NCBI GenBank assembly: GCA_913048175.1
Contig: CAJWVX010000016.1
Span: 1 to 35,302, forward strand
Direction: 5' to 3'
Length of the DNA stretch: 35,302 bases
Origin: an uncultured Flavobacteriales bacterium
GTDB lineage: Bacteria; Bacteroidota; Bacteroidia; Flavobacteriales_E; Vicingaceae
The notes beneath the pieces were generated by a model that searched no databases, had not been told where the DNA came from, and was given only the letters and a program-made list of their open reading frames with translations. This document shows, piece after piece, positions 1 through 35,302 of the stretch. The translations under genes were made by a program, and so were the position numbers. How positions within the stretch are numbered: the first letter of the stretch is position 1; each line of letters begins with the position of its first letter.

Positions 1-890
1 TTATTATACCGTTATTAATTATTCCTCAAATGATTTTGGGAGGTGCTATATTTAGTTATGATAAGCTAAACTACATGATAGGAGGAGGTATGGATAAAAA
101 TGTGCCTATTATAGCTGATTTTATGCCCACAAGATGGGGATATGAAGGTTTGGTTGTAGAAACTTATGTTAAAAATGAATATGGAAAAAAGTTTTATGAG
201 ATAGAGAAAAAAGAGAGTATATGTACTTATAAACAATCCTATTATATACCTCTTTTAAGAGACTTAATTTATGAAAGTAAATTGGGGTTAAATAGTACTC
301 TTGGAGTAAGCCAAGGTCAAGCTATTTTAAACTTGATGATATTGAAAAATGAAATTGCTGAAGAAAACAAAATAAATCCAACAGTTCAATTTCCTTCACC
401 AATTAGAATTGCTTCAGGAAACTTAAATAATGAATTGGTTGAAGAATTAGAAAGTTATCTGAGAGATATAAATAATTTCTATAGTTTAATTTTTAATGCA
501 CTTTCTATAAGAAAAGCAATAATTAATGCAGAGATGAATAATGATGATGTTAATTTTTTACGAACATTAAAAAATAACTATTACAATAATAATTTAAATG
601 AATTAGTAACTAATTCATTACTGAAAAAGAGGATAATTATTACGCATGATTTTGAGGTTATGCAGAAAATGGATCCTATTTACCTGTTTCCTTCCAAAAC
701 TAATTTTCTAGATATTAGAACTCATTTTTATTCGCCAAAAAAATATTTTTTCGGAATTTTATTAGACACATTTTGGTTTAACATTCTTATTGTTTGGCTA
801 TATGCTGTTTTATTATTAGTTATACTATATTACAATATACTTAAAAAGGCAATGTCTATTATTTCTACAACAACTTGGTTTTTAAAATAA
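1..890 (+). CDS. ABC-2 type transporter, C-terminal part (5' end outside window)
   Basis: The reading frame is open to the left edge (first full codon at 3), so the ATG at 30 is internal rather than a start. The visible 296 codons begin inside a hydrophobic stretch followed by IPQMILGGAIFSYDKLN and then MPTRWGYEGLVVETY. This pattern resembles the conserved end of the permease domain in large Bacteroidota ABC-2 transporters that fuse ATPase and permease (IPQ..L.G....FDKLN ... M.SRW..EA). A soluble, Asn/Lys-rich helical region follows, then a last transmembrane helix (FWFNILIVWLYAVLLLVILYY) near the C terminus. The ATP-binding part, if present, lies outside the window. The substrate cannot be told. 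The family is recognised from memory of the motif; the truncation is seen directly. Confidence 0.65.
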   Translation, partial: IIPLLIIPQMILGGAIFSYDKLNYMIGGGMDKNVPIIADFMPTRWGYEGLVVETYVKNEYGKKFYEIEKKESICTYKQSYYIPLLRDLIYESKLGLNSTLGVSQGQAILNLMILKNEIAEENKINPTVQFPSPIRIASGNLNNELVEELESYLRDINNFYSLIFNALSIRKAIINAEMNNDDVNFLRTLKNNYYNNNLNELVTNSLLKKRIIITHDFEVMQKMDPIYLFPSKTNFLDIRTHFYSPKKYFFGILLDTFWFNILIVWLYAVLLLVILYYNILKKAMSIISTTTWFLK

Positions 891-1008
891 ACTAAAAATT
901 AATATGATTAAAACAAAATATTAGTTTTCCTTTCTAGGTTTACCTTCATTCAATTATTTTTTAAACTGTCTAAGGTTTATTCTCAATAAGTATTTTCATA
1001 CAACTTCC

Positions 1009-1089
1009 CTAAGTATTTACTTAGTATTATACAGGTAAATATTAGTATTTAAAAATTCGATAGCGTCATCGAAATTTGCTAAGTACTTA
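1009..1089. promoter_or_regulatory. Palindromic candidate operator pair before the chemosensory operon
   Basis: Two related palindromes lie in the 208-bp leader of the first chemosensory gene. CTAAGTA-TT-TACTTAG at 1009-1024 has perfect 7-bp arms. TAAGTACTTA at 1080-1089 is a perfect 10-bp palindrome preceded by C, so both share CTAAGTA. The second ends 9 bp before the ATG at 1099. Between them is a small hairpin (TTCGAT/ATCGAA, see next entry). No convincing TAnnTTTG motif was found. Dimeric regulator binding is an inference from symmetry and position only. Confidence 0.35.
1056..1073 (+). other. Small inverted repeat in the leader
   Basis: TTCGAT (1056-1061) and ATCGAA (1068-1073) are perfect complements around the 6-nt loop AGCGTC. 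The stem extends by A/T pairs with a one-base bulge. It lies 25 bp before the ParA-like start and has no U-run after it, so it is not a terminator. It could be an mRNA hairpin or a third protein-binding site. Confidence 0.3.
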
Positions 1090-1098
1090 ATTTGTTCA

Positions 1099-1839
1099 AT
1101 GATCATATCTATTGTAAATCATAAAGAAGGCACTGCAACAACTACTAGTGCTATTAATATAAGTATTGGACTTGCAAGGCAGTATAGAAAAGTGCTATTG
1201 CTTGAGATGGATTTACAAGGTGATATTTCATCTGCACTAAATATTACAAATCAACAGAAATCTATAAATGAAGTTTTAATGGGAGAAGCATTATTTCAGG
1301 ATGTTATTTTACAAAGAGAAGGCATTGATGTGGTTCCTGCCAATATTAGCTTAGTTGATGTAGAGTTATCTATGTGGGAATTAGAGAATAACTTTTATCT
1401 CTTAAAAAAGCACTTATCAGTGTTGAGCAAAAATTACGATTATATAATTATTGACTGCCCTCCTTCTTTATCCTTATTAACCTTAAATGCTTTGTGTGCG
1501 AGTGATCAAATTATTATTCCGTTTAAATTAACTGTATTAGGTGTTAATAGTTTAGAGCTAATGCTGAGCACTGTTGAAAAAGTGCAAAAGAAGTTAAATC
1601 CGTCCTTAAAAATAATGGGAGTCTTACCTGTGATTGTAAATAAAAGAAAGAATATTTCGAAGGAAATTATGGATTATTTAACGAAGATGATCAATATTCG
1701 AATATTTAAAAACTATATACGTGCCAATGTTAAAGCTTCAGAAGCAGCATTATTTGGTATGAGTATACTAGAGTATGCACCCAATTCATCTAGTGCAATA
1801 GATTATAAAAATTTGGTAAAAGAAATAATTAACAGTTAA
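1099..1839 (+). CDS. ParA/MinD-like ATPase homologue with degenerate P-loop
   Basis: This 246-residue protein has the ParA fold signatures: a deviant Walker A position near the N terminus, a Walker A' segment LLLEMDLQGD (D38, Q40, G41), and a clear Walker B region DYIIIDCPPSLSLL (D119). The Walker A reads HKEGTATTTSA where the family has KGGxGKT[ST]. The signature lysine K9 is kept, but the second Gly becomes E10, the P-loop Gly becomes A13 and the P-loop Lys becomes T14. ATP hydrolysis is therefore doubtful. It is the first gene of the chemosensory cluster. ParA homologues in such clusters (PpfA, ParC) position chemoreceptor arrays, and a localisation or scaffold role here is an inference. 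The gene ends 25 bp before the STAS gene start. Confidence 0.8.
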   Translation: MIISIVNHKEGTATTTSAINISIGLARQYRKVLLLEMDLQGDISSALNITNQQKSINEVLMGEALFQDVILQREGIDVVPANISLVDVELSMWELENNFYLLKKHLSVLSKNYDYIIIDCPPSLSLLTLNALCASDQIIIPFKLTVLGVNSLELMLSTVEKVQKKLNPSLKIMGVLPVIVNKRKNISKEIMDYLTKMINIRIFKNYIRANVKASEAALFGMSILEYAPNSSSAIDYKNLVKEIINS

Positions 1840-1864
1840 AATAACTATGGCGATAGGAGGTAAT

Positions 1865-2308
1865 ATGAAACGGAAACAGTTAATTCCTGAGGAAGTAATT
1901 GCCCTTGATAAAGAACTTTTAAATGAATCTGCGATTAAAAAAGAACAAATTTCTGTTGAAGAATTTGTTAAGAATGAAGAGGTTATTTTTATAGTTGAGC
2001 CTTCTCGAAGAAAGGCAGTAAAAAAAGCAAAAGTATATTTAGGAGGAAAATTGAATTTGAACAATTCAACTTATATCTATTCACGATTTAAGTATTTATT
2101 GACCATTTATAATATATTGGATTTTAAGTTTAAAGATGTAGAAGAACTTGACATTAGTTCTATTCAAATATTTTATTTTTTCAAAACTATTTTTAGTACT
2201 GAAGGTAAAGAAGTCAACTTTCAAGTTGATGGCTTACCTCTAGAAATAAAAACACAATTAACAAAATTGAAATACAATAAAATTTTATTGAAAAAACCTT
2301 TCAAATGA
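1865..2308 (+). CDS. STAS-domain protein of the chemosensory cluster
   Basis: This small protein (147 residues from the chosen start) has a basic, Glu/Lys-rich N-terminal 50 residues followed by a STAS-like domain at about 55-140. The core LDISSIQIFYFFKTIF matches the STAS pattern in which an Asp-x-Ser-Ser loop follows a beta strand and leads into a helix, and GKEVNF is the next strand. S98 or S99 could be a regulatory phosphorylation site, by analogy with SpoIIAA. An ATG at 1847 is also in frame, but the ATG at 1865 is preceded by a strong AGGAGG at 1855-1860, so 1865 is preferred. The gene overlaps cheY by 4 bp (ATGA). STAS-CheY-CheA gene order is known from non-flagellar-type chemosensory operons. 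The family call is made by eye and is fairly but not fully secure. Confidence 0.6.
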   Translation: MKRKQLIPEEVIALDKELLNESAIKKEQISVEEFVKNEEVIFIVEPSRRKAVKKAKVYLGGKLNLNNSTYIYSRFKYLLTIYNILDFKFKDVEELDISSIQIFYFFKTIFSTEGKEVNFQVDGLPLEIKTQLTKLKYNKILLKKPFK

Positions 2309-2664
2309 GAATATTAATAGTAGATGATTCTGAGAGTATTCGTGAGTTAGTCGCTTCTTATTTAGAAGAAGCAGGTTTTAAAGTTTACAAAGGAATCAAT
2401 GGAAAGGATGCTTATGAGAAGATTAAAAATATTACGGTTGACCTTGTAATTACGGATTTAAATATGCCAGAAATGGATGGTATAATGTTGGTTATTGCAT
2501 TGAGAAAAGATCCTAAATATAAATTTTTACCGATTCTAATTCTAACTACTGAAACTGAAGCCGAAAAAAGACAACAAGCAAAAGAGGCAGGAGCTACGGG
2601 GTGGATTGTTAAACCTTTTGTAAAGGAAAGATTATTAAAAATGATAAATAAAGTAGTTCGCTAA
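2305..2664 (+). CDS. cheY: CheY-type single-domain response regulator
   Basis: A 119-residue stand-alone receiver domain with all key residues: the acidic pair D7-D8, the phospho-acceptor D51 in ITDLNMPEMDG, T81/T82 at the switch Thr position, and K103 in WIVKPF. There is no output domain. It overlaps the STAS gene by 4 bp, and its stop shares one base with the cheA start, so it is translationally coupled to both. It should take phosphate from the CheA encoded next. Without flagellar genes in view, its partner could be a gliding or other surface machine. The adjacent STAS protein is another possible partner (inference). Confidence 0.92.
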   Translation: MRILIVDDSESIRELVASYLEEAGFKVYKGINGKDAYEKIKNITVDLVITDLNMPEMDGIMLVIALRKDPKYKFLPILILTTETEAEKRQQAKEAGATGWIVKPFVKERLLKMINKVVR

Positions 2665-4706
2665 TGAATAGCATGAAATCAACATTTTTAGAAGAGACGA
2701 ATGAATTATTAGGGAAATTAGAAACTTCACTATTACTTCTTGAATCGAGTCCCGATGATGAGGAATTGATTGAGGAGATATTCAGATCTATGCATACGAT
2801 TAAAGGGAGTAGTAGCATGTTTGGATATGTTAAAATAGCTTCTTTTGTTCATAATTTAGAGTCTATTTATGATCAGATTAGATCCGGAAAATTAGCTATT
2901 ACTAAAGCATTGTTGGATGTTACACTAGGCTCTTTAGATCATTTAAGATTGGTAATAATTGATACTGAAGTTAACCATGAAATTAATAAACAAAACCATA
3001 AAAGTTTAACCACAAATATTCTGTCTCTTTTTAATGAGGACGTTGATCCAACTGATGATATCCAAGAAGATGTTGAAGTAAATGAGTTAATAAAAAAAGA
3101 AACTACTTATTATATTCTGTTTAAACCCAATATTAATATTTTAAAGAATGGTACTAATCCATTTTATATTCTAGATGATTTATCTGTTTTTGGGCAGACT
3201 GAAATATTCTCAAGGTTTGCAAAAATAGATAATATAGAGGGTTTTGAAGCCACTAATAATTACGCTTATTGGGAAATTTTTATTTCAACAGCTGTAAATA
3301 AGAATGAGTTGCTAGATGTTTTTCTATTTGTAGAAAGTGATAGTGAAATAAAGGTGGAAGAAATATGTAATTACAATCTATTAGCTGCCAAAGAAAGTAA
3401 AGCATATATACAAGAGCTTTCTCAGTTAAATACGAATGACTTAATTGAACTAGAAGTACTGAAAAAACACGTTAAAAAAAGTATTCAATATACCGTTGAT
3501 CCTATTGTTGAAAAAAAGGCACTTCTTGAAAATCCCTTAGAAAGTAACGTTCAAGAAAAAGGTGTTTCCAGTATTCGAGTAGATTCAGATAAGCTAGACA
3601 CGTTAATGAGTATTGTTAGTGAATTAGTAACAACACAAGCAGGCTTAAGCTTGCACTCAGAAAATAATTTTAATCCTGAACTTGAGGTGATTTCCGAAAA
3701 TGTAGAAAAATTATCAAGACAATTACGGGATGTTGCATTTGGGATGACCTTAATTCCTATAAAAACAATCATGAGTAGGTTTCAGCGTTTGGTTAGGGAT
3801 GTTTCTAGTGATCTTGGGAAAACGGTAAACTTTAAAATTGAAGGAGATGAGACTGAATTGGATAAAAATATAATAGAAAGCTTAACAGATCCTTTGATGC
3901 ATATTCTTAGAAATAGCTTAGATCATGGAATAGAAAGTACAGAAGAAAGGCTGAAACAAGGAAAAGAAAAAGAAGGTAATATTATTCTGCGTGCATTTTA
4001 TTCTGGAGCAAGTGTTCATATTCAAATAAAGGACGATGGTAAAGGTATTGATGTAAATACTATACAGCAAAAAGCTATAGACAAAGGATTGATTACAAAC
4101 GAGGCTCTTTTAAGTGAAAAAGAAATTTTAGAGCTCATATTTTCTCCAGGATTTTCGACCGCAAATTCTGTTACTGATGTCTCAGGTAGAGGAGTAGGTA
4201 TGGATGTTGTAAAGCGGAATATAGAAAATATAAGAGGTGAAATAGAAATAAAATCTATTGTTAATCAGGGAACAGTTTTAACGATTAAACTTCCATTAAC
4301 TCTTTCTATCATAGATGGATTGTTAGTTGAAATAGGAGATGTTAACTATATTATTCAATTGTCTGTTGTTGAAAAGTGTCATGAAGTAGCTTATAAAGAA
4401 TTAGCGAGCACTCTTAACCAATTATTGGTTTTAGATGATATTCAAATTCCATTTTTAAATTTACGAGAAGAATTTCTTGTTAAGACAGAGAATCCCTCAG
4501 AAACACAAGTAATTGTTGTAAATAATGGAGATCGAAAGGTCGGTATTACAGTAGATTCTATTATCGGAGTATCCCAAGCTGTTCTTAAACCTATTGGACA
4601 GTATTATAAAAATCAAGACTACATTTCTGGTACAACAATACTAGGAGACGGAACAGTTGCTTTGGTTTTAGATACGAATAAAATGATTAATCAATTTAAT
4701 AATTAA
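2664..4706 (+). CDS. cheA: Chemotaxis histidine kinase CheA
   Basis: A 680-residue CheA with full domain order. P1 Hpt is at about 1-105 with phospho-histidine H44 in MHTIKGSS. A divergent P2-like region lies at about 150-240. The P3 dimerisation helices start near 301 (IRVDSDKLDTLMSIVSEL). In the P4 ATPase the N-box LRNSLDHGIE is near 415, G1 DDGKGID near 457 and G2 GRGVGMDVV near 508. The P5 CheW-like domain is at about 545-680. All catalytic boxes look intact, so this is an active kinase. It should phosphorylate the CheY genes at 2305 and 11971 and the CheB at 10866. It starts on the last base of the cheY stop codon. Confidence 0.97.
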   Translation: MNSMKSTFLEETNELLGKLETSLLLLESSPDDEELIEEIFRSMHTIKGSSSMFGYVKIASFVHNLESIYDQIRSGKLAITKALLDVTLGSLDHLRLVIIDTEVNHEINKQNHKSLTTNILSLFNEDVDPTDDIQEDVEVNELIKKETTYYILFKPNINILKNGTNPFYILDDLSVFGQTEIFSRFAKIDNIEGFEATNNYAYWEIFISTAVNKNELLDVFLFVESDSEIKVEEICNYNLLAAKESKAYIQELSQLNTNDLIELEVLKKHVKKSIQYTVDPIVEKKALLENPLESNVQEKGVSSIRVDSDKLDTLMSIVSELVTTQAGLSLHSENNFNPELEVISENVEKLSRQLRDVAFGMTLIPIKTIMSRFQRLVRDVSSDLGKTVNFKIEGDETELDKNIIESLTDPLMHILRNSLDHGIESTEERLKQGKEKEGNIILRAFYSGASVHIQIKDDGKGIDVNTIQQKAIDKGLITNEALLSEKEILELIFSPGFSTANSVTDVSGRGVGMDVVKRNIENIRGEIEIKSIVNQGTVLTIKLPLTLSIIDGLLVEIGDVNYIIQLSVVEKCHEVAYKELASTLNQLLVLDDIQIPFLNLREEFLVKTENPSETQVIVVNNGDRKVGITVDSIIGVSQAVLKPIGQYYKNQDYISGTTILGDGTVALVLDTNKMINQFNN

Positions 4707-4707
4707 A

Positions 4708-6132
4708 ATGTACTTACTCTTTTTATATTCATTTTACCCATCAAGAGTTGTTTTAGTAGCTGCTCAAAAGGCAGTAGATCGACTTAAAAGAAGGGAGACT
4801 ACAATTAAAAAAACAAACCCCTTTTATTGTCAAGTAATAACCAGCTTAGTACTTATTGGAAGTTGTTTTTCAGCTATGGCTCAAGATACAAGTAAAACAT
4901 CTTCTTTTTGGATGGATGCAGCAATAAGACCAAGAACTGAATTTAGAAATGGTTTTAAGAAACTTCAACCTAAAAGAGGGGCTAATTATGCTTTATTTAC
5001 AGAGCAAAGATCGAGGCTTAAATTTAATTTTACAAATAAGGATATAAAATTAAAATTGATATTTCAAGATGTTAGAATTTGGGGAGAGGTAGGACAAATA
5101 AATAAATCTGATGGATTAAGTTCTGTTCACGAGTCATGGGCACAACTAATTTTAAACCCAACATCATCTTTAAAGTTGGGAAGACAAGAGTTGGTCTATG
5201 ATGATCAGAGATTACTAGGTAGTTTGGGTTGGGCTGCGCAAGGAAGAAGTCATGATGCCATACGTTTTATTCATGTTGATTCTACTTGGACTTTACACAT
5301 AGGAGGGGCATATAACCAAGGAAGTGATGTAGTAGAGCCCGGGAGATTAACCACTAATTTTTACGCTCCTAATACAAATGTCGTTGGTTTTGCTTTAGGT
5401 AATCCAAAAGATATGGAGTTTGTTTGGCTTAAAAAGAAAGTTAATAAGAAAGTAAGTTTTACCGCTTTAGTTTTAAATACAGGGTTTCAAACAGGAATAA
5501 AAGATTCTACAGAAAGTGTAACTTATTTAACAACAGTTGGATTGAATCCTAGAATAAAATTAGCAGAAAAAATAACTTTATTTGGTTCTTATTATCACCA
5601 GTTAGGTGAAAATGTAAACGCATATTTAGGCTCAATTAATCTGAAATATGGTTTTTCTTCAAAATTATCCATAACACTAGGAGCTGATATTTTATCTGGA
5701 GTAGATTCTTCGGATAATGTTAACGTAAAAAATAAAGCCTTTAACGTATTGTTTGGTACACATCACAAGTTTTACGGGTTTATGGATTATTTCTATGTTG
5801 GAAATGGGCATGGAACAGGAGGCTTAAATGATTTTTACTTAAAGTCAAAAATAAAGTTGACTAAAAAAATGACTCTTTTAACTCAGCTCCATTACTTTAT
5901 GACCAATGCATCTATAGCTGATTTTAATGGAGGAGTACTTAATTCGGTATTAGGAACAGAGGTCGATTTTGTATGGGTGTATCAATACAAAAAAGATATT
6001 GTTATTAAAGCCGGTTATTCTCAACTTTTTGGGACAAGTACAATGGAGGTTATAAAAGGAGGAAGCTCTTCAGCTCTTAACAACTGGGCTTGGTTGATGA
6101 TTGGAATTACACCTCAATTATTTAAGTATTAA
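4708..6132 (+). CDS. AlgE-like / alginate-export-family outer-membrane porin
   Basis: This is a beta-barrel-type protein rich in alternating aromatic/polar strands. Its N-terminal motif RPRTEFRNGFKKL and the strands RSRLKFNFTNKDIKLKLIFQ and LKLGRQELVYDDQRLLG are typical of the alginate export / AlgE-like porin family in Bacteroidota. A Sec signal (core ITSLVLIGSCFSAMAQ) ends near residue 59 when counted from the ATG at 4708. That leaves an odd 32-residue extension in front of it. The isoleucine codon ATT at 4804, followed by Lys-Lys and preceded by AAGGGAG at 4791-4797, would give a normal signal peptide, so the true start may be there. The gene lies between cheA (1 bp away) and cheW (3 bp away) and is almost certainly cotranscribed. 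The family includes porins for solutes other than alginate, and the substrate is unknown. Confidence 0.8.
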   Translation: MYLLFLYSFYPSRVVLVAAQKAVDRLKRRETTIKKTNPFYCQVITSLVLIGSCFSAMAQDTSKTSSFWMDAAIRPRTEFRNGFKKLQPKRGANYALFTEQRSRLKFNFTNKDIKLKLIFQDVRIWGEVGQINKSDGLSSVHESWAQLILNPTSSLKLGRQELVYDDQRLLGSLGWAAQGRSHDAIRFIHVDSTWTLHIGGAYNQGSDVVEPGRLTTNFYAPNTNVVGFALGNPKDMEFVWLKKKVNKKVSFTALVLNTGFQTGIKDSTESVTYLTTVGLNPRIKLAEKITLFGSYYHQLGENVNAYLGSINLKYGFSSKLSITLGADILSGVDSSDNVNVKNKAFNVLFGTHHKFYGFMDYFYVGNGHGTGGLNDFYLKSKIKLTKKMTLLTQLHYFMTNASIADFNGGVLNSVLGTEVDFVWVYQYKKDIVIKAGYSQLFGTSTMEVIKGGSSSALNNWAWLMIGITPQLFKY

Positions 6133-6135
6133 AAG

Positions 6136-6663
6136 ATGAAAAGTTTCAAAAAAAATAATTCAAGTATGAAAGACATTGAAAAAGAAGGCTTGTTAAATTC
6201 ATTTTTAACATTTAAGCTGTCCAACGAGCTTTTTGCAGTAGATGTTGCAAGGGTAATTGAAATTTTGGAGGTGCCAAAAATAACAGCTGTACCAAGATCA
6301 CCAGATTATTTAAAAGGGGTGATTAACCTAAGAGGAAATGTATTGCCTTTATTAGATACAAGGGTTAAGTTTAAAATGAAAGAAACAGAAATGACTGTTG
6401 ATACCTGCATAGTGGTTTTAGAAATCACGATAGAGGAAGAAGTTGTGGTACTTGGAGCATTAGTAGATGCTGTAAATGAGGTTATCGAGTTAAGTCCTTC
6501 AGATATAAAACCAGCCCCAAGTATAGGTAGCACATATCATCCTGATTTTATAGAAGGGGTAGTTAGATTTGAAGAAGACTTTATCATGCTATTAAATATT
6601 GGAAAAGTTTTTTCAATAGATGATTTAAACTTAATGACAGAAATAGTTACCAACAACAATTAA
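6136..6663 (+). CDS. cheW: CheW coupling protein
   Basis: A 175-residue single CheW domain: FLTFKLSNELFAVDV at the first strand, IEILEVPKITAVPRSP, then YLKGVINLRGNVLPLLD, the hallmark loop and strand of CheW. A second half (GALVDAVNEVIELSPSDI) and the closing IEGVVRFEEDFIMLLNI are also typical. It should bridge the receptor tip and CheA P5. The N terminus carries about 20 extra polar residues. Met-11 (ATG at 6166) is an alternative start that would remove half of these. It follows the porin gene by 3 bp and precedes the receptor gene by 32 bp. Confidence 0.95.
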   Translation: MKSFKKNNSSMKDIEKEGLLNSFLTFKLSNELFAVDVARVIEILEVPKITAVPRSPDYLKGVINLRGNVLPLLDTRVKFKMKETEMTVDTCIVVLEITIEEEVVVLGALVDAVNEVIELSPSDIKPAPSIGSTYHPDFIEGVVRFEEDFIMLLNIGKVFSIDDLNLMTEIVTNNN

Positions 6664-6695
6664 GATTAATAACAATAAACTAAATATATATTAAG

Positions 6696-8741
6696 ATGAA
6701 AAAGATATTACAAAACATAAATTTAAGTGGTAAAATTTTACTGATGCTAATTCTGCCATTGGCGGGAATGATTTATTTTTCGGTAGCCAATGTAATTGAA
6801 GAAAATGGGAAGTCAAATGAAATGGAAACGTTACAAAAAGCAATTCAATTATCTCGAAAAATTGGAGACTTTGTTCATGAAAGTCAAAAAGAAAGAGGGT
6901 TTACTGCTGGATTTATAGGGACTAAAGGAGGTAGGTTTTCTGCTGAATTATCGAATCAACAAAGTTTAACAAACGGAAAGCTTTCTATCGTTCAGGATTT
7001 TTTAAAAGATTTTAATAAAGAGGTATATGGGGTAGAATTTAATTCCTCTTTAAATACAGCTCTATTGTCTATGGATCAATTGAATGGCAAGAGAAATTCT
7101 GTAAACACATTAACCATATCTGTGACCAATGCAATAGAGTATTACTCCAAAATGAATGGTTCGTTTTTAAATGTGATAAGAAGTATTGCAAAGCTTAGCC
7201 AAGTGGCAGATTTAACTACTCAAACGAATGCTTATGCCAATTTTTTATTAAGTAAAGAAAGAGCAGGAATTGAAAGAGCAGTTTTAACGAATACGTTTGC
7301 TAATGATGAATTTACTCCTAAATCTTATCAAAAGGTTATCACCTTATGGGCCGAACAAAATGCATTTATTGATGTATTTAAAAGTACAGCTTCAGCGGAT
7401 CAAAAAACATTCTTTAATGAAAAAATGAATGCTGAATCTGTTCAGAAAGTAATAAATATGAGAGCTATTGCTGTAGAAAAAGCAGACAAAGGAAGTTTTG
7501 GAATTGATCCCTCAGTATGGTTTTCTTCAATAACTCAAAAGATAAATTTACTTAAAGATATAGAAAATAAATTGGCTAATGATGTAATTGAACTTGCCGA
7601 AACGACAAAAGTTAGTGCTGCCAATCGTTTTTTGATAAGCTTAGGACTAACCATTATTGTGTTAACACTATCTATATTTATTTCTGTTCTAGTTGCCAAA
7701 GGTATTGTAGAGCAAATTAAAGCTGTAAATACGGCTGTAGAGAGAGTTGCGGGGGGTGATTTAACGATTTCAATCATCACTTTTGGTAAAGATGAGTTTT
7801 CACAAACATTGTCTAACCTGAAGCTTATGGTTGAAAAATTAAGGGAAATAGTTTCTCAAGTGGTATTAAGTAGTGAGAATATAGCTGAAGCAAGTCAGGA
7901 AATGAATGGCTCTTCACAGCAAGTTTCTGAAGGTGCTTCAGAGCAAGCAAGTTCTGTAGAGCAAATTTCATCCTCCATGGAACAAATGGTGGCTAACATT
8001 CAACAGAATGCCGATAATTCTAAGCAAACAGAAAAAATTGCTGAAACAGCTTCTTTAGAAATAAAAGAAGGAAGTAATGCTGTGGAAGATACTGTAGGTT
8101 CAATGCAAACGATAGCTAAAAAGATTTTGATTATTGGCGAAATATCAAGGCAAACGAACTTATTAGCCTTAAATGCTGCAGTAGAAGCAGCAAGAGCTGG
8201 TGAGCATGGGAAAGGTTTTGCTGTAGTTGCAGCAGAGGTAAGAAAACTTGCCGAACGAAGTCAAAATGCCTCTATTGAAATTGATGAATTATCGTCAACC
8301 AGTGTAGAAATAGCTCAAAAATCTGGAAGTTTACTAAAGGATATAGTCCCTAACATTCAAAAAACATCTGATTTAGTACGAGAGATTACTACTGCAAGTC
8401 TTGAACAAAACTCAGCTGCGGATCAAATTAACAATGCTATACAGCAATTAAACGAAATTGTGCAGCAAAATGCAGCATCTGCTGAAGAATTAGCATCGAG
8501 TTCTGAAGAGTTAAATACGCAAGCTGATTTTATGAAAGATTTAACTAGCTTTTTTAAGATTAACAACAATAATACAGCTAAAATTTTAAGTGTGAAAAAG
8601 GATAAGCTAAATGTTATTAAACCTAAAAAGAAACAGGTTCTAAGATCAACGATTTCAGAATCAGTGAGTAGTCATAATGGTTTTAATATTGATATGAAAG
8701 GTGTTGGAGATTCTTTAGATACTGGTTTTGAACGGTTTTAA
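6696..8741 (+). CDS. Chemoreceptor (MCP) with NIT sensing domain
   Basis: A 681-residue methyl-accepting chemotaxis protein. TM1 is at about 13-30. A large periplasmic region follows (about 35-305) with NIT-family hallmarks [19 protein letters not shown] and [18 protein letters not shown]2 lies at about 310-334 ([20 protein letters not shown]) and HAMP at about 335-388. The signalling hairpin tip ([20 protein letters not shown]) is near 483. NIT domains are described as nitrate/nitrite sensors in some proteins, but ligand specificity cannot be read here. The C terminus ends DTGFERF after a basic linker, a possible tether for adaptation enzymes. It is the only receptor gene in the window and the natural input for the surrounding CheW-CheA-CheY. 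The cheR gene follows after 11 bp. Confidence 0.93.
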
Positions 8742-8752
8742 ATAATTAAACT

Positions 8753-9583
8753 ATGGAAGTAATAAGGATGACAGATCAGGAGTTTAAGAAATTAAGTATC
8801 CTAATTTATGAGGGGTATGGGATAAAAATGCCTGTAGCAAAAAAGGTGATGTTGGAGGGGCGGTTAAGAAAGAGGTTAATTATTACTAAAATGTCATCTT
8901 TTACTGCTTACTGTAACTTCCTTTTTAGCAAAGAGGGTATGAAAAATGAACTAATTCATATGATAGATGTGGTATCTACAAACAAGACAGACTTTTTTAG
9001 AGAACCAGGCCATTTTAATTATATGACTGACTTTTTATTACTTGAATTTCAAAAAGAGAGTAGAGGAAAACCTTTAAATATTTGGAGCTCTGCATCATCA
9101 TCAGGCGAAGAAGCCTATACAATTGCTATTACGATAGAAGAGTTTTATAAGCAAAATAAAACTTTTGATTATTCAGTGTTTTGTACAGATATATCTTCAG
9201 AAGTTATAAAAAAGGGAGTTCAAGGAATTTATGATGAATCTCGTATCTCGAATATTCCTTTGAATATTAAAAAGAAGTATTTTTTAAAAGGTAAAGAGGG
9301 AAACAATAATAAAGTACGAGTAGTTCCTGAATTGAGAAAAAAAATGACATTTAATAGGTTAAATCTTATGGATGATAGCTACAGCGTTCCTTACGACTTT
9401 GATGTGATTTTTTGTAGGAATGTACTCATCTATTTTGATAAACAGGTTCAAGAGCGGGTTATCAATAAACTATGTAATAAACTAAAAAAAGGAGGGATTT
9501 TGTTTTTAGGACATTCAGAGTCAATTGCAGGAATTAATGTACCCTTAGAAACTATAAGTCCAACTATTTATCGAAAGGTATAA
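8753..9583 (+). CDS. cheR: Chemoreceptor methyltransferase CheR
   Basis: A 276-residue CheR that methylates receptor glutamates using S-adenosylmethionine. The N-terminal helical domain contains the basic segment LEGRLRKRL. VSTNKTDFFREPGHF is the CheR signature. The SAM-binding motif is IWSSASSSGEEAYTIAIT, and FDVIFCRNVLIYFDKQVQ is the conserved beta-strand/helix of the catalytic domain, followed by GGILFLGHSES. No TPR extension is present. The start could be Met-1 (8753) or Met-6 (8768, preceded by AAGG). It pairs with the CheB at 10866 to give adaptation of the NIT receptor. Confidence 0.96.
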   Translation: MEVIRMTDQEFKKLSILIYEGYGIKMPVAKKVMLEGRLRKRLIITKMSSFTAYCNFLFSKEGMKNELIHMIDVVSTNKTDFFREPGHFNYMTDFLLLEFQKESRGKPLNIWSSASSSGEEAYTIAITIEEFYKQNKTFDYSVFCTDISSEVIKKGVQGIYDESRISNIPLNIKKKYFLKGKEGNNNKVRVVPELRKKMTFNRLNLMDDSYSVPYDFDVIFCRNVLIYFDKQVQERVINKLCNKLKKGGILFLGHSESIAGINVPLETISPTIYRKV

Positions 9584-9585
9584 TT

Positions 9586-10449
9586 ATGAGTGAAATAAAA
9601 GAGAAGGAATTGTTAGTAGAATTAAATAAACTCATTCAGATAAATTATAAACGATCAAAACAAAGTGAAATACTTTTAAAAGAATTAGAAACCGTTGATA
9701 ATCAAATTATTGAATATGATAAAGTTAAATCTCAATTTCTATCCAACATTAGAAATGAGATTAACAATCCTTTAACAGCTATTTTAGGTATGTCAGCTAA
9801 CCTAGCAAATAGGAGTATTGAAAAGGAGGAGGTGCATAAGACCAGTAATTTAATTTATCAGGAAGCTTTTGACCTTAATTTTCAATTAAAAAATATTTTT
9901 ATTGCAGCAGAACTGCAGGCAGGAGAGTTAATTCCTGAAATAGTAAATGCTCGAATTCCAGAATTAATTGCACAAATAACCAAGAAATTTCAACATAAAA
10001 CTGACAAAAAAAAGTTGACTATAACTTTAACCAATAAGCTAGAAAGTGACACTTTTAGAACAGATTCAGAAAAAATTTATTTAATGCTTTCTAATCTTTT
10101 AGCCAATGCAATAGAAAATAGTGAGCTAAAAGGAAATATAAATTTTGAGATTAAGATAGTGCAGGGCGAATTAGCAATTATAGTTCAATATTTTGGTATA
10201 GGAATAAAATTAGATGATAGCACAAATATTTATGATCGTTTTAAGCAGTTAGAAGAAGGTTCAATCAAAGGTTTTGGAGGGTATGTAGGGCTATCAATCA
10301 TCAAAGAATTACTGGAATTATTGGGGGGTAAAATTTCTGTAGAGAGTGAAGTCATGGTGGGAAGTACCTTTACTTTATTTATACCTGAAGGAATAGCACA
10401 AGAAGATTTGAACGCTCAATTTGGAGCGAATGAATTTTTATTTGAATAA
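9586..10449 (+). CDS. Histidine-kinase-like protein lacking the phospho-His (probable pseudokinase)
   Basis: A 287-residue soluble protein with kinase architecture: N-terminal coiled coil (about 1-48), HisKA-like helices (about 44-110) and an HATPase_c-like domain (about 125-268). The H-box reads FLSNIRNEINNPLTAILG where kinases have FLxNxSHExRTPL, so the phospho-accepting His is N57. The N-box is good (LMLSNLLANAIENS, N174). The G1 aspartate is replaced by Y202 (QYFGIGI), and the G2 glycine-rich loop is partly lost (GGYVGLSI). The open frame, normal codon use and 2-bp spacing after cheR indicate a functional protein rather than decay. It has no sensor or membrane segment. A regulatory partner of CheA or of the array is an inference. 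It occupies the place where cheD is often found. Confidence 0.85.
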   Translation: MSEIKEKELLVELNKLIQINYKRSKQSEILLKELETVDNQIIEYDKVKSQFLSNIRNEINNPLTAILGMSANLANRSIEKEEVHKTSNLIYQEAFDLNFQLKNIFIAAELQAGELIPEIVNARIPELIAQITKKFQHKTDKKKLTITLTNKLESDTFRTDSEKIYLMLSNLLANAIENSELKGNINFEIKIVQGELAIIVQYFGIGIKLDDSTNIYDRFKQLEEGSIKGFGGYVGLSIIKELLELLGGKISVESEVMVGSTFTLFIPEGIAQEDLNAQFGANEFLFE

Positions 10450-10865
10450 AGGTATAGGTTTTTTGAAGCCTGAAATAGAAAAATATTGATATGTATTACT
10501 TGTGTTAATCGACTATTTAGATACAGAATAGCATGTGTTTACTAACAAAATTTTCATGCTTTTTTATAGGTGTTTTTTTACGATACAAAACTAAAAATTG
10601 GAGCGATTACACATTTTAAGTTTTTCTTGTAAAATAGCTAAGTTGGTTACCAAAAATATTGTTGCCACGTTGTTTTGATGTGCAAATAAATAAAAATGGA
10701 TGCTGAACATTTGTTCGTGAAATACGCAAGTTGTAATTTTTTAACAAAAGAGAAAATAAAATTATAGAGAACAGTAATGGAGGTATTGTATAGCGTATAA
10801 TGATTTTTGATTATTTAACGTTTGAAGTGATTATAAAATACTTAAAACTAGTGTGAAATAAGCTT
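10450..10865. other. 416-bp non-coding gap inside the chemosensory cluster
   Basis: No frame of useful length is open here on either strand, and no tRNA-like or terminator-like structure is evident. The stretch is AT-rich with many stops. It sits between the pseudokinase and cheB, so it may hold a second promoter for cheB and the downstream cheY. A TATAAT at 10795-10800 is present, but no clear TAnnTTTG motif was found. Confidence 0.5.
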
Positions 10866-11942
10866 ATGAAAAATAAAATAAAAGTGTTAATCGTTGATGA
10901 TTCTGCTTTGGTAAGAAATACCATGGAACAGATGTTCTTGTCTGATAACGATATTCAAGTCATAGGCAAAGCAGCAGATCCATTTATAGCAGCAAGTTAT
11001 ATCCGTGAAAATATTCCTGATGTAATTACATTAGATATAGAAATGCCAAGGATGGATGGTTTAACTTTTTTACAAAAGATAATGTCTCAGCATCCTATTC
11101 CTATTGTCGTTATTTCTACCTTAACAGCTAAGGGTGCTGAAACAGCCTTAAAAGCATTAGAGTATGGGGCCGTAGAAGTTTTAGAAAAGCCAAAACTGAA
11201 TACTAAACAAGTACTAGAAGAGTCTACCAAAAAATACTGTAGAATAATAAAAGCTGTAGCAGAGGTAAAAGTAAAAAGGAGAATAGTAAAGCCTCCTGTA
11301 TTTAAAAGTATTCCAAAATATTCTGCAGATGTAATTTTAGGTAAATCACCTAAAGTAATATTAGCAACTAGAACAGAACAAGTTGTTGCAGTTGGAGCAT
11401 CAACGGGAGGTACCGAAGCAATTAAAAGTTTTTTAATCGAACTAGAATGTGATTGTTCAGGTATTGTAATTGTACAACATATGCCAGAAATTTTTACAAA
11501 GCATTTTGCAGAAAGGTTAAATGACTTGTGTAAAATAACAGTTAAAGAAGCAAAAAATGGCGATAGTGTATTACCAGGGCAAGCATTAATAGCACCTGGT
11601 AGTCATCATATGGTTTTGAAAAGAAGTGGAGTAAGATACTATGTAGAATTAAAGGGTGGTCCATTAGTTAATAGACATAAGCCATCTGTAGATGTTTTGT
11701 TTAGATCTGTTTCTAGATATGCGGGGAAAAATGCTTTAGGTATTATACTCACAGGAATGGGGGCTGATGGAGCAAAAGGCTTATTGGAAATGAAGCTGGC
11801 TGGAGCAAAAACAATTGCTCAAGATGAAGGCTCTTGTGTTGTTTTCGGAATGCCCAAAGAAGCCATCGCTTTAGAAGCTTCAGATTATGTGTTACCGCTC
11901 GCAAGTATTGCTACTAAAATGATTCAATTATCAATAAAATAA
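10866..11942 (+). CDS. cheB: CheB receptor methylesterase / response regulator
   Basis: A 358-residue two-domain CheB. The receiver domain (1 to about 122) has D11/D12 and phospho-acceptor D57 in [11 protein letters not shown]. The methylesterase domain (about 170-355) has the catalytic triad: S179 in [11 protein letters not shown]205 in VIVQHMPE, and D301 in [23 protein letters not shown] and GMPKEAIAL are further family signatures. Phosphorylation by CheA should activate removal of methyl groups, and in many species deamidation of glutamines, which fits the lack of a cheD gene. It lies 416 bp downstream of the previous gene and 28 bp before the second cheY. Confidence 0.96.
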
Positions 11943-11970
11943 ATTATGAGAAATTTAAAATAATAGAACA

Positions 11971-12342
11971 ATGGGAAAAAAAGTATTAATAATAGATGAT
12001 TCCTTTTTTATGAGAGAATTTATTAAAGGAGCCTTAGAGGAAGCAGGTTGGGAAATCGTAGGTACAGCTGGAAGTGGTGATGATGGTATTGAAAAAGCTT
12101 TAGACCTTGCACCTGATTTAATTACCTTAGATAATGTATTGCCAGATATGCTTGGGGTTGATATTGCAAGGATTTTGAAGAAAGAAGAGGGTGTTTCTTC
12201 AAGAATTATAATGATTAGTGCCTTGGGGCAAGATGGGATAATCGAAGAATGTATAGCTAATGGTGTTGAAGATTATATTGTGAAACCCTTTTCAGAAGAA
12301 AGCTTATTAGAAAGAGTAGGGAACTTATTTAAAGCAGTATAA
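11971..12342 (+). CDS. Second CheY-type single-domain response regulator
   Basis: A 123-residue stand-alone receiver domain. D9-D10 form the acidic pocket, D54 in ITLDNVLPDMLG is the phospho-acceptor, S84 sits at the Thr/Ser switch (MISALGQ), and the Lys in YIVKPF is conserved. It diverges clearly from the CheY at 2305: EMDG-type Asp becomes DMLG, and it is closer to the CheY most often found beside CheB. It ends the chemosensory cluster. Two CheYs with one CheA commonly means one output regulator and one phosphate sink, but which is which cannot be decided here. Confidence 0.92.
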   Translation: MGKKVLIIDDSFFMREFIKGALEEAGWEIVGTAGSGDDGIEKALDLAPDLITLDNVLPDMLGVDIARILKKEEGVSSRIIMISALGQDGIIEECIANGVEDYIVKPFSEESLLERVGNLFKAV

Positions 12343-12925
12343 TTATGGAATTAAACGGGGTCAAGAAATAGAAATAGCTCGTTCAAATAATTAGATCAGG
12401 AGTCAGAAGAGGCGGCTGAATTTTTAGATTTTTTCATTAAAATAAAAACACTTCTTAAGTTAAGCTAACCTTTCTCTTTACAAAAAGGCAGTTAATCTGA
12501 AAATATTTATCTACATAAAGATGAGATGATTGGTTATGTAAAAGCATTATTTATTGTTTTTTAAAGAAGATGCTCTTTTAATCATAAAGATCAAGTATCC
12601 AAAAAAATGAATCCAAGAACTAATATAAATAAATACTGGTCTTTTCTTAGAAATGAAAAATATTATTAGAGCTTGTTTAATTACTCAATTTGCAAATTTA
12701 TTTTTGTGTTCTATCTATTGAGGAGAACCGAAAATAGGCGTTATCATTCAAAAATAATTTCTTATTAATATTTCATCACCTTCGATAAGGTAATTATAAA
12801 ATTTGCCTAGTAATTAAGAGCTAATAGTGATATCAAAAAAGATTATTGTTGAGGTCAGTATTTTATTAGGATATTCCTGTTTCTGTTAAAACTGCTATAT
12901 TAGTGCAGAATATTTATTGATCGTG
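12343..12925. other. 583-bp intergenic region between convergent operons, with possible gene remnants
   Basis: This stretch separates the + strand chemosensory cluster from the - strand two-component pair. It lacks a long frame and a clear terminator. Short stop-broken pieces on the + strand read like protein: MELNG (from the ATG at 12345), QEIEIARSNN (12362-12391), LDQESEEAAEFLDFFIKIK (from 12391) and SENIYLHKDEMIGYVKALF (12496-12552). The first three are in successive frames. They could be a decayed gene that once followed the second cheY, or chance. A 20-codon frame at 12607-12669 is probably not a gene. Confidence 0.35.
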
Positions 12926-13567
12926 TTATAATCCCATTTGTTTACTTTTATTAAGCAGCTCAACAACGTTGTTTACTTTTAGCTTCTTCATTAAATTATA
13001 GCGATGCACACTAATGGTTTTTTCTGATCGAAATAATTTTCCAGCGATATCCTTATTACTTAATCCTTCTCTAATAAAACTTAAGATTTCTAATTCTTTT
13101 TTAGTGAGTGCTTCATTTTCTATTAATGAGGAAGATTTAAATCGAGAGGTCATATTATTAACGATAAGGTCCATTATCTTTTTACTAAAAAAGTGATGAC
13201 CCAATAAAATATCTTTTATACCTGCTAAAAATTCATCATCATCAACATCTTTAGTAATATAACCATTAAGTCCCATAGTTATAGTTCTATTCACATATTC
13301 AATTTCATCATGCATGGAGAATATGCAGACTTTAAGCTTAGGATAGGTTTCTTTTATCTTAGTCAGATAGCCTAGGCGGTTAGAATCAGGCATGCTAATA
13401 TCTGAAATCAGTAAATCAATTTTTTCTGATTGGATAAGATCACTCACGTTATGAACGTTATTAGAAGCAATAACTTTATTGTAAGATTCCTTATTATTTA
13501 GTAATTTAATGATACCATTAGATACCATGTTATGGTCATCTACAATTAATATGTTCGCTCTATTCAA
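12926..13567 (-). CDS. NarL/LuxR-family response regulator
   Basis: A 213-residue transcriptional regulator. The receiver domain has D10/D11 and phospho-acceptor D56 in LISDISMPDSN, with K105 in YITKDV. The C-terminal LuxR-type helix-turn-helix (about 148-210) contains LTKKELEILSFIREGLSNKDIA followed by SEKTISVHRYNLMKKL, the recognition helix region. It is encoded after, and overlaps by 4 bp, the sensor kinase on the same strand, so the two form a coupled pair. The target genes cannot be read from the window. Confidence 0.93.
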   Translation of the reverse strand: MNRANILIVDDHNMVSNGIIKLLNNKESYNKVIASNNVHNVSDLIQSEKIDLLISDISMPDSNRLGYLTKIKETYPKLKVCIFSMHDEIEYVNRTITMGLNGYITKDVDDDEFLAGIKDILLGHHFFSKKIMDLIVNNMTSRFKSSSLIENEALTKKELEILSFIREGLSNKDIAGKLFRSEKTISVHRYNLMKKLKVNNVVELLNKSKQMGL

Positions 13568-14958
13568 TTGTTTAGGATTAGATTTACGGTTACAATCGTA
13601 CCATTACTACTAGAATTAATGTTTAGGTCTGCACCAATATTCTCTGCTCGGTCATTCATGTTTTTAAGTCCAAATCCATAATTGTTTTTAAAAGAATCTG
13701 CAACATTCATCCCCTTACCATTATCAGTTATTTTCAATTCAATAAAATTATCATTATTAAAGAGTGTAACCGTTATTTTATTAGAAAATGAATGTCTCAG
13801 TGCATTGTTAATTGCTTCTTGAACTATTCGATATAAAAATGTTTCACTGTTATTATCCAATCGTTTATAGGTACCAATTTCACTGAAAGATACAATACAT
13901 TCTTTATTGTTAGATAGATTGCAAAGTACATTTAATGAAGACCTTAATCCAAAATCATGAAGAGAAGCAGGTTGTATTTTATAGGTAATCGCCTTTACTT
14001 CTGAAATAGCCAAATCAATGATGTTTTTGGATTCTTTAATCACATCTGCATTATTTCCGATTTCTAAACCATTAATTGATCTTCTTAAGGCAACTAACAA
14101 TTGGCCAACTCCATCATGTAAATCTTGACTTATTCTTTTTCTTTCCTTTTCTTCGCCAATTATTATGGACTTAATTTTATTGTGTTCTCCTTTTATTTTT
14201 AGGTTTATAATTTCTACATCTTTTTGTTCTCTATTTGAAATGTCTCTTATCATAGAAACTAAATGATGTGGTTTTCCCTCCTCATCTTTAATTAAGCGAA
14301 TATTAGACTCTGTTGTGATCTCCTCTCCATCTTTACATACTAAAGTTGCTCTAAAATCTTTAACATAACCAACCTGCTGTATTTCGTTTAGCATACCATC
14401 TCTGAATTCTATGTTTTTGTAGAATACTGAAGATTTTTCACCCACTAATTCATCACTACTATAGCCAAGCATATCAAAACAAGAAGGACTAATAATTTCA
14501 ATAGCATCATCCATTTTTGTTTTCATATAAACATCATTTAGAGAATCGAAAACTTCCTTAAATTTTTTATTAGTTTTTTTTTGTTCTAATAGATTTATTT
14601 TTTTTTCTATAACTAATAAAGATTGATCTAATTTCTGTTTAAGCAAGACAAGCAAGAAGCTAACCCAAACCACTAGAATACTGATACTTCTATTTACTTC
14701 GGCTTTCCAAAAGTCATTGTCAGGCGGAGACAAAAAATATCCAAGTACAATAAATAAAGTAATAGATAGTGTTAAAATTAATGACTTTTTGATGCTAGAA
14801 TCACTAAATAAAAAAATAGGAAGAATATATAATATTCCAAAAGCATAGCCAAGGGGAGTAATTATGTCAATTATTAGGATTGTCAAAACAACAACAATAA
14901 CAATTGTGTTCCTTAGTGTTTCATTGCGAATTAAAATAAAATTCTTAAAAAAATTCAT
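13564..14958 (-). CDS. PAS-containing NarX-type sensor histidine kinase
   Basis: A 464-residue membrane kinase. Hydrophobic segments at about 18-35, 38-54, 58-76 and 91-107 form a small N-terminal membrane domain with almost no periplasmic loop. A PAS domain lies at about 134-243 (SLNDVYMKTKMDDAIEIISP ... FRATLVCKDGEEI ... SMIRDISNRE). The HisKA_3 dimerisation domain carries phospho-His H281 in ERKRISQDLHDGVGQLL. The HATPase_c domain has the N-box FLYRIVQEAINNALRHS, G1 ITDNGKGMN and a G2-like GFGLKNMNDRAE. All catalytic motifs look intact. It should phosphorylate the regulator at 12926. The signal is unknown; the membrane-plus-PAS layout points to an internal or membrane cue. Confidence 0.93.
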   Translation of the reverse strand: MNFFKNFILIRNETLRNTIVIVVVLTILIIDIITPLGYAFGILYILPIFLFSDSSIKKSLILTLSITLFIVLGYFLSPPDNDFWKAEVNRSISILVVWVSFLLVLLKQKLDQSLLVIEKKINLLEQKKTNKKFKEVFDSLNDVYMKTKMDDAIEIISPSCFDMLGYSSDELVGEKSSVFYKNIEFRDGMLNEIQQVGYVKDFRATLVCKDGEEITTESNIRLIKDEEGKPHHLVSMIRDISNREQKDVEIINLKIKGEHNKIKSIIIGEEKERKRISQDLHDGVGQLLVALRRSINGLEIGNNADVIKESKNIIDLAISEVKAITYKIQPASLHDFGLRSSLNVLCNLSNNKECIVSFSEIGTYKRLDNNSETFLYRIVQEAINNALRHSFSNKITVTLFNNDNFIELKITDNGKGMNVADSFKNNYGFGLKNMNDRAENIGADLNINSSSNGTIVTVNLILNN

Positions 14959-15380
14959 GTAAATTATAGTGGAGTAAAATTAATTTTTAGCATAGTTAAA
15001 ATTAAATGAATTTTTTTAATTTTTAATCTATTTATCAGTGTAATTAATAAACAGTAATCTAATATTTTTAAGAAGTAATTTTCAAGTTCAATAAACATTA
15101 GCGAACCGTTAATTAGTTTTAATCATTTTGTATTCAGTTTTAATTCGTAATAGTTTGGAGTAAGGTTAGAATATGCAGCATTGTTTGGAATTATGAAAAA
15201 GCAATTAGTATAGATAAAGGATATTTAAAATTTAAGAGCACTAATGAAAGTTTTACTAGGTATGCTCGATGCAATATCTTCCATTTACTTAAGACTGCTT
15301 AGTTACTGAAAAATATCAAAATCTGCTCAAAAATAGTAGTATCTTAAATCTTGTCCAGGCAATTGGAAATCCAGATTCAT
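14959..15380. other. 422-bp AT-rich non-coding region
   Basis: It lies between the stop of the WG-repeat gene and the start of the sensor kinase, both on the - strand, so it should contain the promoter of the kinase-regulator pair. No clear TAnnTTTG motif was found in the first 100 bp upstream of the kinase, and no RNA gene or terminator is evident. A 21-codon + strand frame at 15244-15309 is not convincing. Confidence 0.5.
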
Positions 15381-16163
15381 TTACTTCTCATAATATTCTC
15401 TGCCAGTTTTATCGATATAAAACCAGAACGTATCATTAATCCAAACCCTAGCCAAACTAGAACTGAAAAAATCTGCTTTTACATATTTTGGAGCAACAAT
15501 TTCTTTTCCTTTTTCATCTAAAAAACCATATTTATTATCCTTTTTGACTTTGAAGAATTGTCTATAATAAATGTTTTTGTCAAGTTCAATAGTATCATAA
15601 ATTAATTCAGCTGTTAGATCTCCTAACTTATTTATAACTCCCCATTTATTTTCTTTTTTAACAGCAGCATATAAATCATTGATAATAATTTGATCCCAAA
15701 CGGCTGGTAATGAATCACGAATTAAAGATTCTGAAAAATATGCGTAATTTATAAGTCCTGTTTTTCCGTTCTTTGTATATATATCAAAATGTTGAAGATA
15801 ATCTTTGTCTCCATCGCAAAATACCGAACCGCGAATCTTTTCCCCAAATCGATTAATGCAATATGCTGTATCTTTTGTCCAAACAGATGCTTGCCCATTA
15901 TAAAATTCTGAGACTCGTGTAAATTCAAATTTGGTAACTGGATTCCCTGCTTGATCTATAAAGCCATATTTATCATCTTTTTTTACAGCAGTAATGTTGG
16001 TTGTAAAAATGTTAGCAGCGTTGTATTGTGGTTTAATAACAACTTCTCCTTTTGTATTGGCATATCCCCATTTATTGTTTTTCCGATAAGGAATTAATTG
16101 CTGAGAAAATATTGTTGAGAAAAATGCTAAAGTAAAAGCGAATATGAAAATGGATTTAAGCAT
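15381..16163 (-). CDS. Secreted WG-repeat protein
   Basis: A 260-residue protein with an N-terminal signal peptide (MLKSIFIFAFTLAFFSTIFS, cleavage after about residue 20), followed by about five WG repeats. These show as K.NKWGYANTKGEVVIKPQY, KYGFIDQAGNPVTKFEF, a degenerate KNGKTGLINY, NKWGVINKLGDLTAELIYD and NKYGFLDEKGKEIVAPKY. WG repeats are common in Bacteroidota surface or periplasmic proteins and form beta-rich repeat folds. No enzymatic function is known. It is the last gene of the - strand run, 39 bp after the helical protein gene, and may be cotranscribed with it. Confidence 0.85.
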   Translation of the reverse strand: MLKSIFIFAFTLAFFSTIFSQQLIPYRKNNKWGYANTKGEVVIKPQYNAANIFTTNITAVKKDDKYGFIDQAGNPVTKFEFTRVSEFYNGQASVWTKDTAYCINRFGEKIRGSVFCDGDKDYLQHFDIYTKNGKTGLINYAYFSESLIRDSLPAVWDQIIINDLYAAVKKENKWGVINKLGDLTAELIYDTIELDKNIYYRQFFKVKKDNKYGFLDEKGKEIVAPKYVKADFFSSSLARVWINDTFWFYIDKTGREYYEK

Positions 16164-16202
16164 ATTAATAATTCAGTATTTCTGAAAATTTAAATGTTCT
16201 TT

Positions 16203-16583
16203 TTATTTACTATCCAACTCTTTCAATCTACTCATTCTTTCAAAAGAATAGTTGGTGTCATTTTTGGATACATAATTCAATACTTCTAAGGTGTTTTTTT
16301 TTAAATAGGTATCCGTAGGGTTTAGTAAATATTTATGGTAGAGTAGATCTTCTAATATTTTAAAATGATCAAAAGTAAAGGCTTTTTCTTCTTTTAAGAA
16401 CTCAATTAAATCAGTTTCAATAGCCAGTATTTCTTCAAAAGATATTTTTAAGAAATCATTAGCAAAGTCACTAATTTTTGCTTCAGCTTCAACAGGTTTT
16501 AGATTGTTCTTTAAATTCATAACAACAGCTAAAACATTCGCTAATTCATCAAAATATCTTTGTATAAAATCTTTTCTAATCAA
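16203..16583 (-). CDS. Uncharacterised small helical protein (DUF6483-like)
   Basis: A 126-residue, entirely helical, charged soluble protein that I do not recognise functionally. The opening MIRKDFIQRYFDELANVLA resembles a family of small proteins beginning MIR.D...R.I..L...L (DUF6483-like); this match is from memory and weak. There is no signal peptide, membrane segment or metal motif. It overlaps the upstream RNA methyltransferase gene by 4 bp, so the two are translationally coupled and may work together or simply share expression. Confidence 0.65.
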   Translation of the reverse strand: MIRKDFIQRYFDELANVLAVVMNLKNNLKPVEAEAKISDFANDFLKISFEEILAIETDLIEFLKEEKAFTFDHFKILEDLLYHKYLLNPTDTYLKKNTLEVLNYVSKNDTNYSFERMSRLKELDSK

Positions 16584-17737
16584 TCTTCAGATCTAATCAT
16601 TTTATGAACTTTTTTAGTTCCCTTATACATTTCATACTTCATAAAACGACACTCTAAACTTCCGTTAAAAACTTTAATTTTTCTTGAAGGTCTTAAACCA
16701 ACTTTTTTTAGCGCTCCCATGTTTGAACTAATCATCCATGCATTCCAACCATCATACCTTGTTTTTAGATTATCTCCAAACTCAGCGTATAAATCATCAA
16801 CGTTTTCACCAATACGTTCACCGTAAGGCGGATTACAAACGATAACACCTTTTAGTTCAGGCGCATCAAATTCTTTAAAATCTTTTTTATGTAATTCAAT
16901 TTTATCGGTTAATCCAGCAGCTTCAATGTTTGTTCTGCACATTCCCATAACTCGTGCATCAATGTCAATTCCAATAATCTTAAAATCGAATCTAGTTTCT
17001 TGATCTAGTGCATGATCAATAACCTCGTTAAATAGCTCTTCATCAAATGTCTTCCAGTTCATAAAACCGAAAATGGCTCTATTAATATTGGGAGGTATGT
17101 TATTAGCAATCATTGCAGCTTCTATTAATATAGTTCCAGAACCGCAGAAAAAATCGATAAAGTTTGATTTTTTATCCCAGCCACTTAAGAGTATCATTCC
17201 TGCAGCTAAATCTTCTTTAATAGGAGCTAAACTTCTACTTTCTCTGTAGCCTCTTTTAAATAAGGGATCTCCAGAACTATCTAAGCTAATTGTAACATCA
17301 TCCTCTTTACCAATATGAAGGTTTATTCTAATGTGTGGTTGGTCCGTATCTACATCAGGTCGTTTGTCAAATTTCTCTCTAAATCTGTCAGCAATTGCAT
17401 CTTTTGTTTTAAAAGCAGCAAATTTGGTGTGGTTAAAAATCTCAGAAAAAACAGTAGAATCAATAGCAAAAGTTTGGTCTACCGTAAAAATATCTTCCCA
17501 AGCAATTTCTTTTACTTTATTGTAAAGATCTTCAGCATCCTTAATCTTAAAGGTTTTTATAGGTACAATTAATCGGTTAGCAGAACGTAACCAAAGGTTA
17601 GCCTTGTATAAGGTTTCTTTGGTTCCCTCAAACATAACTGCTCTGGTCGCTAATTCAACTTCGGTAACACCTAATTGTTTTAATTCTTCAACTAAAACTT
17701 CTTCTAATCCGTAAGAAGTTTTTGCAATTATTTTCAT
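16580..17737 (-). CDS. THUMP-domain class I SAM-dependent RNA methyltransferase (RlmL/YpsC type)
   Basis: About 385 residues from the preferred start. The N-terminal THUMP-like domain begins MKIIAKTSYGLEEVLVEEL. The UPF0020-type methyltransferase domain has FIDFFCGSGTILIEAAMIA (SAM motif I), IIGIDIDARVMGM (motif II) and VIVCNPPYGERIG, whose NPPY is the catalytic motif for amino-group methylation. Family members methylate guanine N2 in 23S rRNA; the exact target here is not decidable. An upstream in-frame ATG at 17755 adds MRSESK, but a TAcc TTTG promoter motif ends only 4 bp before it and the family normally begins MKIIAK, so 17737 is chosen. The downstream 126-residue gene overlaps by 4 bp. 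Confidence 0.9.
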   Translation of the reverse strand: MKIIAKTSYGLEEVLVEELKQLGVTEVELATRAVMFEGTKETLYKANLWLRSANRLIVPIKTFKIKDAEDLYNKVKEIAWEDIFTVDQTFAIDSTVFSEIFNHTKFAAFKTKDAIADRFREKFDKRPDVDTDQPHIRINLHIGKEDDVTISLDSSGDPLFKRGYRESRSLAPIKEDLAAGMILLSGWDKKSNFIDFFCGSGTILIEAAMIANNIPPNINRAIFGFMNWKTFDEELFNEVIDHALDQETRFDFKIIGIDIDARVMGMCRTNIEAAGLTDKIELHKKDFKEFDAPELKGVIVCNPPYGERIGENVDDLYAEFGDNLKTRYDGWNAWMISSNMGALKKVGLRPSRKIKVFNGSLECRFMKYEMYKGTKKVHKMIRSED

Positions 17738-17759
17738 TTTGCTTTCTGATCTCATTGTG

Positions 17760-17767
17760 CAAAGGTA
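17760..17767 (-). promoter_or_regulatory. Bacteroidota -7 promoter motif for the RNA methyltransferase operon
   Basis: On the - strand the sequence reads TACCTTTG, a full match to TAnnTTTG. Initiation would fall at about 17752-17755, at or inside the first in-frame ATG, which supports the second ATG (17737) as the real start with a leader of about 16 nt. The -33 region is T-rich without a clear TTTG. Confidence 0.5.
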
Positions 17768-17844
17768 GTTGTAAAAGATGAATAGAAAAAAGAGTTTAGA
17801 GAAGAGAAATTATTATTTTCGTTTCATATAAAAAAACAAAGGCT

Positions 17845-18306
17845 ATGAAAAACCATTTCGAAATTTTGAACATTACCAGAAACAATATTTTAAATTCAAT
17901 TAAAGGTTTGTCTTTGAGTGAATTAAATGAAATCCCTGTTGGTTTTAACAATAATATTATTTGGAATGTTGGGCATATTGTAGCTACTCAACAATTATTA
18001 TGTTATAAAATGTCTGGTTTAGATATGGCTTTAGATCCTGCTTTTATTGCTAAGTATATGAAAGGAAGTTTTGCCGTTGGAGATGCTTCTCAAGAGGAAT
18101 TAGATTATATAGTTAAGCAGTTAAAGGAACTTCCTGTTAAAGCTGAAGCTGATTATGCTAATGGAGTTTTTAAAGAATTTAATTCTTATACAACAAGTTA
18201 TAATATTACTCTAGCTAATGTTGAACTAGCCATTCAATTTAATAATGTGCATGAAGGTTTGCATTTTGGATATATTATGGCAATGAAAAAAGTGTTACTA
18301 AAATAA
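17845..18306 (+). CDS. DinB-like four-helix metalloprotein
   Basis: A 153-residue protein of the DinB/YfiT-like superfamily. Family features are a helical N terminus, IIWNVGHIVATQQLLCYKMSG with the first metal-ligand His, and NNVHEGLHFGYIMAMKK near the C terminus with the other two histidines. Together they give the usual His3 metal site. Members include thiol-dependent transferases using bacillithiol or similar cofactors, but the substrate here is unknown. It is divergent from the RNA methyltransferase gene (about 90-107 bp between starts) and stands alone. Confidence 0.85.
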   Translation: MKNHFEILNITRNNILNSIKGLSLSELNEIPVGFNNNIIWNVGHIVATQQLLCYKMSGLDMALDPAFIAKYMKGSFAVGDASQEELDYIVKQLKELPVKAEADYANGVFKEFNSYTTSYNITLANVELAIQFNNVHEGLHFGYIMAMKKVLLK

Positions 18307-18351
18307 TTAACCATTTATCATTTTTTTAAAATAATAAAATCTTTTTAGTCT

Positions 18352-18359
18352 TACTTTTG
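18352..18359 (+). promoter_or_regulatory. -7 promoter motif before the TonB-dependent receptor
   Basis: TACTTTTG is a full match to TAnnTTTG and sits 19 bp before the GTG start at 18379. The region about 20 bp upstream is T-rich (TTTTTTT at 18321-18327) but lacks an exact TTTG. Confidence 0.55.
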
Positions 18360-18378
18360 TTTCATCAAAACTATACCA

Positions 18379-20736
18379 GTGAGAAATATTTTAATTCTTA
18401 TTTTATTTTCCATTTTTTCAAGTGGGTTAATTGCTCAAAATAAATACACAGTTAGTGGTTATATTAAAGATAAAGTTAATGGAGAAAATTACATTGGAAC
18501 CACTGTATATATAAAAGAAATTTTAAAAGGAACGACTTCAAATTCTTCAGGTTTTTATTCTATAACAATAGCTGAGGGAGAGTACACACTTGTTATTACT
18601 TACGTTGGGTTTAAACAAATTGAACAAAAAATTATATTAGATAAGAATTTACATTTCAATTTTGAATTAGAACAAGCAATATATTCTACTGAAGTTTTTG
18701 ATGTTATTGGAGAAAAAAAAGAGAAAAACGTTGCTCAAGCAACCATGGGTACTATTGATTTAGAAATGGATAAGGTTAAGGCTTTACCAGCTCTTTTTGG
18801 TGAGGTAGATGTGTTAAAAACAATACAGCTTTTACCAGGGGTTCAATCTGCTGGTGAAGGAAATACTGGGTTTTACGTTAGAGGAGGAGGTCCAGATCAA
18901 AACTTAATTTTATTAGATGGAGCTACGGTTTATAATGCATCTCACTTAGCTGGTTTTGTTTCTGTTTTTAATGGAGATGCTATTAAGGACGTTAAATTGA
19001 TTAAAGGAGGAATGCCTGCAGAGTATGGGGGTAGGCTTTCTTCTGTTTTAGATATTACTATGAATGATGGTAATATGAAACAGTATCAAGCTGATGGAGG
19101 AATAGGAATTATGTCTTCTCGATTAACTGTGCAAGGACCAATAAAAAAAGATACAGCATCATTTATTATGTCTTACCGAAGGTTTTATTTGGGTGATTTG
19201 GCTCAACCTTTTATCTCAGACTCTTCAAAATTTAATGGAAGTAATTACTATTTCTATGATTTAAATGCAAAACTGAATTGGATTGTTTCTGAAAAGGATA
19301 GATTGCATTTAAGTGGATATATGGGGGAAGATGTTTTTAAATTTAAAAATGCTACAGATGGTTTTGCAATGAGTACACCTTCTGGTAATGCTATCGCTTC
19401 GTTAAGGTGGGATCATTTATTTAATGATAAATTATTTTCTAACACAACGCTTAGTTACACGCGTTATAAATTTGAATTAGGGTTAGAACAAGATCAATTT
19501 GAGTTTAGATTATTCTCTGGTGTTTATGATTGGAATGCAAAAATGGATTTCAACTATTTACCATCTATACTGCATAATGTTAAGTTCGGAGTGCATTACA
19601 CTTTTCATAAATTTGTGCCAAGTAATGCTACAGCGAGATCTGGAGAAGTTAATTTTAATACAGGAGATATCATTGAGAACTATGCCAATGATGGAGCTCT
19701 TTATCTTTCTGATGATTGGGATATAAACGAGAAATTAAGAATTCATGCAGGTTTAAGGTATTCAATCTTTCAGCATGTTGGTCCTTTTAAAAGATATAAC
19801 AACAATCAATTTGGAAGTCCTTTAGATACTGTTGAATATGATAATTTTGAAACAGTAAAATTTTATAATGGATTAGAACCTCGCTTAACAGCAAGATATA
19901 GTCTAAAAAATAATAGCTCGGTTAAAGCTTCATTTACTCAGAATTATCAGTATATTCATTTAGCTAGTTTTGCCTCGGTGTCTTTACCTATGGATGTTTG
20001 GGTTCCAAGTTCAGATAAAGTTAAACCACAAATGGCAAGACAATATGCTGCGGGATATTTTAAAAACTTTAAGGAAAACAAGTTTGAAACTTCAGTAGAG
20101 GTTTATTACAAAACAATGGACAATCAAATTGAATATAAAGATGGAGCATTGCCAGAAGATAATGCAGGAAATAATGTTGATAATCAGTTTACCTTTGGAA
20201 AGGGATGGTCTTATGGAGCAGAATTTTTCTTAAAAAAGCGTTACGGAAAATTAAGTGGTTGGATAGGATATACACTTTCGTGGACTAATAAACAATTTGA
20301 AGAGTTGAATAATGGAAATGTATTTCCAGCGAAATATGATAGAAGAAATGATGCTTCGGTGGTATTAACCTATGATATTTCTAAACGTTGGATCTTGGGT
20401 GCTATTTGGGTTTATGCTACAGGAAGCGCATTAACATTACCTGAACAAAGATATACAATAGAAGGAGAAATTGTAAGCGATTATGGAGATAGGAATTCCT
20501 TTAGAATGGATGCTTACCATAGAATGGATTTGTCTCTAACTTTAAAAGGAAAAGAAGAAAAAAGGTTTAAATCAGATTGGGTATTTTCTGTGTATAATTT
20601 GTACAATAGAAAAAACCCATATTTTATATATTTTGCAACAGAAGGGAGTGTTTATGATGGAACATTAGATGTTCAAGCAAAACAAGTTTCGTTGTTTGGT
20701 ATATTGCCATCAATATCTTGGAATTTTAAATTTTGA
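18379..20736 (+). CDS. TonB-dependent outer-membrane receptor with carboxypeptidase-like N-terminal domain
   Basis: A 785-residue receptor starting with GTG. A signal peptide (RNILILILFSIFSSGLIAQ) is followed by a carboxypeptidase-regulatory-like beta-sandwich (about 22-110: YTVSGYIKDKVNGENYIGTT ... YTLVITYVGF). The plug domain is at about 120-230 (FGEVDVLKTIQLLPGVQSAG, then GFYVRGGGPDQNLILLDG). The rest is a 22-strand-type barrel ending in an aromatic-rich final strand (PSISWNFKF). It imports a substrate across the outer membrane using TonB energy. No SusD partner is present. Instead the next gene, starting 2 bp after the stop, encodes a DUF4249 lipoprotein, a pairing often seen in Bacteroidota. 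The substrate is unknown. Confidence 0.93.
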   Translation: MRNILILILFSIFSSGLIAQNKYTVSGYIKDKVNGENYIGTTVYIKEILKGTTSNSSGFYSITIAEGEYTLVITYVGFKQIEQKIILDKNLHFNFELEQAIYSTEVFDVIGEKKEKNVAQATMGTIDLEMDKVKALPALFGEVDVLKTIQLLPGVQSAGEGNTGFYVRGGGPDQNLILLDGATVYNASHLAGFVSVFNGDAIKDVKLIKGGMPAEYGGRLSSVLDITMNDGNMKQYQADGGIGIMSSRLTVQGPIKKDTASFIMSYRRFYLGDLAQPFISDSSKFNGSNYYFYDLNAKLNWIVSEKDRLHLSGYMGEDVFKFKNATDGFAMSTPSGNAIASLRWDHLFNDKLFSNTTLSYTRYKFELGLEQDQFEFRLFSGVYDWNAKMDFNYLPSILHNVKFGVHYTFHKFVPSNATARSGEVNFNTGDIIENYANDGALYLSDDWDINEKLRIHAGLRYSIFQHVGPFKRYNNNQFGSPLDTVEYDNFETVKFYNGLEPRLTARYSLKNNSSVKASFTQNYQYIHLASFASVSLPMDVWVPSSDKVKPQMARQYAAGYFKNFKENKFETSVEVYYKTMDNQIEYKDGALPEDNAGNNVDNQFTFGKGWSYGAEFFLKKRYGKLSGWIGYTLSWTNKQFEELNNGNVFPAKYDRRNDASVVLTYDISKRWILGAIWVYATGSALTLPEQRYTIEGEIVSDYGDRNSFRMDAYHRMDLSLTLKGKEEKRFKSDWVFSVYNLYNRKNPYFIYFATEGSVYDGTLDVQAKQVSLFGILPSISWNFKF

Positions 20737-20738
20737 TT

Positions 20739-21779
20739 ATGAAGAGTTTTAAATATAACCCGTTTTTTATTCCCTCTCAGATATTTGATATTAATAGAAG
20801 AACTTATAGTTTAACGTTGGATGTTTGGTTAGGGAAATTGATAGTAAATAGAAAGTCACTTTTAATTGTATTAATTTCATTATTCCTTTTCTCTTGTGAG
20901 AAGAATATTGATATTGATTTGCCTGATGCTGAACGAAAATTGGTTGTAGAAGGAAGTATTGAGCCTGGTTTGCCCCCTTTTGTAATTTTATCAAAGACAG
21001 AAGGTTACTTTGCTCCAGTTGATATAAATTCTTTTAAAAATTCCTTTATACACAATGCCGTAATAAATGTTTCTAATGGAACTAGCACTGTTCAACTAAG
21101 TGAAATATGTACAGATCAATTAGATAGTAACATGCTTCCCTTAATTGCATCGCTGATAGGAGTTTCTTTGCAAAGTGTTAATTCTTTTGGCTTTTGTCTT
21201 TATACAACACTAGATCCTACAATGTTTGGTGAAGAGGGAAAGACTTATTCTGTAGTAATAGAAGCTGAAGGAAAAACACTAACATCAACTACAACTATTC
21301 CGGTTCCAGTAGTAATGGACAGTTATTGGTATAAAGATCAACCAGGCTTTGATGACTATGGTTATTTGTGGTTTAGATTAAAGGATCCACAACCCTTAGG
21401 ATCTGCTTATAGAATGTATACGCAGCGTATAGGTAAAGATGATCGATTTATTCCTGCCAACGGTTCTGTTTTTGATGATAATTTTTTTAACGGCTTAGAT
21501 TTTGAAGCCTTTATTTTTAGAGGAACGGAAAGAGGTTCAAATTCTCCTGACGATTTTGGAGATACTAGAAGTTATTTTAAACAAGGTGATACCATTGCTA
21601 TTAAGTTTTGTACTATTGATCAACCTCATTTTCAATTCTGGAATACATTTGAAATAGCGGCTTTTAACAGCGGAAATCCTTTTGCCGCTCCAGCTACAAT
21701 TAAAACAAATATTGAAGGTGGTTTAGGTGTTTGGGGCGGTTATGGCGTTAGTTATGATACAATTGTAGCAGTAGATTAG
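20739..21779 (+). CDS. DUF4249-family lipoprotein
   Basis: A 346-residue lipoprotein. A hydrophobic segment LLIVLISLFLFSC ends in a lipobox with Cys followed by EKNIDIDLPDAERKLVVEGS, the typical opening of DUF4249 proteins encoded beside TonB-dependent receptors. A beta-rich body with several Trp/Tyr/Asp motifs follows. The ATG at 20739 places about 50 residues before the lipobox Cys, unusually long. An in-frame TTG at 20838 would give a normal short signal (VNRKS before the core) but has only a weak AGGG in front. An in-frame TTG at 20733 overlapping the receptor stop is unlikely. It probably acts with the receptor at the outer membrane. Confidence 0.85.
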   Translation: MKSFKYNPFFIPSQIFDINRRTYSLTLDVWLGKLIVNRKSLLIVLISLFLFSCEKNIDIDLPDAERKLVVEGSIEPGLPPFVILSKTEGYFAPVDINSFKNSFIHNAVINVSNGTSTVQLSEICTDQLDSNMLPLIASLIGVSLQSVNSFGFCLYTTLDPTMFGEEGKTYSVVIEAEGKTLTSTTTIPVPVVMDSYWYKDQPGFDDYGYLWFRLKDPQPLGSAYRMYTQRIGKDDRFIPANGSVFDDNFFNGLDFEAFIFRGTERGSNSPDDFGDTRSYFKQGDTIAIKFCTIDQPHFQFWNTFEIAAFNSGNPFAAPATIKTNIEGGLGVWGGYGVSYDTIVAVD

Positions 21780-21980
21780 TTTTGAATTTTGACACCTCCT
21801 TTTATGAGAGAGTGTTTTTATTCAAATATTTGATATGATTACAAAGTAATGGGTGTGTTTTTATTTTGAAACTCATTTATCCTTACCTAAAGATAAGATG
21901 ATTTTTAAAATTGTAATCCTACATAAATTTTATCAGCTAAAATTATCTAATTTCTATTTTTAAAACTGCTATCAAAACCT

Positions 21981-21988
21981 TAATTTTG
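21981..21988 (+). promoter_or_regulatory. -7 promoter motif for trxB
   Basis: TAATTTTG is a full match to TAnnTTTG, 22 bp before the ATG at 22011. The upstream T-run near 21955-21962 is at the right distance for a weak -33 element. Confidence 0.5.
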
Positions 21989-22010
21989 AACTTTAGAAAA
22001 TTTTAAGAAT

Positions 22011-22964
22011 ATGTCAGAAGAAATAGAAAAGGTAAAGTGTTTAATAATAGGCTCAGGACCAGCAGGATATACAGCTGCAATATATGCTGCAAGAGCAAAT
22101 ATGGCTCCGGTATTGTATCAAGGAATGCAACCTGGAGGTCAATTAACAACAACCAATGAGGTTGAAAATTTCCCTGGTTATGCGGATGGTGTTACAGGAC
22201 CAGAAATGATGATGCAATTAGAAGCTCAAGCAAAACGATTTGATTCTGATATCAGAAACGGATGGGTCACTAAAGTAGATTTTTCTGGAGATGTTCATAA
22301 AGTTTGGATTGAAGATAAAAAAGAAATCCATGCTGAAACTGTAGTTATTTCTACAGGAGCTTCAGCAAGATACTTAGGGTTAGATTCAGAACAACATTAT
22401 TTAAAAGCTGGAGGTGGAGTTTCTGCTTGTGCAGTATGTGATGGATTCTTTTACAGAGGTCAAGAAACAGTTATTGTTGGTGCAGGAGATTCTGCTTGCG
22501 AAGAAGCACATTACTTATCTAATATTTGTGAAAAGGTTACAATGTTAGTGAGAAGAGATGAGTTTAGAGCATCTAAAATAATGGCTGAAAGAGTTAAGAA
22601 TACCAAGAACATAGAAATCCTTTTTGATACTGAAACGGATGAAGTTTTAGGAGAAAATGATTTAGTAACAGGTGTTAGAGTAAAAAATAACAAAACTGGT
22701 GAAACACAGGAAATTCCTTGTACTGGATTTTTTGTAGCTATTGGTCACAATCCAAACACAGCAATATTTAAAGACTATCTTAACTTAGATGAGGCAGGAT
22801 ATATTGAATATGAAGAGGCAGGTACTGCGAAAACAAATGTTGAAGGAGTTTTTGTTTCTGGAGATGCAGCAGATAAAACGTATAGACAAGCAATTACTGC
22901 CGCAGGTACAGGTTGTATGGCAGCTTTAGAGGCAGAAAGATATTTGGCAGCTAAACACGGATGA
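22011..22964 (+). CDS. trxB: Thioredoxin reductase
   Basis: A 317-residue low-molecular-weight thioredoxin reductase, which reduces thioredoxin with NADPH through FAD. The FAD-binding GSGPAGYTAAIYAARA is at 14-29, followed by PGGQLTTTNEVENFPGY. The redox-active CAVC (C140, C143) sits in GGVSACAVCDGFFYRG, the NADPH-binding GAGDSACEEAHYLS follows at about 157, and the C-terminal FAD motif is VFVSGDAADKTYRQAITAAG. Length and motif order match the family exactly. It has its own promoter and appears monocistronic or loosely linked with the dehydrogenase after it. Confidence 0.97.
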   Translation: MSEEIEKVKCLIIGSGPAGYTAAIYAARANMAPVLYQGMQPGGQLTTTNEVENFPGYADGVTGPEMMMQLEAQAKRFDSDIRNGWVTKVDFSGDVHKVWIEDKKEIHAETVVISTGASARYLGLDSEQHYLKAGGGVSACAVCDGFFYRGQETVIVGAGDSACEEAHYLSNICEKVTMLVRRDEFRASKIMAERVKNTKNIEILFDTETDEVLGENDLVTGVRVKNNKTGETQEIPCTGFFVAIGHNPNTAIFKDYLNLDEAGYIEYEEAGTAKTNVEGVFVSGDAADKTYRQAITAAGTGCMAALEAERYLAAKHG

Positions 22965-22972
22965 TTTTAATG

Positions 22973-22997
22973 TCACCCTGAGCTTGTCGAAGGGTGA
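22973..22997. repeat. REP-like palindromic repeat unit
   Basis: TCACCCT (22973-22979) and AGGGTGA (22991-22997) flank GAGCTTGTCGA, giving a 7-bp GC-rich stem in an AT-rich genome. It lies 8 bp after the trxB stop. The same TCACCCTGAGCTTGTCGA core is familiar to me as an interspersed intergenic palindrome in many bacterial genomes. It may add transcript stability or weak termination, although no U-run follows. Only one copy is visible here. Confidence 0.6.
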
Positions 22998-23051
22998 GAA
23001 TTAAAAATAATTATAGATACAAATTGAAAAGACTTTAAAAATCAAAATAGA

Positions 23052-23939
23052 ATGAAAAAAGTAGCAGTAATAGGAGCAGGAACAATGGGTAATGGAATTG
23101 CTCATACTTTCGCTCAAAGTGGATTTAAAGTTAGTTTAATTGATATTTCTCAGGATGCTTTAGATAAGGCAGTTGCAACAATATCTAAGAATTTAGATAG
23201 AATGGTAGCTAAAGAGAAAATATCTGAAGCGGATAAAAATAACACCTTAGCTAATTTGGTAACTTTTACAGATATGAATGCTGGTGTTGCTGATGTTCAA
23301 CTCGTAGTTGAAGCTGCTACAGAAAATTTAGATTTAAAATTGAAGATTTTTAAGTCGATGGATGAAGCTACAGCTGATAACGTGATTTTAGCAACAAATA
23401 CATCTTCAATTTCTATTACTCAAATTGCTGCTGTAACAAGTAGACCTGATAAAGTAATTGGAATGCACTTTATGAACCCTGTACCAATTATGAAGTTGGT
23501 AGAGATTATTAGAGGTTATTCAACATCTGATGAGGTTACCAATACAATAATGGAATTATCTAAGAAATTAGGTAAAACACCAACAGAGGTAAACGATTAT
23601 CCTGGGTTTGTTGCCAACAGAATTTTAATGCCAATGATTAATGAAGCAATTATTACTTTACACGAAGGTGTGGCAGGTGTTTCTGAAATTGATACAGTAA
23701 TGAAATTAGGAATGGCTCATCCAATGGGGCCTTTACAATTAGCTGATTTTATTGGTTTAGATGTTTGTCTTTCCATTTTAAATGTAATGCATGATGGGTT
23801 TGGAAACCCTAAATATGCAGCATGCCCTTTATTGGTTAACATGGTTGCAGCAAGTAAAATGGGCATTAAATCAGGAGAAGGTTTTTACTCTTGGGGTCAT
23901 GGTACAAAAGAGTTAATAGTCTCAGATCAATTTCAATAA
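23052..23939 (+). CDS. 3-hydroxybutyryl-CoA (3-hydroxyacyl-CoA) dehydrogenase
   Basis: A 295-residue NAD-dependent dehydrogenase of the HBDH/PaaH type. The Rossmann motif GAGTMGNGIAHTFAQSGFKV is at 8-27, followed by LIDIS with the NAD-selective Asp. VVEAATEN and ATNTSSISITQIA line the active site. GMHFMNPVPIMKLVEII contains the catalytic H139. The C-terminal domain has PGFVANRILMPMINEA and ends GEGFYSW. It oxidises (S)-3-hydroxyacyl-CoA, in butyrate/polyhydroxybutyrate or beta-oxidation-like metabolism. No other pathway genes are adjacent. A strong terminator follows. Confidence 0.94.
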   Translation: MKKVAVIGAGTMGNGIAHTFAQSGFKVSLIDISQDALDKAVATISKNLDRMVAKEKISEADKNNTLANLVTFTDMNAGVADVQLVVEAATENLDLKLKIFKSMDEATADNVILATNTSSISITQIAAVTSRPDKVIGMHFMNPVPIMKLVEIIRGYSTSDEVTNTIMELSKKLGKTPTEVNDYPGFVANRILMPMINEAIITLHEGVAGVSEIDTVMKLGMAHPMGPLQLADFIGLDVCLSILNVMHDGFGNPKYAACPLLVNMVAASKMGIKSGEGFYSWGHGTKELIVSDQFQ

Positions 23940-23958
23940 AAAATATATTAACATATTA

Positions 23959-23990
23959 AATCGCTACTTCATTAGAAGTGGCGATTTTTT
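23959..23990 (+). terminator. Rho-independent terminator after the hydroxyacyl-CoA dehydrogenase
   Basis: AATCGCTACTTC (23959-23970) pairs with GAAGTGGCGATT (23975-23986) over 12 bp with one T-G wobble, around an ATTA loop, followed by TTTT. This is the clearest terminator in the window, 19 bp after the stop codon. Confidence 0.88.
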
Positions 23991-24046
23991 GTTTTATATA
24001 GAATACTTTTCAATGGATAGCGTTAGTCATAATAATTAGGAATAAC

Positions 24047-24054
24047 TATATTTG
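24047..24054 (+). promoter_or_regulatory. -7 promoter motif before the LptF/LptG gene
   Basis: TATATTTG matches TAnnTTTG fully and lies 17 bp before the GTG at 24072. TTAG at 24023-24026 is 20 bp upstream, a partial -33 match. It probably drives the five-gene run to 29656. Confidence 0.55.
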
Positions 24055-24071
24055 CTTTAATAAAAATCTAC

Positions 24072-25505
24072 GTGAAAAAACTTACCAAATTCATATTACT
24101 TTCTTTCATTGGTCCGTTTATTCTAACATTTTTTATATCTGTTTTTGTTTTACTGATGCAATTTATTTGGTTATGGGTTGATGAGATGTTAGGTAAAGGA
24201 ATTGAAGGGCTTGTAATCGTAGAGTTTCTGTTTTATGCGTCTTCCAATATGGTTCCATTAGCATTGCCATTAGCGGTTCTTTTGGCATCAATAATGACTT
24301 TTGGAAACCTTGGAGAACATTTTGAATTAGTATCTTTTAAAGCTGCCGGTATATCTCTGCAAAGAGTAATGCGACCTTTAGCTTTGCTTATGATATTTAT
24401 AAGTTTTGGAGCTTTTTTGTTTTCAGATTATGTAATCCCAGTTGCCAATCTAAAATTTTATTCATTATTACATGATATTAGAAATAAAAAACCAGCGGTA
24501 AACATTAAACCTGGTGTTTTTTACAATGAGATAGAAGGTTATACTATTCGAGTAATGGACAAGCATAGGATGGAGGATGGTGATGAAATGTTGAAAGATG
24601 TTATGATCTATAACCATTCAAATTCTATTGGAAACAGAAAATTAACAGTTGCCGACTCTGCAGTAATGAAAATGGCAGATGATGAATCTTATTTCTCTAT
24701 TCGTTTGTTTCACGGTACAGATTATCAAGATAAATCAGAAACTATAACAAACAAAATTTTTCCATTATCAAGGTTCTCTTTTGATGAAAATTTAATTCGA
24801 ATTGACTTAGATGGTTTTAGTTTTAATAGAACAGATGAAGATGCATTTAAACATGATTATAGGTTGTATAATCTGAAACAATTAGATAGTGGTATCGACT
24901 CTTTAATGAGAAAAAATGAGATTCATATTAAAGAATTTACATCCTTGATTTCTAAAAATTATTTATTTAACAATACAATTTACAATGGAAAATTAGATGT
25001 TGGAGAGATGCCAAAAAGGCGGTTGGATTATATGAACAATCTGAATACGGGAGAGATAAATCAGGTTTACAGTATCGCAATTAATAATATGCGAACAAAT
25101 AAAGGGAGATCAAGCGCTGCTGCAACTCAAATTGAGATTAAAAGAAGGGATGCATTAAGGATGAAAATAGAATGGCATAGAAAATACGCCTTTTCTCTGG
25201 CTTGTTTTATTATGTTTTTAATTGGAGCACCCTTAGGTGCAATCGTTAAAAAAGGAGGCTTGGGTATGCCAGTTGTAATTTCGATCATATTCTTTGTGAT
25301 TTTTTGGATTACGTCTATTACTGGTGAAAAGATGGCTAAAGAAGATCTTTTAGAGCCTTATGAAGGGATGTGGTTGGCATCTGCATTATTATTGCCTCTT
25401 GGATTGTTTTTTACTTATAAGGCAACTAAAGATTCTGATATGTTTAACTTCGCTGCCTATGCTGCTTTTTTTGGTAAGCTATTAAAGAAGAAAGAGATTA
25501 AATGA
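24072..25505 (+). CDS. LptF/LptG-family permease
   Basis: A 477-residue inner-membrane protein of the YjgP/YjgQ family starting with GTG. Three N-terminal transmembrane segments lie at about 11-35, 50-76 and 102-122. The motif NLGEHFELVSFKAAGISLQRVM is the conserved cytoplasmic coupling helix that contacts the LptB ATPase. A large periplasmic beta-jellyroll follows (about 130-350), and three C-terminal helices end it (about 372-452, with LIGAPLGAIVKKGGLG). LptFG extracts LPS from the inner membrane and passes it to the Lpt bridge. Which of LptF or LptG this represents is not decidable. The following glycosyltransferase overlaps by 4 bp. Confidence 0.92.
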   Translation: MKKLTKFILLSFIGPFILTFFISVFVLLMQFIWLWVDEMLGKGIEGLVIVEFLFYASSNMVPLALPLAVLLASIMTFGNLGEHFELVSFKAAGISLQRVMRPLALLMIFISFGAFLFSDYVIPVANLKFYSLLHDIRNKKPAVNIKPGVFYNEIEGYTIRVMDKHRMEDGDEMLKDVMIYNHSNSIGNRKLTVADSAVMKMADDESYFSIRLFHGTDYQDKSETITNKIFPLSRFSFDENLIRIDLDGFSFNRTDEDAFKHDYRLYNLKQLDSGIDSLMRKNEIHIKEFTSLISKNYLFNNTIYNGKLDVGEMPKRRLDYMNNLNTGEINQVYSIAINNMRTNKGRSSAAATQIEIKRRDALRMKIEWHRKYAFSLACFIMFLIGAPLGAIVKKGGLGMPVVISIIFFVIFWITSITGEKMAKEDLLEPYEGMWLASALLLPLGLFFTYKATKDSDMFNFAAYAAFFGKLLKKKEIK

Positions 25506-26689
25506 AAGTTTTACAAATATGTTTAAAACCACCTTTTCCGGAGGTAGATGGTGGTTGTAAAGCAATGCATGCTATTACTCAAGGTTTTTTGGATAATGGA
25601 GTTGATGTAAAAGTATTAACTATTAGTACACCCAAACATCCGTTTCAAAAAGAAAAAATGTCAGATTCTTATCTCGAAAATACTGGAATTGAACATGTTT
25701 TTATTGACACTAAAGTAACTTTTATTGGAGTATTTCTAAATTTATTTTCTTCAAAATCATATAATTTAGAACGATTTTATAGCAAAAATTTTGAAAGCCT
25801 AATTTTAAAAGAATTAAAAGAGGCTAAGTATGATGTCGTTTTATTAGAAACGTTTTTTGTTACCGGTTACATAGAAGCCATAAGAGCAAATACTGAGGCT
25901 AAAGTTGTTTATCAGGCACAAAATATTGAACATGATATTTGGGAATTAAATGCTAAAAAGGAAAGTGGAATTAAAAAATGGTATTTAAATTTTTTAGCAA
26001 AACGATTAAAAAAAGCTGAAATTGATAACATACAAAAAGTAGATGGAATAATGCCCATTACGGATGCAGATAAAAATCGATTTACAGAGCTTGGAGCTAA
26101 AGTGCCAATGGTAACAATTCCTTTTGGAATAAACTTGCCTGATTATAAGTTTGAAATACCTCATTCAGGTAATAAAGTCTTTCATATAGGGAGTATGGAT
26201 TGGTCACCGAACCAAATTGGAATTAAATGGCTGTTGGATAATGTCTGGAAAGATGTTATACAAAATAATTCTGAGGCCAATCTAAATTTAGCTGGAAGAG
26301 GAATACCAGATTGGTTAAAAACCAATAAAAAGGAGAATATTACTGTTGTTGGTGAGGTAGATAGCGCAATTGATTTTATTAATGAGAATAATATTATGGT
26401 TGTTCCATTGCTTACAGGAAGTGGAATGCGAATAAAGATAATAGAAGGAATGGTGCTGGGGAAAATAGTTATTACAACATCTATTGGAGCTGAAGGGATT
26501 AGTTATACTGATAAAAAGAATATTGTAATTGCCAACTCTCCCAAGGAATTCTCTAAAGCAATACGTTATTATTTAGAAAATGAAAGTAAACAGATTGAAA
26601 TAGGGAAAGAAGCGAGAAAGTTGATGGAAAGTAATTATGATAATAACATTATCATAAACAATTTAATAGACTTTTGTAAAAAGTTATAA
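25502..26689 (+). CDS. GT4-type glycosyltransferase
   Basis: A 395-residue GT-B-fold enzyme. The N terminus MKVLQICLKPPFPEVDGGCK has the acceptor-side glycine-rich loop. The nucleotide-sugar half contains VFHIGSMDWSPNQIGIKWLL and the donor-binding segment VPLLTGSGMRIKIIEGMVLG with the E of the EX7E-type motif, followed by SIGAEGI. It probably adds a sugar to a lipid-linked or LPS glycan on the cytoplasmic face. The gene overlaps the LptF/LptG gene by 4 bp and precedes a second GT4 by 5 bp, which suggests the same glycan pathway. Donor and acceptor are unknown. Confidence 0.88.
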   Translation: MKVLQICLKPPFPEVDGGCKAMHAITQGFLDNGVDVKVLTISTPKHPFQKEKMSDSYLENTGIEHVFIDTKVTFIGVFLNLFSSKSYNLERFYSKNFESLILKELKEAKYDVVLLETFFVTGYIEAIRANTEAKVVYQAQNIEHDIWELNAKKESGIKKWYLNFLAKRLKKAEIDNIQKVDGIMPITDADKNRFTELGAKVPMVTIPFGINLPDYKFEIPHSGNKVFHIGSMDWSPNQIGIKWLLDNVWKDVIQNNSEANLNLAGRGIPDWLKTNKKENITVVGEVDSAIDFINENNIMVVPLLTGSGMRIKIIEGMVLGKIVITTSIGAEGISYTDKKNIVIANSPKEFSKAIRYYLENESKQIEIGKEARKLMESNYDNNIIINNLIDFCKKL

Positions 26690-26694
26690 GGCAT

Positions 26695-27864
26695 ATGAAA
26701 ATATTTGTTTTACTTTCCAGATTTCCTTATCCCCTTGAAAAAGGAGATAAATTGCGCGTTTTCAATCAAATAAAGGAACTTTCAAAGAAACATGAAGTTA
26801 TTCTTTGTGCTTTATCAGCCGAAAAAGTAGAGCAATCATCTATTGATGTACTATCTGAGTACTGTTCTAAAATTGAGGTTATTAAATTGTCTAAAATTAA
26901 GATTTACTGGAATTTGATTAAGTGCCTATTGTTCACTGATCAATCGTTGCAGGTTGCTTATTTCTATAATTCTTCTGCACAAAAGAAGATAGATGGCTTT
27001 CTTACTAAATATAAACCAGATCATATTTATTGTCAATTAATTAGGGTGACAGAGTATGTTCGTCATTCTAAAATCCCTAAAACTTTAGATTATATGGATG
27101 CCTTGGCAAGAGGTATGGAAAGAAGGATAGAAGACGCTCCGTTTTATTTAAAATGGTCCTTAAAAACAGAGACTACTCGATTGAAACGTTACGAACATTT
27201 TATTTTTGATGATTTTGATCATCATACTATAATTTCAGAACAAGATAGAGAACTTATTGTTCATATTAAAAATGAGGATATCAAAATTGTTAAAAATGGC
27301 GTTGATTATGATACGTTTAAATATGGCGAGTTACCAAAAGAATATGATTTAATATTTACTGGTAATATGGGCTACCCTCCAAATGTAGATAGTGTTGTTT
27401 ATTTGGTATATAATGTAATGCCTTTAGTTTGGAAAGAAAAACCAGAGGTTAAATTGATTATAGTTGGAGCTCAGCCATCAGCTAAAGTTTTAAAGTTGAA
27501 ATCCGAGAAAGTAATTGTTACTGGATGGGTTGAAGAGATTTCATCTTACTATCAAAAATCTAAAGTTTTTATTGCTCCAATGCAAATTGGTACAGGACTT
27601 CAGAATAAATTGTTAGAAGCTATGGCTATGAAATTACCATGTATTACTTCTCAATTAGCAAATAATGCACTCGGTGCTATTCACAAAGAGAATATTTTAA
27701 TTGGAAATACTGACGAAGATTATAAGAAACATATACTCATGTTGATTGATGACGCAAATTATCAAAAAGAATTAGCAGAAAAAGGATATCATTTTGTAAA
27801 AGAAAATTATACATGGGAAGGAAGTACAGCAATTTTAGACAAACTGATAACTACATCTCATTAA
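26695..27864 (+). CDS. GT4-type glycosyltransferase (exosortase/EPS-associated sugar transferase-like)
   Basis: A 389-residue GT-B-fold enzyme. It opens with MKIFVLLSRFPYPLEKGDKL. The middle (PKTLDYMDALARGMERRI) is like the segment conserved in the sugar transferase group TIGR03087, where a D-x-D-S pattern occurs. The donor site shows LIFTGNMGYPPNVDSV and IAPMQIGTGLQNKLLEAMAM, with the Glu-x7-Glu-like spacing. It is only distantly similar to the GT4 before it and is not a recent duplicate. Its role is likely in surface polysaccharide or LPS outer-core assembly. Confidence 0.87.
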   Translation: MKIFVLLSRFPYPLEKGDKLRVFNQIKELSKKHEVILCALSAEKVEQSSIDVLSEYCSKIEVIKLSKIKIYWNLIKCLLFTDQSLQVAYFYNSSAQKKIDGFLTKYKPDHIYCQLIRVTEYVRHSKIPKTLDYMDALARGMERRIEDAPFYLKWSLKTETTRLKRYEHFIFDDFDHHTIISEQDRELIVHIKNEDIKIVKNGVDYDTFKYGELPKEYDLIFTGNMGYPPNVDSVVYLVYNVMPLVWKEKPEVKLIIVGAQPSAKVLKLKSEKVIVTGWVEEISSYYQKSKVFIAPMQIGTGLQNKLLEAMAMKLPCITSQLANNALGAIHKENILIGNTDEDYKKHILMLIDDANYQKELAEKGYHFVKENYTWEGSTAILDKLITTSH

Positions 27865-27876
27865 AAAAAGATTAAA

Positions 27877-28692
27877 ATGGAAGAATTAAGATTAAAGATT
27901 GAAGAAGCATGGGATAATAGAGAACTTCTGAAAAATGAAGATACTCAGAAAAAAATTAGAGAAGTTATTGAATTATTGGATAAAGGAATATTAAGAGTTG
28001 CAGAACCAGATGGAGATGATTGGAAAGTAAATGAATGGATTAAAAAAGCTGTGGTTCTTTATTTTCCAATTCAAAAAATGGAAACTATTGAGGTTGGTCC
28101 TTTTGAATTTCATGATAAGATGAAGTTGAAAACGAACTATGCAGCATTAGGAGTTAGAGTTGTACCTCATGCTGTTGCAAGATATGGATCTTACCTTTCC
28201 AAGGGGGTTATAATGATGCCTTCGTATGTTAACATTGGAGCTTATGTTGATGCTGGCACAATGGTGGATACTTGGGCAACAGTTGGCTCTTGTGCTCAAA
28301 TTGGTAAAGATGTACATTTAAGTGGCGGAGTAGGTATTGGGGGTGTTTTAGAACCCTTGCAAGCAGCGCCAGTTGTAATTGAAGATGGTTGTTTTGTTGG
28401 TTCAAGGTGTATAGTTGTTGAAGGAATAAGAGTTAGAAAAGAAGCTGTATTAGGAGCTAATGTTGTTTTAACGAAATCAACTAAAATTATTGATGTGAGT
28501 GGTGATACGCCAATTGAATATAAAGGAGAAGTTCCTGAGCGTTCTGTGGTTATTCCAGGGTCTTACGTTAAAGAATTCCCCGCAGGAAGTTTTAATGTTC
28601 CTTGTGCATTAATTATTGGAAAAAGAAAAGCAAGTACAGATTTAAAAACATCATTAAATGATGCTTTGAGAGAATATAATGTAGCAGTATAG
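27877..28692 (+). CDS. dapD: 2,3,4,5-tetrahydropyridine-2,6-dicarboxylate N-succinyltransferase
   Basis: A 271-residue left-handed beta-helix acyltransferase, close to the usual length of about 274. The helical N-terminal domain (ELRLKIEEAWDNRELL) is followed by GVRVVPHAVARYGSYLSKGV. Hexapeptide repeats (NIGAYVDAGTMVDTWATVGS, then GVGIGGVLEPLQAAPVVIED) carry the active-site region, and the succinyl-CoA-binding part is at the end (IPGSYVKEF, CALIIGKRK). It makes N-succinyl-L-2-amino-6-ketopimelate on the way to meso-diaminopimelate and lysine. It sits between glycosyltransferase genes, 12 bp after the previous stop and 1 bp before the next start. Confidence 0.96.
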   Translation: MEELRLKIEEAWDNRELLKNEDTQKKIREVIELLDKGILRVAEPDGDDWKVNEWIKKAVVLYFPIQKMETIEVGPFEFHDKMKLKTNYAALGVRVVPHAVARYGSYLSKGVIMMPSYVNIGAYVDAGTMVDTWATVGSCAQIGKDVHLSGGVGIGGVLEPLQAAPVVIEDGCFVGSRCIVVEGIRVRKEAVLGANVVLTKSTKIIDVSGDTPIEYKGEVPERSVVIPGSYVKEFPAGSFNVPCALIIGKRKASTDLKTSLNDALREYNVAV

Positions 28693-28693
28693 G

Positions 28694-29656
28694 TTGAATA
28701 AATTCTTAATCATACAAACTGCCTTTATTGGTGATGTTATTTTAGCAACAGCTATTATTGAAAAATTGAATCAGTTTTATCCTGATGCAAAAATCGATTT
28801 TTTGTTAAGGAAAGGGAATGAAGGTTTATTAGAAAATCATCCTATTATTAATGATATTCTTATTTGGGATAAAAAAAACAAGAAATATGATAACCTAAAA
28901 GCAATATCAAGAAGTGTTAAACGACAACATTATGATGTTGTGGTAAATTTGCAACGATTTGCATCCAGCGGTATGATAACCGCTTTTTCTGGTGCTAAGC
29001 AGAAGTTAGGCTTTAAGAAAAACCCTTTGTCATTTTCTTTTACAAAAAGAGTTGAACATAAAATAGGAAACGGTACTCATGAGGTTGAAAGAAATCAGCA
29101 ACTTATTGCTGATTTAACTGAAGATATTGCTTCAAAACCTAAACTATATCCATCCAATAAAGATTATTCAGATATTGAAGAATATAAAAAAAAGGATTAT
29201 GTATGCATGGCACCAACTTCAGTTTGGGCTACAAAAGAATTGCCAAAGCAGCAATGGGTTAAATTGATCAACAAAACAAACGATCAAACAATTGTTTATT
29301 TATTAGGTGGTTCTGTGGATACTAATAAATGTGAAGAAATTAAACAGTTGACAAATAACAAAAACGTAATTAATTTATCCGGTAAACTTTCTTTTTTAGC
29401 TTCAGCTGCTTTAATGCAGCATGCTCAAATGAATTATGTTAATGATTCAGCTCCATTGCACATCGCTTCGGCAATGAATGCTCCTGTTACGGCCTATTTT
29501 TGTTCAACTGTTCCTAGTTTTGGGTTCGGACCTCTCTCAGATAATAAAACTATTGTTGAGGTAAAAGAAGACTTAGAATGTCGACCATGTGGAGTGCACG
29601 GGAAAAAAGAATGTCCTAAAGAACATTTTAATTGTGGTTTTAAAATAGATATTTAA
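28694..29656 (+). CDS. GT9-family glycosyltransferase (heptosyltransferase-like)
   Basis: A 320-residue protein starting with TTG one base after the dapD stop. MNKFLIIQTAFIGDVILATA is the classic glycine-containing N-terminal loop of ADP-heptose:LPS heptosyltransferases. YVNDSAPLHIASAMNAPVTA is the donor-binding signature of GT9. The cysteine-rich end (LECRPCGVHGKKECPKEH) is common in this family. It should transfer a heptose or related sugar to the LPS core, fitting the LptF/LptG and GT4 genes upstream. Exact substrates are not readable. Confidence 0.9.
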   Translation: MNKFLIIQTAFIGDVILATAIIEKLNQFYPDAKIDFLLRKGNEGLLENHPIINDILIWDKKNKKYDNLKAISRSVKRQHYDVVVNLQRFASSGMITAFSGAKQKLGFKKNPLSFSFTKRVEHKIGNGTHEVERNQQLIADLTEDIASKPKLYPSNKDYSDIEEYKKKDYVCMAPTSVWATKELPKQQWVKLINKTNDQTIVYLLGGSVDTNKCEEIKQLTNNKNVINLSGKLSFLASAALMQHAQMNYVNDSAPLHIASAMNAPVTAYFCSTVPSFGFGPLSDNKTIVEVKEDLECRPCGVHGKKECPKEHFNCGFKIDI

Positions 29657-29663
29657 AATAATT

Positions 29664-31115
29664 TTATTCTTTGAGTTTAGTCTCTACCCAGTTAAGGTAG
29701 TCAAAATATTGAAATGCCTTAACTTCATACTTATCTGATTTTAAAATTTTTAGCTTATGGGCTAATTTTTCTAATTCTATAACTACACTTCTATTAACGA
29801 GGTAACTTTCGTGTTTTGTTAAGAATCTAATTAATAGTTTTTCTACATCGTAAAGCCGATTTTTCTTTTTAAGATAATTACTGGTGGATTTAGATATATA
29901 TTCAAGTGTAAAATCATTTCCTAATTCAAAATGAATTAAAAGGTTGAATAATTTTATGGTATTCATAAAATCCCCTCTCGATTTGAATTTTGAATCATTT
30001 AAGATTTCATTAGACCACCATAAAGCTTTTTTGAATTTTTTTTGATAGAAAAAAGAAAGGCTTAATTGAAAGTATAAGTCATATAATTGAGCCTTTCCAA
30101 TGAATGGAATATGCTTTGGGATCTCATTTTCTATAAGTTCTAAATCGTCAACTTTTCCTAGTTGAAAAAGGAGGATGTTCTTGTAGAAAAATGCGCTTGA
30201 TAATGCTTTTTGAGATTTTCTCACAGAATCAATTTGTTCAATCTTAGAATAGGATTTAGTGGTGTTGAAAACTAAATCATATTTCTTATCAGCAAGCTGA
30301 GCATTTCCTAAAATAAAATAACAACTAACATATCCAATAGGAGTGTGGTTTATGAGATGTTGGTTGGTTTCATAGTGAGTAATAATTAATTGAACATATT
30401 TAAGAACCATATCATTGTTTCCGGCAACCATATTGTAGGTAAGTTGTACCGAAATTTGATGCAATCTTGCTCTTTTTGTTAATGCATTCTTTTCATCCCT
30501 AACTAACTTGTTATTGATTAAATTATCAAAGGGTTCTAAATCTTTTTCATCTCTTATTACTCCTTTGGATAAATTTTCATGATAACCTTTTGTTGTAAGT
30601 TCCTTTAGTGATAATAGATTTTCAACTAAATCAAGTAAGTGCTTATCTTCATTAATTAGATTAACAACATCACCATACTTTTGATCTTTTAAAAGAAGTT
30701 CTTCATGTAATTCTGATAGCAATAACTCTTGGCGAAGTAATTCATTTTTATTAGCCAATTTTCTAGCTTTTAGCACTAAATCAACTGCTTGGCTGTATAG
30801 TCCTTTTTGAAAAAGAATATCAATACTAATTAAGTAGTCGTATATTTTTCTCCTGTCCGAATTTTGAGAATGAAATGCATTTAGACTTTTTAGAATTAGT
30901 CGGTATAAGTAGTTTTTTTCAGCAGATACATTTTTTACGAAATCTTGCTTAATAAGTATAGCATTATTAACGTTGGGTTCTTTATCTATAAAATCAAATA
31001 ATTTAGAATAATCATTTTCATCTCCAATCACATGGCGTTGAGAAAATATTTTAAAAAACCTTTTCTCAGACATTGTCAAAGAGAAAATAAGGTCGAATAA
31101 CGGTTCTTGTTTCAT
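29664..31115 (-). CDS. Uncharacterised helical repeat (TPR-like) protein of Bacteroidota
   Basis: A 483-residue, all-helical soluble protein without signal peptide. The N terminus (FSLTMSEKRFFKIFSQRHV followed by NDYSKLFDFI) matches a Bacteroidota-wide family I have seen only as hypothetical. Helix pairs such as LFQKGLYSQAVDLVLKARKL and YFILGNAQLADKKYDLVFN suggest TPR-like repeats and hence protein-protein contacts. No catalytic motif is seen. It converges on the GT9 gene with only 7 bp between stops and has its own promoter region at its right end. Confidence 0.75.
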   Translation of the reverse strand: MKQEPLFDLIFSLTMSEKRFFKIFSQRHVIGDENDYSKLFDFIDKEPNVNNAILIKQDFVKNVSAEKNYLYRLILKSLNAFHSQNSDRRKIYDYLISIDILFQKGLYSQAVDLVLKARKLANKNELLRQELLLSELHEELLLKDQKYGDVVNLINEDKHLLDLVENLLSLKELTTKGYHENLSKGVIRDEKDLEPFDNLINNKLVRDEKNALTKRARLHQISVQLTYNMVAGNNDMVLKYVQLIITHYETNQHLINHTPIGYVSCYFILGNAQLADKKYDLVFNTTKSYSKIEQIDSVRKSQKALSSAFFYKNILLFQLGKVDDLELIENEIPKHIPFIGKAQLYDLYFQLSLSFFYQKKFKKALWWSNEILNDSKFKSRGDFMNTIKLFNLLIHFELGNDFTLEYISKSTSNYLKKKNRLYDVEKLLIRFLTKHESYLVNRSVVIELEKLAHKLKILKSDKYEVKAFQYFDYLNWVETKLKE

Positions 31116-31200
31116 ATAAAGTAAATATACATTATATAATTCAGACTTTTTATATCTTGATTATAAGGTAATTTTTTTTCTGTATTTTTAATTTATCTTT

Positions 31201-31230
31201 ATTTTTAGACATATTTTTAGACATATTTTT
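31201..31230. repeat. 12-bp tandem repeat abutting a start codon
   Basis: ATTTTTAGACAT occurs twice in tandem (31201-31212, 31213-31224), followed by a half unit ATTTTT (31225-31230). The start codon at 31231 follows directly. Copy-number change would alter the 5' leader length in steps of 12 bp without affecting the frame. Confidence 0.85.
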
Positions 31231-33009
31231 ATGAGATCATTTAATTTAAAAACAACCATACTTTTTTTGCTTCTTCCTTTTTTTGGGAAATCACAGATTT
31301 ATGATACTTTAATTACAGAGCATTTTGATAATATCACAAATATGACTAGCTCTGCTGGGTTTGGTGGTGTAATAAGTAGTAGTACTTGCGGAAGTGCTAA
31401 TATATTTAATACAACCACAGATTCTAGAGCTTTAAATTGTGTTCATTATGAGCCATCAAGTTCTGTATTTGTTTGTTCAGATAAAGATGCTGTTGGAGTA
31501 GGTGCTGGAGCAGTGTCAGTTGAAATGTTAACCTATACCGCTGTTGATAATGATGAAATTGGTTTTGTGGGATACTTTGCAGCCTATGATTTTAATAATT
31601 TAGAAACAGCTGAAATAGTTGAATTATTCTATAGTACAGATAATGGGTTAACGTATACGTCATTTCTTATTTTGACAGGAAACTCTACTGAGAACCCTAG
31701 TTATTCCGCTCCTTCTTCGACTCAAGAAGGTTTTTCTTGTAGTGATGGTAGTGCTGCTGTACAGTCTGAGTTTATTAATAAAGAGTTTTCTATTGGAAAT
31801 AATTTAAGTGGTCAAATCATTAAAATTAAAGTTGAATTTAGTGGTTTTACTAGTGGAAGTGAGGGGGTCGTTTTGGATGAGTTTAGTTTGGTGAAAGTTA
31901 GAAATATATTAGCTTCAGAAAATTTTGATAATACTACATTTTTAACAACTTCAACTGGAGCATTTAATACGGCTACAGAAGGTAGCTGTAATGGTAGTTC
32001 TTTATATAATTGCACATCTAATATGGCTACACCATCAAATGCATTAGATTGTTTAGGTGGAGAGGATGGTAATGTGTTTGTTATGACTGGTGGTGGTGTT
32101 GCTTCTGGAGCTGAGTTAGAAATGTTAACTTATACCACTATTGATAATAACGAGATATCCTTTAGGGGGAGTTTTGCTTCTTTCGGAACTGACCAAAATA
32201 CTGATAACTTCATAGTAGTTGCCTATAGCACTGATAACGGCAGCACTTATACGGATGCTTTTACTGTAACGGGAATCGATGGTGGTTCTGGAACTGATTG
32301 GCATAGTATTTCTGATGGAACTTCTACAATAGGTAGATCATTTATTAAAAAAGGTTTTGTTATTGGTAGTAATTTAAGTGGAAGTACTATAAAAATTAAG
32401 ATAACGTATGATACTTATACAAATGGAGGTGATGGAATTGCAATTGATAAGTTTAGGCTTGAAGGTTCTTTAATGAATACTCTTCCTGTAACTTTGGTAG
32501 ATTTTTCTACTAAATTATTTGGCGAAAAAGTTCATTTGAATTGGAGTACCTCTTCAGAGATTAATAATGATTATTTTACTTTAGAAAGAAGTTTAGATGG
32601 TGAAAAATTTAATGAAATAACTATTGTTGAAGGTGCTGGAAATAGTAATAATTTATTAAAATATAACTTTATTGATGATGAAAACACTTTGTCAGGAACT
32701 GTTTATTATAGATTGAAACAAACAGATTATGATGGTAAAAATTCATATTCGAAAACGACATCTGTTAATGTAAAATTAGAAAACATAAATAGATGGTCTA
32801 TTTTCCCAAACCCAGCAAAAGAGATGTTAAATTTCGAGGGTGATGTAGTTAAAGTTGAATTAGTAAATATTTTAGGGGAATCAGTTGAGGGTATTGAGTT
32901 TGTAAATTCAAGATTAACTTTTGATAAAGTTGCTAATGGAACATATTTAGTTAGAGTTTGGTTTAATGATGGAAATACAAGCCTAAAAAAACTAGTTGTA
33001 AACCACTAA
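31231..33009 (+). CDS. Secreted type IX secretion cargo protein with internal duplication
   Basis: A 592-residue exported protein. The signal peptide (LKTTILFLLLPFFGKSQ) ends near residue 21. Two homologous beta-rich modules follow, at about 25-222 and 225-410. Each opens ..EHFDN/SENFDNTT, carries a Cys-containing loop (SSTCGSANIF / EGSCNGSSLYNC) and passes through EMLTYT...DN.EI.F.G.FA. A linker domain (LPVTLVDFSTKLFGEKVHLNWS, then YYRLKQTDYDGK) precedes a C-terminal sorting domain: WSIFPNPAKEMLNFEGDVVK, NILGESVEG, and GTYLVRVWF...KKLVV. The last is the type A T9SS signal, so the protein is exported and likely attached to the surface. Function is unknown; adhesion or carbohydrate binding is possible. 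Confidence 0.88.
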   Translation: MRSFNLKTTILFLLLPFFGKSQIYDTLITEHFDNITNMTSSAGFGGVISSSTCGSANIFNTTTDSRALNCVHYEPSSSVFVCSDKDAVGVGAGAVSVEMLTYTAVDNDEIGFVGYFAAYDFNNLETAEIVELFYSTDNGLTYTSFLILTGNSTENPSYSAPSSTQEGFSCSDGSAAVQSEFINKEFSIGNNLSGQIIKIKVEFSGFTSGSEGVVLDEFSLVKVRNILASENFDNTTFLTTSTGAFNTATEGSCNGSSLYNCTSNMATPSNALDCLGGEDGNVFVMTGGGVASGAELEMLTYTTIDNNEISFRGSFASFGTDQNTDNFIVVAYSTDNGSTYTDAFTVTGIDGGSGTDWHSISDGTSTIGRSFIKKGFVIGSNLSGSTIKIKITYDTYTNGGDGIAIDKFRLEGSLMNTLPVTLVDFSTKLFGEKVHLNWSTSSEINNDYFTLERSLDGEKFNEITIVEGAGNSNNLLKYNFIDDENTLSGTVYYRLKQTDYDGKNSYSKTTSVNVKLENINRWSIFPNPAKEMLNFEGDVVKVELVNILGESVEGIEFVNSRLTFDKVANGTYLVRVWFNDGNTSLKKLVVNH

Positions 33010-33279
33010 AGAGAAATTGCTAAGTTGTTCAATATTATTTAATAAAATGTTTCAGCGAATTTCTAATCATTTACTAAAAAAATATCACAATTATCTGTTT
33101 GATAGTAGTTGTAATATTTTGTTATTTAAGTTACTGATATTAGAAGGTTGTTAACTGCTCGTATATAGTAGTATTAGGTAATCATTTTAGAAAAAAAATC
33201 AGACGCTTTAATTTTATCGGTTTTCTCTAGTAATAGATCAAATTATTTTAACGAAATTTATTATTTAAATTATTTTGTT

Positions 33280-35302
33280 ATGCTAAAATTGATAGAAAAA
33301 AACTTACTTATTACGATTTTTTTAATCGTGAGTTTATTAGTTACAACACAAGTTGCTGCTCAAAATACTTATTATGTAAATGATGCTGTTTCGGGTAGTG
33401 TTTTTGGAACTGGAGCAGGTGGCCAAGTAGGACAGGATGGTAGTTTAGTTTTACCATATAGTAGTTTAGGTGCAGCTATTTCAGCTTCTATTAATGGGGA
33501 TACGATATATGTAGATGAAGGGGTATATAGTGAAGTTAATCTGAACATAAATAAATCATTAACAATTATTGGCGCAGGATCTGGTCTTGCTGTTTTTACA
33601 GGTAATGCGACTGTTGCTAGGTTTGCTACTATTTCAGCTAACGATGTAACAATTAAAAATGTTTCACTCACTAATTATTATTTAAATGGGAATGGTCAGG
33701 TTATCACTATGAATGGTGTAACTGGTGTTTTATTTGAAAATATTGTAGTTAAGGATAATCAAGGTAATGCTACCGAAGGTGTAAATTTTCATTTACAAAG
33801 TTCTGAAGTTACTTTTAGAGGTTGTTTATTTAAGTGTTCTGGATGGAATTCTAATGGAGGAGGAACTATTTGGGCAGAGAATACTACTTTGTTGGTTGAA
33901 AATTGTGCGTTTAAAAATGTATTTAATTTCACAACTTCAGGAAGAGGTGGTGCAATTGAAATAACTGGATCAACTTCTGATGTTACAGTTAACGAAACTG
34001 TTTTTGATGATTGTTCTGCACGAAAAGGTGGTGCTATATTTCAAAATGATGGAACTTTAACAGTTAACAACTGTTGTTTTACAAATAACTATACTCAAGG
34101 AGATAGTTCTAATCCTGATAATGGAGGTGGAGCTTATTCTGCTGAGGATGCATCTACAGCAACTGTAGCAATTTTTACAAATTGTTTTTTTCAAGACAAT
34201 TTTGTTAATCCTATTTTTGCTCAATTTTCAGCAAATTCGTCTTGTGATGGTGGTTGTATTCAGTTAGAAGATGCTGCTGGTATCTATACGTTTGATAAAT
34301 GTTCGTTTGATAATTTACATGCAAACCCTTTAATGTATGATAAAGGCCAAGATTTTCATTTAGAACATGTAAGTACTGTAAGTGTATCGATAACAAATTG
34401 TTCTTTTACTACTTCTCAGGGTGGTAATGGAAATGACCAGGCAAACATTTATAATAAAGATTTAGCGGTTGGCGAACTCATCATTACTAATTGTGGCGTT
34501 TTGGGGACTGGGGGTAGTTATACATTAACTGGTAATGCAACTCAATCGCTTGGAGCTCAAGTTTGGGATGCTACTTTTTCTGTCCCTAACACAAATTGTA
34601 TTGATGTTAGTAATATTGCAGACTGTGGTGTGGTAGTTGATTGTGCAACAGAGACATTGGCGCCAATCATTATTGCGTGTGTTCCAGATCAAACAATTAC
34701 TGATTGTAGCGCGCTTTTAGATTATACTTTGTTAGTATCTGCTTATGATGATTGCTCATATTTGGTAACACAATCTCCTGTTGCGGGAACTTTACTTCCA
34801 AACGGAACGCACCCTGTGACTATGACTGTAACTGATTTAGCCGGAAACTTTACAACATGTGTTTTTAATGTAGTTGTTACTGGTTGTGTGCCTTGTACCA
34901 ATCCTACACCAACTGGTGATTTAGGGCAAGAGTTTTGTGCGTTAGATAATCCCACAATAGCAGATTTAAATGCAGCTACAACAGGAACCCTTGTTTGGTA
35001 TAATGCTGCTACAAATGGAACCGCTTATATTATTTTGGCAACAGCTTTAGTTGATGGTCAGATTTATTTCGCAAGTGATGATGCTGTCGGTTGTGATCCC
35101 AGCGATCCTCGTCTGGCGGTAACCGTAACGATATATAATCCAACAACACCGACAATAACAGATGCGACACAAGAATTTTGTACGTTGGATAATCCAACAG
35201 TAGCAGATTTATTACCATCCGCTTTTTGGTATTTAAGTGATGGTGCCGGAAATGCAACAGGAAGTGTATTAGTCGGAACAACAGTTTTAGTAGATGCAGC
35301 AA
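33280..35302 (+). CDS. Large secreted surface protein: parallel beta-helix, HYR and Ig-like repeats (3' end outside window)
   Basis: An ATG at 33280 opens a frame with no stop through the right edge (674 codons seen). A signal peptide (LLITIFLIVSLLVTTQVAAQ) is followed by NTYYVNDAVSG and then GAAISASINGDTIYVDEGVY, typical of right-handed parallel beta-helix proteins. Many short coils follow (VTIKNVSLTN, LFENIVVKD, LLVENCAFKN, VSITNCSFTT) with repeated Asn-Cys/Cys motifs to about residue 445. A HYR-like module comes next (PIIIACVPDQTITDCSALL ... VTMTVTDLAGNFTTC), then at least two Ig-like repeats of about 81 residues beginning QEFC.LDNPT.ADL. Such mosaics are T9SS-exported adhesins or cell-surface proteins in Bacteroidota. 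The sorting domain, if present, lies outside the window. Confidence 0.88.
   Translation, partial: MLKLIEKNLLITIFLIVSLLVTTQVAAQNTYYVNDAVSGSVFGTGAGGQVGQDGSLVLPYSSLGAAISASINGDTIYVDEGVYSEVNLNINKSLTIIGAGSGLAVFTGNATVARFATISANDVTIKNVSLTNYYLNGNGQVITMNGVTGVLFENIVVKDNQGNATEGVNFHLQSSEVTFRGCLFKCSGWNSNGGGTIWAENTTLLVENCAFKNVFNFTTSGRGGAIEITGSTSDVTVNETVFDDCSARKGGAIFQNDGTLTVNNCCFTNNYTQGDSSNPDNGGGAYSAEDASTATVAIFTNCFFQDNFVNPIFAQFSANSSCDGGCIQLEDAAGIYTFDKCSFDNLHANPLMYDKGQDFHLEHVSTVSVSITNCSFTTSQGGNGNDQANIYNKDLAVGELIITNCGVLGTGGSYTLTGNATQSLGAQVWDATFSVPNTNCIDVSNIADCGVVVDCATETLAPIIIACVPDQTITDCSALLDYTLLVSAYDDCSYLVTQSPVAGTLLPNGTHPVTMTVTDLAGNFTTCVFNVVVTGCVPCTNPTPTGDLGQEFCALDNPTIADLNAATTGTLVWYNAATNGTAYIILATALVDGQIYFASDDAVGCDPSDPRLAVTVTIYNPTTPTITDATQEFCTLDNPTVADLLPSAFWYLSDGAGNATGSVLVGTTVLVDAA
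34927..35302 (+). repeat. Tandem Ig-like repeat units within the large surface protein
   Basis: CAAGAGTTTTGTGCGTTAGA at 34927 recurs as CAAGAATTTTGTACGTTGGA at 35170, a period of 243 bp or 81 codons. Both encode QEFC.LDNPT.ADL, followed by a WY strand and LVDG/LVDA. The second unit is cut by the window edge. More copies are likely downstream. Confidence 0.8.

Follow-up and report, generated by a model that had tools for sequence, protein, structure and literature searches.

The window, the whole 35,302-nucleotide stretch of DNA analysed here, comes from an uncultured Flavobacteriales bacterium and carries a chemotaxis (che) cluster on its forward strand (1099-12342). By Pfam, this cluster comprises a ParA/MinD-type ATPase (1099..1839), cheY with a single receiver domain (2305..2664), cheA with Hpt, dimerisation, HATPase_c and CheW domains (2664..4706), cheW (6136..6663), a chemoreceptor with a NIT (nitrate/nitrite sensing) domain (6696..8741; E 2.9e-57), an intact cheR (8753..9583), the gene studied here, called X (9586..10449), an intact cheB (10866..11942) and a second cheY-like single receiver (11971..12342). 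The same genome holds a second che cluster on contig C25 (L012, 6289-15975), with the same gene order and 39-73% identity; the order common to both is parA, short gene, cheY, cheA, cheW, receptor, cheR, X, cheB, cheY. The ParA-type ATPase and the short protein (1099-2308 in the window) head both clusters, the paralogue of the short gene giving a sub-threshold STAS match. Between cheA and cheW the window encodes a 474-residue protein (4708-6132; Alginate_exp, 28 bits, just above cut-off), a gene that the C25 cluster lacks. The C25 receptor is shorter than that of the window and aligns to it through its C-terminal half only. A secretion-system sorting tail at 31231-33009 of the window is among the gene content that points to Bacteroidota as the phylum.

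X is an intact open reading frame of 287 residues on the forward strand. Its start lies 2 bases past the cheR stop (9583), so the original prediction of an intact frame tightly spaced behind cheR holds. The same prediction placed X between cheR and cheB; cheB starts only at 10866, 416 bases beyond X, and the gap contains a decayed cheD. Both domains of X score over the Pfam cut-offs (HisKA, 32.3 bits, residues 48-108; HATPase_c, 70.8 bits, residues 160-268) and both N-box asparagines of the ATP-binding domain (Asn170 and Asn174; 10087..10119) are kept, in agreement with the predicted HisKA/HATPase layout and good N-box. At E values up to 0.1, X matches HisKA and HATPase models of Pfam only, with no CheC/CheX domain, no PAS and no Pfam sensor domain; the N-terminus is helical. 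Among the 25 NCBIfam matches listed of 59 models matched, no named kinase is above its curated cut-off (best 120.5 bits against 400). A profile of X compared with solved structures ranks HK853 first (E 1.7e-39) and gives DivL 1.1e-32. The AlphaFold model (pLDDT 77.4, from an alignment of only three sequences) has a helical hairpin and an ATP-binding domain whose lid (residues 218-232) is disordered, and Foldseek with this model returns DivL (4q20, E 2.7e-20) first and HK853 second, by a small margin. The HisKA plus HATPase_c fold of X is not in doubt.

The open reading frame, Pfam, the family alignment and the structure model together place X among the pseudo-histidine kinases. The phospho-His site is occupied by Asn57 (aat, 9754-9756), the first residue of the motif N57-E58-I-N-N61-P62 (9754..9771), which has Glu at +1, Asn at +4 and Pro at +5. 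The G1-box Asp is replaced by Tyr202 (tat, 10189-10191), and the G2 loop (10270..10305) is degenerate, reading GGY-VGL against GGHGLGL in the C25 paralogue and lacking one residue relative to the orthologues that show the region. All three alterations had been predicted, and the sequence confirms them. The C-terminus (10426..10449) ends in NEFLFE against NEFLFEEGDELF in the paralogue, the window protein being 6 residues shorter. An assembly error or a pseudogene spanning the whole frame was considered and rejected: the frame is open, a full-length paralogue of 53% identity exists, and the NExxNP motif is kept.

Directly after X lies a cheD pseudogene remnant (about 10564..10859, forward strand), identified by comparison with cheD as three collinear pieces in three reading frames that cover cheD residues about 32-56, 84-111 and 119-155. 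The best piece reaches a tblastn E of 8.5e-4 across the whole window, and none of 1000 dinucleotide shuffles attains the best or the summed score. An open cheD is present in the C25 cluster and absent from the window. X had been thought to sit where cheD often sits, which is wrong, since the family precedes cheD and the remnant follows the window X directly. X as a substitute for cheD is rejected on the same grounds: cheD follows X elsewhere, and its remnant does so here.

A family with a single origin

Besides the 53% paralogue on contig C25, a two-row model of X found matches in five other genomes of the class (395 genomes searched, E up to 1e-40). Three of these are short orthologues flanked by cheR and cheD (G239, G270 and G295); the other two matches lie within long kinases. 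Among 247 genomes of the order of G270, with at most nine candidates scored per genome, at least 59 genomes carry at least 60 short orthologues that score 200 bits or above. The family analysed below consists of 64 distinct proteins: the order-level orthologues, the window X, its C25 paralogue and the G239 and G295 copies. Matches scoring below 200 bits, for the most part longer kinases, were excluded. Frame length (about 300 residues) separates the orthologues from these longer kinases, and four shorter frames under 200 bits (one of 318 residues in G623, three of 405-421) carry His and are ordinary kinases. A profile scan of contigs with the window X gave just two ordinary, His-bearing kinases. 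In a quick maximum-likelihood tree (34 of the 64 X proteins and 35 of 35 other kinases; alignment A3 covered 38 of the 64), the 34 X rows fall on one side of a branch with SH-aLRT 100. X is thus a member of a single-origin pseudo-histidine kinase family in the chemotaxis adaptation module of one bacterial class. No Pfam model, and no NCBIfam model among the matches listed, names the family; no description of it was found in the open-access literature searched.

Within the window's own order, X and CheW occur in only one of 46 genomes, the window's own (the sampled genomes all belong to one family; CheW in 0/45 others). Of 395 genomes drawn evenly from the phylum, the window's genome alone matches X at E up to 1e-60. 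Either the two che clusters are foreign to the lineage, then, or they are ancestral and survive in the window's lineage alone, or their contigs are misbinned. Of 20 window proteins, 17 of them from outside the che genes, three find a match at 1e-10 in 17 stretches of a same-genus genome, all distant.

The lost histidine and the ATP site

Position 57 is Asn in all 63 orthologues that show the residue, one of the 64 copies being without the region. The replacement comes with correlated change around it: Asn61 and Pro62 are invariant (63/63 each), Glu58 is present in 62/63, and the +3 residue is mostly hydrophobic (Ile 37, Val 22, Asn 3, Tyr 1) against Arg or Lys in 33/35 other HisKA kinases from the fetched loci. 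The +4 residue is Asn throughout the family, and Thr (29/35) or Asn (4/35) in the other kinases. As a control, the histidine is present in 35/35 of the latter (39/39 with four borderline matches), and eleven kinases near X examined in full all retain it. Since Asn57 is found in 63/63, the lost phospho-His is an old, fixed and family-wide trait. Whether homologues never have His at position 57 was the check set by the original prediction, and they never do. A recent, independent loss in the window's genome is likewise rejected, as the asparagine is universal and the family forms one clade. Judged from these residues, the family should not autophosphorylate at the usual position.

The ATP site tells a different story for the family and for the window copy. 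Asn170 and Asn174 are present in 64/64, Gly206 in 58/64, and position 202 is Asp in 58, Asn in five and Tyr only in the window (n=64). The G2 deletion is also confined to the window copy, and its own C25 paralogue retains Asp202. Most members thus seem to keep the ATP-site motifs, and the loss looks mostly specific to the window copy; with Asp kept in 58/64, including the same-genome paralogue, Tyr202 and the G2 changes would be later losses there. For the ATP-site half of the original prediction, this retention of Asp in relatives is the very outcome it had named as pointing to recent decay. In five members (L068, L069, L072, L077 and L079) the G1 Asp is changed to Asn, yet Asn57 and cheD are kept.

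These residues bear on one possible role, that of a pure allosteric sensor or scaffold resembling DivL, which would bind a receiver or the adaptation enzymes with no catalysis and for which ATP binding would be structural and dispensable. The fixed loss of the histidine fits such a role, as do the five orthologues and the window copy that lack the G1 Asp and are still in frame, and the Foldseek rank of DivL, small as its margin over HK853 is. The ATP-site motifs are mostly kept, however (Asp202 and Gly206 as counted above), and a phosphatase-type Asn is invariant, so that we consider a scaffold of this kind rather unlikely.

Selection and decay of the window copy

dN/dS was estimated for 14 pairs, of which seven proved saturated. 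Five pairs of intact orthologues with computable dS (0.76 to 2.35, the higher values near saturation) gave 0.035, 0.049, 0.062, 0.089 and 0.106, which shows purifying selection on the orthologues; where one partner was the split copy L081, the value was 0.249. X has the fold of a histidine kinase, a replaced phospho-His and a replacement fixed under selection, the features that define a pseudo-histidine kinase. The window X compared with its paralogue gave 0.183 (dS 1.92).

Across 61 rows (L063 and L080, cut at contig ends, and the split L081 left out), 41 columns reach 95% conservation or more. The window copy deviates at seven of them, more than any other row, and the next row at three; two of the seven changes are common to the paralogue and several are conservative. 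The claim that selection maintains X is upheld for the family (dN/dS 0.035-0.106), but the window copy looks relaxed. Window-specific changes exceed paralogue-specific ones with 5/5 outgroups, one chi-square (5.3) passing 3.84, and the tree branch of the window X is 0.65 against 0.28. Faster change is not peculiar to X, because cheB of the window leans the same way (4/5 outgroups, two above 3.84); cheW leans the opposite way (one chi-square at 4.0), and cheY, cheA and cheR show no significant lean between window and paralogue.

The window X is a duplicate from which ATP-site residues and the end of the tail have been lost, next to a broken cheD; a better-preserved copy, accompanied by an open cheD, exists elsewhere in the genome. 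It looks relaxed in constraint after cheD broke, an order of events that we infer. The loss of the ATP site cannot be tied to the loss of cheD alone, because the five orthologues without the G1 Asp keep cheD. Overall, the finding is stronger than first proposed at the level of the family and weaker for the window copy.

Genomic context and the link with CheD

The typical module order is cheR-X-cheD-cheB. Where the downstream side is visible, cheD lies directly 3' of X in 58 of 60 non-window cases. Counted over the 64 copies, these 58 comprise 49 with cheR directly upstream, five in which a gene with a receiver separates cheR from X, and four without a recognised upstream gene. Three of the last four are at a contig edge; the other, in G464 (L042, 1501-2882), is a lone X-cheD pair with neither cheR nor cheB beside it and with neighbours that look non-chemotaxis. 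Five copies have no recognised downstream gene, three at a contig edge and two in G483 and G583, members of one genus in which cheR and X are adjacent and cheD is on another contig. At L070 (2293-3156) and L081 (4063-4927), loci of one genus, X lies by cheR and away from cheD, and in one of the two genomes X is split between frames.

Co-occurrence follows the same pattern. CheD is found in 68 of the 247 genomes of the order, including all 59 X carriers whose matches were listed (Fisher 9e-48, ignoring kinship). Nine genomes have CheD without X; in eight the CheD scores more weakly, and in the ninth, G565, a strong CheD lies in cheR-cheD-cheB. CheD is a better candidate partner of X than CheA, which the original prediction had named along with CheB and the receptor array; X as a non-catalytic partner of the adaptation machinery is plausible. 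Searches among the carriers found CheC in 0/62, CheZ in 0/62 and a CheX domain in 1/62, there in a separate che cluster. CheX is rare in the whole order (3/247 genomes), so carriers of X are not alone in lacking the known phosphatases.

Hybrid kinases that carry the histidine occur near X in several clusters, and it is conceivable that X phosphorylates a histidine on another protein (CheA P1 or the neighbouring hybrid kinase) in a hetero-complex. The N-box, G1 and G2 are kept in most members, and so is the +1 Glu, a kinase residue in CrdS (PMC3510030); yet most clusters seen have no HisKA kinase adjoining X, and the window copy and five others are without the G1 Asp. Such activity in trans is very unlikely.

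The tail of X suggests a further role. Acidic across the family, it has Phe as its last residue in 57 of 62 copies (counts from stop-to-stop frames, some cut by locus ends; L063 and L080, cut at contig ends, left out). A C-terminal [DE]-x-Phe is present in 49/62 X proteins and 23/28 receptor-like frames, against 2/295 other che proteins and 13/104 unclassified long frames. X might then be a tether, bringing in CheR or CheB in the manner of chemoreceptor tails. The receptor pentapeptide depends on an aromatic residue at position 2 (PMC7390727), and only 2 of the 62 X tails have one. With aromatics at positions 2 and 5 as the yardstick, the canonical CheR/CheB pentapeptide is rejected for X. Despite the resemblance, the tail is not called a receptor tether, because the position-2 aromatic is missing; we regard that role as extremely unlikely.

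A possible role beside CheD

What could a histidine kinase fold without its histidine do next to CheD? According to PMC3510030, HisKA helices contact receivers, the +4 Thr/Asn is needed for phosphatase activity only, the histidine helps in that activity without being strictly needed, and CheX uses an ExxN motif. In Bacillus subtilis, CheC is a weak CheY-P phosphatase that binds CheD under CheY-P control, and its binding to CheD matters more than its catalysis (PMC3513319). DivL is a pseudo-kinase that reads a phosphorylated receiver (PMC4211667). From these precedents and, more weakly, from the lack of CheC and CheZ and the near-lack of CheX in the carriers, it can be proposed by analogy that X does the job of CheC, docking on CheY-P or CheB-P, possibly hydrolysing the phosphate and signalling to CheD, the window copy being a decayed duplicate. 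We hold this proposal tentatively, at slightly less than an even chance. The helical, Asn-bearing domain would dock on the phosphorylated receiver (CheY-P or CheB-P). Asn61 may then hydrolyse the receiver phosphate; the NExxNP motif combines CheX's ExxN with the phosphatase-type residue found in HisKA kinases. Whether X is bound or free would be signalled to CheD and so tune receptor modification.

Several observations count against the CheC-like proposal. X keeps the +1 Glu in 62/63, and in CrdS this residue is needed for kinase activity only (PMC3510030). Changing the histidine lowers phosphatase activity in CrdS (PMC3510030) and in HK853, where it takes part in the reaction (PMC5727384). 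The standard docking mode is weakened because X has lost the basic +3 residue: DivL has an arginine in that place, R553, which is needed for receiver binding (PMC4211667). In the genomes, G565 has cheR-cheD-cheB without X, and G483 and G583 keep X apart from cheD.

Alternatively, X may be a stand-alone phosphatase of CheY-P (or CheB-P) that does not itself act on CheD directly; their common operon would then reflect co-regulation only. It would account for the invariant phosphatase-type Asn +4 in NExxNP, for the parallel with the ExxN of CheX and for the missing phosphatases in nearly all 62 carriers; it leaves unexplained the X-CheD co-occurrence and the lone G464 pair. The contribution of the histidine to HisKA phosphatase activity (PMC3510030, PMC5727384) tells against it too, as does the rarity of CheX with or without X (3/247). 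On balance, a stand-alone phosphatase is unlikely.

The CheC-like proposal can be extended to the history of the module. A histidine kinase may have lost its phospho-acceptor once and become the usual CheD partner in a large bacterial group, probably the Bacteroidota, as a reader of receiver phosphate that replaced CheC by an unrelated fold and closed the feedback from CheY-P/CheB-P to receptor modification. The window would then show this module coming apart, with cheD broken and the ATP site and tail end of X lost. This wider scenario is possible, at clearly less than an even chance. To our knowledge, few pseudo-histidine kinases have a known function, and a widespread one inside chemotaxis operons would be a part of this model signalling system that has gone unrecognised. 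X could also explain chemotaxis in carriers without detected CheC, CheZ and, in 61/62, CheX, and it gives a testable claim on what CheD needs as a partner.

Comparison with known systems

The best-known pseudo-histidine kinase with a function is DivL of Caulobacter. X resembles it in the HisKA/HATPase fold with a replaced phospho-His, and DivL is the nearest solved structure to the X model by Foldseek, although the sequence search ranks HK853 first. DivL has Tyr at the His site and PAS domains and acts in cell-cycle control (PMC4211667); X has Asn, lacks PAS and is found in che operons. With HK853 and the bifunctional HisKA kinases X shares the fold and the domain order; unlike them, it has no phospho-acceptor His, a mostly hydrophobic +3 residue, Asn at +4 and no Pfam sensor domain. 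CheX has the ExxN motif in common with X but belongs to another Pfam family. Like CheC of Bacillus, X accompanies CheD; it carries a possible ExxN phosphatase motif and may, by analogy, act on CheD under CheY-P control. Differently from X, CheC belongs to another Pfam family, and its domain occurs in none of the 62 X carriers.
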